Shown here: positions 1 through 64,000 of the stretch, piece by piece
Layout: the number at the start of each line of letters is the position of its first letter
Numbering within the stretch: position 1 is the stretch's first letter
Assembly: GCF_022606355.1 (NCBI RefSeq)
Contig: NZ_JAHHZQ010000002.1
Coordinates: 868,001-932,000, forward strand
From: Leifsonia shinshuensis
GTDB lineage: Bacteria > Actinomycetota > Actinomycetes > Actinomycetales > Microbacteriaceae
DNA length: 64,000 nucleotides
Direction of reading: 5' to 3'
Made by a program: the position numbers and the translations under genes
Notes under the pieces: model-generated
What the model was told of the DNA's origin: nothing
Database searches by the model: none
The model's input: the letters and a program-made list of their open reading frames with translations, nothing else

Positions 1-210
1 GTCGAGGTACGCCGCGGCTTCCCGGTAGAACGCAACGATCATCCCCGCCGGCTCCGTCGACGTCGGCGGAAGCCAGTCGATGTCGCCGGGGCCGTCCTCC
101 ACGGGAACCGACCAGCCCGGATCGGCGTGCAGCAGCTGCGCGTGCATCCCTGGCTTCAGGCCCAGCTTCTTCCAGAGCGGCGTGCCCGAATAGCCCGCAG
201 TGCCGGTCAT
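1..210 (-). CDS. DUF3052-like protein, N-terminal part (partial)
   Basis: This reading frame starts at ATG 210 and runs off the left edge of the window, so only the first 70 residues are visible. The N-terminus reads GYSGTPLWKKLGLKPG, which matches the opening of the actinobacterial DUF3052 family. The function of that family is not established. The start overlaps the stop of the metallophosphoesterase gene upstream by four bases (ATGA at 207-210), so the two genes are probably translationally coupled. The family call rests on the first 20 residues only. Confidence 0.65.
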   Translation of the reverse strand, partial: MTGTAGYSGTPLWKKLGLKPGMHAQLLHADPGWSVPVEDGPGDIDWLPPTSTEPAGMIVAFYREAAAYLD

Positions 211-1049
211 GCGCCGCTCCACCCCGAGTCGGCTGCGATGCGCGCGATCGCCTCGGCGTCGAGGTCGTAGACCGTCTCGCCGTCGTCGGCGGCGGGTGCG
301 CGCACCACGTGCGCCCGTACCGGGCCGTCCACAGGAAGCTGGACCATCGCGAACCCCGCTCCGCGCTCGGCGCGCTCCCGAGGCGCGGGCCACAGCACAT
401 CGGTCGTGTTGGCGACCGCGGGCGCCACCACGACCGGGATGCCGGGCTGGCCGGCCTCGGTGATCAGCGCGTGGTGGTAGTGCCCGGCGAGGATCAGCCG
501 GACATCGGAGGCCGAGCACACGTCGATCAGCGGCTGCGGGTCCACGAGGCGCAGGGTGTCGAAGAGGCCGGTCGTGGGCCGGACGGGCGGGTGGTGGAGG
601 ACGACGACGGTCCCGTTCGCGCTCGGAGTGCTCAGTGTGTCACGCAGCCGCTCGAGGCGCGCACCGTCCAGCCTGCCGTAGCCCGCGCGGGCGACGGTCG
701 TGTCGACGGTCACGACCCGGAACCCGCCCACCGCCAGCTCCGTCTCTCGCGCACCGAGCACCTCCTCGAACGCGTCGGGGAGGTCGTGGTTGCCCATCGC
801 GTAGGCGACGGCCGCTCCGCGCTCCTCGGCCCACGGCTCCAGCCGCTCCTTCAGCAGCCGGTACGAGGCGGCGCTGCCATCGTCGGAGAGGTCGCCGGAC
901 GCCACCACCAGGTCGACGGCCTCCAGCTCGCCGGCGCGCACGAGCACCCGGTCGAGGGCTGCCAGCGTGTCGACCAGCCCGTAGTGCAGCCGACCGTCGC
1001 CGTACAGGTGGGTGTCGCTGAGGTGCAGGATGCGCAGAGGATCGGTCAC
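207..1049 (-). CDS. CpdA-like metallophosphoesterase (phosphodiesterase)
   Basis: This 280-residue protein has the full calcineurin-like metallophosphoesterase signature in order: LHLSDTH near residue 10, SGDLSDDG near 50, GNHD near 86, LHHPP near 150 and GHYHH near 190. These residues bind a dinuclear metal centre in the family. The length and the spacing of the motifs match the CpdA/Icc type of 3',5'-cyclic nucleotide phosphodiesterases, but the substrate cannot be read from sequence. No signal peptide is visible, so it is probably cytoplasmic. It is coupled to the DUF3052-like gene downstream by an ATGA overlap. Confidence 0.88.
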   Translation of the reverse strand: MTDPLRILHLSDTHLYGDGRLHYGLVDTLAALDRVLVRAGELEAVDLVVASGDLSDDGSAASYRLLKERLEPWAEERGAAVAYAMGNHDLPDAFEEVLGARETELAVGGFRVVTVDTTVARAGYGRLDGARLERLRDTLSTPSANGTVVVLHHPPVRPTTGLFDTLRLVDPQPLIDVCSASDVRLILAGHYHHALITEAGQPGIPVVVAPAVANTTDVLWPAPRERAERGAGFAMVQLPVDGPVRAHVVRAPAADDGETVYDLDAEAIARIAADSGWSGA

Positions 1050-1107
1050 GCCGCCACCCTAGCGCCGAGCGCCGACCCTCACGCGCTGTCGCGTCGGGCG
1101 TCGGCCG

Positions 1108-1272
1108 TCACTCGGCGTCGACCGCCTGGATGAGCGCTTCGACCGCGGTGAGCAGGTTGTGCAGGGCCTGCCGCTCGATCGAGTCCTCTGCGAGCTTCTG
1201 GATGTCGTAGCTCGCCGCGTTCGCCGCCTGCCTGGCCTGCGAGATCGCCGCCTGTGCTTCGAGATCCGCCAT
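1108..1272 (-). CDS. Small hypothetical protein, 54 aa
   Basis: This short frame starts at ATG 1272 with a strong Shine-Dalgarno sequence (GAGGAGG, about 5 bases upstream) and ends at a TGA at 1108-1110. The protein is acidic and almost entirely helical by composition (MADLEAQAAISQARQA at the start, then repeated Ala, Gln and Leu). It has no cysteine, signal peptide or membrane segment. It lies alone between the phosphoesterase and the YhgE gene. I do not recognise the family. The clean ribosome binding site and codon use support a real gene. Confidence 0.7.
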   Translation of the reverse strand: MADLEAQAAISQARQAANAASYDIQKLAEDSIERQALHNLLTAVEALIQAVDAE

Positions 1273-1356
1273 GGGTTCCTCCTCGGGGTCGGGTGCTGTC
1301 GTGCGACACCCTAGTCACCGGCCTGGTGCGAGGGATAGGCCCGCCCGTTGAGCGTG

Positions 1357-3210
1357 TCAGCCGATCAGCGATGGCCGGAGGTCGCGCAGCGTTCGGAAGT
1401 GCGTCATCCGGGTGACCCCGATCGCCGAGACGAGCAGCGCGATCAGCATCCACAGTGCCAGCACGCCCGCGTCGGCCCAGGCCGTGGCCGGGTTGCCGCC
1501 GTACATGAGCTGCCGTATTCCGTCGACGGCATACGACATCGGCAGCACGTGGTGCAGTGCGGCGAGCGGCCCGGGCAGCGTCTGCCAGGGGAAGGTGCCG
1601 CCGGCCGTGACCAGCTGCAACACCATCAGCACGAGCCCGAGGAACTGCCCGACGCTTCCGAGCCAGACGTTCAGCGCGAGGATGATCGATGCGAACGTCA
1701 GGGACGCGAGCGCCATCATCCCGAACATGCCGAGCGGGTTGTGGATGGCGAAGCCGAGCGCACCCGCGACGATCGCGAACAGGCCGACCATCTGTACGGC
1801 GCCGAGCAGCCCGGGCGTGAGCCATCCGGCCAGGGTGATCTTCACGGGCGAGTGGAGCGCCGTGATCGCCCGACGGGAGACCGGCTTGACGATCAGGAAC
1901 AGCGCGTAGATGCCGATCCACCCGGCGAGGGCGACGAAGAACGGCGCGAGGCCGGCGCCGTAGGTTCCCGCGGAGGTGATCGAGTCGTTGTGCAGGTTCA
2001 CCGGGTCGGCGATGGTCGACGCCTGCTTCTTCTGCAGAGACGGCGAGTTGTCGGGGATCTGCGAGACCCCCTTCACGAGCCCGTCGCGCAGCTGGGTCGT
2101 GCCGTCGTGCAGGGTGGTCAGGCCGTCGCGCAGCTGGGCGGAGCCGGCGGCGGCGGAGGCCGCGCCGGTCGCGAGCTGAGACGCGCCCGCCTGAGCCTGC
2201 GACGATCCGCTCGCGACCTGGGCCGCGCCGGAGGCGACCTGGTCGGCGCCGGAGGCCAGCTGGTTCACCTGGCCGACGGCGGATTGGATCTGCGTATTGC
2301 CCGACTGGACCTTGCCGTCGATGTCACCGAGCGCGGTCTGCACCTGCTCGATGACGGTTGGGTCGACGTGAGCCGCCTGGAGGCGTGCGATGAGGTCCTG
2401 ACCCACCGCGGGTGCGTCAGCCGCCAGCTTCGCGGCGACCTGGCCGGCCTGTGTGGCCTTTGCGGCGAGCTGGTCGTTGCCCGCCGCGACCCGGGAGGCG
2501 CCGTCGCTGACCTGCGCGGCTCCGGCGGACAGCTGGCTCAGCTTGTCGGCGAGTGTCTGCGATCCGGTCGCGAGCTGGGCGGTGCCGTCGGCCAGCTGGG
2601 AGGCGCCGCTCTGCGCGGTCGCGCTGCCGTCGACCAGCTGATCGGCGCCGTCCACGGCCTTCACGAGGCTCGAGCGGATGTCGGCGAGCCCGAGCAGGAA
2701 GCGCTGGGCTGCCTCCTCGTTGACCTGCTTCACGATCGAGGTGCGGATCTTCTCCGCCGCCTGCGTGCCGATCGTGGAGGCCAGGTAGCTGTTCGTGTCG
2801 TTGGTCGTCAGGGTGACGATCGCGCGGCGCGGGCTGTCGCCGGACGCCGAGGCGAGAGCCGACGAGAAGTCGGAGGGGAAGGTGATGCTGAAGTCGTACT
2901 TCGAGTCGTCGACGCCGCTCGCGGCCGAGCCCGACGCGACGCGATGCCACTGGAACGAGCCGTCCTCGATGAGCTGGTCGGCCACCTGGTCGCCGTAGTT
3001 GACGCTCTTGCCGTCGATCGTCGTGCCGGTGTCGTCGACGACGATCGCCGCCGGGATGCGGTCGAGGTTGGCGTACGGGTTCTGGTTGGCCCAGAGGTAG
3101 AGGCCGCCGTAGAGCACGGGCACGCACATCAGCGCGATGAGCGCGACGATGGACATGGGGCTGGCGGTCAGCCGGCGGAACTCCGCCGCGATCATCTGCG
3201 GGATCTTCAT
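1357..3210 (-). CDS. YhgE/Pip family membrane protein (first copy)
   Basis: The 617-residue protein has the YhgE/Pip layout. There is one transmembrane helix near residues 17-40, a long extracellular part rich in repeats such as SQLADGTAQLATGS and ASGADQVASGAAQVASG, and a C-terminal block of five or six membrane helices. This family is related to ABC-2 permeases and is linked to export or envelope functions, with no firm substrate. ATG 3210 is chosen because GGAG lies 6 bases upstream and the start overlaps the previous stop (ATGA). It is the last gene of a TetR, ABC-like, YhgE operon, and the ABC-like protein is its likely partner. Confidence 0.9.
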   Translation of the reverse strand: MKIPQMIAAEFRRLTASPMSIVALIALMCVPVLYGGLYLWANQNPYANLDRIPAAIVVDDTGTTIDGKSVNYGDQVADQLIEDGSFQWHRVASGSAASGVDDSKYDFSITFPSDFSSALASASGDSPRRAIVTLTTNDTNSYLASTIGTQAAEKIRTSIVKQVNEEAAQRFLLGLADIRSSLVKAVDGADQLVDGSATAQSGASQLADGTAQLATGSQTLADKLSQLSAGAAQVSDGASRVAAGNDQLAAKATQAGQVAAKLAADAPAVGQDLIARLQAAHVDPTVIEQVQTALGDIDGKVQSGNTQIQSAVGQVNQLASGADQVASGAAQVASGSSQAQAGASQLATGAASAAAGSAQLRDGLTTLHDGTTQLRDGLVKGVSQIPDNSPSLQKKQASTIADPVNLHNDSITSAGTYGAGLAPFFVALAGWIGIYALFLIVKPVSRRAITALHSPVKITLAGWLTPGLLGAVQMVGLFAIVAGALGFAIHNPLGMFGMMALASLTFASIILALNVWLGSVGQFLGLVLMVLQLVTAGGTFPWQTLPGPLAALHHVLPMSYAVDGIRQLMYGGNPATAWADAGVLALWMLIALLVSAIGVTRMTHFRTLRDLRPSLIG

Positions 3211-3932
3211 GCGTTCTCCACCTGGTCGGTGACGATCAGGTCGCCGGGCTCTGACAGGAAGCGCTCGTCGGTGTCGTCCCGTCCCGGGTCTTCGTCGAAT
3301 GTCTGGGGGCCGGTCTGCGTCTCGTCGAGCCTCGAGACCAGGGAGGCCGCAGCGATCGCGGCGGCGGAGGCGTCGCCGGCGACCACGAGCACGGCGATGC
3401 CGCGCCCGGCGAGCTCGCGGGCGAACTCCCACCACTCGACGGGGTCGCCCCCATGCCGGTCGGGCGACACGATCACCAGGCCCTCCACGCCCGCGCGCAT
3501 CAGCGCGAGCTCGGCGAGCAGGCGGATGCGCACCGTCGGCGGCACGGTTCCGATCGCCCAGCGGCCGTACTCGGACGCGCCGAGCTCGCTCAGGCGCCTG
3601 TTGACGGCGATCGGGTGGGAGGCGCGGCCGGCGAACATGAGCTCTTCCGCCACGATTCCGGCGACCGTCACGTCCGGGGCCGGCTCGCACACGTCGGGGG
3701 CGTCGATCAGGGCGACGCGCTTGCGCAGGTCGCTGTAGTCGTGCCGGCCGTCGATCGTCACCGTGCCTGCGTCGGGGCGCATCCGGCCGGACGCGATCAG
3801 CCCGAGCACCGTCGGACGCTGCTCGGTCTCGGCGCGCACGAGCGTCGCCTGCCCGGTCTGGAAGGTCGCCGAGGTCGCCGGGAGCGCCGCGAAACGCGGG
3901 CCCTTGGCGATGGCGTCGAGCATGATCTTCAC
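3207..3932 (-). CDS. Degenerate ABC ATPase-like partner of YhgE
   Basis: The 241-residue protein follows the ABC nucleotide-binding domain fold up to about residue 180, including a GTVTIDG segment at 56-62. The catalytic motifs have gone, however. The Walker A position (33-48) reads RAETEQRPTVLGLIAS with no GK[ST], the signature is replaced by VPPTVRIRLLAEL, and Walker B ends in VIVSPD instead of LLLDEP. It is therefore unlikely to hydrolyse ATP in the usual way. GTG 3932 overlaps the TetR stop (GTGA), and its own stop overlaps the YhgE start, so it sits tightly inside the operon. It is probably a structural or regulatory subunit. Confidence 0.78.
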   Translation of the reverse strand: MKIMLDAIAKGPRFAALPATSATFQTGQATLVRAETEQRPTVLGLIASGRMRPDAGTVTIDGRHDYSDLRKRVALIDAPDVCEPAPDVTVAGIVAEELMFAGRASHPIAVNRRLSELGASEYGRWAIGTVPPTVRIRLLAELALMRAGVEGLVIVSPDRHGGDPVEWWEFARELAGRGIAVLVVAGDASAAAIAAASLVSRLDETQTGPQTFDEDPGRDDTDERFLSEPGDLIVTDQVENA

Positions 3933-4591
3933 TCTCCGGTCTCCTGTCGCTGCTGTGCTTGAACGGCCTCGAACGCGAGCTCGGGGGTGCTGTCGAGCAG
4001 TTCGCCGGCCTCCCGCCAGCCCATGCCGGCGGCGGAGAGGGCGGCGAGGATGACGAGCCGGTGGCCCGCCCGGTCGGAGAGCCCCGCCCGGGTGGCCTCG
4101 TCGAGCACCGATACGGCCGCGTTCTCGATGAGCCGCGTGGCGGTCTCGCGGTCGAGGTCGGTGCGGATCGTGCCGTCGTCCATCCCGCGCTGCACCGTGC
4201 CGCGCAGGCGGTCGCGAGCCGGGTCGAGTGCGGTGCCGACGAGCTCGCGGTGCGGGCCGCGGACGGCGAGGGCCGCGCTCACGCGGATGTGCTCGACCTC
4301 CGCCCACAGGGTCGCGCCGAACAGGGCGATCTCGACGCGCGCGTCGGGGTGCGCCACCGGGTCGAGCAGGGCGGCGAGGCGGCCTGCGCCGCGGGTGAAG
4401 ACGTCGACAAGGAGGTCGTCGCGGTTGGCGAAGTGGCCGTACAGGGCGCGGCGGCTGAGGCCCGCGCGGGCGGCGATGGTCTCGAGGGAGGCGTCGATGT
4501 CCTCGTTGAGGGCCGCAGCGGCGGCGACGAGGATGGCCTCCCGGTTCGCGGCCGCGTCGCGGCGCGGAGCGCGCGTGGAGGGGGTGGACAT
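3929..4591 (-). CDS. TetR family repressor of the YhgE operon
   Basis: The 220-residue protein has a TetR helix-turn-helix at residues 15-60 (SLETIAARAGLSRRALYGHF) and a variable ligand-binding C-terminal part. It is the first gene of the TetR, ABC-like, YhgE operon and overlaps the next gene by GTGA. An 18-base perfect operator-type palindrome lies at 4610-4627 inside its own promoter, so autorepression of the operon is the simplest reading. The -10 hexamer lies 6 bases before the ATG, so the message is probably leaderless. The ligand is unknown. Confidence 0.9.
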   Translation of the reverse strand: MSTPSTRAPRRDAAANREAILVAAAAALNEDIDASLETIAARAGLSRRALYGHFANRDDLLVDVFTRGAGRLAALLDPVAHPDARVEIALFGATLWAEVEHIRVSAALAVRGPHRELVGTALDPARDRLRGTVQRGMDDGTIRTDLDRETATRLIENAAVSVLDEATRAGLSDRAGHRLVILAALSAAGMGWREAGELLDSTPELAFEAVQAQQRQETGE

Positions 4592-4597
4592 GCCGCC

Positions 4598-4627
4598 ACT
4601 CTACTCTTCTTGCACACCATTGTGCAA
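4598..4627 (-). promoter_or_regulatory. Promoter and TetR operator, leaderless
   Basis: On the minus strand a -35 TTGCAC (4627-4622), an 18-base spacer and a -10 TAGAGT (4603-4598) precede ATG 4591 by 6 bases, which predicts a leaderless transcript. The perfect palindrome TTGCACA-N4-TGTGCAA (4610-4627) covers the -35 and half of the spacer, where a bound repressor would exclude polymerase. The adjacent TetR protein is the obvious binder. Confidence 0.7.
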
Positions 4628-4689
4628 CTTAGTCATCCTCCCGTGCCCCTCGGGGGCGGCGAGGGGCGGTAGGGCGCAAGCGGCCGGGG

Positions 4690-6600
4690 TCAGCCGGGGG
4701 TCGGAGCGCTGCGCGCGACCCGCGGCAGCCGAACGCTGCGCCGGGCCGCGACCGCGGCGAGCGTCACGGCGAGCGCCGCGACGGCGAACACCAGGAGCGG
4801 GCCGACGGCGCCGAAGGCGGTCGCCGCATCGCCACCCGCGGCCGCGCGCAGCATCGCCAGCGCGGGAGCCGTCGGCAGCGCGCCGGCGAGAGACGAGAGT
4901 GCCGCCGGCACGGTCGACGACATCCCCGCGGTGAGGGCGACGATGCCGACCAGGAGTGCGACGAGCCGGCCGACTCCGCCGAACGCGGCGGCCAGCGCCT
5001 GGTTGAGCACCCCGAAGACCGCACCGACGAACGCCGCGGCGAGTGCGAAGCCGAGCCAGACGTCCGGCCGGAGGCCGAGGCCGAACTGCGCGGCGCCGGC
5101 GACCACGAGGCCCTGGCCCGCGCCGATCAGCGCGACCAGCGCGGCCGAGCGCAAAGCGATGAGCGGCGAGGAGACCGTCGACAGCAGCAGGCGCGAAGGC
5201 ACGGCGCGGCGTGCGAGCGCTGTCGCCATCCCGCCGAGCCAGAGCGCGAGCACCGCGAACAGCGGGAGCGTGGCGAGGCCGACGGGTGGTGCCTTCTGCA
5301 CGGCGCGCACCGGCTGAGCGGCCACAGCGGAGAGGGTCGTCATGTCGCTGTCGCTGTAGGTGGGAATGGACTGCACGGCTTGGGCGAGGCCCGACGACAG
5401 CTGGGCGGCGCCGTCCGCGGTCTGCGCGGCGCCCGTGGCTGCTGAGGCTGCGCCCGCGCTGAGCGACGCCGCCCCCGACGCAGTCTGTCCGGCGCCGGCC
5501 GCCACTTGATTGGCGCCGGATGCGGACGCGTCGATGCCGTCGACCACCGCGGGCATCGCAGCCGCGAGGGCCGCGTTGCCGGATGCGACCGCGTTCGATC
5601 CCGTGGCGAAGGTCGAGAGCCCGCTGCTCGCGTTCTGCAGGGTGCCGAGTGCGGTCTGCGCGCGCGAGCACAGCACCGCGGGGCCGGTCGCACAGAGCTG
5701 CGCCACCACCTGGGCGAACTGGGCCGTCGCCGAGGAGACCCCGGCGGAGGCCTGGTCTGCCGCGCCGGCGAGTTCTCCCGCCCCCTGTGCGAGCTGCTGG
5801 GTCTGACCGGGCAGGGGTCGGGTCTTGTCGCTCAGCGTGCCGAGTCCCGACGCGAGCGACTGCGCGCCGGCAGCAAGCGACTGCGTCCCGCCGGCGAGGG
5901 TCGCCGCCCCGCTCGCGAGGGACTGCGTGCCCTGCGCGAGTGACGAGGCCCCGGCCGAGAGGGAGGCCGCACCCGTCGCCGCAGAGCCGATCTGCTGGTC
6001 GATCGTGTTGAACCCGGCGTAGACGTTCTGCAGGTACTGGGCGGTCAGCTGCCGGTCGAGCGCCGCCGTCGCCGACTGGCTCACCGCCGCAGCGAGCGCC
6101 GGGTCGACGAGGGCGGCCGCCGGGCTGGTCTGCACCGTCACGAGCGCCTGCCTCGCGCTCGCCGCGGGGCCGCCGATCGAGGTGGCGTCGGCCGAGAACG
6201 ACGACGGGATGGTGAGCACCGCCGCGTACTGGCCGCTCGCGAGCCCGGCGGCCGCGTCCTTGTCGTTGGTGAGCACCCAGTCGAAGTTGGTCGGGTCTTC
6301 GCTGGGCGGCGCCTCCGTCGGACTGCCGGACGCGGACACCGTCGATCCGCCGGCGATCAGGGAACCGGCGAACTGCCTCCCCAACGGCACGGTCTTGCCG
6401 TTCACGGTCACGGGGGTGTCGTCGTTGACCACCGCCGCCGTCACCCGGTCGAGGTGCTGAGCGGGCGAGAACAGGCCCCAGCCGAGCACGCCGACCACGA
6501 GCAGCGGCGCGAGGGCGAGGCCGACGAGGGTGAGAGCTCGCGTTCGCTCGGTTCCGGCACGGGCGTCGAAGGGTGCCCTGTCGTCGTCTCGGAGTGTCAT
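4690..6600 (-). CDS. YhgE/Pip family membrane protein (second copy)
   Basis: The 636-residue protein shares the architecture of the YhgE gene at 1357-3210. It has one N-terminal membrane helix (residues 22-45), a secreted domain with tandem AxGAxSLAxGxxSLA-type repeats over roughly residues 190-400, and a C-terminal block of about six hydrophobic helices. The sequence is clearly different from the first copy, so this is an old paralogue rather than a recent duplicate. ATG 6600 overlaps the stop of the MMPL gene upstream (ATGA), so the two membrane proteins are probably translated together. The likely role is envelope export; the substrate is unknown. Confidence 0.88.
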   Translation of the reverse strand: MTLRDDDRAPFDARAGTERTRALTLVGLALAPLLVVGVLGWGLFSPAQHLDRVTAAVVNDDTPVTVNGKTVPLGRQFAGSLIAGGSTVSASGSPTEAPPSEDPTNFDWVLTNDKDAAAGLASGQYAAVLTIPSSFSADATSIGGPAASARQALVTVQTSPAAALVDPALAAAVSQSATAALDRQLTAQYLQNVYAGFNTIDQQIGSAATGAASLSAGASSLAQGTQSLASGAATLAGGTQSLAAGAQSLASGLGTLSDKTRPLPGQTQQLAQGAGELAGAADQASAGVSSATAQFAQVVAQLCATGPAVLCSRAQTALGTLQNASSGLSTFATGSNAVASGNAALAAAMPAVVDGIDASASGANQVAAGAGQTASGAASLSAGAASAATGAAQTADGAAQLSSGLAQAVQSIPTYSDSDMTTLSAVAAQPVRAVQKAPPVGLATLPLFAVLALWLGGMATALARRAVPSRLLLSTVSSPLIALRSAALVALIGAGQGLVVAGAAQFGLGLRPDVWLGFALAAAFVGAVFGVLNQALAAAFGGVGRLVALLVGIVALTAGMSSTVPAALSSLAGALPTAPALAMLRAAAGGDAATAFGAVGPLLVFAVAALAVTLAAVAARRSVRLPRVARSAPTPG

Positions 6601-9398
6601 GGGATGGGCTCCCGTCGCGTGCGAGGGGTGGATGGGGCGGAGGCGGCACCGGCCGGGAGGAGGTCGGCGACGGACTCGGGGGAGGTCGCGGCGAGCACGA
6701 GCGCCGTTCCGCCCGCGGTCACGAGGGCGAGCTGATCGGCGAGCTCCGCCCGCTCGGCGCCGGTCACCGCCTCCGCGCCGTCCACCACCAGGACGACCGG
6801 GCGGTCGGAGGACGCATCGCGCACGGCCGCGACCGCGTCGCGCGTGCGGTCCAGCCGGGCGATCGCCGCGCGTGACCGCACCGACGAGCGCCGCACGGGC
6901 AGCAGCAGGCCGTCGACCTTGAGCCGCCCGGCCTCCAGCGGCGCGCGCCCGGCGATCGCCGACGCGAGCGCGGTGTGCCCCGGCCCGGTCAGGACGACCG
7001 CGCCGCCGCGCGGCACCAGCGCGTCGAAGGCCCCCGACCCTCCCGCGCGTGCTCCGTGTGCGGCGATGGCGTAGTCGCCGCCCGGCTCCGGCCAGTCTGC
7101 GGCGTCGAGCTCCGCCTGCACGCCCTCGCCCTCGATGTCGAGCACGGGGAGGGCACGATCCCACGACCGCGGCATCCACCAGGTCGCCCTGCCGAACAGC
7201 ACCAGCACGGCCGGGATCAGCGTCATCCGCACCACGAACGCGTCGACCGCCACACCGACCGCGAGGCCGAGCGCGATCGGCTGGATCTGCGCGTCACCAC
7301 CCGGGATGAACGCGGCGAACACCGCGAACATGATGATCGCGGCGGCGGTGACCACTTTGGCCGAGCCCTCGAAGCCCTTGTGCACGGAGCCCTTCGTGTC
7401 GGCGCCCAGCAGGTGCTCCTCGCGCATCCGGCTGGCGAGGAACACCTCGTAATCCATGGCCAGGCCGAACAGCACACCCATGACGATGATCGGCATGAAG
7501 CTGATCACCGAGCCGATGTGCGCGACGCCGAGCGGCCCGGCGAACCAGCCGCTCATGAAGACCAGGCTGGTGACGCCGAAGGCCGCGCCGATGCTGAGGA
7601 GGTAGCCGAGTGCGGCCGTGACCGGCACCACGATCGACCGGAAGACGATGGCCAGCAACACCAGCGACAGCCCGACGACCAGCAGCGCGAACGGCAGCAG
7701 CGCACCTCCCAGCCGGCTGGAGATGTCGATGCCGGCCGCCGTGTAGCCGGTGATCGAGAGGTCGATGCCGTACTCGTGCTCGAAGTGGTCGTGCATCGAG
7801 CGGAGCGTCGCGACGAGCTGCTGGGTCTCGGGGGAGTCGGGCGCGCCTGTCGGGACCACCTGGGCGATCCCGGTGTCGCCCGGCTCGTTCGGCGTCGACA
7901 GCGGCACGGCGGCGACGCCCGGCACGGTCTTCAGCTCGGCGGCGAGGTCGTTCATCAGCCCGACGGGGTCGGTGCTGCCGATCACCGAGCCGGTGGCGAT
8001 CAGCGGCCCGTTGTAGCCGGGGCCGAAGTGCTCGGCGATGAGGTCGTAGGCGATGCGTGCCGGCTCGTGCTCGTCGAGCGACCCGGCGTCCGGGAGCGCG
8101 AGCCGCAGGGAGGCCGCCGGCAGCGCGACCAGCGCCAGCAAGGCGATCACCAGCACGACGGTGAGGATCGGGATGCGGGTGACGGCGTGCACCCAGGTGG
8201 TGGCCACGGGATGCTCGCGACGCGGGCGCTTGGGCTTGGGGGTGCGCTTCGCCTGCGGCGGCGGGGGTGGTGCCGCGCTGCCGTCGGGCGGCTCGGCCTC
8301 CTGCGCGTCGCCGCCCGCCGCCGGGGTGGCGTTCGACGGCTCTGCGGGCGCCTTCGGCGTCGCTCTCCGGAACTTCTTCGCCACCACGCGCATCCCCGCG
8401 AAGCCCAGCAGCGCGGGGGTGAGCGTCATCGAGATGAGCACCGCGAGCGTCACCGCGAGCGCCGCGGCGACACCCATCGTCGTCAGGAACGGGATCCCGG
8501 CGACGCTGAGCCCGACCAGCGCGATGATGACCGTGACGGCCGCGAAGACCACGGCGGACCCGGCGGTCGCCACCGCTCGCGCGGCGGACTCCTCCGGCTC
8601 CATCCCGCGTTTCAGCTGCTCCTGGTGGCGGGAGATGATGAACAGCGCGTAGTCGATCCCGACGGCCAGCCCGAGCATCAGCGCCAGCAGCGGAGTCGTG
8701 GAGGCGATGGTGAGCCAGTGCGTCGCGGCGAAGATGAGCGACAACGACAGCCCGGCGCCGAGCAGGGCGGTGATCAGGGGCAGTGAGGCGGCGATGACCG
8801 ACGCGAAGGTCGCGATCAGCACCGCGAAGGCGACGACGATGCCCAGCAGCTCCGTGACGCTGATCCCGGCGACGCTCTGCGAGAACAGCTGGCCGCCGAC
8901 GGCGACCTCCGACCCTTTCGGGAGGGCGGCCGCCAGGTCGCGTCCCGCCTTCTGCAGGGCGGCGGATGTGGCGGGCAGCACGGCCGTCTGGGCGACTGAG
9001 AGCTGGATGGGCACGATCACCGCCGAGCCGTCCGCGGCGATGTTACCGGTCGACGGCCCGCTGTAGGGGGAGGAGGCAGAGGTGACCTGGGGGATCTTCG
9101 CGATCGCGGCGGCCGACGACTCCACCGCCGACTGGAACGCGGGATCGTGCACGTCCGTTCCCTTCGGCGTGACCGCGACGAGCTGAGCGGACGTGCCGCT
9201 CACCTCGGGGAAGGTGCGGGCTAGGGCGTCCTGCGCTTCCTGAGACTCGGTGCCGGGGATGCTGAAGGTGTTGTCCGTCCCGTTGCTGAGTGCCCCCGCA
9301 CCGGCCAGCAGGAGGACGAGCGCCACCAGCCAGCCGGTGAGCACCCATCTCCGCGCCCGGTAGGCGGCACGGCCCAGCATGTACAGGAGGGACGACAT
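6597..9398 (-). CDS. MMPL/RND transporter with fused degenerate ABC domain
   Basis: The 933-residue protein begins with a two-repeat MMPL transporter of about 755 residues: 12 predicted helices, two extracellular loops and a Pro/Lys-rich cytoplasmic linker near 345-395. MMPL proteins export lipids and other hydrophobic molecules using proton motive force. The last 180 residues resemble an ABC nucleotide-binding domain, but the P-loop reads TGPGHTALASAIAG (near 803) with no GKT, and the Walker B-like VVLVVDG lacks the DE pair. ATG 9398 is preferred over TTG 9407 because -10 TACATT lies 7 bases upstream of it. It is coupled to the second YhgE gene. Confidence 0.88.
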   Translation of the reverse strand: MSSLLYMLGRAAYRARRWVLTGWLVALVLLLAGAGALSNGTDNTFSIPGTESQEAQDALARTFPEVSGTSAQLVAVTPKGTDVHDPAFQSAVESSAAAIAKIPQVTSASSPYSGPSTGNIAADGSAVIVPIQLSVAQTAVLPATSAALQKAGRDLAAALPKGSEVAVGGQLFSQSVAGISVTELLGIVVAFAVLIATFASVIAASLPLITALLGAGLSLSLIFAATHWLTIASTTPLLALMLGLAVGIDYALFIISRHQEQLKRGMEPEESAARAVATAGSAVVFAAVTVIIALVGLSVAGIPFLTTMGVAAALAVTLAVLISMTLTPALLGFAGMRVVAKKFRRATPKAPAEPSNATPAAGGDAQEAEPPDGSAAPPPPPQAKRTPKPKRPRREHPVATTWVHAVTRIPILTVVLVIALLALVALPAASLRLALPDAGSLDEHEPARIAYDLIAEHFGPGYNGPLIATGSVIGSTDPVGLMNDLAAELKTVPGVAAVPLSTPNEPGDTGIAQVVPTGAPDSPETQQLVATLRSMHDHFEHEYGIDLSITGYTAAGIDISSRLGGALLPFALLVVGLSLVLLAIVFRSIVVPVTAALGYLLSIGAAFGVTSLVFMSGWFAGPLGVAHIGSVISFMPIIVMGVLFGLAMDYEVFLASRMREEHLLGADTKGSVHKGFEGSAKVVTAAAIIMFAVFAAFIPGGDAQIQPIALGLAVGVAVDAFVVRMTLIPAVLVLFGRATWWMPRSWDRALPVLDIEGEGVQAELDAADWPEPGGDYAIAAHGARAGGSGAFDALVPRGGAVVLTGPGHTALASAIAGRAPLEAGRLKVDGLLLPVRRSSVRSRAAIARLDRTRDAVAAVRDASSDRPVVLVVDGAEAVTGAERAELADQLALVTAGGTALVLAATSPESVADLLPAGAASAPSTPRTRREPIP

Positions 9399-9405
9399 CG
9401 GGGCC

Positions 9406-9435
9406 AATGTAGAGCTTTGCTCAGCTCCCCGACAA
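9406..9435 (-). promoter_or_regulatory. Promoter of MMPL-YhgE operon
   Basis: On the minus strand, TTGTCG (9435-9430), an 18-base spacer and TACATT (9411-9406) form a plausible sigma-70 type promoter. The -10 lies 7 bases before ATG 9398 and no Shine-Dalgarno sequence is present, so a leaderless transcript is likely. Confidence 0.5.
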
Positions 9436-9479
9436 TGCCGGTCTTGGGTCGAGCGGTGCGGATCCGCTCGGGGACCCGC

Positions 9480-10208
9480 TCAGGATCCGCGGCGCTCCGC
9501 CGTGATCCGTGCGATCTCCTGGTCGATACCCGCCCGGACGACCTGCTCGTCCAGCCCGAGGTCGGCCAGCTTCGTCGCTGCGGTCGTGCCACTGAGGAGG
9601 GTGCCGAGCAGGAGGTGCTCCGTTCCGACGTAGTTGTGGGCCAGACCGAGCACCGCGCGCAGGGTCCCCTTGAGGACTTCTCCGCCCGATTCGGCGAAGT
9701 CGATCTCGCGCAGGGCCTCCGGGGTCGAGCCGGTGGTCCTGGCGAGGCCGACCTCCAGGGCTGTGGCCAGCCTCACGGCGTCGAGGCCGGCGTTCGCCGC
9801 GATGCGGCCGGCCACGCCGTCCGGGTCGGCGATCGACCCGACGGCGATGTGCTCGGCCGCCACCGGGGCGCCCTGCGCGCTCGCCGCGGCCGTGAGGAGC
9901 GCGTCGCCTGCGCGCGGCGTGAACCGCGAGAAGAGCTGGTCGCCCGGAACCTCGAACGAGACGCCCTTTCCGACGAACCGCTGCTGCGCCGCCTGCTTGG
10001 TCACGCCCATGCTCGCCCCGATCTGGCTCCACGAAGCGCCGGACCGCCTGGCCTGGTCGACGTAGTGCCCGATGAGGGCGTCGCCCTGCTCGCTGAGCTG
10101 AGAGCCGATGATCACGGCGTCGCTCAGGCGGGCGAGCGCATCACCGTCGGGGTGGCGGTGCTCGACGTAGGCGATCAGGCTGTCGAAGGAGACGGGTGAG
10201 TTGTCCAT
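9480..10208 (-). CDS. Clp_N domain protein with N-terminal HTH
   Basis: The 242-residue protein has an N-terminal segment with a helix-turn-helix look ([20 protein letters not shown], near residues 58-77). Two Clp N-terminal repeats follow, the second with the typical [13 protein letters not shown] motif near 195. In ClpA/ClpC the Clp_N repeats bind substrates or adaptors, but here there is no AAA+ ATPase domain. Stand-alone Clp_N proteins with an HTH are common in actinobacteria and are probably regulators. Two identical-geometry palindromes sit in its promoter, suggesting autoregulation. The transcript looks leaderless. Confidence 0.85.
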
Positions 10209-10209
10209 G

Positions 10210-10262
10210 CGTCAAGACTAGGTTGACGATGGACGGGCGTCAAGATCAACTTGACGCCCGTC
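10210..10262 (-). promoter_or_regulatory. Leaderless promoter with two CGTCAA-N7-TTGACG operators
   Basis: The minus-strand promoter has -35 TTGACG (10243-10238), a 17-base spacer and -10 TAGTCT (10220-10215), 6 bases before ATG 10208. Two copies of CGTCAA-N7-TTGACG occur, at 10210-10228 and 10238-10256, 28 bases apart. The second extends to a perfect 13-base-arm inverted repeat (10232-10244 and 10250-10262). One copy overlaps the -10 and the other the -35, a typical repressor arrangement. The site also lies 90 bases before purA. Confidence 0.72.
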
Positions 10263-10351
10263 GGTCTCCCCGCAAACGGGTCGCGATAGGATCGAGTGCG
10301 ACGGTCGTCCGCGAGGCGCCGACGCGCTCCCGACCATCGAGAGGACGAAAC

Positions 10352-11638
10352 GTGCCCGCGATCGTGATCATCGGCGCCCAGTGGGGCGACGAAGGCAAAG
10401 GCAAAGCGACCGACCTGCTCGGCAGCCGCATCGACTACGTCGTCAAGTTCAACGGCGGCAACAACGCCGGGCACACGGTCGTCGTCGGCGACGAGAAGTA
10501 CGCGCTGCACCTGCTGCCGTCCGGCATCCTGACCGACGGTGTCACGCCCGTCATCGCCAACGGCGTCGTCGTCGATCTCGAGGTGCTGTTCCAGGAGCTC
10601 GACGGGCTCATCGCGCGCGGCGTCGACGTGTCGCGGCTCAAGGTCAGCTCGAACGCGCACGTGATCACGCAGTACCACCGCACGATCGACAAGGTCACGG
10701 AGCGGTTCCTCGGCAAGCGGCAGATCGGCACCACCGGCCGGGGCATCGGCCCGACCTACGCCGACAAGATCAACCGCGTCGGCATCCGCATCCAGGACCT
10801 CTTCGACGAGAACATCCTGCGGCAGAAGGTGGAGGGCGCCCTCGACCAGAAGAACCACCTGCTGGTGAAGGTCTACAACCGCCGCGCGATCGGCGTCGAC
10901 GAGGTCGTCGAAGACCTGCTGAGCTACGCCGAGCGGCTGCGGCCCATGGTGGTCGACTCGTCGCTGCTGTTGAACGAGGCGCTGGAGGACGGCAAGTACG
11001 TGCTGTTCGAGGGCGGTCAGGCCACCATGCTCGACGTCGATCACGGCACCTACCCGTTCGTCACCTCCTCCAACTCGACCGCGGGCGGCGCCGCGACCGG
11101 ATCGGGCATCGGGCCCAACCGCATCGACCGCGTCATCGGCATCGTGAAGGCCTACACCACGCGCGTCGGCGCCGGTCCCTTCCCGACCGAGCTGTTCGAC
11201 GAGTGGGGCGAGTTCCTGCGCGAGCGCGGCTTCGAGTTCGGCACCACCACCGGTCGCCCCCGCCGCACCGGCTGGTACGACGCGCCCGTCGCCCGCTACA
11301 CCGCCCGCATCAACGGCGTCACCGACTTCGTGCTCACCAAGCTCGACACCCTCACCGGCATCGAGCGCATCCCGGTCTGCGTCGCCTACGATGTCGACGG
11401 CGTGCGCCACGACGAGGTCCCCTCCTCGCAGAGCGACTTCCACCATGCGCTGCCGATCTACGAGGAGTTCCCCGGCTGGACGGAGGACATCAGCGGTGCG
11501 CGCACCTTCGACGACCTCCCGAAGAACGCGCAGGACTATGTGCTCGCCCTGGAGGCCATCTCCGGAGCCCGCATCTCCGCGATCGGCGTCGGCCCGGCCC
11601 GCGACGAGATCGTCGTGCGCCACGACCTCGTCGACTGA
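10352..11638 (+). CDS. purA: Adenylosuccinate synthetase
   Basis: The 428-residue enzyme joins IMP and aspartate using GTP to make adenylosuccinate, the first committed step to AMP. The GTP-binding loop [11 protein letters not shown] is at residues 8-18 with the catalytic Asp and His motifs following (NNAGHTVVV near 38-46). The IMP-binding and C-terminal GTP-binding segments ([10 protein letters not shown] near 300) are intact. Start GTG 10352 is chosen because it gives the standard N-terminus [11 protein letters not shown] and has GAGAGGA about 8 bases upstream. The length is normal. It is transcribed alone, away from the other purine genes in the window. Confidence 0.98.
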
Positions 11639-11663
11639 GGGGCGCGTCCGCGTGGGGGTGTTT

Positions 11664-11726
11664 CGCCGAGGGGCACGCAAACGCCCCTAAAACGCCCTTT
11701 TGGGGGCGTTTACGTGCCCCTCGGCG
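11664..11726. terminator. Long stem-loop between convergent genes
   Basis: Arms 11664-11687 and 11703-11726 pair over 24 bases with one mismatch around an A-rich/T-rich loop (TAAAA and CTTTT). It fills the gap between purA (ending 11638) and the Eis-like gene (ending 11727), so it can serve both strands as a terminator. It shares its core sequence with the hairpin at 29397-29453, so it also belongs to a repeat family. Confidence 0.7.
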
Positions 11727-13010
11727 TCAGAACCACGTGCTCAGCCGCGGCGGCACCGCCGTGCGGAACAACCGGTCGAGCGCGTCCGCGTCGCCGTGGA
11801 TGCGGCCCGCGAGCGCGAGGCCGCGCGCCAGGTCGTGTCCGAGGTAGACGCTGCCGAGCGACTCGACCGGGAGCGTCACGTCCGGCGCGTCGGCCGTCGA
11901 TTCGACCCTGGCCTCGCCGTCTTCGACGATGACCCGGTAGCGGCCGCCGGCGAAACCGAGTTCGTCCGTGACCTCCAGCACCAGGTCGCCGTCGCTCTCG
12001 TAGCGGCGGGAGGTCAGGGTTGCCGGAACGTCGAGGATGCGCACCCACAGGTGGTCCTGAACGCTGGTGAGCCGGGCCCCGCGGATGTCCTGCACCAGCA
12101 GCTGCACGGGCTCGTCGACGCCGCGCGTCCACGCCTTCACCTCGGCGACGAGGTCGAGCTCGAGGAGGAAGCGCCACAGCGCCGTCAGAGCTGCGTCGGT
12201 GGCCGCGGCCAGGTAGCCGACCTCCACCACGTGGCGCGAGAAGTCCTCCTCGCCGCCGCGCACGACGTAGCTCACGAAGCCCTCCGGCCGCCCTTCCGGC
12301 GAGTCGTAGCGGACGAGCAGCCGGCGGTCGCCATCCTCGTCGCCCTTCAGCGGTCCGATGAGGCGGTCGGCGAGGTACGGCTCCAGCCCGATTTCACCGG
12401 CCCGGGAGGCCATGGTCTCCGCCAGCACGGCGTAGCCCGTCTCGCGGTACTCCTCCGGCGTCGTGAACGACAGGCGCCCCGGCGTCGGCGCTCCTGCCCA
12501 GCGGACCCGCTTCGCATCGATGCTCCAGCCGGTGGCGAAGGTGGCGGGGCCGAAGCCCCAGCGCCCGTAGATCGTGGACTCCGACACGGTGAGGATCGCG
12601 GCGGGGACTCCCAGCGCGTGCGCGGTGCGCAGCTCTGCGCCGAGCAGCGCGGTCGCGATCCCGCGGCGGCGGTGCGTCGGCGCGACCGTGACCGAGCTGA
12701 TCGCCCAGGCCTCGAGCGCGGCTCCACCCGGCACGGTGAGCGGAGCGACCCATGAGTTGACGGTCCCGACCGGGGTGCTGACGCCGTCGTCGTAGACGGC
12801 GGTGGTGCGGCGGCCGCCGAAGTTGCCGCGGGCCTCCTCGAGCACCTCCTCGGTGGGTCGCCGGCCGTGGAACCCGCGGAAGTCGGCGATGATCCACGCG
12901 TCGAGGGCGGCAGCGTCGGCGGGGTCGACGAGTGAAAGTCGGAGGCCGGAGTCGGCCAGGGCTCCCTTCGAGCGCTCGTCCACGGGTGCGGTGAGGTGTG
13001 TCTCGGTCAT
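11727..13010 (-). CDS. Eis-like GNAT N-acetyltransferase
   Basis: The 427-residue protein has the tripartite Eis layout: a GNAT domain with an acetyl-CoA loop (VAPTHRRRGIATALLG near residues 110-125), a second GNAT-like domain, and a C-terminal sterol-carrier-like domain. It ends in Phe, as in mycobacterial Eis, where the C-terminal carboxylate acts as general base. A Tyr (TIYGRWGFG) lies where the family has its catalytic acid. Eis proteins acetylate aminoglycosides and polyamines at several amines, but the real substrate here is unknown. It lies alone, convergent with purA. Confidence 0.87.
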   Translation of the reverse strand: MTETHLTAPVDERSKGALADSGLRLSLVDPADAAALDAWIIADFRGFHGRRPTEEVLEEARGNFGGRRTTAVYDDGVSTPVGTVNSWVAPLTVPGGAALEAWAISSVTVAPTHRRRGIATALLGAELRTAHALGVPAAILTVSESTIYGRWGFGPATFATGWSIDAKRVRWAGAPTPGRLSFTTPEEYRETGYAVLAETMASRAGEIGLEPYLADRLIGPLKGDEDGDRRLLVRYDSPEGRPEGFVSYVVRGGEEDFSRHVVEVGYLAAATDAALTALWRFLLELDLVAEVKAWTRGVDEPVQLLVQDIRGARLTSVQDHLWVRILDVPATLTSRRYESDGDLVLEVTDELGFAGGRYRVIVEDGEARVESTADAPDVTLPVESLGSVYLGHDLARGLALAGRIHGDADALDRLFRTAVPPRLSTWF

Positions 13011-13065
13011 GCCCCCACGCTATCGGGAGGGTGCGACGCCCGGCCAGCCGCCGCCGGGCCGGCGG

Positions 13066-13506
13066 TCACCGCTCCGCGAGCGCGTGCAGGATCGGCAGCA
13101 GTGCATCGGGGGCCGCTGTCGCCGCCGGCCCGAAGAACGTCGCGTCGGCCGCCTCCACCGAGCGGATCGCCGCGACGGCGGCCGCTGCGCCCGCCGGCGT
13201 GACGCGCAGCACCTTCGCCCGGCTGTCGGAGGGGTCCTGTTCGCGTTCGAGCAGCCCTTTCGCCGCCAGCCGGCGCACGACCTCCGAGGTCATGCGCGGG
13301 TCGGAGCCGGTGAGCTCGGACAACCGCGACTGGCTGGGCAGCTCGTCGTGGCCGTTCGACCACCAGGTGGAGGCCAGCAGCACGAACTGCGCGTGGGTCA
13401 GGTCGTGCAGACGCAGCGCGTCCGCCATGGCCCGCTGCCAGCGCAGGGTGGCATGCCACAGCAGGAATCCCGGGCTGGTCGCCGGCCCTTCGGGGAAGTC
13501 GGTCAT
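13066..13506 (-). CDS. MarR family regulator
   Basis: The 146-residue protein has a winged helix (SQSRLSELTGSDPRMTSEVV near residues 56-75, then a basic wing around RRLAAKGLLEREQDPSDSRA) typical of MarR/HTH_27 proteins. It starts at ATG 13506, overlapping the stop of the SRPBCC gene by ATGA, so the pair form one unit. The regulator is probably cotranscribed from, and acts at, the palindromic site before the SRPBCC gene (14025-14047). The effector is unknown. Confidence 0.88.
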   Translation of the reverse strand: MTDFPEGPATSPGFLLWHATLRWQRAMADALRLHDLTHAQFVLLASTWWSNGHDELPSQSRLSELTGSDPRMTSEVVRRLAAKGLLEREQDPSDSRAKVLRVTPAGAAAAVAAIRSVEAADATFFGPAATAAPDALLPILHALAER

Positions 13507-14009
13507 CCGTCCAGTGTGGCCGGGTCGCCCGCCGGAGCGTGGCCCGTGTCGTCCGTGTCGTCCCTCTCGTCGGCGCGGCGCACCGCCTCCGCCAGGAGCG
13601 CGGCGAGCGACCCCGGGAAGTCGGCGCTGATCTGGGGGCCGAGCTCCGGCCCCACCGTGTCGGCGTCCGCCCCGTCGATCGTCAGAGAGTAGCGCACGGA
13701 GGTCCCCTCGTCGAGGTCGTCGAGGTCGTCGAGGTCGTCGAGGTCGTAGCGGAACGTCAGCCGCACGCCGTCGAACTCGGTGACATCGGCGTAGGTGCGT
13801 CCGGCGACGAGCTCGACGATGCGCGAACGGATCGGGTCCTGGCTCTCGGGCGTGACCGTCAGCTCGGTCCCGACCGAGAACGGCCCGTGAAGTTCGAACC
13901 GGTCGGCGCCGGGGTAGGTGAGGTCGCCGGTGTGGAGGTCGCGCACGGCCTCCCAGACGGCCTCGCGCGACGCCCCGGTCTCGGCGGTCTCTGCTGTGCT
14001 CCACATCAT
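13503..14009 (-). CDS. SRPBCC (START-like) family protein
   Basis: The 168-residue protein has the SRPBCC pattern: a TAETGASREAVWEAVRDL start, an alternating strand region and a long C-terminal helix. Such proteins have a deep hydrophobic ligand pocket and are often partners of ArsR or MarR regulators. ATG 14009 is chosen because GAAAGG lies about 7 bases upstream; GTG 14015 is the alternative. Four perfect 9-base repeats at 13708-13743 encode a DLD-DLD-DLD-DLD acidic loop. It is coupled by ATGA to the MarR gene. Confidence 0.75.
   Translation of the reverse strand: MMWSTAETAETGASREAVWEAVRDLHTGDLTYPGADRFELHGPFSVGTELTVTPESQDPIRSRIVELVAGRTYADVTEFDGVRLTFRYDLDDLDDLDDLDEGTSVRYSLTIDGADADTVGPELGPQISADFPGSLAALLAEAVRRADERDDTDDTGHAPAGDPATLDG
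13708..13743. repeat. Tandem 9-bp repeat in coding sequence (4 copies)
   Basis: Four identical copies of TCGTCGAGG lie head to tail and code for repeated Asp-Leu-Asp in the SRPBCC protein. A partial fifth copy follows. The unit length keeps the frame, so copy-number changes would vary the length of an acidic loop without breaking the gene. Confidence 0.85.
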
Positions 14010-14024
14010 CGTCACCTTTCGCTG

Positions 14025-14047
14025 TGCGTAGATAATCTATGCATAGA
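14025..14047. promoter_or_regulatory. Candidate MarR operator
   Basis: Two overlapping palindromes lie 16 bases upstream of the SRPBCC start: TGCGTAGA-TAA-TCTATGCA (14025-14043, one mismatch) and the perfect 12-mer TCTATGCATAGA (14036-14047). This AT-rich symmetric site in a 70% GC genome is the likely target of the cotranscribed MarR protein. No binding evidence exists. Confidence 0.55.
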
Positions 14048-14178
14048 GTAAATCGGATCGCGTGATAGCACAACCCCCGCTCGTACCGCGGGACCACCTC
14101 CAGCGGATGACGCGCGGCGCCTGGAATCGTGCCTGCGCCGGACGCGGAGGCCCGCCGCCCGCATCCAGGCTGGAGACC

Positions 14179-14895
14179 ATGACAGCTTCACCCGACGCTT
14201 ACGCCACCCACCCCGTGCTCCACGCTTCCGCCCTCACCAAGGCCTACGGTTCGGCCGTCGCCCTCGGCGGTGTCGACTTCCGCATCGCCGCGGGTGAGTC
14301 GGTCGCGATCATGGGGGCCTCCGGCTCGGGCAAGACCACCCTTCTGCACTGCCTGGCCGGGATCGTGAAGCCGGATTCGGGCGCGGTCGTGCTGAACACG
14401 CCGACCGGCCCCGTCGACGTGACGGCCCTCGGCGAGTCGGGGAGGTCCCGACTGCGCCGCGAGGCGTTCGGCTTCGTGTTCCAGCAGGGCCTGCTCCTCC
14501 CCGAGCTGACCGCCGTCGAGAACGTCGCCCTCCCTCTGATGCTCTCGGGCACGCCGCGCCCGACCGCCGAGGTGGCGGCCGCCGAGTGGCTGGGCCGTCT
14601 GGGCCTCGGCGGGATGGAGGCGCGCCGGATCGGCGAGCTCTCCGGCGGTCAGGCCCAGCGCGTCGCGATCGCCCGCTCCCAGGTGACCGGCGCGTCGGTG
14701 GTGTTCGCCGACGAACCGACCGGGGCGCTGGACTCCAGCACATCGGCGGAGGTCATGGCGGCCCTGATCGCCTCCACCACCGGCAACGGGCGCTCCCTCG
14801 TGGTCGTGACCCACGACGACGAGGTCGCGCGGCAGTGCGGCCGGGTCCTCAAGCTGTCCGACGGACGCATCGTCGACGAGGCGGTCACCCGATGA
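14179..14895 (+). CDS. ABC transporter ATP-binding protein (MacB/LolD type)
   Basis: The 238-residue ATPase has an intact Walker A (GASGSGKTT near residue 50), Q-loop (FQQGLLLPEL), signature (LSGGQAQR), Walker B (VVFADEPTGALDSST) and H-loop (VVTHDD). The EPTGALDS form and the FtsX-type partner place it with MacB/LolD exporters, which move lipoproteins, peptides or drugs out of the membrane by mechanotransmission. ATG 14179 gives the usual short N-terminus. Its TGA overlaps the next ATG (14892-14895). Confidence 0.95.
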   Translation: MTASPDAYATHPVLHASALTKAYGSAVALGGVDFRIAAGESVAIMGASGSGKTTLLHCLAGIVKPDSGAVVLNTPTGPVDVTALGESGRSRLRREAFGFVFQQGLLLPELTAVENVALPLMLSGTPRPTAEVAAAEWLGRLGLGGMEARRIGELSGGQAQRVAIARSQVTGASVVFADEPTGALDSSTSAEVMAALIASTTGNGRSLVVVTHDDEVARQCGRVLKLSDGRIVDEAVTR

Positions 14896-16223
14896 CCACG
14901 CTCCGGGTCGCCTGGCTGTTCGCACGCCGCGGCGCCGACGACCGGTCGACGGTGCTGCTCCCCGTCATCGCGTTCGCGGTGTCGTCCCTGCTGCTGCTCG
15001 TCGTCGCGGGAGGCGCCCAGGCCTTCTTCTCGTGGCGGGACGGCGACGCGTTCGTCTATCAAGCGCTCGCGGTCATCGCACTCGCTCTGCTCGTCGTGCC
15101 GCTCGTGGGCCTCGGAGGCTCAGCTGCGCGACTCTCCGCCCGCCGCCGCGACGACCGACTCGCTGGGCTGCGGCTCCTCGGCGCGTCGCCGACGATGGTG
15201 GCCGCCCTCACCGTCATCGAGTCGACAGGGCTCGCCGTCGTCGGCACGATCGCCGGGGTCGTGCTGTACCTGCCGGTCGCCCCGCTCGTCGGGCTGATCC
15301 CGTTCCGGGGTGAGCCGCTCGGCGCAGCGGCCGCCCTCCAGCCCGGCGGGGTCGCGCTGGCCGCGCTGGGCGTCGCGGTGCTCGCCGCGGCGAGCGCCGC
15401 GCTCGGGCTGCGCAGCGTCGTCGTGTCGCCCCTGGGCGTGCGGACCAGGCAGGCCGCACCGCGGGTGCACTGGATCCGCGCCCTGATCGCCGTCGTCGTG
15501 GTCGCCGCCACCTACCTGGTCATGGGCGCCCTGCAGGTCTTCGACGGAGCGCTCGTCGTGCTGACGGTGCTCGGGATCGGCTTCGGCGGCTCGATCGCCG
15601 TCCTCAACCTCGTGGGACCGTGGGTGCTCCGGAAGATCGCCTCCGGGCAGGCGCGCCGAGCCGCGACCGCACGCAGGCTGCTCGCCGCCCGGGCCGTGCT
15701 CGAATCGCCGAAGGCCGCGTGGCGCCAGGTGTCGGGTGTCGCGATGACGAGCTTCATGGCTGTCTTCGCGGGCGTCGGGGTGGGGATCCTCGGGATGGCG
15801 GGCGACGGAGGCGACGACCAGAGCCGGACGCTGCTCGCCGACATCCGCACGGGTGTCGTCGTCACGGTGATCGTGTCGTTCCTGATGGTCGCCTGCTCTG
15901 CGGGGGTGAACCAGGCCGCCGCCGTGCTCGACCGCCGCGATCTCTACGTCAGCCTCGACCGCATCGGCATGCCTGTCGGGGAGATGGACGCGGCACGGTC
16001 GCGTGCCGTGATGTCGCCGCTCCGCGTGACGACGATCGGCTCCGCGCTCACCGCGGCGATCGTGGTGTTCCCGCTCGCGGGCCTGAGCCTCCTGGTCGCA
16101 CCGCTCACACTGCTCATGGTGGCCGCCTGCCTGGCAGCCGGCGTCCTGCTGGTGTGGGCGGCGCTGCGCGCGACGCGCCCGGTGCTGAAGCACGTGCTGG
16201 CGGAGACGTCTCCGACGCTCTGA
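14892..16223 (+). CDS. FtsX-like ABC transporter permease
   Basis: The 443-residue membrane protein has about ten hydrophobic segments arranged as two FtsX blocks, a form common in actinobacteria rather than the four-helix MacB type. Between the first two helices is only a short loop, so there is no large periplasmic domain. It is translated from ATG 14892, which overlaps the ATPase stop, and the two clearly form one exporter. No accessory membrane-fusion protein is nearby. Confidence 0.92.
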   Translation: MTTLRVAWLFARRGADDRSTVLLPVIAFAVSSLLLLVVAGGAQAFFSWRDGDAFVYQALAVIALALLVVPLVGLGGSAARLSARRRDDRLAGLRLLGASPTMVAALTVIESTGLAVVGTIAGVVLYLPVAPLVGLIPFRGEPLGAAAALQPGGVALAALGVAVLAAASAALGLRSVVVSPLGVRTRQAAPRVHWIRALIAVVVVAATYLVMGALQVFDGALVVLTVLGIGFGGSIAVLNLVGPWVLRKIASGQARRAATARRLLAARAVLESPKAAWRQVSGVAMTSFMAVFAGVGVGILGMAGDGGDDQSRTLLADIRTGVVVTVIVSFLMVACSAGVNQAAAVLDRRDLYVSLDRIGMPVGEMDAARSRAVMSPLRVTTIGSALTAAIVVFPLAGLSLLVAPLTLLMVAACLAAGVLLVWAALRATRPVLKHVLAETSPTL

Positions 16224-16251
16224 ACAGTGCTCGGGCCGTGCTCCGGCCCGG

Positions 16252-16257
16252 TAGGGT
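16252..16257 (+). promoter_or_regulatory. -10 element of chorismate mutase gene
   Basis: TAGGGT lies exactly 6 bases before ATG 16264 and there is no separate Shine-Dalgarno sequence, which suggests a leaderless message. The matching -35 is weak, so this is only a candidate. Confidence 0.4.
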
Positions 16258-16263
16258 CGGAGC

Positions 16264-16578
16264 ATGGCTGAGAACGAGTCGACCGCCGAGGCGCTGGAGC
16301 GTCTCGGGAGCATCCGGCAGAGCATCGACAACATCGACGCGGCCGTCATCCACATGCTCGCCGAGCGATTCAAGTTCACCCAGCAGGTGGGGGCGCTCAA
16401 GGCGGAGCACGGGCTGCCTCCCGCCGATCCGGAGCGGGAGCGGGAGCAGATCCAGCGGCTCAGGGTGCTGGCGGAGGAGAGCCATCTCGATCCCGCCTTC
16501 GCCGAGAAGTTCCTGGGCTTCATCGTCGCAGAGGTCATCCACCACCACGAGCGCATCGCGTCAGAGAACGGGCGCTGA
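16264..16578 (+). CDS. Chorismate mutase, AroQ class
   Basis: The 104-residue all-helical protein has the AroQ pattern: LGSIRQSIDNIDAAVIHMLAER at the N-terminus (active-site Arg and the Asp/Ile helix), then KFTQQVGALKAEHGLP with the catalytic Lys, and a C-terminal helix ending IVAEVIHHHERIA. It converts chorismate to prephenate for Phe and Tyr synthesis. No dehydratase or DAHP synthase domain is fused. In related actinobacteria such short mutases are stand-alone and cytoplasmic, and no secretion signal is seen here. Confidence 0.92.
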   Translation: MAENESTAEALERLGSIRQSIDNIDAAVIHMLAERFKFTQQVGALKAEHGLPPADPEREREQIQRLRVLAEESHLDPAFAEKFLGFIVAEVIHHHERIASENGR

Positions 16579-16581
16579 GGC

Positions 16582-17511
16582 GTGGCCTGGGATCCGGCGG
16601 AGCTTCCCGACGCGCACGGTCGCACGGTCGTCATCACGGGAGGCAACTCCGGAGTCGGCTACTTCACCGGAGAGCAGCTCGCCAGAGCCGGCGCCCGGGT
16701 CGTGCTGGCCTGCAGAGACCCTGAGCGGGCGGAGGCCGCGGTCTCGGCCATCCGTCGTCGCGTTCCGGGGGCACGGGTGGAGGCCACCCCGCTGGACGTG
16801 ACGGACCGCCGGTCGATCGACGCGCAGGCGGCGATGCTCCTCGAACGCGGCAGGGTCGACGCCCTGGTGCTCAACGCCGGAATGGTGCACGCGCCGCGCG
16901 AGCGCCGCACGGACGAGTACGGCAACGAGCTCGTCCTCGCGACGAACGTGCTGGGTCACTTCCGGCTGGTCGCCCGCGCCCTCCCGGTGCTGGAGGCCAC
17001 CGAAGGGGCACGGCTCGTGACGCTCGGCTCCCTCGCGACACGGCTCTCGCGGCTGCGCCTGGACGACCTGCAGCTGGAGCGCGGCTACACGTCGTGGCGC
17101 GCCTACGCCGGCTCGAAGATCGCCGCCCAGGCGTTCGGCTTCGAGCTCGAGCGCCGGCTCCGAGCGGCAGGGAGCGGCGTCACGAGCATCGTCGTCCATC
17201 CCGGCTACTCGAGTTCCGGTCGCACGCCGGGCGTGCGAGGGGTCAACCAGCCGACGCGGGCGAAGCGTTTCGCGGACAACCTCCAGGCGGCCTGGTCTCA
17301 GGGCAAGGACCACGGTGCCTGGGCGCCGGTCAGGGCGGTGCTCGACCCCGGCATCACCGGGGAGGACTACCTCGGCCCGGTCGGCCGCACCAAGGGCCTC
17401 CCGACCCACGCGCACCCGACGCGCAGCTCGCGCTCGCCGCGCACGGGGGCCCGGCTGTGGCCGCTGCTGGAGGCGGCGGCGGATCAGCCGTTCCCGGTCA
17501 GTCCTCGATGA
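16582..17511 (+). CDS. Short-chain dehydrogenase/reductase
   Basis: The 309-residue protein has the NAD(P) loop TGGNSGVGY near residue 18, the NAG motif (LVLNAGMV near 96) and a YAGSK catalytic Tyr-Lys pair near 175. It belongs to the retinol dehydrogenase-like SDRs, which often run to about 300 residues. The substrate is not predictable. GTG 16582 begins three bases after the chorismate mutase stop, so the genes are probably cotranscribed, though a functional link is not evident. Confidence 0.88.
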   Translation: MAWDPAELPDAHGRTVVITGGNSGVGYFTGEQLARAGARVVLACRDPERAEAAVSAIRRRVPGARVEATPLDVTDRRSIDAQAAMLLERGRVDALVLNAGMVHAPRERRTDEYGNELVLATNVLGHFRLVARALPVLEATEGARLVTLGSLATRLSRLRLDDLQLERGYTSWRAYAGSKIAAQAFGFELERRLRAAGSGVTSIVVHPGYSSSGRTPGVRGVNQPTRAKRFADNLQAAWSQGKDHGAWAPVRAVLDPGITGEDYLGPVGRTKGLPTHAHPTRSSRSPRTGARLWPLLEAAADQPFPVSPR

Positions 17512-17791
17512 CGATCGACAGGAGTCGCTGGCCGTCCGGGACGGCGGCCCGAAGCGCGTCGCGCGCTGAGACGTAGTCGGGGCCGTCCGCCTCGATCTCG
17601 GTGACGGCGGTCGGGCGCACGATGGCGGTGGCGATCACGCGACCTCCGCGCGGCATCGCATTGTGCACCTGGATGAGCTCGCTCCCCTCCGGCACCTGGG
17701 CCTCGACGAGCTCCCGCGCCGTGGCGGCGTCGTCCGCCTCCGCGGTGAGCTCCTGCGTCTGGCTGCTCTGGATCAGTCCGCGGACCTTCAT
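17498..17791 (-). CDS. Hypothetical protein with internal duplication, 97 aa
   Basis: This protein has two similar halves. Residues 12-44 (ELTAEADDAATARELVEAQV, then PEGSELIQVHN) and 62-96 (TEIEADGPDYVSARDALRAA, then VPDGQRLLSIVIE) share the pattern of acidic strand, Ala-rich helix, VPxG turn and hydrophobic strand. It has no signal peptide. ATG 17791 overlaps the stop of the collagen-like gene by one base (TGATG), so they are coupled. Its end overlaps the SDR gene end by 14 bases on the opposite strand. I do not recognise the family. Confidence 0.75.
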   Translation of the reverse strand: MKVRGLIQSSQTQELTAEADDAATARELVEAQVPEGSELIQVHNAMPRGGRVIATAIVRPTAVTEIEADGPDYVSARDALRAAVPDGQRLLSIVIED

Positions 17792-18630
17792 CAGGCCACC
17801 TTCCTGAGTGTGAGGATGGTCTGGATCGTGCTCGGAACGTCGTTGCTCAGGAACGCCTGCACCACGCTTCCGGCGGCCAGCGTCCGGTAGACGGTGAACT
17901 CGGTCGATCCGCTGGCGAACGACCGCGTGCCTCCGATGACCGGGAGACCGTCGACGCTGAAGGCGGCTGTCGCCTGGTCGCCCGAGAGCTGGGCCGAGAA
18001 GGTGATCGCGTAGACGCCGGTCGTGCTCGCGACCATCGCGTTCCCGGATTGAACCGGCGCGTTCGTCCCCGCTGTGAGGCAGCTTCCGAGGGGGATGACG
18101 ACGCCGGAGATGTTGGTGACGACCGACTGCGTGTTCGTGCACGAGAGCAGAGCCGTGGGGGCGTCCAGCCCTGCGGGGCCCATCGCGCCCTGAGGACCGG
18201 GGGCGCCGATGGCGCCCGCTGGGCCGGTCGCGCCCGCCGGGCCCGCTGCTCCGGGTGCCCCCGCCGGGCCGGTGGCGCCGGTGGCACCTGCTGCTCCGGC
18301 TGCTCCCGTCGCTCCTGTGCGGCCGGTCTCGCCGGTCTCGCCGGTGGCACCCCTGGCGCCTGCTGTACCCGCAGCTCCGGTGGCGCCTGCCGCTCCGGTG
18401 GCGCCTGCCGCTCCGGCGGCACCTGCAGCGCCTGCGGCTCCGGTCGCTCCGGTTGCGCCCGCATCCCCCTTCGCGCCCGTCGCACCGCGCGTGGCCCCCG
18501 AACCGTCGCCGGCCGCGTTCGAGGAGGCGGCGGTCCCCGCGAGCGCGGCTCCCCCCGCCCCGGCGAGGCCACCGCCGACGACGGCGGCGGCGACGATCAC
18601 AGCGGCGAAAGCAGCGCGACTCAACGGCAC
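17791..18630 (-). CDS. Secreted collagen-like (Gly-X-Y) protein
   Basis: The 279-residue protein has a signal peptide-like N-terminus (about residues 1-35, ending near AGTAAS). Some 36 uninterrupted Gly-X-Y triplets follow (about 49-156; mostly GAT, GAA, GPA, GET), then a C-terminal globular domain of about 120 residues resembling the BclA/C1q-like trimerisation head. GTG 18630 is chosen because AGGAG lies 5 bases upstream. Collagen-like surface proteins form trimeric stalks in exosporium or cell-surface filaments. The downstream 97-residue protein is translationally coupled. Confidence 0.82.
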
Positions 18631-18854
18631 GAGCACTCCTCGAGTGGGCGGTACGGGACGGGCGGTGCGCGGCGGGACTGCTCGGGCGTCTCGAGGCGCT
18701 CGGACGACCACGGTCGGGAGTGGGCGTCCGCTGCAACGCTACCGGAACCGACGGTTCCCGCCGGGCACGCCACGATCCCGGTCACCCGCCCATACACCCG
18801 CCCTCGCTCGGACCTCCCAGCGCACGCTCAGAACGCTGGAGTGGGCTGAGCGGC

Positions 18855-19274
18855 ATGGATATCGCTTACACCGCCATTGCACACGCCTCGGGAGGCGGAC
18901 GCGACGGCCACGTCCGCAGCGAGGGCGACCTGATCGACCTCCCGACCCGACCGCCGCGTGAGCTCGGAGGCTCGGGGGAGGGCACCAACCCGGAGCAGCT
19001 GTTCGCGGCCGGCTTCGCCGCGTGCTTCCTGAGCGCCATCCATGCCGTCGGGCGCGCCGACAAGCTCGACACCACCGATGCCGCCGTCTCCGCGAGCGTG
19101 GGCATCGGCGCGAACGGCGAGGGCGGCTACGGCCTCGAGATCGAGCTCGTCGTGTACCTGCCGCGACTCGGACGCGAGCTGGCCGAGCAGACGATGGAGA
19201 AGGCGCACCACGTCTGCCCGTACTCCAACGCCACCCGGGGCAACGTCCCCGTCCGGCTCACGCTGGTCGACTAG
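18855..19274 (+). CDS. ohr: Organic hydroperoxide resistance protein (OsmC/Ohr)
   Basis: The 139-residue protein has both reactive Ohr cysteines, Cys57 in GFAACF and Cys121 in VCPYSN. The EGTNPEQLFAAGF stretch before the first is typical of Ohr rather than OsmC. Ohr reduces organic hydroperoxides at the expense of lipoyl-proteins. It is expressed alone with no OhrR gene beside it; MarR-type regulators elsewhere in the window are not adjacent. Confidence 0.92.
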   Translation: MDIAYTAIAHASGGGRDGHVRSEGDLIDLPTRPPRELGGSGEGTNPEQLFAAGFAACFLSAIHAVGRADKLDTTDAAVSASVGIGANGEGGYGLEIELVVYLPRLGRELAEQTMEKAHHVCPYSNATRGNVPVRLTLVD

Positions 19275-19307
19275 CCCCGCGAGCCGTCGGTCTCACCCCG
19301 GCCGACC

Positions 19308-20801
19308 TCAGCCCGCTGCGACGCGGCCGACCTTCTCGGTCTTGTCCCAGCGGGCCTCGGCGCCCGCCAGCTCCTTGAGGTAGGAGTCGAAGGTGATCGC
19401 GCACAGCAGCGACCCGTAACCCGCCAGATAGATGAGGGCGGGCGCGAGCCACCGCCCGGCTCGGGTTCGCTCCGCACGCCGCGCGAGCCAGGCGACGACC
19501 ATCGAGAACGGGATCCAGATGTAGATCGCGAGCGTCAGGATGAACAGCGCGGCGGTGCTGAGCGTGATCCCGAACAGCCCGGGCAGCCAGACCAGCGTGA
19601 GCGGGGGGAAGAGGGCCGTGATCATCACGAGCATGTTGATGATCCCGGGGAACAGCAGGATGTGCCCCAGCTCGCGCTTGCTGGTCCTGGCGTCGGTCAG
19701 CGATCCCAGTACCAGCACGAACAGGTAGGCGAGCGCTGCGGAGATCCAGAGCACCCGGAAGACCGAGGTCGCGAGTCCGTTCTGCAGGAACAGCAGTCCG
19801 GCGAGGCCGATGGCCGAGGTCACCATGATGAGCGGAAGCAGCCACAGGCTGAACCAGACGATGCCGAACGTCCACGCTCCGAGGTGGTGAACCTTGGACG
19901 GGCGGAACCAGATCTTCGAGTAGCGCGACGTGACGGAGACGTTGCCGCGCGCCCAGCGCAGCCGCTGCTTCCACAGGGCGTCGACCGCGCGCGGCTCCTC
20001 GGCGAGGACGTGCGCGTGCGGTTCGAAGACGACCTTCTTGCCGTGCAGCTGGGTCTCGAACGTCGTGATCGTGTCCTCGGCGAGGGTGGAGGTGTCGACG
20101 CGGCCGCCGAGGGCGACCAGGTTCTCGCGCGTGTGCAGCTGGGCGCCGCCCGCCAGACACGCCTGCGCGCCGAGGACGTTCTGCGCGCGGCGCGCGGCGG
20201 GCTGAGAGAGCACGTACTCGACGCTGACGAACTTGGTGAGGTAGTTGCGGTCGCTGCTGCCCTCGCGGATGTACGCGGACACCGCTCCGACCTCCGGGTC
20301 GGCCAGGTGCCGGGTCATCCGACGCAGCGAGTCCGGCAGGTAGATGACGTCGGCGTCCATGATCAGGAGCGCCTCCATCCAGTCTTCGGCGAGGACGCGC
20401 TCGATGCCGTGGTTCAGCGTGTGGGCCTTGCCCTGGCCGCCTTGTTCGCGGCGCAGCAGGAAGACGCTGCCGGGATACTGTTCGGCGCGGCTCCGCACGA
20501 CGTCGGGCGTCGCGTCCGTGCTGGCGTCGTCGACGACGTAGATGCGCAGAGCATCCCGCGGGTAGTCGAGGCTCATCAGCCGATCGATGGAGGCCCCGAT
20601 CACGGCCCCCTCGTTCCACGCGGGGACGATGATGGCGACGCGGGGGAGGTAGGGCGCCGCTTTCTTGTAGTGGTTGATCCACGCGTGGAACGGGATCACC
20701 ACGAATGTCGAGGCTGCCGCGATCACGGGGATCAGCCCGCTGAGGGCGAGGATCAGGCATACCACGACGCCGATCCACTCCAGCACGCTCAGCACGTCCA
20801 C
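19308..20801 (-). CDS. Processive family 2 glycosyltransferase
   Basis: The 497-residue protein has two N-terminal hydrophobic helices, a GT-A domain with VVDDAST, IMDADV (DxD), LAED and QRLRWARGN (QxxRW), and four or five C-terminal helices. The D, DxD, D, QxxRW set is diagnostic of processive synthases such as cellulose, hyaluronan or poly-GlcNAc synthases, which polymerise and extrude a polysaccharide. No PilZ or partner gene is nearby. GTG 20801 is chosen over TTG 20828 because GGAGGGG lies upstream. The polymer is unknown. Confidence 0.9.
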   Translation of the reverse strand: MDVLSVLEWIGVVVCLILALSGLIPVIAAASTFVVIPFHAWINHYKKAAPYLPRVAIIVPAWNEGAVIGASIDRLMSLDYPRDALRIYVVDDASTDATPDVVRSRAEQYPGSVFLLRREQGGQGKAHTLNHGIERVLAEDWMEALLIMDADVIYLPDSLRRMTRHLADPEVGAVSAYIREGSSDRNYLTKFVSVEYVLSQPAARRAQNVLGAQACLAGGAQLHTRENLVALGGRVDTSTLAEDTITTFETQLHGKKVVFEPHAHVLAEEPRAVDALWKQRLRWARGNVSVTSRYSKIWFRPSKVHHLGAWTFGIVWFSLWLLPLIMVTSAIGLAGLLFLQNGLATSVFRVLWISAALAYLFVLVLGSLTDARTSKRELGHILLFPGIINMLVMITALFPPLTLVWLPGLFGITLSTAALFILTLAIYIWIPFSMVVAWLARRAERTRAGRWLAPALIYLAGYGSLLCAITFDSYLKELAGAEARWDKTEKVGRVAAG

Positions 20802-20865
20802 ACGGCTCCCCTCCGTCCTCCCACACAATACTCGGGGGTTCTGCCCCCGAGGGTCGTTCCGGCGT

Positions 20866-22281
20866 CTACGCGGGGACCGCGGCGCCGGGTGCTGCCGCCG
20901 CGAACTCGCCGTTCGCGACCGCCTGCTGAACCGTCCGGTAGTCGGCCTGTGCCTGGTCGGCGTACGAGAGGGCCCACTCGGTCACGGCGATGTCGAATTT
21001 CGTTCCGCTTCCGAGGTAGCCGGCGATGAAGGCGGCGCCGGGGGACTGCGCGTGGGCGCGTGCGAGGACCGTGCCGCACGCATCGACGTACTCGGCGAAC
21101 GGCCGGAACCCGAGCGTCTCGGTGTCGATCGACACGTTCCGGTCGCGGAACTGCCGGATATAGAACGCGTGCCCGTCCAGCGTGGCGTACCCGAGGAACG
21201 GATCGCTGACCGCCTGGAGGACGCGCTGGTTGCCGACGACCCGGTGGCCGTGCTCGTCGTCGTGGGTGTGGTCGTCGAACACGGGCGAGCGTCCGGCGGT
21301 GGCGCCGCCGAACTCGACCGCGACGGACTCGGCCGCCTCCTTCACCTGCAGCACGAGCGGCTCGCCCGCCGGCCCGGTGAGGACGATGATGTAGCAGCGC
21401 GTTCCCACGCTCCCGACGCCGACGACCCGGCGCGCGGCATCGGTCGCCACATACTGCGACAGCAGCACGGCGATGTCGGAGGGGACGGTGCTGAGGTACG
21501 CGCGGGTGATCTCGAGCACGTTCTGCTCGGTCGCCTCCGGCACGTGGGCCAGCACCGGAGGGTTCTCCACGATCGTCACGGCCCCGTCGGCCGCGACGCG
21601 CGTGATCTTCCTCACGACTCGCGCGGACGTGCGCCGCGCTGCGGCCTCGATCGCGCGGTCGAGCACCTGCTGGGAGGTGAGATCGCGCCGGCCCTTGTTC
21701 ACGTCCGCGCGGAGGTAGTAGCGATCCAGCAGTCCCAGCCGGGTCATCTGCCGGAGCCCCGTGCGGTATGCGGCCGCCGCTTCCAGCGTGACCGCCCTGA
21801 CCTTCTCCTCGTCGAATCCCGTCTGCCGGGCGGCGAGCACCACACTCGTGACGAAGCGCTTCACGTCCCATTCCCAGGGCCCGTACGCGGACTCGTCGAA
21901 GTCGTTGAGGTCGAACACGAGGCTGCGCTCCGGTGACGCGTAGATCCCGAAGTTCGCCACGTGCGCGTCGCCGCAGATCGTCACGTCGACGCCGGTCCGC
22001 GGCTCCCGGCTCAGATCCACGGCCTGGATGGCAGCTGATCCGCGGTAGAACGCGAACGGGTTCGCCGTCATCCGCTCCAGGCGCAGCGGGATGAGCTCCG
22101 CGACCCTGTGCTCGTGCTGCCGCTTGAGGACGCCGACAGGGTCACGATCGCCCGCGGGCGAGTACACGCCGTGGGCGCTGCGCGGAACGCGGGAGCGCGC
22201 GTCCTTGCCGGCGCGGTACAGTTCGGCGGCGCTCCGGATCGCCTCGTGCTCGAACCGGAGATGACCCTCTTCAGCAGCCAC
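20866..22281 (-). CDS. DUF2252 domain protein
   Basis: The 471-residue protein matches DUF2252, a kinase-fold-like family of unknown function. Recognisable pieces are RMTANPFAFYRG near residue 70, CGDAHVANFG near 103, FDLNDFDES near 121 and RQFRDRN near 385. The GDAHxxNFG and DxNDFD motifs recall the catalytic loop and metal site of aminoglycoside phosphotransferases (HGDxHxxN, IDFD), so small-molecule or protein kinase activity is possible but unproven. GTG 22281 has GGGAGGAG upstream. Confidence 0.88.
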   Translation of the reverse strand: MAAEEGHLRFEHEAIRSAAELYRAGKDARSRVPRSAHGVYSPAGDRDPVGVLKRQHEHRVAELIPLRLERMTANPFAFYRGSAAIQAVDLSREPRTGVDVTICGDAHVANFGIYASPERSLVFDLNDFDESAYGPWEWDVKRFVTSVVLAARQTGFDEEKVRAVTLEAAAAYRTGLRQMTRLGLLDRYYLRADVNKGRRDLTSQQVLDRAIEAAARRTSARVVRKITRVAADGAVTIVENPPVLAHVPEATEQNVLEITRAYLSTVPSDIAVLLSQYVATDAARRVVGVGSVGTRCYIIVLTGPAGEPLVLQVKEAAESVAVEFGGATAGRSPVFDDHTHDDEHGHRVVGNQRVLQAVSDPFLGYATLDGHAFYIRQFRDRNVSIDTETLGFRPFAEYVDACGTVLARAHAQSPGAAFIAGYLGSGTKFDIAVTEWALSYADQAQADYRTVQQAVANGEFAAAAPGAAVPA

Positions 22282-22342
22282 TGCGGTGCTCCTCCCTGGG
22301 CTCGCGTGTCACAAGCCTAGGGGGAGGAGCACCGCCGGCACG

Positions 22343-23038
22343 TCAGCTGTTCGCCGGGCCTCCCAGCGTGCCGCCTGCCGCCAGCCGCATCAGGTCGGAG
22401 CCCAGGTCGATGCCGAGCTCGTTTCCGCCGGCGGATCCGAACTCGTGCTGGTAGCTGTCCCAGGACGCGTCCTTGATCCGGGCCTCCACACCGGTCTCCA
22501 TGAGCACGACGAGCTCGCGCGCGGCGCGGTCGATGCGCTTGCCGAGGGAGTTGTCCTGCCAGTCCTCCGTCGCGGCGAAGACCGACGTCGGGGCGGTCAT
22601 CGTGCGGAGGAAGGCGAACATCGACCGCATCTGCTCGTCGACGACCAGGGCGTGCCTGGCGGTCCCCGCCGTCGCACCCAGCACGACAGGCTTGGCGATC
22701 AGCAGGTCGTTGTCGAGTACCTGGAAGAACGACGTGAAGAGTCCGCTCGGCCCCGCCTTGTAGACCGGAGCCGTCGCGATGATCCCGTCGGCCGCCGCCA
22801 GCTTCTCGATCGCCGCGGTGAACCTCGGCCCCAGGTGCCCGGAGGCCAGGGCCCCCGACAGCTCGGGCAGCAGCTCGCGCAGGTCGAGGTGCTGCGTCTC
22901 GACGGTGCGGCCGTCGCGCTGGGCTACCGCCTCCACGCGCAGGCTGAGCCGGTCGGCGAGCATCTTGGTGGACGACGGGTCGCTGACGCCCGCGTTGACG
23001 ACGACGACGCGGAAGGGCCGCGGGTCGGTGCTGGTCAT
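22343..23038 (-). CDS. NADPH-dependent FMN reductase, CE1759 family
   Basis: The 231-residue protein is a flavodoxin-fold FMN reductase (VVVVNAGVSDPSSTKMLAD at the start, APVYKAGPSGLFTSFF near 95-110). Its family is defined by always sitting beside a CE1758-type luciferase-like monooxygenase, which is the next gene upstream. It would supply reduced FMN to that partner. The start has AAGGA about 5 bases upstream and the gap to the monooxygenase gene is 28 bases, so they form an operon. Confidence 0.9.
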   Translation of the reverse strand: MTSTDPRPFRVVVVNAGVSDPSSTKMLADRLSLRVEAVAQRDGRTVETQHLDLRELLPELSGALASGHLGPRFTAAIEKLAAADGIIATAPVYKAGPSGLFTSFFQVLDNDLLIAKPVVLGATAGTARHALVVDEQMRSMFAFLRTMTAPTSVFAATEDWQDNSLGKRIDRAARELVVLMETGVEARIKDASWDSYQHEFGSAGGNELGIDLGSDLMRLAAGGTLGGPANS

Positions 23039-23066
23039 GATGTCCTTCTCTCGGATGTGCTGCTGC

Positions 23067-24254
23067 TCAGAGGGCCGGGTACTCGGCCTGGAACTCGTCG
23101 GCCGAGTCCTGGTACGGCGAGGCGCCGGTGACGTTGTCGCCGCGGTTGGCGTTCGGCCGCGGCTGGCGCGGTGCGGCGTCGCCGTACTTGGCGCGGACGA
23201 GCGAGTCGTGGGTGGGGGCCTCCGGGGTCTCCGGGTCCTTGCGGGCCTCCGTCTCCTTGCGGAGCACGGGCACGACCTCCTCGCCGAGCAGGTCCAGCTG
23301 CTTGAGCACGGTCTTCAGCGGCAGTCCCGCGTGGTCCATCAGGAAGAGCTGGCGCTGGTAGTCGCCCGCCCACTCGCGGAAGCCGAGCGTCTTGTCGATG
23401 ACCTCCTGCGGGCTGCCGACCGTGAGCGGCGTCGCGTCGGTGAACTCCTCCATCGTCGGGCCGTTGCCGTAGACCGGGGCCTCATTGAAGTACGGGCGGA
23501 ACTCGTTCTTGGCGTCCTGCGAGTTCTTGGCGATGTAGGCCTGGCCGCCGAGCCCGACGATCGCCTGCTTGGCGGTGCCGTGGCCGTAGTGCTCGAAGCG
23601 CTCGCGGTAGAAGGCGATCAGACGCTGGTAGTGCTCCTTGGGCCAGAAGATGTTGTTCGCGAAGAAGCCGTTGCCGTAGTAGGCGGCCTGCTCGGCGATC
23701 TCCGGCGTGCGGATGCTGCCGTGCCACACGAACGGCGGCACGTCGTCGAGCGGGCGCGGCGTCGAGGTGAAGCCCTGTAGCGGAGTGCGGAACCGGCCCT
23801 CCCAGTCGACGACGTCCTCGTGCCACAGGCGGTGCAGGAGGTTGTAGTTCTCGAGCGCCAGCGGCAGGCTCTGGCGGATGTCCTGGCCGAACCACGGGTA
23901 TACCGGGCCGGTGTTGCCCCGGCCGAGCATGAGGTCCATGCGGCCCTTCGACAGGTGCTGGAGCATCGCGTACTCCTCGGCGAGCCGCACCGGGTCGTTC
24001 GTCGTGATGAGGGTCGTGGAGGTCGTGACGATCAGGCGCTCGGTGAGTGCCGCGATGTGCGCCAGCAGGGTCGTCGGCGACGACGAGAAGAACGGCGGGT
24101 TGTGGTGCTCGCCGATCGCGAAGACGTCGAGGCCGACCTCCTCGGCGTGGGTGGCGATCTTCACGATCGCGTCGATGCGCTCCGCCTCGCTCGGGGTCTC
24201 ACCGGACACCGGGTCGCGGGTGATGTCGCTGACGGAGAAGATTCCGTACTGCAT
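23067..24254 (-). CDS. Luciferase-like FMN-dependent monooxygenase, CE1758 family
   Basis: The 395-residue TIM-barrel protein begins MQYGIFSVSDI, carries the EHHNPPF flavin-site segment near 50, and has the bacterial-luciferase core up to about 340. It also has an extra C-terminal tail of about 55 polar residues. LLM proteins of this subgroup are two-component monooxygenases using FMNH2 from the adjacent CE1759-type reductase; the substrate is unknown. The start has GAGGAG 6 bases upstream. A TATGC-N4-GCATA inverted repeat lies at 24287-24300 in the promoter region. Confidence 0.92.
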   Translation of the reverse strand: MQYGIFSVSDITRDPVSGETPSEAERIDAIVKIATHAEEVGLDVFAIGEHHNPPFFSSSPTTLLAHIAALTERLIVTTSTTLITTNDPVRLAEEYAMLQHLSKGRMDLMLGRGNTGPVYPWFGQDIRQSLPLALENYNLLHRLWHEDVVDWEGRFRTPLQGFTSTPRPLDDVPPFVWHGSIRTPEIAEQAAYYGNGFFANNIFWPKEHYQRLIAFYRERFEHYGHGTAKQAIVGLGGQAYIAKNSQDAKNEFRPYFNEAPVYGNGPTMEEFTDATPLTVGSPQEVIDKTLGFREWAGDYQRQLFLMDHAGLPLKTVLKQLDLLGEEVVPVLRKETEARKDPETPEAPTHDSLVRAKYGDAAPRQPRPNANRGDNVTGASPYQDSADEFQAEYPAL

Positions 24255-24286
24255 TGCTGGCTCCTCAGGTTCGTTCTCGCCGTATC

Positions 24287-24300
24287 TATGCAAACGCATA
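24287..24300. promoter_or_regulatory. Palindrome upstream of flavin pair
   Basis: TATGC-AAAC-GCATA lies 33 bases before the monooxygenase ATG in an AT-rich pocket that is otherwise uncommon here. It may be an operator or part of the promoter. No regulator is adjacent, so this is only a candidate. Confidence 0.35.
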
Positions 24301-24403
24301 TAACAATCGGACCGTGCGGATATTCCGCGTCCCTTCAGGATGCCGCATGGGAGTCTTCGGGCGGCCGCTGTATCGCGCGCTCGCGCGCCATCGACCGGGC
24401 GCA

Positions 24404-24451
24404 GAAAAAGGTGAGTGCCGGGCAGGGAATCGTTCCCTGCCCGGCACTCAC
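24404..24451 (-). terminator. Strong intrinsic terminator
   Basis: A perfect 19-base stem (24411-24429 with 24433-24451) and 3-base loop is followed on the minus strand by CTTTTTC. This is a textbook rho-independent terminator for the secreted protein gene ending at 24509. It isolates that gene from the flavin operon downstream. Confidence 0.9.
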
Positions 24452-24508
24452 CCCGATGGCGTCGCGTCGGCGGCGCCTCACGCAGGCCAGAGGACGGACT
24501 GCGCGGTG

Positions 24509-25144
24509 CTAGGCGATGTGCACGCCGCTGTCGGTGGCTTTCGACATGCCGTAGATGACCTGCTGGACATAGGGCCGCTTGCCGTCGGAGGCGGCGACGG
24601 TGACGTGCAGCGTCTTGCCCTTGGTTCGGGAGGTGCGACCGATTCGGAGGTATCCATCCAGGTTGATCTGGCCGACGGCGTCCGTGTTGAGTACCAGCAA
24701 GATGTCCTTGCCGTCGTCGTACAGGGGGCCGCCCGCGTCGACCGATCGCATCCGGGGGTCCTGCACGAACCACATGTTGCCCTGAGGCGACTCGTTGGTG
24801 CTCCAGTTCTTGGTCAGGACGAGGTTGACGGTGGCGTTGGGGACGGGCGCGCCTTTGGCGTCTCGCACGTCGATGACGATGCCCTGCAGGTAGTTGCCGA
24901 TGTTGGCGACAGCGGTCTTCCAGCTCCAGCTGGAGTTTCGCGTGGACCGCACGGTGACGGACGCGGCCGGGCCCGGGCCGGGCGGAGGGGTGGGGGTGGA
25001 CACCGCGGCCGCGGGGGAGGCCGCACTGACCGCGATGGCCGGCACGGCCCATGCGGCGCTCTTCATGATCGTCCGTCGGTCGACTCCGTGCCGAGTGGCC
25101 GGTTCGGGCGCCGTATTGGTGGGGGCGGGGGTGGGGGTGTTCAT
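24509..25144 (-). CDS. Tat-exported Ig-like protein
   Basis: The 211-residue protein has a twin-arginine signal (DRRTIMKSAAWAVPAIAVSAASPAAA, in two parts near 21-46) followed by a Pro-rich stretch. The mature domain has alternating strands with GAPVPNATVNL near 97 and ends in basic and aromatic residues, which resembles a bacterial Ig-like (Big) domain used in adhesins. ATG 25144 is chosen because GGAG lies about 6 bases upstream. It is monocistronic, with a strong terminator after it. No enzyme motif is visible. Confidence 0.75.
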   Translation of the reverse strand: MNTPTPAPTNTAPEPATRHGVDRRTIMKSAAWAVPAIAVSAASPAAAVSTPTPPPGPGPAASVTVRSTRNSSWSWKTAVANIGNYLQGIVIDVRDAKGAPVPNATVNLVLTKNWSTNESPQGNMWFVQDPRMRSVDAGGPLYDDGKDILLVLNTDAVGQINLDGYLRIGRTSRTKGKTLHVTVAASDGKRPYVQQVIYGMSKATDSGVHIA

Positions 25145-25486
25145 GGAATTCTCCTCGATCGCTCTGCGCTTGCGTTCGCTTCTCGCTTTGTCCGGGCGAA
25201 GCTCGGCGCCTTCAGAGCTGGATGACGTGTTAACGAGAAGAGGGTAGCATCTGCCTCAATAGAATCTGAAATGCTGTGGTAGTGTTGTACACGTCAGGTG
25301 TCGGCGTCCTCACAGATCGATCCGGCAGACTTACCCGAACCGCATGGCGAGGGGGTGCGCCGCAGGCCCTCCGTCGTCGTCGCGCCCCGCGCTTCGGAAC
25401 CGCCCTGGCGGGTTTCGAGCATCAACGACACCGACGCGTCCCGGACCACGGATGTCCGCCGCCGACGCGAGAGAGAGGCGAGCCCG
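25145..25486. other. 342-bp divergent intergenic region
   Basis: No gene is supported here. It separates the Tat-exported protein (minus) from the penicillin-binding protein (plus) and must hold both promoters. TGACGTGT (25223-25230) and ACACGTCA (25289-25296) form an inverted pair 58 bases apart flanking an AT-rich core, possibly two half-sites of one regulator. The open frame continuing upstream of 25487 has poor coding character. Confidence 0.5.
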
Positions 25487-27610
25487 ATGGCCGAGTCTGA
25501 TGACACCCCGATCGACCGACGTTTCCCCCGTGCCGGTGCTCTGGCAGGTTTTCTGGGGCTGAGCGTGACCGCCGGCGTGCTCATCGCCGCCATGGTGACC
25601 CCGGTCATCGCTGTAGCGGGCGTCGCTGCCGAGAGCGGCATCCAGGTCTTCGAGACGATGCCGGAAGCGCTGGCCCCCGACGCTCTCGCGCAGACGACCG
25701 ACATCTACGCCAGGAATGCCGCGGGCGAGCCCGTCCTGTTGGCCTCGGTCTACGAGCAGAATCGCAAGAGCGTGCCGTGGGACGCCGTCTCCCTCTTCGT
25801 CAAAGACGCGGTCGTCTCCACGGAGGACCCGCGGTTCTTCACGCACGGCGGCGTGGACATCACCTCCGCGCTGCGCGCAGCGATCGGCAACGCCGCGTCG
25901 GGCGAGGTCGGCTCGGGCGCGTCGACCATCTCGATGCAGTACGTCAAGAACATCCTCATGCAGCGTGCGGAGGCCCTCCGCGACAAAGAGGAGCGCGAGG
26001 CGGCCTACCAGGAGGCCGTGAAGACGAGCATGGACAGGAAGCTCCGCGAGATGCGCCTGGCGATCGGGCTCGAGAAGACGCTGACGAAGAGCCAGATCCT
26101 CCTCGGCTACCTCAACATCGCCCACTTCGGCGGAACCGTGTACGGCATCCAGGCCGCCGCCGAGTACTACTACGGCGTGAACGCCTCCGAACTCAGCCTC
26201 GCGCAGGCCGCCTCGCTCGTCGCCACGGTGAACGAGCCGAACGGGCTCCGCATTGACGATCCGGACAACATCGGCGACAACAAGTTCCGCCGCGACCACG
26301 ATGTGCTCCCGGCGATGCTCAAGCAGCGCGCGATCACGCAGGCGCAATACGACGAGGCGGTCGCGACCCCGATCGAGCCGAAGATCACGCCGCCGTCGAC
26401 GGGCTGTCACGCCGCTAACCCGCTCGGCGCCGGATTCTTCTGCGACTACGTGCAGCGTGTCATCGAGAACGAGAAGGTCCTCGCCGACCCGTCGGACGCG
26501 AAATACAGCACGTTCACGCGTGGCGGATACGACATCTTCACCACCCTCGACCTCGACCTCCAGGCGTCGGCCGTGAGCGCGGTCGACGCGTACGTCCCGC
26601 GCAGCACCGAGGTGCTCGACCTCGGCTCCTCGCTGGTCACCGTCGAGCCGGGCACGGGACGCATCCTCGCGATGGCCCAGAACAAGGACTTCAACGCCGA
26701 CCCCGACGCGGCGTCCGCGGGCAACACGGCCGTCAATTACGGAGCCGACGAGGCCTACGGCGGTTCGATCGGCTTCCAGGCCGGCTCGACCTACAAGATC
26801 TTCACCCTCGCCGAATGGCTCAAGGACGGCCGCTCGCTCAGCGACACGGTGGACGGAAACGCGCGCGCGCTCAACCTCTCCGCTTTCGCGGACAGCTGCC
26901 AGGGGTCGGGCACCGGAACGTACTCCCCGAAGAACGACGGGGCGCAGCGCCCCGGCAGCATGTCGGTGCGCACGGCCACGGCCGGTTCGGTGAACGGCGC
27001 GTACTTCTCGATGGCGCAGAAGCTGGACCAGTGCGAGATCCGCAAGACGGCGGAGGCCTTCGGCCTGAAGCGCGCGGACGGCAAGCAGCTGTCCTCGTAC
27101 GTCTCCGACGTGCTCGGGACCAACGAGGTGTCGCCCGTTCGGATGGCCTCCGCGTTCGCGGCCGTCGCCAACCAGGGCGTGTACTGCTCGCCGATCGCGA
27201 TCGACCGGATCGTCGCTCCGGACGGCACGGAGGTCCCCGTGCCGAAGAGTGCGTGCTCCGAGGCGGTCGCACCCGAGGTGGCCGCGACCATGGCGTCGGC
27301 GCTGGAGGCCGTGATGCAGGGTGGGACGGGTTCGGCGTCGAACCCGCGCGACGGTGTTCCCGTCTTCGGCAAGACCGGCACCACGGACTCCGAGAAGGAC
27401 ACCTGGTTCATCGGCGCGACCACCCGGCTCGCCACCGCCGTCTGGGTGGGCAACGTGACCGGAGACGTCTCGCTGCGGCGGACGCAGGTGGGCGGCATCC
27501 AGGCCGACATCCTCCGCCACCGGGTGTGGAAGGAGTACATGACCGCGGCGAACGGGAGGTTCCCTGGAGGCGCGCTTCCCGACGCCGTCTCCCGTCCCGT
27601 GCGGGGCTGA
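25487..27610 (+). CDS. Class A penicillin-binding protein
   Basis: The 707-residue protein has one N-terminal membrane helix (about 17-45), a GT51 glycosyltransferase with STEDPRFFTHGGVD (catalytic Glu113), and a transpeptidase with STYK near 434, SVN and KTGTT near 629. It both polymerises and crosslinks peptidoglycan outside the membrane. ATG 25487 is chosen because GAGAGAGG lies about 7 bases upstream and gives a normal cytoplasmic tail. The long Cys-containing insert between the domains (TGCHAANPLG) is typical of actinobacterial PonA-like proteins. No PASTA domain is present. Confidence 0.93.
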   Translation: MAESDDTPIDRRFPRAGALAGFLGLSVTAGVLIAAMVTPVIAVAGVAAESGIQVFETMPEALAPDALAQTTDIYARNAAGEPVLLASVYEQNRKSVPWDAVSLFVKDAVVSTEDPRFFTHGGVDITSALRAAIGNAASGEVGSGASTISMQYVKNILMQRAEALRDKEEREAAYQEAVKTSMDRKLREMRLAIGLEKTLTKSQILLGYLNIAHFGGTVYGIQAAAEYYYGVNASELSLAQAASLVATVNEPNGLRIDDPDNIGDNKFRRDHDVLPAMLKQRAITQAQYDEAVATPIEPKITPPSTGCHAANPLGAGFFCDYVQRVIENEKVLADPSDAKYSTFTRGGYDIFTTLDLDLQASAVSAVDAYVPRSTEVLDLGSSLVTVEPGTGRILAMAQNKDFNADPDAASAGNTAVNYGADEAYGGSIGFQAGSTYKIFTLAEWLKDGRSLSDTVDGNARALNLSAFADSCQGSGTGTYSPKNDGAQRPGSMSVRTATAGSVNGAYFSMAQKLDQCEIRKTAEAFGLKRADGKQLSSYVSDVLGTNEVSPVRMASAFAAVANQGVYCSPIAIDRIVAPDGTEVPVPKSACSEAVAPEVAATMASALEAVMQGGTGSASNPRDGVPVFGKTGTTDSEKDTWFIGATTRLATAVWVGNVTGDVSLRRTQVGGIQADILRHRVWKEYMTAANGRFPGGALPDAVSRPVRG

Positions 27611-27667
27611 AGCGCCCTGTCTGATTTCCGCGAGTCCGCCGTCGGTGGCGGGCAGTAGCCTCGACAG

Positions 27668-28576
27668 GTGAAGGTCGCACTGCAGTTCGTCGCCATGGGG
27701 TTGGTCTGGGGCGCCAGCTTCCTGTTCATGAAGGTCGCGCTCGAGGGCGTCTCGTTCGGGCAGGTCGCGTGGGCGCGGCTGGTGTTCGGCGCGGTGACGC
27801 TCGGGATCATCGTGCTCGCGACCCGCAGCCGGCTGCCGCGGCAGCCGATCGTGTACCTCCATTTCGTCGTCGTCGCGATCACCTACTGCGTGCTCCCGTT
27901 CCTGCTCTTCGCCTGGGCGGAGCAGTACGTGTCGTCGAGTCTCGCGAGCATCTACAACGCCGTCACCCCGATCACCACGGCGATCCTCGCGACCGCCGCG
28001 TTCCGTGTGGAGAAGCTCAACCGCGACCAGGTGCTGGGTGTACTGGTGGGGGTCGTCGGCGTCGTCGTGGTCGTCGGGCCGTGGTCGATCGCGGTACTGT
28101 CCGGCAGCGTCTGGGGCCAGCTGGCCTGCCTGGGCGCGGTCACCTGCTACGGCTTCAGCTTCGGCTACATCCGACGCTTCATCAGCCATCGGGACATCCC
28201 GGCGACCACTACAGCGTTCCTCAACATCGGGATGGCCGCCGTGATCATGCTCGTGCTCACCCCCGTGGTCGCGCTGTCGCCGATCGAGTTCAGCTGGCCC
28301 GTGCTGCTCAGCCTGCTCGCCCTGGGGGCCCTCGGCACGGGGGTCGCCTACATCTGGAACATGAACGTGCTGCGGGCCTGGGGGCCGACGGCGACGTCCG
28401 GTGTGACCTACGTGACCCCGGTGGTCGGCGTCGCGCTCGGCATCCTCGTGCTCGGCGAGCATCTGAGCTGGAACGAGCCCGTCGGCGCCGCGATCGTGCT
28501 GGCGGGGATCCTGCTCACGCAACAGCGCGTGCGGATTCTCACCCGCCGGCGCACTGAACTCGTCGGCAGCAGCTAG
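27668..28576 (+). CDS. DMT/EamA family transporter
   Basis: The 302-residue protein has ten predicted membrane helices in two EamA repeats (WGASFLFMKVALE in the first, near 14-26; YVTPVVGVALGILVLGE in the second). Members export amino acids or other metabolites. GTG 27668 is preceded at 6 bases by TAGCCT (27656-27661) and no ribosome binding site, so a leaderless transcript is possible, although the -35 is weak. Gene order gives no substrate. Confidence 0.88.
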   Translation: MKVALQFVAMGLVWGASFLFMKVALEGVSFGQVAWARLVFGAVTLGIIVLATRSRLPRQPIVYLHFVVVAITYCVLPFLLFAWAEQYVSSSLASIYNAVTPITTAILATAAFRVEKLNRDQVLGVLVGVVGVVVVVGPWSIAVLSGSVWGQLACLGAVTCYGFSFGYIRRFISHRDIPATTTAFLNIGMAAVIMLVLTPVVALSPIEFSWPVLLSLLALGALGTGVAYIWNMNVLRAWGPTATSGVTYVTPVVGVALGILVLGEHLSWNEPVGAAIVLAGILLTQQRVRILTRRRTELVGSS

Positions 28577-28630
28577 CATCATCCTGGTGGCGCCGGACGA
28601 GCGCCCGGTTTCTTTCTAGGGGGATGCTCG

Positions 28631-29386
28631 ATGAAGCACAGCTCTGTCGTGCGCGCCGCAGTGGCGCTCAGTGTGATCGGCCTGCTCGCGGGGTGCTCCG
28701 CGGGCCAGTCGGGAGGCGGATCCGGCGGCACGTCGACGGCCAAGCCTGCTGCAGCGAAGGCCACCTACAGCGCAGCCGACCTCGCGTCGATCGTGACGAA
28801 GGTGAACTCCTCGCTCGGCCTCGGCGGCACCGTCATCGACAACGCCGCCGCGAAGAACGAGGTGGACAAGCTGGGCGGCGCGAACGCGCTGACCCAGCAG
28901 CTCGGCAGCTCGGTGACCGTGCAGCCCGCCCAATGCCAGCAGCTGCTCCAGGACAACCTGGCCAAGGCGCCGCAGGCCGCAGACAACGTGACCGCGATGC
29001 TCACCTACGGCAGCAATGTACTGGTGGTGTCGGCTCCGGGCGCGAAGGGGTGGCCGCAGGACGTGCGGGCGAGCATGACCACGAAGTCCGACGACGTGCT
29101 GGCGCAGTGCGGCGAGATGACGCTCAGCGCGTCAGGTTTCACCGTCAAGCTCGCGATGACCAAGACGGACGCGAAGACGAACGCGGAGCTGACGCAGGGG
29201 ATCCACGAGGGTGTGACGCTGGACGGCGCCGCCCAGGAGGTCGGCTCCGCAGACATCCTGCAGGCGCTCGACGGCAACCTCTACATCATGGTCACGGAGT
29301 CGTCGTCGAAGCTGTCGACCGCGGCGCCGTCGCCGGCCACGGCGACGCAGGTCGTGAACGCGGCCCTCGCCGCCGCCAAGAAGTAA
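28631..29386 (+). CDS. Secreted lipoprotein of unknown function
   Basis: The 251-residue protein has a lipoprotein signal peptide with lipobox LLAGC (Cys22), followed by a Gly/Ser linker to about residue 35. The mature domain is about 210 residues with two Cys (AQCQQLL and AQCGEMT) that might form a disulfide. The sequence gives no family I recognise. A Shine-Dalgarno-like AGGGGG lies 6-8 bases before the ATG. A strong hairpin follows the gene at 29397-29453. Confidence 0.8.
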   Translation: MKHSSVVRAAVALSVIGLLAGCSAGQSGGGSGGTSTAKPAAAKATYSAADLASIVTKVNSSLGLGGTVIDNAAAKNEVDKLGGANALTQQLGSSVTVQPAQCQQLLQDNLAKAPQAADNVTAMLTYGSNVLVVSAPGAKGWPQDVRASMTTKSDDVLAQCGEMTLSASGFTVKLAMTKTDAKTNAELTQGIHEGVTLDGAAQEVGSADILQALDGNLYIMVTESSSKLSTAAPSPATATQVVNAALAAAKK

Positions 29387-29396
29387 CCCCGAACGC

Positions 29397-29453
29397 CGAA
29401 GGGCACGTAAGCGCCCCTAAAACCGAGTTTTAGGGGCGAGTACGTGCCCTTCG
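29397..29453. terminator. Terminator hairpin, second copy of repeat family
   Basis: A 12-base inner stem (29412-29423 with 29427-29438) and a 13-base outer stem (29397-29409 with 29441-29453) are separated by two unpaired bases on each side. The core GGGCACGTAAGCGCCCCTAA is nearly that of the hairpin at 11664-11726. It lies between the convergent lipoprotein gene and purL and can terminate both. Confidence 0.75.
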
Positions 29454-29462
29454 AGTTGTTGC

Positions 29463-31781
29463 TTACGCGACCGTGGGGCCGAAGTGCTCGGGAAGCGTCG
29501 AGCGGTGGACGCCGCGGAGCTCCTCCACGCCGATCGTGAACAGGTCCTGCACCTCGAGGACCGGCTGGGTCCCGACTTCCGCGTCGGTCACGCCGATGCG
29601 CAGCAGCGGGACGCCACGGCCCTCGCACAGGCCGCGGAACTTCACATCGTCCTCCCGCGGGACCGACACGATCACGCGCGCGGTCGACTCGCTGAACAGA
29701 GCCGTCGCAGCGTCGACGCCGTCGCGCTCCTGCAGCTCGCCCAGCCAGACCCTGGCGCCGACGCCGAAGCGCATCACGCTCTCGGCCAGCGCCTGGGCGA
29801 GCCCGCCGTCGGCGAGGTCGTGGGCCGACGAGATCAGGCCCTCCTGCGATGCGGCGTGCAGCGTCTCGGCGAGCGTCCGCTCTGCGGCCAGGTCGACCGC
29901 GGGCGGCCGGCCGCCGAGGTGGCCGTGGACGGTTCCGGCCCACGCCGAGCCGTCGAGCTCCTCGCGGGTGATGCCGAGCAGATAGATGTTCTCGCCCTCG
30001 TCCTGCCAGCCGGCCGGGATGCGACGGGCGACATCGTCGATGACGCCGAGCACGCCGACCACGGGCGTCGGGAAGATCGGGGTGTCACCGGTCTGGTTGT
30101 AGAACGAGACGTTGCCGCCGGTGACGGGGACCTCGAGTTCGAGGCAGGCGTCGGAGAGCCCCTCGACCGCCTGCGAGAACTGCCACATGACCTCGGGGTT
30201 CTCCGGGCTGCCGAAGTTGAGGCAGTCGGTGACGGCGACGGGCACGGCGCCGGAGGCCGCCACGTTGCGGTAGGCCTCCGCGAGGGCGAGTTTGGCGCCC
30301 TGCTTCGGGTCGAGCTGGCAGTACCGGCCGTTGGCGTCCGTCGCGATGGCGAAGCCGAGCCCGCTCTCCTCGTCGACGCGGATCATGCCGGAGTCGTCGG
30401 GGAACGAGAGCGCCGTGTTGCCGCCGACGAAGTAGTCGTACTGGTCGGTGATCCAGCTCTTGTCGGCGAGGTTGGCGCTGCCGAGGAGCGCGAGGGTCTG
30501 CTCCCGCAGTTCGTCGCCGGAGGTCGGGCGTGCGAGCACGGACGCGGAGTCGGCCTGCAGCGCGTCGATCCAGGCGGGGTAGGCCACGGGACGCTCGTAC
30601 ACCGGGCCGTCCACCGCGACCGTGCGCGGGTCGACGTTGACGATCTCCTCGCCCTGCCAGTTGATGACGAGGCGTCCGGTGTCGGTGACCTCGCCCAGCA
30701 CGCTGGTCTCGACGTCCCACTTGGCGGTGACCGCGAGGAAGGCGTCGAGCAGCTCGGGCTTGACGACGGCCATCATGCGCTCCTGGCTCTCGGACATGAG
30801 GATCTCCTCCGCCGTGAGCGTGGGGTCGCGCAGCAGAACGCTGTCGAGCTCGATGAACATGCCGCCGTCGCCGTTCGAGGCGAGCTCGGAGGTGGCGCAG
30901 GAGATGCCGGCGGCTCCCAGGTCTTGGATGCCCTCCACGAGCTTGTCGCGGTAGAGCTCGAGACAGCACTCGATGAGCACCTTCTCGGCGAACGGGTCGC
31001 CGACCTGCACGGCGGGGCGCTTGGTCGGGCCTCCCGCCGAGAAGGTGTCGGAGGCCAGGATGCTCGCACCGCCGATGCCGTCGCCGCCGGTGCGCGCGCC
31101 GAACAGCACGACCTTGTTGCCGATGCCCGACGCGTTGGCGAGGTGCAGGTCTTCGTGGCGCAGCACGCCGACCGAGAGGGCGTTGACCAGCGGGTTGCCC
31201 TGGTAGATCGGGTCGAAGTAGGTCTCGCCCCCGATGTTCGGCAGGCCGAGGCAGTTGCCGTAGAAGGAGATGCCGGAGACGACGCCGTGCACCACACGGG
31301 CGGTGTCGGCCTGGTCGATCGCACCGAAGCGCAGCTGGTCCATGACCGCGACCGGGCGGGCGCCCATGGAGATGATGTCGCGGACGATGCCGCCGACGCC
31401 GGTCGCCGCGCCCTGGAACGGCTCGATGTACGACGGGTGGTTGTGCGACTCCACCTTGAAGGTGACGGCCCAGCCTTCGCCGACATCGACGACGCCGGCG
31501 TTCTCGCCCATGCCGACCATGAGGTTCTTCTTCATCGCCGGAGACACCTTCTGGCCGAACTGGCGGAGGTAGATCTTCGACGACTTGTACGAGCAGTGCT
31601 CCGACCACATGACGGAGTACATCGCCAGCTCGCCCGAGGTGGGGCGGCGGCCCAGGATCTCGCGGATGCGCGCGTACTCGTCGCTCTTGAGGCCGAGCGC
31701 CGCATAGGGCTGCTCCTTCTCCGGCGTCGCGGCGGCGTTCGCGACGGTGTCGACGACGTGCTGGATAGAGGTGTCGGTCAC
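29463..31781 (-). CDS. purL: Phosphoribosylformylglycinamidine synthase, small-type PurL
   Basis: The 772-residue enzyme is the synthetase subunit of the three-part FGAM synthase, which turns FGAR into FGAM with ATP and glutamine-derived ammonia. [10 protein letters not shown] near 60, [11 protein letters not shown] near 110 and GLPNIGGET near 180 mark the first AIRS-like half; the second half repeats the fold, with [12 protein letters not shown] near 565. Its length shows it needs separate PurQ and PurS, both present at 36.3-37.3 kb. GTG 31781 gives the expected N-terminus. Confidence 0.98.
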
Positions 31782-31942
31782 GCGGGCACTCCAGGCTGCT
31801 GGGCGGTGGCGGGGATGAGCCAAGTCTACCGGCGCTGAGCCGGGGGTCGGGCCGGGGGGGTGCTCGTACCGGCGCCGTTCCCGGTGGCAGGATGTGGGCG
31901 GGTGCCGCCGTGCACCGTCCCGACCGACGCTGGAGGCCGACC

Positions 31943-32320
31943 GTGCAGATCCCACGACCGTCGCAGGAGACGATGGAGCTGTTCCGTTCGGTGGTGCCCG
32001 ACGCGCCGGGCGTCGAGGTCAAGCCGATGTTCGCCAATCTCGGCGCGTTCGTGAACGGCAACATGTTCGCCGGACTCTTCGGCGACAGTGTCGGGGTCAG
32101 GTTGCCGGACGAGGCGGTGCGCGAGGAACTGCTCGCGATCGACGGCACGGGTCCCTACGGCCCGGCGGAGCGACCCATGGGCGGATACGTCGCCCTCCCC
32201 GACGGCTGGCGCGACGAACCGGACCGACTGCGCGAATGGATCGGCATCGCGCTCGAGCAGGTCGGGTCGATGCCGCCGAAGGCGAAGAAGCCGCGCGCCC
32301 CCCGCGCGGCCAAGGGCTAG
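31943..32320 (+). CDS. TfoX/Sxy N-terminal domain protein
   Basis: The 125-residue protein matches the TfoX N-terminal domain: [13 protein letters not shown] and [15 protein letters not shown] near 29-60, then [11 protein letters not shown] near 80. In gamma-proteobacteria TfoX/Sxy controls competence, but these single-domain actinobacterial forms have no assigned role. GTG 31943 is chosen because GGAGG ends 6 bases upstream. The C-terminus is Lys/Arg/Pro-rich. The cyclase-family gene starts 3 bases after its stop, so the two are cotranscribed. Confidence 0.82.
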
Positions 32321-32323
32321 CCG

Positions 32324-32992
32324 ATGCGCTTCGGCCCGTTCGTCGACCTGTCGCGTCCGCTGGGCGCCGACACGGACGTCTATCCCGGCGACCCGGAGGT
32401 ACGGCTCGAACCGCACGCGACGATCGAGGTCGACGGCTACAACCTCCTGGCGGTGCACCTGGGTTCGCAGTCGGGTACGCACGTCGATGCGCCGTTCCAT
32501 TTCTCGCAGGGGGGAGCCCGTGTCGACGAACTTCCTCTCGCGCTCTTCGCCGGGCCGGCGGTGATCGTCGATGCGGGCGATCCCGGGCCGCGCGGGAGGA
32601 TCGGGCGGCGTCACCTCGATCCGCTGGCGGGTCGCCTGCGTGCGGGCGTCGTCCTGCTGTTCCGCACGGGGTGGAGCAGCCGGTACGGGACGGCGGCGTA
32701 CCACGACCATCCCTTCCTCGACCCGGAGGCGTGCGCCTGGGCGCTCGACCGCGGGATCCGGACATTCGGGATCGACGCGCCGAGCATCGACGAGACCCCG
32801 GCGACAGCGAGCGGCGGCGACGGCTATCCGTGCCACCGGCTGATCGCCGCGGCGGGCGGAGTGATCTGCGAGAACCTGACCCGGCTGGAGGATGTGACCT
32901 TCGACGACCCCGTCGTGTCGCTCTTCCCGATCCCCTTGCAGGGCGCAGACGGTGCCCCGGTGCGCGCCGTGGCCTATCGGGTGGAGGGGTGA
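32324..32992 (+). CDS. Cyclase family metal hydrolase (KynB-like)
   Basis: The 222-residue protein has the cyclase/kynurenine formamidase signature SGTHVDAPFHF near 50, whose two His and Asp bind zinc, together with DLSRPLGADTDVYPGDP near the N-terminus. The family includes N-formylkynurenine formamidase (KynB) and other amidases, but this subgroup cannot be assigned safely by motif alone. The formamidase step is otherwise unassigned in the tryptophan operon 5-9 kb away. ATG 32324 follows the TfoX-like stop by 3 bases. Confidence 0.85.
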   Translation: MRFGPFVDLSRPLGADTDVYPGDPEVRLEPHATIEVDGYNLLAVHLGSQSGTHVDAPFHFSQGGARVDELPLALFAGPAVIVDAGDPGPRGRIGRRHLDPLAGRLRAGVVLLFRTGWSSRYGTAAYHDHPFLDPEACAWALDRGIRTFGIDAPSIDETPATASGGDGYPCHRLIAAAGGVICENLTRLEDVTFDDPVVSLFPIPLQGADGAPVRAVAYRVEG

Positions 32993-32999
32993 CCTCCGG

Positions 33000-33419
33000 T
33001 CACCAGTCGGTGCCGAAGCCGTCCGTGATCGCGCCGGGACGGACGGAGGTCGAGGCCGAGTGGCCGGTCGTGGTCGAGCCGACGGTCTGGCCCGGAGGGC
33101 TCGTCGTGGCGGCGCCGCCGTTCGAGAGCGCCGCCGCCCCGACCACCAGGACGGCGATGAGGGCGAAGGTGCCGAGCAGTGCCGCGGCGAAGCCGAGCTC
33201 ACCGCGCAGGAAGCGGCCGAGCGTCCCCGACCCCCTGCCGGCGTCCGGCTCCTCCCGCTCGCCGGCCAGCAGGTCGGCGACGAGCGCGTCGAGCTCGCGC
33301 GTCGAAAGCCGGGTGAACGCCTCCAGCTCGACCTCGCCGCGATCGTCGAGGGGGGTGCCGGCGACGAGTTGTGTGTAGCGCTGCGCGCCCTCACGGTCAG
33401 CGCGGGTGATGTGGGACAT
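33000..33419 (-). CDS. Single-pass membrane protein, hypothetical
   Basis: The 139-residue protein has an acidic N-terminal part with a short zinc-finger-free helical region (ELEAFTRLSTRELDALVADL near 31-50). One membrane helix follows near 78-98 (LGTFALIAVLVVGAAAL), then a Ser/Thr/Gly-rich tail. This layout resembles small anti-sigma-like or septum-associated membrane proteins, but no ZAS Cys motif is present. The start at ATG 33419 has GAGGAG about 8 bases upstream. Function not recognised. Confidence 0.65.
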   Translation of the reverse strand: MSHITRADREGAQRYTQLVAGTPLDDRGEVELEAFTRLSTRELDALVADLLAGEREEPDAGRGSGTLGRFLRGELGFAAALLGTFALIAVLVVGAAALSNGGAATTSPPGQTVGSTTTGHSASTSVRPGAITDGFGTDW

Positions 33420-33536
33420 CGTCAGCTCCTCCCCGCCCGACCGGGCGCTCCGACCGAAAAAGCCTGATCCACACCACCAGTCTGAGCGCCCCACGCTCGA
33501 CACGCCAGTCTGTGCTCGCCCGGCTGCCCGGCGGGG

Positions 33537-35402
33537 TCAGGCGATGGGGAGCGCAGTGCGGCTGAGCTGGTCGACGTCGCGGGCGGCGCCCTGGTCGGCG
33601 GAGAGCGCCATGGCGGCGTAGGCGCGCAGCGCCGCCGACACCGGGCGGTCGCGGTCGAGCGGACGGTAGCCGCGGCCGGCCTCCAGAGCCTCCCGGCGGG
33701 CGTCGAGCACCGCGTCCGGAACGTCCAGGCGGAGGGCGCGGGTGTGCACGTCGATGCTGATCGTGTCGCCGTCCTCGACCAGGGCGATCAGTCCTCCTGC
33801 CGCAGCCTCCGGCGAGACATGGCCGATGGAGAGACCGGAGGTGCCGCCGGAGAACCGGCCGTCGGTGATCAGTGCGCACTTCGCACCGAGCCCGCGGCCC
33901 TTGAGGAACGACGTCGGGTACAGCATCTCCTGCATGCCGGGACCGCCGCGCGGGCCCTCGTAGCGGATGACGACCACGTCGCCCTCCTTCACGCGCTTGC
34001 CGAGGATCGCCTCGACCGCGGCCTCCTGCGAGTCCACGACGACGGCAGGGCCGGAGAAGGTGAGGATGCTCTCGTCCACGCCCGCCGTCTTGACCACTGC
34101 GCCGTCGGGCGCGAGGTTGCCGCGCAGGATCGCGAGGCCGCCGTCTTTCGAGTACGCGTGGGCGACGTCGCGGATCACGCCGGACTCGGCATCCAGGTCG
34201 AGCTCGTGCCACCGCTCCGACTGCGAGAAGGCGGACGACGAACGGACCCCGCCCGGCGCGGCGTGGAACAGCTCGATCGCCTCCGCCGTGGCGGATCCGC
34301 CGCGGATGTCCCAGTCGGCGAGCCATCGCTCGAGAGAGGGTGCGTGCACGGTGTTGACCCCGCGGTCGAGCAGGCCGGCGCGGTCGAGCTCGCCGAGGAG
34401 CGCGGGGACTCCGCCGGCGCGGTGCACGTCCTCCACCAGGGCTGCGCCGTTCGGGGCGACCTTCGACAGGCAGGGCACCCGGCGGGACAGCTCGTCGATG
34501 TCGCTCAGGTCGTAGTCGACACCGCCCTCGCGGGCCGCCGCGAGCAGGTGGAGGATCGTGTTGGTCGAGCCGCCCATGGCGATGTCGAGCGCCATGGCGT
34601 TGCCGAAGGCGGCGCTGGTCGCGATGGAGCGCGGGAGCACCGACTCGTCGTCCTGGTCGTAGTACCGGTGCGCGAGCGCGACGGCCGTCGCCCCGGCCTT
34701 CTCGTACAGCTCCTTGCGGGCGGTGTGGGTGGCGAGCGTGGAGCCGTTGCCGGGGAGGGCCAGGCCGAGCGCCTCGGTGAGGAAGTTCATCGAGTTGGCG
34801 GTGAACATCCCGGAGCACGACCCGCAGGTCGGACAGGCGTTCTCCTCGATGCGGAGCAGGTCGGTCTCCGACACGGCATCGTTCGCCGAGTCGGCGATCG
34901 CCGAGATCAGGTCGAGCTTGCGCACGGTCCCGTCGACGAGCACGGTCCGGCCGCCCTCCATCGGGCCGCCCGAGACGAAGACCGTCGGGATGTTCAGGCG
35001 CAGGGCGGCGAGCAGCATGCCCGGCGTGATCTTGTCGCAGTTGGACACGCAGACCAGCGCGTCGGCGCAGTGCGCGTTGACCATGTACTCGACCGAGTCG
35101 GCGATCAGCTCGCGCGACGGCAGCGAGTAGAGCATGCCGCCGTGGCCCATCGCGATGCCGTCGTCGACCGCGATCGTGTTGAACTCGCGCGGGATGCCGC
35201 CGGCGGCCTGGACGGCCTGCGAGACCACCCGGCCGACCGGCTGCAGATGCGTGTGCCCCGGGACGAACTCGGTGAAGCTGTTCGCCACGGCGACGATCGG
35301 CTTGCCGAAGTCTTCCCGGGCGACGCCGGCGGCGCGCAGGAGGGCGCGGGCGCCGGCCATGTTGCGGCCGTGGGTGACAGTGCGGGAGCGGAGAGCGGGC
35401 AT
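33537..35402 (-). CDS. ilvD: Dihydroxyacid dehydratase
   Basis: The 621-residue enzyme dehydrates 2,3-dihydroxy acids to the 2-keto acids for valine, leucine and isoleucine. Iron-sulfur cluster cysteines lie in [11 protein letters not shown] near 122 and [18 protein letters not shown] near 190; [11 protein letters not shown] near 520 completes the pattern. The length is that of the [4Fe-4S] ilvD type. It is divergent from an XRE regulator across a 76-base gap with two ACTAGT sites. No other ilv gene is nearby. Confidence 0.97.
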
Positions 35403-35447
35403 GCTCTCATGCTGCGGGTCGCCGGCCCGCGCCGGAAGACGGTGCTG

Positions 35448-35472
35448 CTACTAGTAGTGGGAGCACTAGTAT
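35448..35472 (+). promoter_or_regulatory. Promoter and paired ACTAGT sites of XRE regulator
   Basis: The palindrome CTACTAGTAG (35448-35457) and a second ACTAGT (35465-35470) are 15 bases apart start to start, separated by the inverted pair TAGTG-GGAG-CACTA. TAGTAT (35467-35472) sits 6 bases before ATG 35479 and can be a -10 for a leaderless message. The XRE protein may bind here and also affect ilvD. Confidence 0.5.
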
Positions 35473-35478
35473 CGACAG

Positions 35479-36270
35479 ATGGATGCCGAAGGAGCGCGGG
35501 CGGAGCTGGGCCGATTCCTCCGAACCCGCCGCGAGCAGGCGGCACGTGCCGACTACGGCCTCCCGCCGGTCGGCCGCTCCCGTGACCGCGGGCTGCGCCG
35601 CGAGGAGGTCGCGTACCTCTCGGGTGTCAGCGTCACCTGGTACACCTGGCTGGAGCAGGGGCGTCCGATCAACCCGTCGCGGTCGGTGCTCGACGCGGTC
35701 GCGCGCACGCTGAGACTGTCGGCGTCCGAGCACGAGTACCTGCTCTCGCTGGCAGGCTTCGGCCTCCCGGCGCCCGTCGGCACCAGACCGGTGGAGGACG
35801 CCCCGCCGCACCTGCAGCGCCTCCTCGACGCGCTCGGCGACAACCCGGCGTTCGCACTGACTCCCGACTGGGGCATCGCCGGATGGAACGCCGCCTACAC
35901 CCGGCTGTACCCGAACGTGGCGCGCGTGCCGCGCGAGGACCGCAACCTGCTCTGGCTCGTCTACACCGACCCGGCCGTGCGTGAGCTGCTGCCCGACTGG
36001 GAGGAGACCAGCGCGCGCTTCCTCGCGGAGTTCCGTGCAGAGACCGGCACGCGTGCGGGCGACCCCGCCGTGCGTGCGCTCGTCGAGCGGCTGCGCTCGT
36101 CGAGCCCGGAGTTCAGGGAGGCGTGGGATCGCTACGACATCCTGGGCTTCGCCTCGCGGGAGCGTCGCTTCCGCCACCCCCGCGACGGCGAGGTGCGCCT
36201 GGAGCACCATCAGCTCGCGCCCACCGATCATCCGGACCTGCGCGTGGTCGTCTACACGCGCCTCCCCTAG
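35479..36270 (+). CDS. XRE family regulator with MmyB ligand-binding domain
   Basis: The 263-residue protein has an XRE helix-turn-helix at 15-70 (GLRREEVAYLSGVSVTWYTW and LEQGRPINPS) and a MmyB-like PAS-fold domain at 95-260 (NNAYTRLYP-type WNAAYTRLYPNVA, and FASRERRFRHP near 220). The combination is widespread in actinobacteria and often sits next to an oxidoreductase or metabolic gene it controls; here the divergent neighbour is ilvD. The MmyB part is thought to bind fatty acids or related ligands. The message is probably leaderless. Confidence 0.9.
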   Translation: MDAEGARAELGRFLRTRREQAARADYGLPPVGRSRDRGLRREEVAYLSGVSVTWYTWLEQGRPINPSRSVLDAVARTLRLSASEHEYLLSLAGFGLPAPVGTRPVEDAPPHLQRLLDALGDNPAFALTPDWGIAGWNAAYTRLYPNVARVPREDRNLLWLVYTDPAVRELLPDWEETSARFLAEFRAETGTRAGDPAVRALVERLRSSSPEFREAWDRYDILGFASRERRFRHPRDGEVRLEHHQLAPTDHPDLRVVVYTRLP

Positions 36271-36284
36271 CCGGCAGCCATCGC

Positions 36285-36336
36285 TTCCTCACTTTCTCTC
36301 GCCCGCGGCCGGCGTGTTGCGGGAGAAAGTGAGGAA
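36285..36336. terminator. Convergent stem-loop
   Basis: Perfect 14-base arms (36285-36298 TTCCTCACTTTCTC; 36323-36336) enclose a 24-base GC-rich loop that can itself fold. It fills the gap between the XRE gene and purQ, which converge here, so a two-way terminator is likely. There is no long T tract. Confidence 0.6.
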
Positions 36337-36352
36337 CGGATGGTCGGGCGGG

Positions 36353-37050
<698 letters not shown>

Positions 37051-37051
<1 letters not shown>

Positions 37052-37308
37052 CAGGCGTCGTCTTCCGGGTAGTGGATGCCCACCACGTCTTCGATGACCG
37101 AGTTGGAGAGGATCTCGCCGGCGATCTCGGCGACGGCGGCCCTGGTGGCGTCGTCGATCGGGCCGTCGACGGTCAGCTCGAAGCGCTTGCCGACACGCAC
37201 GGCCGAGAACCCGCCCTTGCCGATGCGGGCCAGGGCTCCGGCGACCGCCTTGCCCTGGGGGTCGAGCAGCTCTGCCTTGGGCATGACTTCAACAACGATC
37301 GTCGACAA
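37051..37308 (-). CDS. purS: Phosphoribosylformylglycinamidine synthase subunit PurS
   Basis: The 85-residue protein bridges PurL and PurQ in the FGAM synthase complex. It starts [20 protein letters not shown], has the [13 protein letters not shown] turn near 31-43 and ends with the expected helix and [10 protein letters not shown]. Start TTG 37308 is preferred since it gives the family N-terminus and has GGAG about 9 bases upstream; the only ATG in frame (residue 9) would cut the first strand. Confidence 0.93.
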
Positions 37309-37372
37309 GGGTGATCTCCGCTCCACTCGCGCATCCGGGGCCAGCAACGATTCTACCGTCCCCGCGAACGGC

Positions 37373-38260
37373 TCAGGACGACGGCGGGAGTGCGGCCGGG
37401 AGCGCGGCCGACCGCGGGAGCGACCGGGCCGCGCTGTCGTCGGCTGCCGATCCGGTCGCGACGCGGGAGGCGAAGGCGACGGCGCGCGGGCCGAGGTCGC
37501 GGTGCAGGCGCGCGAAGAGCGCGGCAGAGGCGCTCCCCGGCCAGTCGGCCGGCAGCGCCGCGGCCGGCAGGCCGGGGTCACGGTAGGGGATCACCCGCCA
37601 CTCGTCGAGCACGCGGATCCACAGCGCGAACGCCTCGGCGTCGCCGGTGGGCGCGAGCGCGTCGCCGACCCGCGCGAGGAACGACTCGTGCAGCGCGCGG
37701 AGGGCGGCCAGGTCGTACCAGCGCGCGACGCCCGACGCGAGGTCGGCAGGGAGGCCGCCGGCGGGCCGTGCGCCCGTGAAGAGGTCTGCGCCGAACTCGG
37801 CGGCGACCTCTGCGAGCTCGGGTTCGAGACGGTCGGGGCCGATCCACAGCCCGTCGGCGACGGTGCCGCAGCCCAGAGCGGCGAGTCGCCGGCGCAGCTG
37901 GTGGCGCAGGGACCGCTGATGCTCGGGGAACGAGAAGGAGACCAGGCACCACCGGGCGGTCGCGCCGCGCTCGCCGAAGATCCGCGCATCCCCGCGCTCC
38001 AGCATCGGAACGGCCTCCGGATCGAGGGCGTAGCCGGCGGCTCCACCGCGCGGCTCCCGTACGAGAACGCCGCGCGTGCACAGGCGCGCCAGGCTGGAGC
38101 GGGCGGTGGCGGCCGGGACACCGAGGGCGCCCATCAGCTCCACCGCGCCGGCCGCGCTCATCCACCCGCCGATCGGGCGCAGGGTGCTGCCGACGAGCGT
38201 GCGCAGCAGCGCCGTCGCCGAGCCGCTGCGCGCCTCCAGGTCTTCGCGGCCCGCTGTCAC
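37373..38260 (-). CDS. PaaX-like transcriptional regulator of the tryptophan operon
   Basis: The 295-residue protein has a PaaX-type N-terminal winged helix (SAAGAVELMGALGVPAATAR near 36-55) and the PaaX C-terminal domains (WCLVSFSFPEHQRSLRHQLRRRL-type segment near 105, in the form FSFPEHQRSLRHQL). PaaX in other bacteria represses phenylacetate degradation upon sensing phenylacetyl-CoA. Here GTG 38260 overlaps the kynureninase stop (GTGA), so it is the fourth gene of the tryptophan operon and probably senses a kynurenine/anthranilate-type ligand. Confidence 0.85.
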   Translation of the reverse strand: MTAGREDLEARSGSATALLRTLVGSTLRPIGGWMSAAGAVELMGALGVPAATARSSLARLCTRGVLVREPRGGAAGYALDPEAVPMLERGDARIFGERGATARWCLVSFSFPEHQRSLRHQLRRRLAALGCGTVADGLWIGPDRLEPELAEVAAEFGADLFTGARPAGGLPADLASGVARWYDLAALRALHESFLARVGDALAPTGDAEAFALWIRVLDEWRVIPYRDPGLPAAALPADWPGSASAALFARLHRDLGPRAVAFASRVATGSAADDSAARSLPRSAALPAALPPSS

Positions 38261-39576
38261 TCGTCGATCAGCTCCCCGAGCACATCCCGCACAGCGGCCA
38301 GGCCGACCGCGACCTCCTCGAAGCTCGTGCTCAACGGCGAGAGCCCGATCCGCAGACCGCCCGGATCGCGGTAGTCGGGGATGACGTCGCGCTCCCAGAG
38401 CCGCACGGTGACCTCGCGCATCGCCGGATGGTTCAGCGTGAGATGGCCGCCGCGACGCTCCGGTTCGCGGGGGCTGGCGAGGGCGACGCCGAGCGGAGTC
38501 AGCCAGGTCTCGGCCAGCTGCAGGGCGAAACCGGTGAGGGCCATCGACTTGTCTCGCACCGCCTGGATGCCGCACTCGCGGAGCATCGCGAGCGTGTCCT
38601 GGAGGGCGAGCATCCCGACGATCGGCGGGGTTCCGGACAAGAAGCGGCGCAGCCCGTCGGCCGGCTGGTACTCCGGCCCCATCAGGAAGACGTCGCGCAC
38701 GCCCATCCAGCCCTGGATGGGCTGGACCAGTTCGCGCTGCAGGCGCTCGCTCACATAGCCGAAGGCGGGGGAGCCCGGGCCGCCGTTCAGGTACTTGTAG
38801 GTGCAGCCGACGGCGAGGTCGACCTCCCAGTCGTCGAGCTCGACGGGAACGGACCCGGCCGAGTGGCAGAGGTCCCACAGCACGAGCGCCCCGGCGTCGT
38901 GGACGATGCGGGTGATCGCCCGGGCATCGGCGAGGAAGCCGGAACGGTAGGCGACGTGGCTCAGCACGACCAGCGCGGTGCGCGGCCCGACTGCCGCGGA
39001 CACCTGCTCCGGGGTGACGCCCGCCTCGGTGTCGGCCTCGATCCAGACCAGGTCGAGGCCGCGCTCGCGCGCGATGCCGTCGAGCACGTAGCGATCGGTC
39101 GGGAAGTTGTCGGTGTCGAGCACGATCTCGCTGCGCTCGGGAAGCGAGTCGACGGCCGCCCGCGCCAGCTTGTAGAGCAGGACGGTCGTCGAATCGCCGA
39201 TGAAGACCTGACCGCCCGCGGCGCCGAGTGCGGCAGAGCCGAGCTCGTCGCCGATGCGGAAGGGCAGCTCCATCCACTCCTCGTCCCAGCCGCGGATCAG
39301 CCGGCCACCCCAGCCCTCGACCACGAACCGCTGGAGGCGCTCGGCGCTCGCGACGGTCGGACGGCCGAGGGAGTTGCCGTCGAAGTAGGCGACGACGGAC
39401 TCGGGGATGGCGAGGTCGGGGGCGCCGCTCTCGGGCGACCTCGGCGTGACGCCGAGGAACCGGTCGCGGTAGTGGGCGAGCGGATCGGCCGCGTCGAGGG
39501 CGCGTGCCGCCGCCAGGGGGTCGCCGTCGAGGGCCTCGTCGTCGGCGAAGGGGTCGTCGGTGGGGGTGTCGGTCAT
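38257..39576 (-). CDS. kynU: Kynureninase
   Basis: The 439-residue PLP enzyme cleaves kynurenine to anthranilate and alanine. AYFDGNSLGRP near 63 and the TYKYLNGGPGSPAF stretch with the PLP Lys near 265 are diagnostic, as are WDLCHSAGSVP (Asp for the pyridine nitrogen) near 235 and GTPPIVGM near 312. An Asp-rich N-terminal extension of about 25 residues precedes the core. ATG 39576 overlaps the amidohydrolase stop (ATGA). It completes tryptophan to anthranilate together with the TDO in this operon. Confidence 0.96.
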   Translation of the reverse strand: MTDTPTDDPFADDEALDGDPLAAARALDAADPLAHYRDRFLGVTPRSPESGAPDLAIPESVVAYFDGNSLGRPTVASAERLQRFVVEGWGGRLIRGWDEEWMELPFRIGDELGSAALGAAGGQVFIGDSTTVLLYKLARAAVDSLPERSEIVLDTDNFPTDRYVLDGIARERGLDLVWIEADTEAGVTPEQVSAAVGPRTALVVLSHVAYRSGFLADARAITRIVHDAGALVLWDLCHSAGSVPVELDDWEVDLAVGCTYKYLNGGPGSPAFGYVSERLQRELVQPIQGWMGVRDVFLMGPEYQPADGLRRFLSGTPPIVGMLALQDTLAMLRECGIQAVRDKSMALTGFALQLAETWLTPLGVALASPREPERRGGHLTLNHPAMREVTVRLWERDVIPDYRDPGGLRIGLSPLSTSFEEVAVGLAAVRDVLGELIDE

Positions 39577-40898
39577 GGGTGCTCCTGTCGGACGGGCGCG
39601 GAGGCGATGGGGGTGGGGGCGGGGGTGGCGAGGTCGGTCTTGGCAGCGGCAGCAGCGGCGGTGGCGGCAGCAGCGGCGGTGGTGGCTTCGGCGGCGAGGG
39701 CGATGGTCGCGGAGTCGATGGTGGCGAGGTCGGCGGCGTGGAGGCCGCGCGCGGTGGCGAGCCAGGCGGGGAGGTGCGCGGAGTCGGCGGGAGGCGGGGA
39801 GGGGATCCACGCGACCCGGGGGCCGATGTGCGCGGGGGTCGAGGCGCCCGCGATCGTGCGGACGAGGTCGGGGCCGTCGAGACCGGCCTGGCGGATCGCC
39901 GTGAGTTCGCGGGCGTTCACACCGACGGTGAGGTCGCCGTTGCCGAGGTCGGTGCCGTAGAGCACGCGACCACCGTGCTCGGCGAAGCGACGCAGATTGT
40001 CGATGGCGATGCGGAACCCCGCCGTCGGGGCGCCCCAGCCGTGGATGTCGAGGGTGCTGATCCACGTCATCCCGGCGCCGGCGGCCTCGGCGACGAGGGC
40101 GTCGTCGAGGCGCTCGGTGAAGGGGGCGTGGGCGAGCTGGTCGACGCCCGCGTGCACCGCGCGGGCAGTCTGGCCGGCGCCCTGCACATGGGCGACCACC
40201 GGGAGTCCGACTGCGTGCGATTCCTCCACGATCGCGCTCAGGGTCGCGTTGTCCACGGTTTCGCCGGCGTCGCTGTTGAGGGCGACCTTGATGCGGGAGG
40301 CTCCCATCATGACCTGTTGCCGCACCGCCTCCCCGGCCTCCCGCGGGCCGCCGATCTCCCTCGCGGCGCCGGGAGGAGCCCACCCCGCCGAGACGGGGTA
40401 GCCACCGGGAGCCGTGAGGAGCGCGCCGGCGATGGCGATCGCCGGGCGGTCTCGCACGTCGACCAGCCACGTGGCGGCGACGGAGGGGACCCAGCCGAGG
40501 TCGACCGCGTCCGTGATGCCGCCGCGGAAGAGGGCGGTCGGGTCGCTCAGGCTCAGGTGCGTGTGATGGTCCGTGAGCGACGGGAAGAGGGTGCCGCCGA
40601 GGGAGAGGATGTCCGCGACGGGTGGTGCGGACGCTCCGGGGTCTGCGCTTGCCGCGTGGGCCGTGCTCGCCACGTGGGCTGTGCTCGCCGCGTGGGCTGT
40701 GCTAGCCGCGTGGGCTGTGCTCGCCGCGTGGGCTGCGCTCGCCGCATCCTCCCCGCTCGTCACGACTAGGCGCTCGCCGTCGAGAGCGATGAGGGTCGGG
40801 CCGGTGAAGCGGTCGCCGGTCCAGAGCGCGTCGACGCGGAGGATCACGCCACGGGGATCCGGACGCCGACGGGGTGCCGACGCGTCTCCGTCACTCAC
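39573..40898 (-). CDS. Amidohydrolase family protein with repeat insert
   Basis: The 441-residue protein has the amidohydrolase beta-sandwich and TIM barrel: [11 protein letters not shown] (HxH) near 117, the KVALNSD lysine near 215, HVQGAG near 245 and TDLGNG near 330. GTG 40898 is chosen because it overlaps the TDO stop (GTGA) with GGAG 7 bases upstream; GTG 40847 is possible. Five AHAAST-type hexapeptides, from an 18-base DNA repeat, interrupt the N-terminal sandwich, and the C-terminus is Ala/Thr-rich. Lying between TDO and kynureninase, it may be the missing N-formylkynurenine formamidase, though this family is not a known one. Confidence 0.8.
40651..40740. repeat. 18-bp minisatellite in amidohydrolase gene (5 copies)
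   Basis: Five head-to-tail copies of an 18-base unit (consensus GCCGCGTGGGCTGTGCTC) with one to two substitutions each encode AHAAST-type repeats. The unit preserves frame, so copy number can change the linker length. A degenerate part-copy precedes it. Confidence 0.9.
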
Positions 40899-41755
40899 TC
40901 CGGGGCTCCGATCTCGGTGCGCACTGCGAAGAGCTCGGGGAAGAAGGTGAGGTCGAGGGCCTTCTGCAGAAAGGTCACGCCGCTCGAGCCGCCGGTGCCG
41001 ACCTTCATGCCGATCGTGCGCTGCACGGTCTTGAGGTGGCGGAATCGCCAGAGCTGGAAGTTGTCCTCCAGGTCGACCAGCTCCTCGCAGGCTTCGTACT
41101 CGCTCCAGTGCTCCGCCGCGTGCTCGTAGATGTCGCGGAAGACCGGGACCAGCTCCGGGGCGAAGACGTGGGCCTGTGTCACGTCGCGGTCGAGCACCGC
41201 GCGCGGCACCGCGTGGCCGGCGCGTGCCAGGTAGCGCAGGAACTCGTCGTAGACGCTGGGAGCCTCCAGCAGCTCGGTCAACAGCGCCAGCGCGCCGGGA
41301 TCGTCTCGGAACACGGTCAGCATGCGCCGGTTCTTGTTGCCGAGCACGAACTCCACGGCGCGGTACTGATACGACTGGAAGCCGGACGAGTTGCCGAGGA
41401 AGCCGCGGAACTGCGCGTACTCGGTCGGCGTCAGGGTGGCGAGCACCGACCACTGCTCGGTGAGGGTCTTCTGGATGTGCTTGACCCGCGCGATCCGCTT
41501 CAGTGCCTGCGGGAGCTGGTCGGCGCGCAGCAGGTCGCGCGCGTCCTCCAGCTCGTGGAGCACCAGCTTCAGCCAGAGCTCCGTCGTCTGGTGCTGGATG
41601 ATGAACAGCAGCTCGTCGTGATGCTCCGGCACACTCACGGGCTTCTGCGCGCTCAGCAGGGTGGCGAGATCCAGATACGAGCCGTACGACATGCGCTCGC
41701 GGAAGTCCGTGACGATGTCCGGGTCGAACTCTCTGGTGTTCTCGTTCGCTGCCAT
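40895..41755 (-). CDS. kynA: Tryptophan 2,3-dioxygenase
   Basis: The 286-residue heme enzyme opens the indole ring of tryptophan to give N-formylkynurenine. The family pattern is complete: [16 protein letters not shown] near 22, [18 protein letters not shown] near 47, the RLLxY-like helix, [14 protein letters not shown] near 118 and the heme-ligand His in [16 protein letters not shown] near 240 followed by GTGGSSGV. It is the first gene of a four-gene operon ending in the PaaX-like regulator. Its promoter is leaderless. Confidence 0.97.
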
Positions 41756-41761
41756 GTTGCG

Positions 41762-41790
41762 ATTCTGCGTCGATCGTCACGAAAGTGCAA
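41762..41790 (-). promoter_or_regulatory. Leaderless promoter of tryptophan operon
   Basis: TTGCAC (41790-41785), 17 bases and CAGAAT (41767-41762) precede ATG 41755 by 6 bases on the minus strand. No ribosome binding site is present. GTTGC (41756-41760) and GCAAC (41787-41791) bracket the promoter as an inverted pair. Confidence 0.6.
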
Positions 41791-41947
41791 CAGCCATCCC
41801 GGAATCGGGGGCGAGAGGTGCCGGGAGGCTCCGGCGGCACCGGCGCGTTCGCCTCCGTTCACCCGCCGGTTACCCGGAGTTGCCGCCTCCGTCGTCGCTG
41901 CCTCCTAGCGTGGAGGCGCTGCGTCGGGACGCGGACGGGAGACGGGC

Positions 41948-43105
41948 ATGGGCAGGCACTACGACCTCGCGATCGTCGGCGGTGGCATCGTCGGGCTCGG
42001 CCATGCCGTCGCGGCCCTGCGCCGCGGGCTCACCGTCGCCGTCGTCGACCGGGCGTCGAGCGTGAACGGCGCGTCCGTGCGCAACTTCGGGCACATCGGC
42101 GTCACCGGTCTGGAGGGCGAAGCCCGCGCCTACGCCGAGCTGGCGCGCGAACTCTGGCTGACCCTGTCGGTCGAAGCGGGGTTCTGGCTGCGCGAATCCG
42201 GCACGGTCGTGGTCGCCCAGTCGCCCGAGGAGCTGGCCGTGCTCGAGGAGTTCCGCGATCGGCGCGGCGGGCACGATGTGCGGCTGATCGCACCGGCCCA
42301 GGTGCGAGAGCGGATCCCCGTGGGCGATGGCCTAGCGATCGGAGGCGCGTTCCTCCCCGCCGACCTCCAGGTGGATCCCCGCGAGGCCGCTCCCGCGATC
42401 GCCCGCTGGCTCGACGCTCACGGCGTCGACTTCTTCTGGCAGACCACGGTCACCGGGGTCGAGACCGGACGAGTGCACACCTCGCGCGGGCGCGTCTCCG
42501 CCGACGCGGTGGTGGTCGCGGTCGACCACGATGTCGACCAGCTGTTCCCCGGCATCGCCGAGGCCGACAGCATCCAGCGTTGCGGCCTCGACATGATGCT
42601 CGTGGAGGCCGAGCTGGAGGAACCGCTCGCCGCGCCCGTCCTCACCGGGTGGTCGCTCCTGCGCTTCTCCGGATTCGCGCGCACCCCCAGCGCCGACCTG
42701 CTGCGCGAGCGGCTGGTTGCGGACGACCCGGTGCTGGCGGCGCTCGACGCGAACCAGATGTACGCGCAGCGGCCCGACGGCGCCCTGATCGTCGGCGACA
42801 CCCGCTCCCGCGGCGACGACGTGTCGCCGTTCCAGTCGGAGGCCGTCTTCGACCTGCTGCTCGAACGCACGCGGGCGCTCTTCGGCTCCGCACGCGTGCG
42901 GGTCCTCGAACGCTGGCAGGGCGTCGACGCCTCGGCGCCCGACGACTTCCTCGTGTCGTCGCCCGCCCCGTCGGTGCGCGTCGTCTCCGTCACCGGAGGC
43001 ATGGGCATGACGACAGGGCTGGGGCTGGCCGACCGGGTCGTCGACGAGCTCTTCTCGTCCGCTCCCGGCGTGCTGACCACGGCAGGCGCCGCCCGGTCCC
43101 ACTGA
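41948..43105 (+). CDS. FAD-dependent oxidoreductase, TIGR03364 type
   Basis: The 385-residue protein has a DAO fold with FAD loop LAIVGGGIVGLGHA at 7-20, the SVNGASVRNFGHIG active-site segment near 40-52, and GGMGMTTGLGLAD near 350. The family (proposed name HpnW) is defined by co-occurrence with a PhnX-like hydrolase and an alcohol dehydrogenase in putative phosphonate catabolism clusters, exactly the three genes here. It would oxidise an amine or amino-phosphonate side chain. Start ATG 41948 has GGGAGACGGGC upstream. Confidence 0.9.
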   Translation: MGRHYDLAIVGGGIVGLGHAVAALRRGLTVAVVDRASSVNGASVRNFGHIGVTGLEGEARAYAELARELWLTLSVEAGFWLRESGTVVVAQSPEELAVLEEFRDRRGGHDVRLIAPAQVRERIPVGDGLAIGGAFLPADLQVDPREAAPAIARWLDAHGVDFFWQTTVTGVETGRVHTSRGRVSADAVVVAVDHDVDQLFPGIAEADSIQRCGLDMMLVEAELEEPLAAPVLTGWSLLRFSGFARTPSADLLRERLVADDPVLAALDANQMYAQRPDGALIVGDTRSRGDDVSPFQSEAVFDLLLERTRALFGSARVRVLERWQGVDASAPDDFLVSSPAPSVRVVSVTGGMGMTTGLGLADRVVDELFSSAPGVLTTAGAARSH

Positions 43106-43212
43106 CGTCGATCCGCCTCGCCGACCTCCTTATCCTCCGACCCTCTCCGCAGCCGACCTCCCCGCCCCGCCGTATCCGCCGACCAGGAAGACCGCACAGA
43201 AAGGCCTCTGCC

Positions 43213-44241
43213 ATGTCCCCTGAAGGACTCATCACGAGTGAGTTCGACGACGCCGCGATCATCGACGCCGATGCCGGCGTCGACGCCGGCGCCGCCGCCG
43301 GCGACGATCCCGACGACCTCGCCGACCTGGAGGTCGTGGTGCTCGACCTGACGGGCACCACCGTCGTCGACGACCGCCTGATCGAGCGGGCGTTCGAGCG
43401 TGCCGCCGACGCCGCGGGCATCGCCGACTCCGACGCCGAGTTCGCTCGCGCGCTCACGTTCGTCCGCGCGACGACCGGTCGGTCGACGATCGCGGTCTTC
43501 CGTGCCCTCAGCGGCGACGAGGACCAGGCCCAGCACGCCAACGCCGTCTTCGAGTCGTCGTACGCCGAGTTCGCCGCCGACGGTGGCGTCCGGGCCGTTC
43601 CCGGTGCGGAGGAGCTGATCCGTCGCCTGCGCGCGATCGGTGTCGCCGTCGTGCTGACCACGGGGCTCTCGCGGGTCACCGCCGACGCCGTCCTCGACGC
43701 CGTCGGCTGGCGCGACCTCGCCGACTTCACCCTCACCCCCGCAGAAGCGGGCCGCGGGGGACCCTACCCGGACCTCCCGCTGACGGCTCTGCTGCGCGCG
43801 GGCGCCTCCAGCGTCGAGGGGATGGTGGTCGTGGGCGACACCCCGGCGGACATCGCCAGCGGTCTCGCCGCCGGCGCCGGGCTCGTGGTGGGCGTGCTGA
43901 CCGGCTCGGGCGACGAGCGCTCGCTGACCGGTGCCGGCGCCGACGCCGTCGTCGCAAGCGTCTCCGACCTCGCCGAGCTGCTGGGACTGGACGACCTGGA
44001 GAGCGTCGACAGGCTCGACGACGACTTCGACGACTTCGACGAGTTCGCTGCGTTCGCCGAGGACGGGTCCGATGTCGTCGGCCCCGTCGACGGCCTGCAC
44101 GACCCGGAGGACGTCGACGACCTCGACGACCTCGACGGTGTGGACGAGACGCACGTCGTATACGTCGCGGACGACGTGCACGCCGCGCCTGCAGGGCAGC
44201 GGTCGGAGCGTCATCGGTCGGAGGGGCAGACCCTCCGGTGA
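43213..44241 (+). CDS. PhnX-like HAD hydrolase with acidic extensions
   Basis: The 342-residue protein has the HAD core of the TIGR03351 phosphonatase-like family: DLTGTTVVDD (catalytic Asp, near 47), a cap with the ATTGRSTIAVFRAL Lys-free loop, LTTGLSRVTADAVL near 150 and VVGDTPADI near 215. An Asp-rich N-terminal extension of about 40 residues and an Asp/Glu-rich C-terminal tail of about 85 residues surround the core, which family members of about 220 residues lack. Its stop overlaps the next start (GTGA). Confidence 0.87.
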   Translation: MSPEGLITSEFDDAAIIDADAGVDAGAAAGDDPDDLADLEVVVLDLTGTTVVDDRLIERAFERAADAAGIADSDAEFARALTFVRATTGRSTIAVFRALSGDEDQAQHANAVFESSYAEFAADGGVRAVPGAEELIRRLRAIGVAVVLTTGLSRVTADAVLDAVGWRDLADFTLTPAEAGRGGPYPDLPLTALLRAGASSVEGMVVVGDTPADIASGLAAGAGLVVGVLTGSGDERSLTGAGADAVVASVSDLAELLGLDDLESVDRLDDDFDDFDEFAAFAEDGSDVVGPVDGLHDPEDVDDLDDLDGVDETHVVYVADDVHAAPAGQRSERHRSEGQTLR

Positions 44242-45401
44242 CGATCAAGGCAGTGACCCCACGCGTCGTCGAGCCGCCGGCGAGCCTGGGGATGGGGGTG
44301 AGTGTGTACCCGTCGGCCACGGCGATGGTGTGGCCGGGCGAGGGGCACGCGCACGAGGCGGTCGCGGTTCCCGGGGTGCGGCTCGGACCGGGCGACACGC
44401 TCGTGGAGGTGGAGCTCGCGACCGTCTGCGGGTCCGATGTCGAGACGGTGCTCGGTCACCGGCCGGCGTCGACGCCGCTGGTGCTGGGCCACGAGCAGGT
44501 CGGGCGCGTGATCGCGCTCGGGCGCGGTGGGGCGAAGACGACCGACGGCAAGCGGGTGGTGCTCGGCGAGCGCGTGGTCTGGTCGGCGGCCGTGCCCTGC
44601 GGCCGTTGCGCGCGCTGCCGCCGCGGTGTGCCGCAGCAGTGCGCGAGCCTCCAGAAGTACGGGCACGAGCGCATGCGACGCGGCTGGGAGCTGTCGGGAG
44701 GCTTCGCGACGCACACGCACATCCTCGGCGGCACTCCGCTGGTGGCGGTGCCGGAGCACCTCCCTGCCGAAGTCCTCGCGCCCGCGTCCTGCCCCACCGC
44801 GACGGTCGCGGCAGCGCTCGAGGCGGCCGCGGCGATCGTCCCGCTCGACGGCGCTCTTGTGGTCATCGCGGGCGCCGGGATGCTCGGGCTGACGGCCGCG
44901 GCGATGGCGACGGAGGCCGGCGCGAAGGTGGTCGTGAGCGACCCGGTTCCGGAGCGCCGCGACGCCGCGCTGCTGTTCGGCGCCGTCGCGGTCGCCGACC
45001 CTGCCGCTGCACCGGGCTCGCGCTCCGGGCTTCCGCACGCGCTCGCCAAGGTCGGAGGGCGAGCTTCCGCGCCGTCCATCGCCCTCGAGCTCTCCGGCGC
45101 GGACTCCGCCGTCCGCTCGCTGCTCTCCGTCGTCGATGTCGGCGGCGTGCTGGTCCTCGCCGGGTCGGTGTCGCCCGGATCCGACCTGCCGGTCGTCCCC
45201 GAGATCCTCGTGCGGCACCTGCTGACCATCCGCGGCGTCCACAATTACGCGCCGCGACACCTGGAGGAAGCGGTGCGGTTCCTGTCGGACGCGGGCACGA
45301 AGTACCCGTTCGCACAGCAGGTCGGGGCCGTGTTCCCTCTCGCCGAAGTGGATGCGGCGCTGGCGAGCAGCGGGTTCCCCCGGGTGGCGGTGCGGCCGTA
45401 G
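44238..45401 (+). CDS. Zinc alcohol dehydrogenase, phosphonate-cluster type
   Basis: The 387-residue MDR protein has the structural-zinc Cys set [15 protein letters not shown] near 118, the catalytic-zinc site around TVCGSDVE and LGHE near 63-84, and the NAD loop [12 protein letters not shown] near 213. It matches TIGR03366 (proposed HpnZ), the alcohol dehydrogenase of the putative phosphonate catabolism cluster. GTG 44238 overlaps the HAD stop. With the FAD oxidoreductase it would handle an aminoalkyl- or hydroxyalkyl-phosphonate, but no C-P lyase or transporter is present. Confidence 0.9.
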
Positions 45402-45471
45402 GAGCCGTTTTCCTGAGCGTTCTCACATCTTCGAGTTCGTATCCTGGGATCCGCATGACCGTGAGGACCCC

Positions 45472-46128
45472 GTGATCGAGACCCCCACCGCCCAGAGCGC
45501 CACCGCCCAGAGCCCCACCGGCAGCCAGCCGCACCTCGCGCCCGCCACCGTCCCGTCGCCCGGGAGGCCGAGCCGCGTCATCAGCGCGCTGATCTTCTCC
45601 AGCCGCTGGCTGCAGGCGCCGCTGTATCTGGGGCTGATCGTCGCTCAGGCGGTCTACGTCTACGTGTTCGTGGTGGAGCTGTGGCACCTCACCGAGAAGG
45701 TCGTCTCCGACCCGACCCACGTCGACGAGGCCTACGTGATGCTCGCCGTTCTCGGGCTGATCGACGTGGTGATGATCGCCAACCTCCTGATCATGGTGAT
45801 CATCGGGGGCTACGAGACGTTCGTCTCGCGCGTGAACGTGAACGGGCATCCCGATCAGCCCGAGTGGTTGTCGCACGTCAACGCCAACGTCCTGAAGGTC
45901 AAGCTGGCCATGGCGATCATCGGCATCTCGTCCATCCACCTGCTCAAGACGTTCATCGCCGTCGGCGATCTCGGCGCCGCGAACGGCGGGTCGATCGACG
46001 GGGAGCGGTACACGTCTGTCGGCGTGTTCTGGCAGGTCATGATCCACCTGGTGTTCATCGTCTCGGCCGTGGCGCTGGCCGCGATCGATCGCATGTCGAA
46101 ACCGCGCGAGGCCGCGGCGGCGCACTGA
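45472..46128 (+). CDS. UPF0114 (YqhA) family membrane protein
   Basis: The 218-residue protein has four hydrophobic helices (starting [20 protein letters not shown] near 43, and [20 protein letters not shown] near 90) and the conserved GYETFVSR segment, all typical of UPF0114. A Thr/Gln/Pro-rich leader of 35 residues precedes the first helix. The family is widespread and of unknown function. GTG 45472 is chosen because GAGGA lies 6 bases upstream. Confidence 0.88.
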
Positions 46129-46182
46129 CCCCGTGCGGTCGAACCGCTGACGTGCGCGGCCGCGTCGTGCCAGGCTGGAGGC

Positions 46183-46794
46183 GTGTCCGCCGACCCGCTC
46201 GCCCGCTTCTTCGAGCTGTTGCGTGCGCTCCCCGAGCCGTCCGATGCGGAGGCGCTGTACGGCGTTGACGTCGAGGGGCGGCGCCGGGAACGCAATCTCC
46301 GGCGCTACTTCGCGATGCCGCACGCCTCCGTGCTGCTGCTCGGCGAGGCCCCGGGCTGGCGCGGGATGACCGTGACCGGGGTGCCGTTCGTGTCCGTGCG
46401 GGAGGCTGAGGCGGGCGTGGTGCCGGGGCTGGAGCTTCCGGAGGATCCGCAGGCTCCGTGGGAGGCCTCCAGCAGGGTGGTGTGGGCGACGCTCCGCGAC
46501 TGGCGCGGCCCGATCCCGCTGTCGTGGCCGGTGTATCCGCTGCACCCGTTCGTGGCAGGCGATCCGCACAGCAATCGCACGCCGCGGCCTGCCGAGGTGC
46601 GGGCGGGCGCGCCGGTCGCACTCGAGCTGATCCGCGCGCTGGATATCGAGACCGTGGTGGCCGTCGGCCGCAAGGCCCAGGGCGCGATCGCGACGGCCGG
46701 CCTGGAGGCGCCCGCGATCCGCCACCCCGCTCAGGGCGGTGCGACGCAGTTCGCCGAGCAGTTGATCGAACTGAACAGGGCACTCACGCTCTGA
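46183..46794 (+). CDS. Uracil-DNA glycosylase family protein
   Basis: The 203-residue protein has the UDG-superfamily motifs LLLGEAPGWRGM (water-activating loop) near 50-61, NRTPRPAEV near 130 and RHPAQGG near 184. The GEAPG form and the lack of a 4Fe-4S Cys set resemble family 5-like or uncharacterised UDG proteins, so base specificity cannot be fixed. Its last 11 bases overlap the end of the convergent EamA gene. The GTG start at 46183 is tentative; CAGGCT sits 6 bases upstream. Confidence 0.8.
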   Translation: MSADPLARFFELLRALPEPSDAEALYGVDVEGRRRERNLRRYFAMPHASVLLLGEAPGWRGMTVTGVPFVSVREAEAGVVPGLELPEDPQAPWEASSRVVWATLRDWRGPIPLSWPVYPLHPFVAGDPHSNRTPRPAEVRAGAPVALELIRALDIETVVAVGRKAQGAIATAGLEAPAIRHPAQGGATQFAEQLIELNRALTL

Positions 46795-47686
46795 CGGTGC
46801 GCACGCCCGGGAGCCTCACGGTGAGCACGACCAGGCCGGCGCCGATGAGCGCGAGGCCGGACCAGCCCAGCGGTGACAGCCGTTCGCCGACGACCGCGAC
46901 GGCGAGGATGGCGGCCACGGCCGGTTCGCACAGGGTGAGGATCGTGGCCGAGCTGGCGCGGACGCGCGCAAGCCCGATGCCGAAGAGCACGTAGCCCAGG
47001 AACATCGGGACGAGAGCCATGTAGATCGCCACCGACACGGTGGCCGGACTGTCCAGGATCGGTTCTCCGGTGGCGACGAGGACGGGGATCAGGGCCAGGC
47101 CTCCCAGCCCGAACACGGCACCCATCGCGGCAGGCCGCTCGACTCCCCGGCGCATCAGGCGCTGCACGGCCCAGGTATAGAGGGCGTAGGTCGCACCCGC
47201 GACGAGCCCGAGACCGACGCCGCTCAGTGTTGCCGCTGCGCCGGAGTCGTTCGCTTGCAGACGGGAGAAGCAGAGCGCCGCGCTCCCGATGATCGCCAGC
47301 GCGGCCGAGCCGTACCAGCGGCCCGAAAGGGGCGCTTTGTCGAGGAGGCGTTCCAGCACGGCCGAGAAGATGGGCGCGGAGGCGATCGTGATCACCGTGC
47401 CGACGGCGACGCCCGCGAGGCGCATGGACGCATAGAACGCCAGTGGATAGACCGCGACCGAGACGGCCCCGAGCGCGACGAGTCCCCGAACGGGCCGAAG
47501 CCGGCGGCGCGAGGCCCACAGCGCGGGCACGGCGATGAGTCCCTGCAGGATGCCGCCGACCCCCATCGCGAAGGCGCCGATCGCGATCGGCGGAACGGCC
47601 GGAGCGAAGCTCGCCGCCGTCCCCGTGGTGCCCCAGAGGACGCCGGCGAGGAGGACGGCACCGGTTCCCGTCCACGACCGCTTCAC
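46784..47686 (-). CDS. EamA family transporter under TetR control
   Basis: The 300-residue protein has ten membrane helices in two EamA repeats (GVLWGTTGTAASF near 16 and the E-V-G-E-R-L segment VVGERLSPLGW near 268). It is the second gene of a TetR-EamA operon; GTG 47686 overlaps the TetR stop (GTGA). The repressor and its palindromic operator upstream suggest inducible export of a toxic or excess compound. The substrate is unknown. Confidence 0.87.
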   Translation of the reverse strand: MKRSWTGTGAVLLAGVLWGTTGTAASFAPAVPPIAIGAFAMGVGGILQGLIAVPALWASRRRLRPVRGLVALGAVSVAVYPLAFYASMRLAGVAVGTVITIASAPIFSAVLERLLDKAPLSGRWYGSAALAIIGSAALCFSRLQANDSGAAATLSGVGLGLVAGATYALYTWAVQRLMRRGVERPAAMGAVFGLGGLALIPVLVATGEPILDSPATVSVAIYMALVPMFLGYVLFGIGLARVRASSATILTLCEPAVAAILAVAVVGERLSPLGWSGLALIGAGLVVLTVRLPGVRTVRA

Positions 47687-48255
47687 AGGTCGGAGATCAG
47701 CTCTGCGGCGATGCGCCTGGCTCCGATCAGGCGGCCGGCGTCGCCCTCGAGACCGGCTCGGGCCATCGAGCCTTCGAGCAGGAAGGAGAGGTGCTCCGCG
47801 AGCTCGCCGGCGCGCGTCGCGTCGGTGAGCAGGGAGAGTTCGTCGCAGAGGAGGCGTTCGACCTCTTCCTTGTGCCGGCGCACGGCCTGTCGCCCGGGAG
47901 CGTCCCGGGGCAGCTCCGCAGCCGCGTTGAGGAGACCGCATCCGCGAAAGCCGTGCTCGTAGGCGGCGTCGGCATGGTCGATGTAGGCGTCGAACACCGC
48001 GAGCAGCCGTTCCGCCGGCGTCGTCGCCGCCTCCGCTCGGGCACGGTACAGTCCCAGCCACTCCCCGTGGCGGGCGTCGAGGTAGGCCTCCACGAGAGCC
48101 GACTTCGAGGCGAAGTTGTTGTACAGGCTCATCTTCGCCACGCCCGCCTCGGCCGTGATCACATCGATCCCGGTCGCCGCGACGCCGTCGGCGTAGAAGC
48201 GGCGCGCTGCCGCGTCCAGGATGCGCTGCCTGGCGCCGCCGCGGCGTGTGCTCAT
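47683..48255 (-). CDS. TetR family repressor
   Basis: The 190-residue protein has a TetR helix-turn-helix at 10-55 (GIDVITAEAGVAKMSLYNNF) and a C-terminal ligand domain with HGFRGCGLLNAAAELP near 100, a pattern of AcrR/QacR-like repressors. ATG 48255 lies 13 bases from the perfect 36-base palindrome at 48268-48303, so autorepression of this gene and the EamA transporter is the likely mode. Confidence 0.92.
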   Translation of the reverse strand: MSTRRGGARQRILDAAARRFYADGVAATGIDVITAEAGVAKMSLYNNFASKSALVEAYLDARHGEWLGLYRARAEAATTPAERLLAVFDAYIDHADAAYEHGFRGCGLLNAAAELPRDAPGRQAVRRHKEEVERLLCDELSLLTDATRAGELAEHLSFLLEGSMARAGLEGDAGRLIGARRIAAELISDL

Positions 48256-48267
48256 GATGACCGTCTG

Positions 48268-48303
48268 CTCCCTACTAGGTAGGTCAGTCTACCTAGTAGG
48301 GAG
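48268..48303. promoter_or_regulatory. TetR operator, perfect palindrome
   Basis: Arms 48268-48282 (CTCCCTACTAGGTAG) and 48289-48303 pair perfectly over 15 bases with a 6-base GTCAGT spacer. This is longer than most operators and lies just upstream of the TetR start on the minus strand. It is the clearest regulator-site pair in the window. Confidence 0.8.
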
Positions 48304-48464
48304 TGGGATGTCATCCCATTCCGCAGCTCAGGAGGCCGCCGACGCCGCGTAGGCCTGCGCAGCTGGACCCGCTGGCGGCGTCGACAATCGTCAGGCTTGA
48401 GGAAGAGCTCGACGCCGAACTGTGGCCTTGAAGACCCGCTGAGCACATTCTTCGTCGCGGCGAT
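48304..48464. other. Intergenic stretch with possible gene remnant
   Basis: No complete gene is visible. On the plus strand the frame ending at the TGA at 48429-48431 (LDPLAASTIVRLEEELDAEL, followed by WP and stop) reads like the C-terminal tail of a real protein, but no start or upstream coding sequence is present. It may be debris at the left edge of the 48.4-50.8 kb island. GGGATGTCATCCC is a short palindrome here. Confidence 0.35.
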
Positions 48465-49604
48465 CTATCGCGACCCCTCGAGCTCCGCTGCAAGTGAACG
48501 AAGGCGCGCGGCCAGGTCCACATCACCGGCAGGAGCGGCTGTGTCGATTCGTGGCTGACCTTCCTTTGCGAATCGAAGCCTGACCGAGGGGTGAACGATG
48601 AGGTCTTCAGCCTCGTCGGCGATCTCAGAGATCGATGTCAGCCCCTTGGTCGCGATGGCCCACCTCAAATATGCAATATCGTCTGCGCGCCTCAACGCCA
48701 TCGTTGTGACCGCAGACAGTTGTGCGCTCGCGACGACTCGTTGCCCTTCGAGTTGAACCATTACCCAATTGGCCAACGCCTTCGATTCTGTGACCCAGCG
48801 AGCGCGTCCGCGCATGGCGCGAGCGATGCTCTTCTGGAACTGCTCGAAATCGAACGGCCGGCGCTCGCCGCTCTTCTTGATGACCGTCTCGGGGTAGAGC
48901 AAGTTCGTGGGCGACCACCACGTCTCCTCCCGCTGCGTCTGCACCGGTGGCAGAGCGCGACTCAGCCGGGCGTAGTTGTGCTCTGCGAAGAGCCACGAGA
49001 GGAACGCTGTCGCATCCGCGAAACCGGCGTACTCGTCGGGGCGATGCGCAAGATTGATCTGCCCTCGAACCCCGAGGGCGTAAAGAACGTGGGGGATGCG
49101 CGTTGATGTGTCATTGAGGCTTCGCTCGACCTCCTCCATCACGATCACATCCCAGACCGCGACAGCCCCGGCGGCGGCCTCGTGCTCTGCACGTTCCCGG
49201 GCGTTCAGCGGGTCGCCGAGTTCACTGATTCGCTCGGCCAAGCTCGAGGTCACATCCGAGATGACTCGGCTGAGTTGCGCATCGGTTATGTGCCCCAAAG
49301 ACGCTCGACGTATGTCGCGCTGCAAGCGTGCAGGAGAGTACCGCGACTCGATCTTCTGATCCGTACTTCGGCGGATCCAGATCTCGGTGAGTGACGTCGT
49401 CCTTGTCGATTCCTCCGTGGTGAACGTGTGGCTTGTGTCCCGTGTACATCGACGTCGTCGTGTGATCCTGTCCCGAGTTGCGTTGACACGTGTGTAGGAG
49501 ACCTCAGAGCTCGATTCCACACCTGCCGCTCTGCAGATCGGACACTGGAACTTTGTTCTGGATGGGTACTCATCTCTCGCGGAGGATTCCATATTCGCAT
49601 CCAT
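48465..49604 (-). CDS. NrdR-like protein with two ATP-cone domains
   Basis: The 379-residue protein starts with a zinc-ribbon like that of NrdR: CPIC at 21-24, then RRRRC at 49-53 and FTTEE at 61-65, with His59 in place of the fourth Cys. NrdR has one ATP-cone and about 150 residues. Here a degenerate ATP-cone (about 70-185, SPARLQRDIRRAS) is followed by a second (about 240-345, IKKSGERRPFDFEQFQKSI). It is probably a nucleotide-sensing DNA-binding regulator. ATG 49604 has TGGAGA 6 bases upstream; ATG 49616 is an alternative. It is divergent from an IMPase-like gene. Confidence 0.75.
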   Translation of the reverse strand: MDANMESSARDEYPSRTKFQCPICRAAGVESSSEVSYTRVNATRDRITRRRRCTRDTSHTFTTEESTRTTSLTEIWIRRSTDQKIESRYSPARLQRDIRRASLGHITDAQLSRVISDVTSSLAERISELGDPLNARERAEHEAAAGAVAVWDVIVMEEVERSLNDTSTRIPHVLYALGVRGQINLAHRPDEYAGFADATAFLSWLFAEHNYARLSRALPPVQTQREETWWSPTNLLYPETVIKKSGERRPFDFEQFQKSIARAMRGRARWVTESKALANWVMVQLEGQRVVASAQLSAVTTMALRRADDIAYLRWAIATKGLTSISEIADEAEDLIVHPSVRLRFAKEGQPRIDTAAPAGDVDLAARLRSLAAELEGSR

Positions 49605-49668
49605 ATATGTCTCCATTCGGGCGGGACTAGGGAGAGCGCGTGTGTCAGAAAACTATATCTGTACTGCC
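49598..49668. promoter_or_regulatory. AT-rich divergent control region
   Basis: Between the NrdR-like and phosphatase-like genes, ATCCATATATGTC (around 49598-49611) and AAACTATATCTGTA (around 49649-49663) are both AT-rich and resemble NrdR-box half-sites (ACTATAT-type), about 51 bases apart. This region is much lower in GC than its surroundings. The zinc-ribbon protein may bind here, but the match to the NrdR box is loose. Confidence 0.4.
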
Positions 49669-49758
49669 TCGAAACTCGCGCAGATATTCGTTGTTTGCAA
49701 CCGATTTTGGTGCGACACTGAAAGAGCCAACGTCGGCCTCATAGCGCAGGAGACAGAC

Positions 49759-50781
49759 TTGACCATCACCGCATTCGGATCGGACTCGGGCAGCTACCCT
49801 GACGCTCTGGCCCGCTGCCTTCAGATCGCTCAAATCATCGCCGCACGGACCGCTCGCCGCATGAACGCATTCATGATCGCCGACGACGACCCTTTCGCGG
49901 AAGTCGACACAGACCGCCAGGACCACTCCGGCTCCAAGGCGATCCGAATCGATACCCACCTCGGCGAATTCGTGAACGAGCTCATCAAGTCGCACGAGCT
50001 CATGGAGCTCGCCCTTGGCCCGATCACGTGCTTCCAGGAAGAGCGCCGCGCGGCATACAGCTCTCGCGACGATCGTGCCCACGTCCGCGTCATCGTCGAC
50101 CCCCTTGATGGCTCTAGCATTCTCGGAGCTTTCGGTACCGGGTGCGTCTCGGTCCTGGTGTACTCGAATCTCAACAGCAAGGGAGAGTGGCGCCTCTACG
50201 CGGGCGCGATCGCGCTCAACTCGGGGATACTGTTCTCCTACAAAGTTCGACGTCGCACGATTCGAAAGCCGGAGATCGACGCCGAGATTTTCGCACACAC
50301 GTTCAACCCGCACCCTTCCGGCGATGCCGGCACCGACCCGGACCTCGCCTTCAAGGCGTTCGATCTCGAGGACCGGAATCTCCGCAAGAAGGACGGTGTG
50401 AGCCTGATCAGCGCATCCGCCTCCGAAGGTCGCCGTATCCGCGCCGCCGAATACCTTGGCAGCATCCTCCCCTCGTTGAAGTTTCAAGGATCGTTCGCCG
50501 GCAACCTCTCCATCTGGGGCGCCCTGCTCGGAACGGCCTCCGTCATTCACGACCCCGAAAGGGCCACGCTTCACGACGCGAACTACGTCGTCTTTCTGTC
50601 CGCAACGGACTGGCATGTCTACGATGCGACGACGAACCACCCGCTGGACATCGATGGACTCTTCAACATCGAACCTCAGGCGGGAGTCACGGAAGAGAAG
50701 CGCGTTCCTGCGATGATCGCCGTCCGCGATCCAGAGATCCTCTCGCGTGCCGAAAGCTACACCCAGCAGAGAAGCGCCTGA
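49759..50781 (+). CDS. IMPase/FBPase-like phosphatase superfamily protein
   Basis: The 340-residue protein carries DPLDGSS at 114-120, the metal-binding motif of the FBPase/inositol monophosphatase superfamily, preceded by an EE pair at 94-95 where that fold has its metal-ligand Glu and followed by the expected core strands. The rest is divergent, so the substrate (sugar phosphate, inositol phosphate or a nucleotide such as PAP) cannot be named. TTG 49759 is preferred for its AGGAGA 6 bases upstream; GTG 49642 would add 39 unlikely residues. Its GC is lower than its neighbours. Confidence 0.72.
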   Translation: MTITAFGSDSGSYPDALARCLQIAQIIAARTARRMNAFMIADDDPFAEVDTDRQDHSGSKAIRIDTHLGEFVNELIKSHELMELALGPITCFQEERRAAYSSRDDRAHVRVIVDPLDGSSILGAFGTGCVSVLVYSNLNSKGEWRLYAGAIALNSGILFSYKVRRRTIRKPEIDAEIFAHTFNPHPSGDAGTDPDLAFKAFDLEDRNLRKKDGVSLISASASEGRRIRAAEYLGSILPSLKFQGSFAGNLSIWGALLGTASVIHDPERATLHDANYVVFLSATDWHVYDATTNHPLDIDGLFNIEPQAGVTEEKRVPAMIAVRDPEILSRAESYTQQRSA

Positions 50782-50799
50782 CGTCGGTCAAACCAAGGA

Positions 50800-50830
50800 C
50801 CCTCGACGCGCTGACAGAGCGCGTCGAGGG
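50800..50830 (+). terminator. Terminator of phosphatase-like gene
   Basis: A 13-base perfect stem (50800-50812 with 50818-50830) and a 5-base GACAG loop lie 19 bases after the stop, followed by a short T-containing stretch. It separates the island from the PadR promoter. Confidence 0.65.
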
Positions 50831-50873
50831 TTCCGCGTCTTCTAGCGTCGGCCTCACCATGTTGCGCGGAGGC

Positions 50874-50916
50874 TTGACTTCACGGTCACTCCTCGCGTAC
50901 TATTCCACGTGGAATA
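50874..50916 (+). promoter_or_regulatory. PadR-MFS promoter with 16-bp palindromic operator
   Basis: TTGACT (50874-50879), 18 bases and TACTAT (50898-50903) make a good sigma-70-type promoter. TATTCCACGTGGAATA (50901-50916) is a perfect 16-base palindrome overlapping the end of the -10 and the transcription start. A PadR repressor binding there would block its own operon. Confidence 0.78.
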
Positions 50917-50957
50917 ATCCTCTCCGATCATCACTACGACCCGGAAACCCACGATCC

Positions 50958-51539
50958 ATGCCGCACACGCCCGCCCTGACCCCTCTCGCCGTCGCAGCGC
51001 TCGCGCTCCTCGCCGAGGGCCCGACGCACCCGTACGAGATGTATCAGACACTCGTGATGCGCTCGGAGGATCGGCTCGTCAAAGTGCGCCCAGGATCGCT
51101 GTACCACACGGTCGACCGGCTGGCCCGTCAGGGACTGGTGCGGGCGACCGGCACCGAGCGCGAGGGCAACCGACCGGAGCGCACCACCTACGAGATCACG
51201 GAGGAGGGCACCCTGGCTCTCGGCCAACGCGTCGCGGACATCATCGCGACGCCGGTCAACGAGTTCCCGGAGTTCCCGCTCGGTCTCGGCGAGGCGCACA
51301 ACCTGCCCGTCGAGACCGTGATCGACCTCCTGCGCAAGCGCGTCGGGCTGCTGCGTGCCGACCTGGCGCTGCTCGACGACGGCATCCACCGCGTCAGGGC
51401 GAAGGGGCTGCCCGCGAAGTACTGGCTCGACGTGCGCTACCTGCGCACGATGGCGGAGGCCGACGTGGCCGCGCTCGAAGCCCTCATCGACGACCTCGCC
51501 TCGGGAGAGATCTCCTGGGACGAGGAGAAGAAGCACTGA
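50958..51539 (+). CDS. PadR family repressor
   Basis: The 193-residue protein has the PadR winged helix (LALLAEGPTHPYEMYQTL near 15-32, then VRPGSLYHTVDRLARQGLV near 45-63) and a long C-terminal dimerisation helix bundle. PadR proteins often repress a neighbouring efflux pump and are released by its substrate. The MFS pump begins 13 bases after this stop. The ATG at 50958 is the only sensible start. Confidence 0.93.
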   Translation: MPHTPALTPLAVAALALLAEGPTHPYEMYQTLVMRSEDRLVKVRPGSLYHTVDRLARQGLVRATGTEREGNRPERTTYEITEEGTLALGQRVADIIATPVNEFPEFPLGLGEAHNLPVETVIDLLRKRVGLLRADLALLDDGIHRVRAKGLPAKYWLDVRYLRTMAEADVAALEALIDDLASGEISWDEEKKH

Positions 51540-51552
51540 GAGAAAGAATCAC

Positions 51553-53277
51553 ATGGAACGCCAACTGAAGCCATGGCCCGCCCTTTGGGCGCTCGTCATC
51601 GGGTTCTTCATGATCCTGATCGACACGACCATCGTGTCGGTCGCCAACCCGTCGATCATGAAGGGCCTCGACCTCGGAACCGACTACAACGCGGTGATCT
51701 GGGTCACCAGCGCCTACCTGCTGGCCTACGCCGTCCCGCTGCTGATCACCGGTCGCCTCGGCGACCGTTTCGGCCCCAAGAACATCTACCTGATCGGCCT
51801 CGTGATCTTCACGCTGGCCTCTGCGTGGTGCGGGTTCTCCGGCGTCATGCCGGGAGGCGGCATCGGGATGCTGATCGCCGCTCGCGTCGTGCAGGGCCTC
51901 GGGGCCGCGCTGATGACCCCGCAGACGATGGCCGTCATCACCCGCATCTTCCCGCCGGACCGCCGGGGCGCGGCCATGGGCCTCTGGGGCGCCGTCGCCG
52001 GCGTCGCGACCCTGATCGGCCCTCTGCTGGGCGGCGTGCTCGTCGACTGGCTCGGCTGGGAATGGATCTTCTTCATCAACGTGCCCGTCGGGGTCGTGGC
52101 CTTCATCCTCGCGATGCGCCTCGTGCCCAAGCTGCCGACGCACACGCACGCCTTCGACCTCCTCGGCGTGCTGCTCTCGGCCGTCGGTATGTTCCTGCTG
52201 GTCTTCGGCATCCAGGAGGGCGGCACCTACAACTGGGGAACCATCGGAGACGGACCGTTCTCGGTGTGGGGGCTGATCATCTCCGGAATCGTCGTGCTCA
52301 TCGCCTTCGTGGTGTGGCAGGCGCTCAACAAGAAAGAGCCGCTGCTTCCGCTCCCGCTGTTCCGCGATCGCAATTTCTCGCTCTCCAACGGCGCGATCAC
52401 CACGGTCGGCTTCGCGGTCACGTGTATGGCGCTGCCGCTGGTGTTCTACTTCCAGACGGTGCGGGGCCTCACCCCGACCGAGTCGGCCCTGATGCTCGCC
52501 CCGACGGCGGTGTTCTCGGGCTTCCTCGCGCCCGTGATGGGCAAGCTCATCGACAGGATCAACCCGAAGTGGGTGGCGACCCCGGGGCTGGTGCTGTTCT
52601 CGCTGTCGCTGTTCCTCTACTCGCGGATGCTCACGCCGGATGTCAGCATCTGGTGGCTGCTCGTCCCGAGCGCGCTGCTCGGCATCGCGATGTCGGGCGT
52701 CTGGGGTCCGATCTCAGCCACCACGACCCGCAACCTCCCGATGAACCAGGCGGGAGCCGGGTCGGGTGTCTTCAACACGACGCGCCAGATCGGCGCCGTG
52801 CTGGGCAGCGCGTCGATCTCGGCGCTCATCACCGGGCGCCTGGCCGCCGATCTGCCGAAGGCGCCGGGCGGCGCGGCACCGAGCGCCACGACCGGCACCG
52901 AGCTGCCGGCCTTCCTGCACGCCGGGTTCACCCAGGCGATGTCGGAGGCGCTGCTCCTGCCCGCCGCGGTCGCCTTCCTCGGCGCACTCATCGTGATCTG
53001 GTGGGAGAAGCCGCGACCGCCCGCGTGGGGACCGGGTGCTGCGGCTCCGGCCGGGGCCGGCGCAGCGGCGCAGGGTGCTGTGCAGGGTGTGCCCGAGCCG
53101 GCGACCGCCGGTGCTGGTGACGGTGACGGTTCCGGTGTCGGTGCCGCCCACGGCGCGCACGCGGCCGCTGCTCCCGTCGACGCCGTGCAGCACGGCTCGC
53201 ACGCGGCACCGTCGGCCGACGGCTCCCGTGACGGCGACGAGCACCACGGCATCCACGCCGCGCCCGCCACCGACTGA
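51553..53277 (+). CDS. DHA2-type MFS drug efflux transporter with His-rich tail
   Basis: The 574-residue protein has 14 predicted membrane helices and the DHA2/EmrB motifs LGDRFGPKNIY (motif A) and a conserved IDTTIVSVANPSI start, typical of proton-driven drug export. After the last helix at about 490 there is an unusual hydrophilic tail of about 75 residues, Ala/Gly/Asp-rich with seven His (HGAHAAAAPV, HGSH, EHHGIH). The paired PadR gene suggests substrate-induced expression. Confidence 0.92.
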   Translation: MERQLKPWPALWALVIGFFMILIDTTIVSVANPSIMKGLDLGTDYNAVIWVTSAYLLAYAVPLLITGRLGDRFGPKNIYLIGLVIFTLASAWCGFSGVMPGGGIGMLIAARVVQGLGAALMTPQTMAVITRIFPPDRRGAAMGLWGAVAGVATLIGPLLGGVLVDWLGWEWIFFINVPVGVVAFILAMRLVPKLPTHTHAFDLLGVLLSAVGMFLLVFGIQEGGTYNWGTIGDGPFSVWGLIISGIVVLIAFVVWQALNKKEPLLPLPLFRDRNFSLSNGAITTVGFAVTCMALPLVFYFQTVRGLTPTESALMLAPTAVFSGFLAPVMGKLIDRINPKWVATPGLVLFSLSLFLYSRMLTPDVSIWWLLVPSALLGIAMSGVWGPISATTTRNLPMNQAGAGSGVFNTTRQIGAVLGSASISALITGRLAADLPKAPGGAAPSATTGTELPAFLHAGFTQAMSEALLLPAAVAFLGALIVIWWEKPRPPAWGPGAAAPAGAGAAAQGAVQGVPEPATAGAGDGDGSGVGAAHGAHAAAAPVDAVQHGSHAAPSADGSRDGDEHHGIHAAPATD

Positions 53278-53304
53278 GCGCTGCCGCACCGTTCGCACTG
53301 CGAA

Positions 53305-53349
53305 GAAGGGAGGACTCCCGAGCCGATCAGGCCCGGGAGTCCTCCCTTC
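53305..53349. terminator. Convergent stem-loop
   Basis: A 16-base perfect stem (53305-53320 with 53334-53349) and 13-base loop lies between the MFS gene and the convergent VOC gene, 27 bases after the MFS stop. There is no T tract, so it may work in both directions or protect RNA ends. Confidence 0.6.
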
Positions 53350-53387
53350 ACTGCATCCCGGCGGCGTGCGGCCGCGGATCTCCTCCG

Positions 53388-54281
53388 CTACCGCTCGGCG
53401 ACGACGCGCACGGCGTTCGCCCACGGGTCGTCGAACGTGACCGACCGGCCGTCGTCCCGGGTCTGCACCCCGTAGTGCCGCATCCGCTCGGTCAGGGCCC
53501 CGAGGTCATCGGCGGCGGGGAGGCGCAGCTCCACCTGGCCGAGGCCCAGGGCGAGGCGGCGGGCGCCGGCTCCGCGACTGTTCCAGGTGTTCATCGCCAT
53601 GTGGTGGTGGTACCCGCCCGCCGAGACGAACAGCGCGGACGTGCCGAGGGAGGCCGTGGCCTCGAAGCCGAGCCGGTCGACGTAGAAGGCGCGGGCTGTC
53701 GCGACGTCGCCCACCGAGAGGTGCACGTGCCCGACGATCGCGTCGCCGAACCGCGGGTCGTCGCCCGCGGTCCCCGTCGCGGCCTCGGCCAGCGCGACGC
53801 CGCGGTCGGTGAGGTGCTCGCGCAGGTAAGCGTTCGGGTCGAGGTAGAGCGTGTCCATCTCCACCTGTCCGTGCGTCCAGCTCCACTGACTCCGGTCGCG
53901 GTCCCAGTACAGCTCGACGCCGTTGCCCTCGGGGTCGGTGAAGTAGAAGGCCTGCGAGACCAGGTGGTCCGCGCTGCCGGTGAACGTGCCGGGTGCGTGC
54001 CGCGCGACCGAGTACACCGCGGCGGCGAGGGCCTCTTGGCTGTCGAAGAGGATGGCCGTGTGGAACAGCCCCGCTTCGCCGGGCGACGCGTGCTTCAATG
54101 CCGGCGCGTGCTCCAGGATGACGGAGGGCGTCGAGCCCCGGCCCAGGATGACCCGGTCGCTCTCGGCGGCCAGCACGGAGAGCGTGACGGCGTCGCGGTA
54201 GTAGGCGGTCATCGCGTCGAGGTCGGCGACGCGCAGCGTCACCGCTCCCATGGCGGAGTCGGCGGGCAGGAGTTCGGGCAT
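53388..54281 (-). CDS. Two-domain VOC dioxygenase-like protein
   Basis: The 297-residue protein has two glyoxalase/VOC modules: residues about 10-125 (FYFTDPEGNGVELYWD near 110) and about 165-290 (GHVHLSVGDVATARAFY near 165). This is the build of CatE/YfiE-type catechol-2,3-dioxygenases, with probable metal ligands His and Glu in each half. The substrate is not clear. Start ATG 54281 is preferred; the frame continues upstream without a better start. Confidence 0.85.
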   Translation of the reverse strand: MPELLPADSAMGAVTLRVADLDAMTAYYRDAVTLSVLAAESDRVILGRGSTPSVILEHAPALKHASPGEAGLFHTAILFDSQEALAAAVYSVARHAPGTFTGSADHLVSQAFYFTDPEGNGVELYWDRDRSQWSWTHGQVEMDTLYLDPNAYLREHLTDRGVALAEAATGTAGDDPRFGDAIVGHVHLSVGDVATARAFYVDRLGFEATASLGTSALFVSAGGYHHHMAMNTWNSRGAGARRLALGLGQVELRLPAADDLGALTERMRHYGVQTRDDGRSVTFDDPWANAVRVVAER

Positions 54282-54333
54282 GGTCAGTGCAACAGCCGGG
54301 ACCCGTCCAGAATTTCCCGGTCTCCGCGCGCTC

Positions 54334-55038
54334 TCAGGTCTCGATCGCGCCTCCGGTCTCGGCGAGGTAGCGGCGCAGCGTGAGCGTCGGGTCGGCGGAC
54401 TGGAGCTCGCGGTAGCGGCGGAAGTCGAGCTGGTCGCGCAGGGACGCACCGGCTCGCATCCGCTCCGCCTGCGCCCCTTCGACTGTTTGGATGCGCCGCG
54501 CCTCCGCGAACAGCTCGTCGCTGCGGTCCCCGCCGATGACGAGCACACCGTCGTCGTCGGCTGCGATCCAGTCGCCCGGTTGAACGGCTACGCCGTCGAG
54601 GAAGGCGCTGCGCATGGCGGTGCCCGCCGGCGGCACGCGCCGTGGACCGAAGGGGTGCGCACCCAGGCTGAACACCGGCAGGCCGATCTCGCGCAGCTGG
54701 GCGGTGTCGCGATGGAGCCCCCAGATCACGGCGCCGGCCATTCCGGCGAGCCTCGCCTCCAGCAGCATGAGATCGCCCACGCAGGCCTCGTCGCGGCGGC
54801 CGCGGTTGTCGACGACGAGCACGGCGCCCTGCGGAGCATCGTCGATGGTCTCGAGCAGCACGTCGACGCTGCCGAGGTGCGTCACCGGGGCGGCGGGTCC
54901 GTGGAAGGGCTGCCCGGCGAGGAGGGCGCTGAGGCCGACGGGCGCGACGGCGACGGGGATGCCGAGGCGCACGGCGGCGTCGGCCAGCGCTGCGGTGGCG
55001 ACGGGTGTGCTGGGCGATGGTGCGGCGTTCGTGTCCAT
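54334..55038 (-). CDS. RraA-like protein (HMG/oxaloacetate aldolase family)
   Basis: The 234-residue protein has the RraA fold with DACVGDLMLLEARLAG-type sequence (EACVGDLMLLEARLAG, near 75) and GAVIWGLHRD near 108, whose Arg-Asp pair binds substrate and metal in HMG aldolase. Such proteins are divalent-metal aldolases or decarboxylases; a role in RNase E inhibition is confined to proteobacteria. It lies 52 bases downstream of, but on the same strand as, the VOC gene, so order is RraA then VOC. ATG 55038 chosen. Confidence 0.82.
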   Translation of the reverse strand: MDTNAAPSPSTPVATAALADAAVRLGIPVAVAPVGLSALLAGQPFHGPAAPVTHLGSVDVLLETIDDAPQGAVLVVDNRGRRDEACVGDLMLLEARLAGMAGAVIWGLHRDTAQLREIGLPVFSLGAHPFGPRRVPPAGTAMRSAFLDGVAVQPGDWIAADDDGVLVIGGDRSDELFAEARRIQTVEGAQAERMRAGASLRDQLDFRRYRELQSADPTLTLRRYLAETGGAIET

Positions 55039-55213
55039 AGGCGCGACGCTACCGCTGGGCGCATGCGCGCGGGGGAATGCGTGGGGGAACGCGTGGGCGA
55101 TGCAGCCGGCCGGAACGTCCTCCACAGCGATCGGGCAGAACGAGTTGTCCACGAATCCCAGTCGGGCCTTCTCCCCGGCCGCCGACTGCTCAAGGATGGA
55201 GGCGGGAGGTGCG

Positions 55214-57115
55214 ATGAGACGGATCGTGAGGTTGGCCCGCCGGTACTGGGTCGTGACGCTGACGCTCGGCATCGGCGTCGTCGGAATCGTGCTCGCACTC
55301 GCCGGTGCGGGCTGGCTGGTGCAGTGGGTGTTCAGCGCCTATGCGCTGGCGGTCGCGCTCTGGCAGGCCGTCGGCATGGTGCGTGCCATGATGCACGGCC
55401 GGTTCGGCCTCGACATCCTCGCCATCACGGCGATCGTGGCGACGGTGCTGGTCGGAGAGTTCGTCGCCGCGCTTATCGTCGTGCTCATGCTCACCGGGGG
55501 AGACGCACTCGAGGACTACGCGAACCGCAGGGCCAAGCGCGAACTCGATGCGCTCCTCACCCGGGCGCCGCAGTTCGCGCACCTCGTGGTCGACGGCGGC
55601 TATCAGGAGGTTCCGATCGACCAGGTGCGCGTCGGAGACGCGCTTCTGGTGCGGCCGTCGGAGATCGTCCCGGTCGACGGCGTACTGCTTTCCGCTCACG
55701 CGGAACTGGATCAGTCGTCGATCACGGGCGAGAGCATCCCCGTCGACAAGGCGGCGGGCGACGAGGTGCTGAGCGGCTCGGTCAACGGTCAGGAGGCCGT
55801 CGAGATGCGGGCGACCTCGACGGCGGCGTCCTCGCAATACCAGCAGATCGTCGCCCTCGTCGCGCAGGCCGCAGAGAGCAAGGCTCCTGTGGTGCGCCTC
55901 GCCGATCGGTACGCCGTGCCGTTCACGGTGTTCTCGCTCGCGCTCGCCGCCGTGGCCTGGTGGGTGAGCGGAGACTCGGTCCGGTTCGCCGAGGTCCTGG
56001 TGCTCGCGACGCCGTGCCCGCTGCTGATCGCGGCGCCGGTGGCGTTCATCGGCGGCATGAGCCGCGGTGCTCGCAACAGCATCATCGTGAAATCGGGCGG
56101 GGTGCTCGAGCAGCTCGCGGAGGCGCGCACAGCCGTGTTCGACAAGACCGGCACGCTCACGTACGGCGCGCCTGAGCTCAGCGAGGTGCGGCCGGAGCCG
56201 CCCTTCGACGCCGACGAGCTGCTGGCCGCGGTCGCCAGCGCCGAGCAGTACTCGTCGCATGTGCTCGCGGCATCCTTCATCCGCGCCGCGCGCGACCGCG
56301 GGCTGACGCTCCACGAGGCGTCGTCCGCGCAGGAGGCCGCGACCAACGGCGTCGTCGCCGACATCGGCGGCAGGCAGGTCGTGGTCGGAAAGTTCGCCTT
56401 CGTCGCCGAGCACGCACCCGACGCCGTTCGCACGTCGATCGCGCCGGGAGAGCTCGCGGTCTACGTCGCGATCGGCGGGCGCTATGCCGGGGCGCTGCTC
56501 GCCAGCGACCGGCTGCGCGCGAACGCGGCCTCCACCCTCCAGGAGCTGTCGGCCCTCGGCGTCACCAACACGATGATGCTCACCGGCGACGCGCGCGAGA
56601 CCGCCGAGCACATCGCCGCCGGGCTCGGCATCACCCGGGTGCGTGCCGAGTGCCTCCCCGCCGACAAGGTGGCGGAGGTGGCGGGCATCGCCGAGCGCCC
56701 GGTGATCATGGTCGGCGACGGGGTGAACGACGCGCCTGTGCTGGCCGCGGCCGATGTCGGCATCGCGATGGGCGCCAAAGGGGCGACAGCCGCCAGCGAG
56801 TCCGCCGACGCGGTGATCCTGGTGGACGACATCCACGGCGTGGCCCGGGCGGTGCGGATCGGCAAGGACACCGTCCGCATCGCCCTGCAGAGCATCTGGC
56901 TCGGGATCATCGTGTCGGTCGTTCTGATGGTCATCGCCGCGTTCGGCTTCATCCCCGCCACGGCCGGAGCGCTCATCCAGGAGCTCGTCGACCTCGCAAC
57001 GATCCTCGCCGCGCTCCGCGCCATCGGCGGTCGCCTCGACGCGCGCGAGGGCGCGCGCGGCGTCGACGCCGCGGCCGGCGTTCCCGCCGGGAGCGGTTCG
57101 AGCGGCGCCGGGTGA
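55214..57115 (+). CDS. P1B-type heavy metal ATPase, atypical
   Basis: The 633-residue pump has TGES at 171-174, TPCP at 267-270 in the metal channel, DKTGT at 311-315 and MVGDGVNDAP near 500. It has no N-terminal HMA or His-rich domain, and the usual channel CPC is TPC. The N-domain HP dipeptide of P1B enzymes is HV here (SSHVLA near 350). These changes mark an uncommon subgroup, so the metal (perhaps Co, Ni or Fe) is uncertain. ATG 55214 has GGGAGG about 5 bases upstream. Confidence 0.87.
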   Translation: MRRIVRLARRYWVVTLTLGIGVVGIVLALAGAGWLVQWVFSAYALAVALWQAVGMVRAMMHGRFGLDILAITAIVATVLVGEFVAALIVVLMLTGGDALEDYANRRAKRELDALLTRAPQFAHLVVDGGYQEVPIDQVRVGDALLVRPSEIVPVDGVLLSAHAELDQSSITGESIPVDKAAGDEVLSGSVNGQEAVEMRATSTAASSQYQQIVALVAQAAESKAPVVRLADRYAVPFTVFSLALAAVAWWVSGDSVRFAEVLVLATPCPLLIAAPVAFIGGMSRGARNSIIVKSGGVLEQLAEARTAVFDKTGTLTYGAPELSEVRPEPPFDADELLAAVASAEQYSSHVLAASFIRAARDRGLTLHEASSAQEAATNGVVADIGGRQVVVGKFAFVAEHAPDAVRTSIAPGELAVYVAIGGRYAGALLASDRLRANAASTLQELSALGVTNTMMLTGDARETAEHIAAGLGITRVRAECLPADKVAEVAGIAERPVIMVGDGVNDAPVLAAADVGIAMGAKGATAASESADAVILVDDIHGVARAVRIGKDTVRIALQSIWLGIIVSVVLMVIAAFGFIPATAGALIQELVDLATILAALRAIGGRLDAREGARGVDAAAGVPAGSGSSGAG

Positions 57116-57220
57116 GCGACCTGTCCACAACTCCGGAGTCTCTGCGCGGACCCGCCGAATACTCCGGAACAACGGACTATTTCGGCCCCTCCGCGTCAGA
57201 ACGCCGGAATTGCCGACGGG

Positions 57221-58123
57221 CTACTCGCCGGTCAGCCGCTGAAGCAGTTCGCGGTAGCGGTCGGCGGTGCGGGTCACGATCTCGGCCGGGAGCGCCGGCG
57301 GGGTGCCGGTCTTGTCCCAGTTGGCGGCCAGCCAGTCACGGACGATCTGCTTGTCGAAGCTCGCCATCCGCTCACGGGGCGACGCGGCGGTCTCGAACAC
57401 GCGTGCGTCCCAGTAGCGGCTGGAGTCGCTCGTGAGCACTTCGTCGGCGAGGGTGATCTCGCCCGACGCGCGGTCGGCGCCGAACTCGAACTTGGTGTCG
57501 GCGATGATGACGCCGCGGTCCTCCGCGATCGCCGCTCCGCGGGCGTAGACCTCGAGCGAGAGCCGGCGGAGCTCTTCGGCGATCTCGGGCCCGACCAGCT
57601 CGACCGTGCGCTCGAAGCTGATGTTCTCGTCGTGCTCACCGAGCGGAGCCTTCCAAGCGGGCGTGTAGATCGGCTCGGGCAGGCGGTCGCCGTCGGTGAG
57701 CCCGGCGGGGAGGGGCACGCCGCAGACGCTCTGCGTCCGCTGGTACTCGGCCCAGCCGCTGCCGGTCAGGTATCCGCGCACCACGCACTCGATCGGGAAC
57801 ATGTCCAGCGGCTTCACGAGCATCGCGCGACCCGCGACCTCGGCCGGGATCCGCTCCACGATCCGGTCACCGTGGAGTTGGTGATCGGCGATCAGGTGGT
57901 TGGGAACGCCGTGCAGACGGTCGAACCACCACAGGCTCAGCGTGGTGAGGAGCTCGCCCTTGCCAGGGATCCCCGGCTCGAGCACATGGTCGAACGCACT
58001 CACCCGGTCGGAGGCGACGACCAGCACCGCGCTGGTGTCCTCCAGCCCACCCGCGCCCTCCGGCACGTACAGGTCGCGGACCTTCCCGGAGTACACGTGC
58101 TTCCAGCCTGCCAGTTCGCTCAC
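57221..58123 (-). CDS. purC: SAICAR synthetase
   Basis: The 300-residue enzyme joins CAIR and aspartate with ATP. It shows the family start HVYSGKVRDLY near 9, VVASDRVSAFD near 36, ECVVRGYLTGSGW near 110, and DTKFEFG near 206. The length is that of the actinobacterial (about 300 residue) type. GTG 58123 gives the expected N-terminus SELAGWKHVYSGKVR. The gene is monocistronic here, unlike in genomes where purC joins purD. Confidence 0.97.
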   Translation of the reverse strand: MSELAGWKHVYSGKVRDLYVPEGAGGLEDTSAVLVVASDRVSAFDHVLEPGIPGKGELLTTLSLWWFDRLHGVPNHLIADHQLHGDRIVERIPAEVAGRAMLVKPLDMFPIECVVRGYLTGSGWAEYQRTQSVCGVPLPAGLTDGDRLPEPIYTPAWKAPLGEHDENISFERTVELVGPEIAEELRRLSLEVYARGAAIAEDRGVIIADTKFEFGADRASGEITLADEVLTSDSSRYWDARVFETAASPRERMASFDKQIVRDWLAANWDKTGTPPALPAEIVTRTADRYRELLQRLTGE

Positions 58124-58219
58124 CCGTCCATCGTAGAGGCGGCAACAGCCCGAGCGGACCGCGGTGGGCGCGGTGGGCGCGGCGACGCGACCGAGCAGCA
58201 CCTCGAGCCGCGCACCACC

Positions 58220-58978
58220 TCAGATCGTGCGGCCGCCGTCCACCGTCAGCACGGTCCCCGTGACGTAGGCGGCTGCGGGCGACGCCAGCCACGCCACCGC
58301 GGCCGCGACCTCCGTCGGCGTCCCCATGCGGCCCAGCGGCACGTAGCCGCCGACCCGTTCCCGCACGGACTCATCCTGTTTCATGATCGTGCCGGACTCG
58401 ATCGGCCCGGGGGCGACGGCGTTGACCCGGATGCCCGCACGGGCCTCGTCGAGTGCGGTCGTGCGAGTGAGCCCGACGATCGCGTGCTTCGCGGCCGCGT
58501 AGGCGGCCATCCCGGGTGCGCCCCGCACGCCGGCGGTGGAGGAGACCATGACGATCGCTCGCGGCCCGGACGCCGCCCGCATCGCGCGCACCTCCTCACG
58601 GACCGCGACCGCGACGCTGCGGAACGTGACCGCCATGACGGAGTCGAACTCGGCGAGGGGCATGTCCGCGAGCGGAGTCGGCTGGTGGCCGCGGCCGACG
58701 TTGTTGACCGCGACGGCGAGGTCGCCGAGGGAGGCCGCCTGAGCGACCGCCTCGGCCAGTGCGACATCGTCGGTCGCGTCGACCGCGATCGCACGCGGAC
58801 AGTCGGCTCCGGCGGCGACGAGTTCGCTCCGCAGCTTCTCGAGCGCGGCGGCGTCTCGTGCGCACGGCACGGTCGTCAGGCCGTCCGCGCCGAGCGCGTG
58901 GCAGATCGCGTTGCCGATCCGCCCGTCGGCGCCCAGCACGATCGCGACCCGGGTGGCGGAGGCGGATTCCTGGTTCAC
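58220..58978 (-). CDS. SDR family oxidoreductase, FabG-like
   Basis: The 252-residue protein has an NAD-binding loop with LGADGRIGNA (a variant of TGxxxGIG), NNVG near 92, the catalytic Ser in VSSTAG near 145, YAAAK near 158, and a GGRTI end. This is the classical SDR set, of unknown substrate. GTG 58978 overlaps the stop of the membrane protein gene (GTGA). The operon with the membrane protein is divergent from the MarR gene. Confidence 0.88.
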   Translation of the reverse strand: MNQESASATRVAIVLGADGRIGNAICHALGADGLTTVPCARDAAALEKLRSELVAAGADCPRAIAVDATDDVALAEAVAQAASLGDLAVAVNNVGRGHQPTPLADMPLAEFDSVMAVTFRSVAVAVREEVRAMRAASGPRAIVMVSSTAGVRGAPGMAAYAAAKHAIVGLTRTTALDEARAGIRVNAVAPGPIESGTIMKQDESVRERVGGYVPLGRMGTPTEVAAAVAWLASPAAAYVTGTVLTVDGGRTI

Positions 58979-59703
58979 GATCGCACCTCCGCCCGCGCGC
59001 CGCGCGCGTCGCGCACCTCTCTCCGGTCCACCGGGAGCAGGAAGCCCGCGGCGATCAGCCACGCCATCCCGGCGAACCGTCCGATCGGCAGGAGGAACTG
59101 CAGCGGGTCCACGGCGAGCGACAGGAATGAGAGCTCCGAGAGGGCGGCGACCACCAGCCCGACCCAGGCCAGCCAGCGCGGGAAGAGGCGGAGGATGAGG
59201 CCGGGCACGGCGATCCCGGCGATGAGCAGCCCCAGACCGACGACGTAGCCGACGCCGCCCGCGGCGAAGGCGAGGTAGGAGAACGCCAGTGCCAGGTGAG
59301 GATCGGAGGTCAGCTCGGGCCGGCTGAGCAGGTAGCTGCCCAGCGCTGACACCATCAGCATGATGGATGCGGTCAGACCTCCGGCGAATCCGATCGCCGG
59401 GCCGGGAACGCGCACCCCCAGCCGCTGCAGCCGCGCGAAGGCGGTCGCGGCATAGATGCCGAGCGGCACGGCGGAGCCGAACTGCAGCATCGCGCCGATG
59501 CGGATCGCGGCCCAGTCGGCGTGCGCGTGGGCCGTGACAGCGTCCGCGCCGGCGAACGGCGAGAGGAAGGCGGCGCCGGGGCCCGAGAGCAGCACGCCGA
59601 CGAGCAGGGCGAGCAGGAACAGCCCCGCGTGCACGATCGCGAGAACTCCGAGCGGCGGCCCGCCGGACCCGCGACGACGAGAGGTCGGCTGAATATCGTT
59701 CAT
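58975..59703 (-). CDS. Multi-pass membrane protein, DUF4386-like
   Basis: The 242-residue protein has six or seven hydrophobic helices (first at 18-42, VLAIVHAGLFLLALLVGVLL) with few charged loops. The layout and the HADWAAIRIGAMLQFG segment recall DUF4386, of unknown function, but I cannot be sure. ATG 59703 lies opposite the MarR gene across a 53-base region with two GTAATC[GA]TTAC sites, so the MarR protein probably controls it together with the SDR. Confidence 0.65.
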   Translation of the reverse strand: MNDIQPTSRRRGSGGPPLGVLAIVHAGLFLLALLVGVLLSGPGAAFLSPFAGADAVTAHAHADWAAIRIGAMLQFGSAVPLGIYAATAFARLQRLGVRVPGPAIGFAGGLTASIMLMVSALGSYLLSRPELTSDPHLALAFSYLAFAAGGVGYVVGLGLLIAGIAVPGLILRLFPRWLAWVGLVVAALSELSFLSLAVDPLQFLLPIGRFAGMAWLIAAGFLLPVDRREVRDARGARAEVRS

Positions 59704-59707
59704 ATGA

Positions 59708-59750
59708 GTAATCGTTACACAGTGTAATCATTACGCGCAAGCGCTATTCT
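59708..59750. promoter_or_regulatory. Tandem MarR operators and leaderless -10
   Basis: GTAATCGTTAC (59708-59718) and GTAATCATTAC (59724-59734) are two palindromic 11-mers (GTAA-N3-TTAC) 16 bases apart, joined by TTACAC-A-GTGTAA (59715-59727). TATTCT (59745-59750) lies 6 bases before GTG 59757 and can be a leaderless -10. The divergent SDR operon shares this region. Confidence 0.65.
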
Positions 59751-59756
59751 GGATCC

Positions 59757-60269
59757 GTGACGAACGTCCCTCTGATCGAACCCGCCGACGGCGCCGTCCC
59801 CTCGGCGCGAGCGCAACGCGGGGCGCCGCCGCGCACGGCGTTCCTCCTCGCGCAGCTCGGAGCCGACGCCGCCGACCGCTTCGCCGACCGCATCGCCGCT
59901 CTCGGTCTGACGCCACGGGAGGCCGGCGCCATCCGCGTCCTCGGCCGCCGCCAGGGCCTCAGCCAACGTGAGCTCGCCGAACTGCTCGGCACCGTGCCGA
60001 GCCGCCTGGTCGCCCTCGTCGACGAACTCGAGACCAAGGGGTACGTGCTGCGCGAACGCAGCGAGGGCGACCGACGCAACAACGTCCTCACGCTCGCGCC
60101 GGGAGGCGAGCGGATGCTCGCGCAGCTGCGGGAGGTCGCCCAGGCCCACCAGCGCGACCTCCTGTCGCCGCTGGCTCCCGACGAACAGCAGACACTCGCA
60201 GCGCTGCTCGCGAAGCTCGCCGCGGCCTCCGACCTCACCCCAGACGGCCACCCCGGCTTCCGCCGCTGA
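59757..60269 (+). CDS. MarR family regulator
   Basis: The 170-residue protein has a MarR winged helix (LSQRELAELLGTVPSRLVAL near 69-88 and the RSEGDRRNNVLTLAP wing) and a Leu-rich C-terminal helix. Its N-terminal 25 residues are basic and Pro-rich. Divergent orientation to the membrane protein/SDR operon with tandem palindromes between them suggests it represses both directions. GTG 59757 is the best start. Confidence 0.9.
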   Translation: MTNVPLIEPADGAVPSARAQRGAPPRTAFLLAQLGADAADRFADRIAALGLTPREAGAIRVLGRRQGLSQRELAELLGTVPSRLVALVDELETKGYVLRERSEGDRRNNVLTLAPGGERMLAQLREVAQAHQRDLLSPLAPDEQQTLAALLAKLAAASDLTPDGHPGFRR

Positions 60270-60587
60270 CGCGCGCCCCGTCGGCGGACGGACGGCACGC
60301 GCGACACAGGGCGCTGTGACGCCGTGCCGCGCCTGCGTCGCGTGGACAACAGCCGTCGGCCCGTGACGGCGCGGCCCAGGCGAGCAGCGTCGGGCCTGAC
60401 GGCGGGGCGAGTCCGCGGTGACGGCCGCGTGGAGCCCCGACGTCACCTCGGTGCGGGCGGCTGCTGCGCCCGTGTGATTCAAGCGAGCAGGGCCAGGACG
60501 CGCCCGCGCGGCGTCGCCCGCGGACACCCCCCGCCCGCTCGTCGCGGGGCCGACGCCCGCGCCGGCCCCGGTCCCGCCTGCTCGGCC
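60270..60587. other. 318-bp stretch without a gene
   Basis: No frame here has a ribosome binding site, recognisable domain or credible start. The sequence is extremely GC-rich and lacks an obvious hairpin. It separates the MarR gene from the SHOCT/DUF6325 operon end. It could hold the 3' ends of both transcripts. Confidence 0.5.
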
Positions 60588-60944
60588 TCAGGCGAGCAGC
60601 TTTGCCTTGGCGGCCGTGAACTCGTCGTCCGAGAGGATGCCCTGCGAGTGCAGCGTCCCCAGCTGTTGCAGCTTCGACATCAGGTCGTCGGCGGGCGCCG
60701 CCGGCGCCGCGGGGAGCGCCGCCGCCTGCTGCGCCGCCTGCTGTTGGGCGGCCTGCTGGGCCATCGCCTGCATCTCCATCTGCTGCTGCTGGGCCTCGTA
60801 CTGCTGCTGCTCGTACTGGTCTTGCGCCTTCGCCTGCTGGTGGCGCGCGACGCCCCCCGAGACCGCGGTGGCGGTTCCGGCGACGACCGCGGTGCGCGCG
60901 GCCATGCCGATGAGTCCCGGTCGTCCCATCCGTCGTAATGGCAT
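60588..60944 (-). CDS. SHOCT domain protein
   Basis: The 118-residue protein has a short hydrophobic N-terminus (residues 11-32), a Gln-rich coiled-coil-like middle (QQQQ, then AQQAAQQQAAQQAA), and the SHOCT motif (KLQQLGTLHSQGILSDDEFT, then AAKAKLL) at the C-terminus, as in many oligomerising small proteins. It starts 10 bases after the DUF6325 gene ends, so they form an operon. The pair is known in actinobacteria but has no function assigned. Confidence 0.85.
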   Translation of the reverse strand: MPLRRMGRPGLIGMAARTAVVAGTATAVSGGVARHQQAKAQDQYEQQQYEAQQQQMEMQAMAQQAAQQQAAQQAAALPAAPAAPADDLMSKLQQLGTLHSQGILSDDEFTAAKAKLLA

Positions 60945-60954
60945 GTCTGCTCCT

Positions 60955-61428
60955 CTAGCTCTCGACCGGCTGGATGTCCGGCTCGGAATCCGACTCGATG
61001 AACGCCTCGAAGTCGTCGGCGATGACGGCGTTGACCACCGGCGCCGGGATGCGTTCGCTGTGCACGACCAGACCGCCGGCCTGGAAGAACTTGCTGGCGA
61101 GGTCCTTCGCCCAGAGGTGCTCGATCACGAGGATCGCCCCCGTCGTCCCCGGCTCGACGAGCTCGGCGATCGAGTCGACGTCCTCGCTGCCGGCGAGGCC
61201 GCTCGCTTCGAGCGTGACACCGGCCATGCCGATCTCGTCGCCGATCTCCTCCAGCTCGACGATGTCGACGCTGCCGTCGTCGTGACGGGTGACGAAGAGG
61301 AGGTCGAGCAGCCGCAGCGTGCCGCTTTCGACCAGGTCGAGGATGGCCTGGACCACGCCGGGCGAGGGTCTGTCGTTGTCGAACTGGGCGACGATGAACT
61401 CCGCCGGACCGTACTCGAATTCAGCCAT
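60955..61428 (-). CDS. DUF6325 family protein
   Basis: The 157-residue acidic protein has the DUF6325 pattern: YGPAEFIVAQFD near 6, SGTLRLLDLLFVTRHDDGSV near 35-54, LAGSEDVDSIAEL near 78 and AILVIEHLWAKDLA near 98. Regular EF-like and helix/strand alternation suggests a ligand-binding fold. It is followed by a SHOCT gene, the usual partner. ATG 61428 has GGAGG about 6 bases upstream. Confidence 0.8.
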   Translation of the reverse strand: MAEFEYGPAEFIVAQFDNDRPSPGVVQAILDLVESGTLRLLDLLFVTRHDDGSVDIVELEEIGDEIGMAGVTLEASGLAGSEDVDSIAELVEPGTTGAILVIEHLWAKDLASKFFQAGGLVVHSERIPAPVVNAVIADDFEAFIESDSEPDIQPVES

Positions 61429-61529
61429 CTCGTGCCTCCGTCTGCGGGCCGGTCCCGCTTTCACGGCAGACGATACACACGCGTACTCGGCCCGGCAATG
61501 ACCGATTTTCCGCCCGTCCGCCTGGCGAA

Positions 61530-61554
61530 ATGTGCACGTTCACATCCCTAGACT
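61530..61554 (+). promoter_or_regulatory. Palindrome and -10 before alditol oxidase gene
   Basis: ATGTG-N6-CACAT (61530-61545) resembles a CRP/LacI-type site and is followed by TAGACT (61549-61554), a possible -10. The start codon is 53 bases further on with a good ribosome binding site. A sugar-responsive regulator is possible, but none is adjacent. Confidence 0.45.
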
Positions 61555-61606
61555 GAGACCGACAGTGCGGCCGCTGACGGGCGGACCGACGCGAGGGAGG
61601 ACCCAC

Positions 61607-62857
61607 GTGGGCGAGAAGAACTGGGCGGGGAACCACGAGTACCGGGCGCACCGCATCGTGCAGCCGAAGGACTTCGACGAGCTGCGCGAGATCGTCACCA
61701 CCGCGCCGAAGGTCAGGGCGCTCGGCAGCAGGCACTCGTTCAACGACCTCGCGGACACCGTCGCCGACGGGGTGCTCGTGAGCACAGCCGCACTTCCGGC
61801 CGACACCCGCATCGACGCCGACGCGCGCACCGTCACCGTCGGCGGAGGCGTGCGCTACGGGGACCTGGCCCGCGAACTCCAGTCCGCCGGGTGGGCGCTG
61901 CACAACCTGGCCTCCCTGCCGCACATCTCGGTGGCGGGCGCGATCGCCACCGCGACCCACGGGTCGGGGGACCGCAACGGCAACCTGTCGTCGGCAGTGG
62001 CCGGCCTGCGCATCCTCACCGCGTCCGGCGACCTCGTCGACCTCGTCCGCGGCGATCCCGAATTCGCCGGAGCCGCCGTGTCGCTCGGCGCGCTCGGCGT
62101 GGTGACCGAGGTCGCCCTCGACATCCGGCCGACCTTCGGCGTGCGTCAGCGGCTGTTCGGCGGCGTGCCGTGGGAGGCCGTGCTCGACCGCTTCGACGAG
62201 GTCACCTCGGCCGCCTACAGCGTTTCACTGTTCACCACCTGGCACGAGGACTCCGTCGCGCTGGCCTGGCTGAAGGAGCTCGACGGAGCCGACACCGAGA
62301 TCGGCGGCGACTTCTTCGGCGCCCCCGCCCTCACCGAGGCGCGGCACATGATCCCGACCATGGACGTTCGCAACACCACTCAGCAACTGGGCATCGTCGG
62401 CCCGTGGAGCGAGCGGCTGGCGCACTTCCGTTTCGAGTTCACGCCCTCCAACGGCGAGGAGATCCAGTCGGAGTACCTCGTGCCGCGTGCGCACGCCGTC
62501 GACGCGATCCGGGCCGTGCGCGAGCTCGCTCCGCTGATCGCTCCCCTTCTGCAGATCAGCGAGATCCGCACCGTGGCGGCCGACGACCTGTGGTTGTCGA
62601 GCGCGTACGGCACCGACGTGGTCGGCCTCCATTTCACGTGGCTGCGCGACCAGGCCGGAGTGGAGGCGGTGCTCCCGGCCCTGGAGGCCGCCCTGCTGCC
62701 GCTCGGCGCCCGCCCGCACTGGGGCAAGCTCTACCTCGACGCCGACGCGGTGGTCCCCGGCCTGTACCCGAAGCTCGACGCGTTCCGCGCCCTCGCCGAC
62801 CGCCTCGACCCGGCCGGGGTCTTCCGCAACCCGTTCCTCACCCGCCTGCTCGGCTAG
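61607..62857 (+). CDS. Alditol oxidase-like FAD oxidoreductase
   Basis: The 416-residue protein has the VAO fold. VRALGSRHSFND near 37 contains the His that covalently binds FAD in AldO; HISVAGAIATATHGSG near 101 and GALGVVTEVALD near 162 complete the FAD domain. The ALO-type C-terminal domain ends HWGKLY near 363 and FRNPFLTRLLG. The length (416, AldO 418) and motifs favour alditol/xylitol oxidase, which makes H2O2 and aldose. GTG 61607 has GAGGGAGGA 6 bases upstream. Confidence 0.88.
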   Translation: MGEKNWAGNHEYRAHRIVQPKDFDELREIVTTAPKVRALGSRHSFNDLADTVADGVLVSTAALPADTRIDADARTVTVGGGVRYGDLARELQSAGWALHNLASLPHISVAGAIATATHGSGDRNGNLSSAVAGLRILTASGDLVDLVRGDPEFAGAAVSLGALGVVTEVALDIRPTFGVRQRLFGGVPWEAVLDRFDEVTSAAYSVSLFTTWHEDSVALAWLKELDGADTEIGGDFFGAPALTEARHMIPTMDVRNTTQQLGIVGPWSERLAHFRFEFTPSNGEEIQSEYLVPRAHAVDAIRAVRELAPLIAPLLQISEIRTVAADDLWLSSAYGTDVVGLHFTWLRDQAGVEAVLPALEAALLPLGARPHWGKLYLDADAVVPGLYPKLDAFRALADRLDPAGVFRNPFLTRLLG

Positions 62858-62892
62858 ATGCCGGGCGCCCGCGCCGAGTGCGGTCGCCCGCC

Positions 62893-63036
62893 GAGGCGGC
62901 GCATCGTCCGCCGCCTCGGCGCGCCCCGCCCGCGTTGCGCCGCTTCGCCGCCCGCGCACCGGTGCGGGCCGCGGGCGGGGTCGCGAACAAGCCGCCGAGT
63001 TCGCGGAGTATCCGCATGCTCGGCCGTCCACGACCG
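62893..63036. repeat. Intergenic repeat, copy A (about 144 bp)
   Basis: This copy opens with GAGGCGGC... and its complement CCGCCTCGG (a hairpin), and ends with CATGCTCGGCCGTCCACGAC, both shared with copy B 201 bases on. Identity is about 75% in the middle and near 95% at the 3' end. Confidence 0.8.
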
Positions 63037-63093
63037 ACCATGCGCGTGCGCGGCGGTGCGCGGAGGGGACCCCGCCGCGCGCCGGCCGCTCGC

Positions 63094-63236
63094 GAGGCGG
63101 CCCACTATCCGCCGCCTCGGCGCGTTCCGCCCCACTGTGCGCCGCTTCGCGGCCCGCGAACCGACGCGGCTGCTGGCCGGTCGCGAACAAGCCCTCGAGT
63201 ATGCGGAGTATCTGCATGCTCGGCCGTCCACGACCG
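63094..63236. repeat. Intergenic repeat, copy B (about 143 bp)
   Basis: Direct repeat of 62893-63036 with the same hairpin start and 3' block. The spacing between copies is 57 bases. The pair could derive from a mobile palindromic element or an unequal duplication. Confidence 0.8.
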
Positions 63237-63298
63237 CTGAGCGCGTACGACGCGGCGGCACCAGCGCCGTCACTGGCGCCGGGCCGGCGCGCCTCCGC

Positions 63299-64000
63299 TC
63301 AGGAGTGCGCGACGCGGGCGGCGATGTCGGTGCGGTACTGGGCGCCGGGGAGGTCGATGCGGGCGATCGCGTCGTATGCGCGCTCGCGCGCCTCGTCGAA
63401 AGAGGTGCCGCGCGCGACGACCGACAGCACGCGCCCTCCTGTCGCGAGCAGGGCGCCGGTCTGCGGGTCGACGGCGGTCGCCGCGTGGGCGATCGTGACC
63501 TCGGGTACCTGCGCCGCCTCGGCGAGACCGGTGATCGGGCGGCCGGTCTGCGGTGCCTCCGGGTAGCCTTCGCTCGCGAGCACGACCGTCACGGCGGTGT
63601 CGAGGGCGAACTCGGGGCGCGGCATCCCGCCCAGCTCGCCGGTCGCCGCCGCGTACAGCAGCGTGGACAGCGGGGTGACCAGCCGCGGCAGCACGACCTG
63701 CGTCTCGGGGTCGCCGAAGCGCGCGTTGAACTCGATGACGCGGATGCCCTTGTCCGTCACGATCAGGCCGCAGTAGAGCAGGCCGATGAACGGGGTCTGC
63801 TCGGCGGCGAGCTGGCGCACGGTGGGCAGGGCGATCGTGTCGATCACCTCGTCGACGAAGGTCTCGGGCAGCCAGGGGAGCGGGGAGTAGGCGCCCATGC
63901 CTCCCGTGTTCGGGCCGGCGTCGCCGTCGAGGAGGCGCTTGTAGTCCTGCGCCGGGCTCAGCGGGAGGACGGTGTGCCCGTCGCTCACGAGGAACAGGGA
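63299..64000 (-). CDS. purD: Phosphoribosylamine-glycine ligase (partial)
   Basis: The visible 233 residues are the middle and C-terminus of PurD, which joins phosphoribosylamine and glycine with ATP. The grasp loop LLDGDAGPNTGGMGAYSPLP, the metal/ATP segment VIEFNARFGDPETQVVL and the C-terminal half (VTVVLASEGYP near the end) are clear. The gene continues past base 64000, so the start and first half are outside the window. It is transcribed in the same direction as purC, purQ, purS and purL. Confidence 0.97.
   Translation of the reverse strand, partial: SLFLVSDGHTVLPLSPAQDYKRLLDGDAGPNTGGMGAYSPLPWLPETFVDEVIDTIALPTVRQLAAEQTPFIGLLYCGLIVTDKGIRVIEFNARFGDPETQVVLPRLVTPLSTLLYAAATGELGGMPRPEFALDTAVTVVLASEGYPEAPQTGRPITGLAEAAQVPEVTIAHAATAVDPQTGALLATGGRVLSVVARGTSFDEARERAYDAIARIDLPGAQYRTDIAARVAHS

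Follow-up and report, generated by a model that had tools for sequence, protein, structure and literature searches.

A tandem ATP-cone NrdR-like regulator opposite a putative FBPase-like phosphatase in an apparently acquired cassette of Leifsonia shinshuensis

The 64-kb stretch of Leifsonia shinshuensis DNA analysed here (the window) carries an NrdR-like regulator with two ATP-cones, encoded divergently from a protein that resembles class I FBPase. The reading that we favour, to which we assign a probability of about one half, is that the two genes belong to an acquired, self-contained cassette in which the regulator would serve as a nucleotide-responsive local repressor of the divergent promoter region and of the phosphatase.

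Organization and composition of the locus

The features on which the argument rests are as follows, by window position:

46777..50866, no strand: insert holding a transporter (which we take to be EamA-type), TetR, the regulator and the phosphatase; absent in three congeners; right edge at 50866 or 50891
48465..49604, minus: tandem-cone NrdR-like regulator, 379 aa, from Pfam, profile comparison and predicted structure; start inferred from GGAG spacing
49407..49556, minus: zinc ribbon, residues 21-70 of 383 (C25, C28, C57, H63)
49035..49388, minus: ATP-cone 1, residues 77-194, degenerate in sequence
48585..48896, minus: ATP-cone 2, residues 241-344, of the NrdR type
49602..49609, no strand: CATATATG at the regulator start; its ATATAT has no second copy in the 64-kb window
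49605..49758, no strand: AT-rich divergent intergenic region, putative operator-promoter, GC 0.52
49759..50781, plus: class-I-FBPase-like phosphatase, 340 aa from TTG; frame open from GTG 49642
50098..50118, plus: DPLDGSS metal-binding motif, residues 114-120, in register with class I FBPase
50799..50831, no strand: 14-bp hairpin 3' of the phosphatase gene, terminator-like on the minus strand only

The regulator frame, 48465-49616 on the minus strand, encodes 383 aa from its first ATG (49616). Its fifth codon, ATG 49604, has GGAG six bases upstream and is, from that spacing, the likely start; it yields the 379 aa and the His59 given by the first-pass annotation, and both open reading frames of that annotation exist. 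Residue numbers below follow the 383-aa frame, and the NrdR reference residue R17 is that of S. coelicolor. For the phosphatase, TTG 49759 (AGGAG six bases upstream) is a likelier start than GTG 49642, since both of its relatives begin at the corresponding residue.

A 154-bp AT-rich gap separates the two divergent genes. GC content is 52% in the gap, 60.7% in the regulator and 61.7% in the phosphatase, and the lowest-GC kilobase of the window (49301-50300, 58.3% vs 71.1% for the whole window) falls inside the cassette, as expected of the low-GC island initially described. That description also had the pair tightly flanked by an operator and a terminator, which is borne out in part: an inverted repeat (48268-48303) and the hairpin are both present, but the T-run of the hairpin lies on the minus strand only, so that it makes no clear terminator for the phosphatase. 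Terminator-like sites in the region number 3, vs 1.6 +/- 1.2 expected. The inverted repeat is perfect, with 15-bp arms (CTCCCTACTAGGTAG and CTACCTAGTAGGGAG) around a 6-bp spacer, and sits just upstream of the TetR gene (47683-48255, minus strand), for which it is likely to be the operator.

Acquisition of the insert

When 45352-53300 was compared with 28 congeneric genomes (its own included), the right flank (from about 50866) was found in all 28, and nothing in 48351-50866 was found outside G000 among the matches listed. In three congeners (G304, G796 and G788) only 38, 14 and 25 bp separate the left neighbour, which ends at about 46776, from the right one, an arrangement that we read as the empty site for an insert of ~4.1 kb. 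We take these neighbours to be a UDG-like gene on the left and PadR on the right. The empty site in three congeners and the low GC together uphold the horizontal transfer originally proposed. A fourth congener, G799, holds other DNA in the site and has a transporter-TetR-like stretch on a different contig, so the insert is probably composite.

Two further observations concern this site. The interval 46777-50866 appears as an insertion hot spot, and the cargo of G799 includes a long open reading frame (L075) resembling a large ATPase-type regulator. Upstream of the gene at 50960, presumably PadR-like (without a Pfam match), lies the palindrome ATTCCACGTGGAAT (50902-50915), of which one base differs in a congener (L076); it is likely a PadR operator.

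A second ATP-cone in an NrdR-like regulator

Pfam recognizes an ATP-cone in the regulator at 35 bits (cut-off 25.8), which is cone 2, and scores Zn_ribbon_NrdR at 18.8 bits, below the cut-off of 27.2; TIGR00244 (NCBIfam) reaches 47 bits and misses its cut-off of 124.65. The Pfam search of the window regulator did not detect cone 1 as a second ATP-cone. Several comparisons nevertheless point to one: the family profile has two matches to E. coli NrdR (9gex), one over the ribbon and the first half of cone 1 (i-E 3.2e-7), the other over cone 2 (4.5e-8), and a cone-1 profile matches an NrdR-cone profile at E 1.6e-6 (17 rows), vs 0.017 for the best column-shuffled control in three tests. This comparison drew on 23 of the 26 family rows, with P0003, P0005 and L021, whose cone 1 is incomplete, left out. 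Single sequences alone are no proof of cone 1, because 5 of the 23 segments were equalled by at least 9 of 500 shuffles, and the direct comparison of the family's middle module with its C-terminal module was not significant (E 0.1).

Two bridging relatives (L033 and L034) each have a ribbon and two Pfam ATP-cone stretches, with whole-protein scores that exceed the cut-off. The AF2 model of the regulator (pLDDT 85.5) and VIA-align agree on two cones, of which cone 2 lies above the Pfam cut-off of PF03477 and cone 1 is predicted to have the same fold. Taken together, profile comparison, bridging relatives and predicted structure argue strongly that the regulator is an NrdR paralogue in which an additional ATP-cone separates the ribbon from the C-terminal one, and the double-cone, NrdR-like protein recognized in the first pass stands.

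Altered zinc, DNA and nucleotide sites

PMC9110341 describes NrdR as an RNR-specific repressor of 140-220 residues whose zinc ribbon has two CxxC motifs and whose one ATP-cone binds two nucleotides. The box is read by R17 and D15, and the DNA backbone is contacted by RRRR and R37; K50, R51 and E56 bind the inner nucleotide, and the outer nucleotide involves K62 and Y128. In contrast to the single cone of NrdR (PDB 7p37, 9fxk, 9gex; PMC9110341, PMC12176259), the window regulator has two and is about twice as long, and the tandem-cone regulators have in addition an inter-cone linker with a conserved Trp and Pro. Its ribbon combines C25xxC28 with C57x5H63 (CxxxxxH), so that His63 is the fourth zinc ligand, whereas the bridging L033 and L034 have the two CxxC motifs of NrdR. 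Among the DNA-contact residues, R43 (equivalent to R17) and R53-R56 (equivalent to RRRR) are retained, and D15 and R37 are replaced by Y41 and T64.

Cone 2 retains V245, K247, K248 and F255. Its outer nucleotide site looks lost, because the equivalents of E56, K62 and Y128 are R253, Q259 and T323. Cone 1 has R83 for K50, R97 for K62 and Y93 for F58, and the bridging relatives have Lys at both the K50 and K62 positions of this cone. Because the outer-site residues of cone 2 are gone and cone 1 is basic at the K50 and K62 equivalents, the regulator probably holds one nucleotide per cone rather than two in one cone.

Two ATP-cones are also found in P. aeruginosa NrdA, a ribonucleotide reductase subunit. 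In such subunits, however, the cones sit on the enzyme, and in the window protein they sit on a zinc-ribbon regulator. In the available text of the open-access literature on NrdR and ATP-cones (including PMC9110341, PMC12176259 and PMC12051234), we found no two-cone NrdR.

A nearly unrepresented FBPase-like phosphatase

The phosphatase carries the FBPase/IMPase metal-site motif E..DPxDG[ST] in register, in keeping with the assignment to the DPLDGSS phosphatase superfamily made at first sight. Profile matches are weak: PF00316 gives 14.6 bits vs a cut-off of 34.8 (all 3 members match weakly, best E 0.025), and the NCBIfam FBPase model gives E 0.0041. A four-row alignment with E. coli Fbp shows 23% identity with the metal motif aligned, and the direct comparison with Fbp is again weak (4.4 bits; hhalign 28.6%). 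With E. coli CysQ, HMMER aligns eight residues only, DPLDG[ST], at -4.1 bits (hhalign 6.4%). By these scores, all of them weak, class I FBPase seems a closer relative of the protein than CysQ is, and the nucleotidase initially considered gains no support. Class I FBPase (PF00316, E. coli Fbp) and the phosphatase are of similar length and have DPLDGSS, the preceding Glu and a late acidic residue in register; Fbp has Asn after GSS where the phosphatase has Ile, and the YECN of Fbp and its late Glu become HDAN and Asp. The AF2 model, built with only 3 sequences in the alignment, has a pLDDT of 30.

A search of 5.8 billion proteins returned 3 phosphatase records among 3958 candidates, the window's included. 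One of 398 and one of 337 genomes had it, each time the window. In a set of 396 genomes there were 2 matches at E <= 0.01, the window and a 17-bit stretch near the DPLDG region that is interrupted by four stops, and plasmid and phage records gave 0 and 0. This appears to be a nearly unrepresented enzyme family, with three members found.

Pairing of regulator and phosphatase

The other two phosphatases lie on contigs of 3285 and 6453 bp, equal in size to those of two regulators, P0002 and P0003. These regulators are 74 and 76% identical to that of the window, and the enzymes 75 and 80%. Pairing in the closest relatives is thus moderately supported, adjacency there being read from equal contig sizes. 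A further regulator, P0005, shares a four-row clade (100/99) with the regulators of the window, P0002 and P0003, in which it groups weakly (90/67) with P0002; among the 3 phosphatase records, no partner for it was detected. At 15 other regulator loci with readable flanks (18 flank stretches, 3 loci counted twice), there were 0 phosphatase relatives (best 6.9 bits). The co-occurrence of the two genes, named as a check in the first-pass annotation, is thus supported in the closest relatives and not seen at these 15. They lie outside the clade; the regulator family is wider than the pair, and its general target would differ from this phosphatase.

The missing partner at those loci also suits a reading in which two unrelated accessory genes simply move as a pair, with a regulator that controls nothing but its own gene and a phosphatase that is a metabolic scavenger. 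The weakness of the operator evidence given below (104/1000) fits it as well, but it sits poorly with the matching divergence and equal contig sizes in both of the other phosphatase records, and with an AT-rich divergent promoter region common to both genes; we consider it improbable.

Operator search and control of ribonucleotide reductase

NrdR-box-like ATAT motifs had been noted in the gap, a claim of which one part survives. ATATAT does occur once in 64 kb, at 49603. In an NrdR-box pair, about three helix turns lie between the two boxes; the highest-scoring pair of the gap reaches 18 of 32 at a spacing of 31 and was equalled by 104 of 1000 randomised sequences, vs 0 of 1000 upstream of the genome's own ATP-cone gene (an 874-codon frame, presumably the RNR large subunit). 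A canonical box pair in the gap thus lacks statistical support, although the gap's best pair ties for the window's best at 30-33 bp spacing. The same test gave 1/1000 at L072 and 43 to 559/1000 at 12 relatives. Randomised sequences in the ATATAT and box-pair tests were first-order Markov samples, not exact shuffles. ATATAT-like cores lie upstream of 6 of 11 regulators (0 to 0.5 expected for each; L019 and L020, two of the six, are near kin) and are missing from 5, with L005 and L026 left out of 13 upstream regions. These cores are no more than suggestive. The lack of a significant box pair in the gap, the 5 of 11 upstream regions without cores, the partnerless P0005 and the 15 loci without the phosphatase all count against local control.

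Alternatively, the regulator may act in trans on the promoters of the host ribonucleotide reductase, as a mobile-element NrdR paralogue tuning dNTP supply, with the phosphatase an independent accessory. The retained R17 and RRRR equivalents, the plasmid and island relatives that lack the phosphatase (0/15 loci) and the host box pairs recognisable upstream of the large ATP-cone gene and at L072 all speak for this. We nonetheless find it unlikely: the contacts D15 and R37 are replaced by Y41 and T64, the genome already has an NrdR-type gene, and the pairing with the phosphatase in three known cases is left unexplained. The gene in question (L001) is separate and of the ordinary NrdR type, so a housekeeping role for the window regulator is not needed.

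Distribution and neighbourhoods of the regulator family

Among 398 family-level genomes, 12 match the regulator, full-length only in the window and G212; in the other 10 the match begins no earlier than residue 243, and these resemble ordinary NrdRs. A set of 396 phylum-wide genomes gave 3 matches at E <= 1e-20 (window included), and 84,980 species genomes scanned with a single pattern yielded 6 loci, each with an actinobacterial title. Eight of 72,556 plasmid records match, 7 of them actinobacterial (Rhodococcus 5, Paenarthrobacter, Cryobacterium) and one, from Pseudomonas, an ordinary nrdR adjoining ribD; surrounding regions were inspected for 7 of the 8. Phage records held 0 regulators in 50,697, and metagenomes contributed members P0004-P0011 and P0015-P0017.

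Neighbour genes were called by a heuristic, and 20 chosen proteins were run through Pfam, 10 of these through PADLOC. Neighbourhoods vary, with type I restriction-modification genes (L017), phage integrases (L027, L066), transposases (L020, L021, L029) or, at L065, an N6/N4 methylase together with a GmrSD-HNH protein. Carriage by mobile elements is suggested. In Rhodococcus sp. 14-2483-1-2, a tandem-cone regulator has nearby a PD-T7-3 homologue (L028:12635-14017, minus strand; PADLOC E 5e-25) as well as a protein weakly resembling NACHT.

The restriction-modification genes of L017, the methylase and GmrSD-HNH protein of L065 and the PD-T7-3 homologue of L028 could indicate a stress or defence module, in which a change in adenine-nucleotide pools (for instance on phage infection) frees the phosphatase, which then depletes a phosphorylated metabolite. 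This is quite improbable: PADLOC 2.0.0 matched 0 models to either protein at E up to 1, which also leaves the phage-defence role raised in the first pass without backing, neither protein is in any phage record, and neighbours vary by locus in islands that are rich in defence genes anyway.

Two other loci are recorded here in their own right. A 1400-aa TPR protein with a sub-threshold STAND NTPase match (L066:2809-7011, plus strand) has a phage integrase on one side and, on the other, a tandem-cone NrdR whose ribbon is canonical; it had no PADLOC match, and the locus is a candidate defence island. Elsewhere in the phylum, genomes G401 and G416 encode proteins with an N-terminal ATP-cone fusion (L067:2332-3183, minus strand; L071:1851-2678, plus strand), whose partner we take to be a restriction-endonuclease-type domain (ECKYHN motif).

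Discussion

Under the favoured reading of a self-contained, locally controlled cassette, the regulator would, by analogy with NrdR, form dimers that contact DNA by way of the ribbon, and its cones, each probably holding one nucleotide, would drive higher oligomers according to the adenine nucleotide bound. It would most likely repress the divergent promoter region that it shares with the phosphatase gene and release the DNA on a change in adenine-nucleotide pools. The retained R17 and RRRR equivalents, the matching divergence of the pair, the divergent layout around the AT-rich gap and the separate ordinary NrdR-type gene speak for this reading. The enzyme, FBPase-like and metal-dependent by the class of its motif, would then act on a small phosphorylated metabolite.

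More broadly, and only tentatively, tandem-cone NrdR paralogues with a CCCH ribbon may constitute an actinobacterial family, often on plasmids and islands, that has split its nucleotide sites and controls accessory genes, not RNR, the gene here being a new FBPase-like phosphatase family. If true, the cassette would be a nucleotide-controlled phosphatase switch built on NrdR. A family that combines two cones, an altered zinc site and a neighbour other than RNR would show the sensing module re-used for other genes, and would offer a natural comparison, one site per cone against two in one, for asking how NrdR oligomers depend on nucleotide load.
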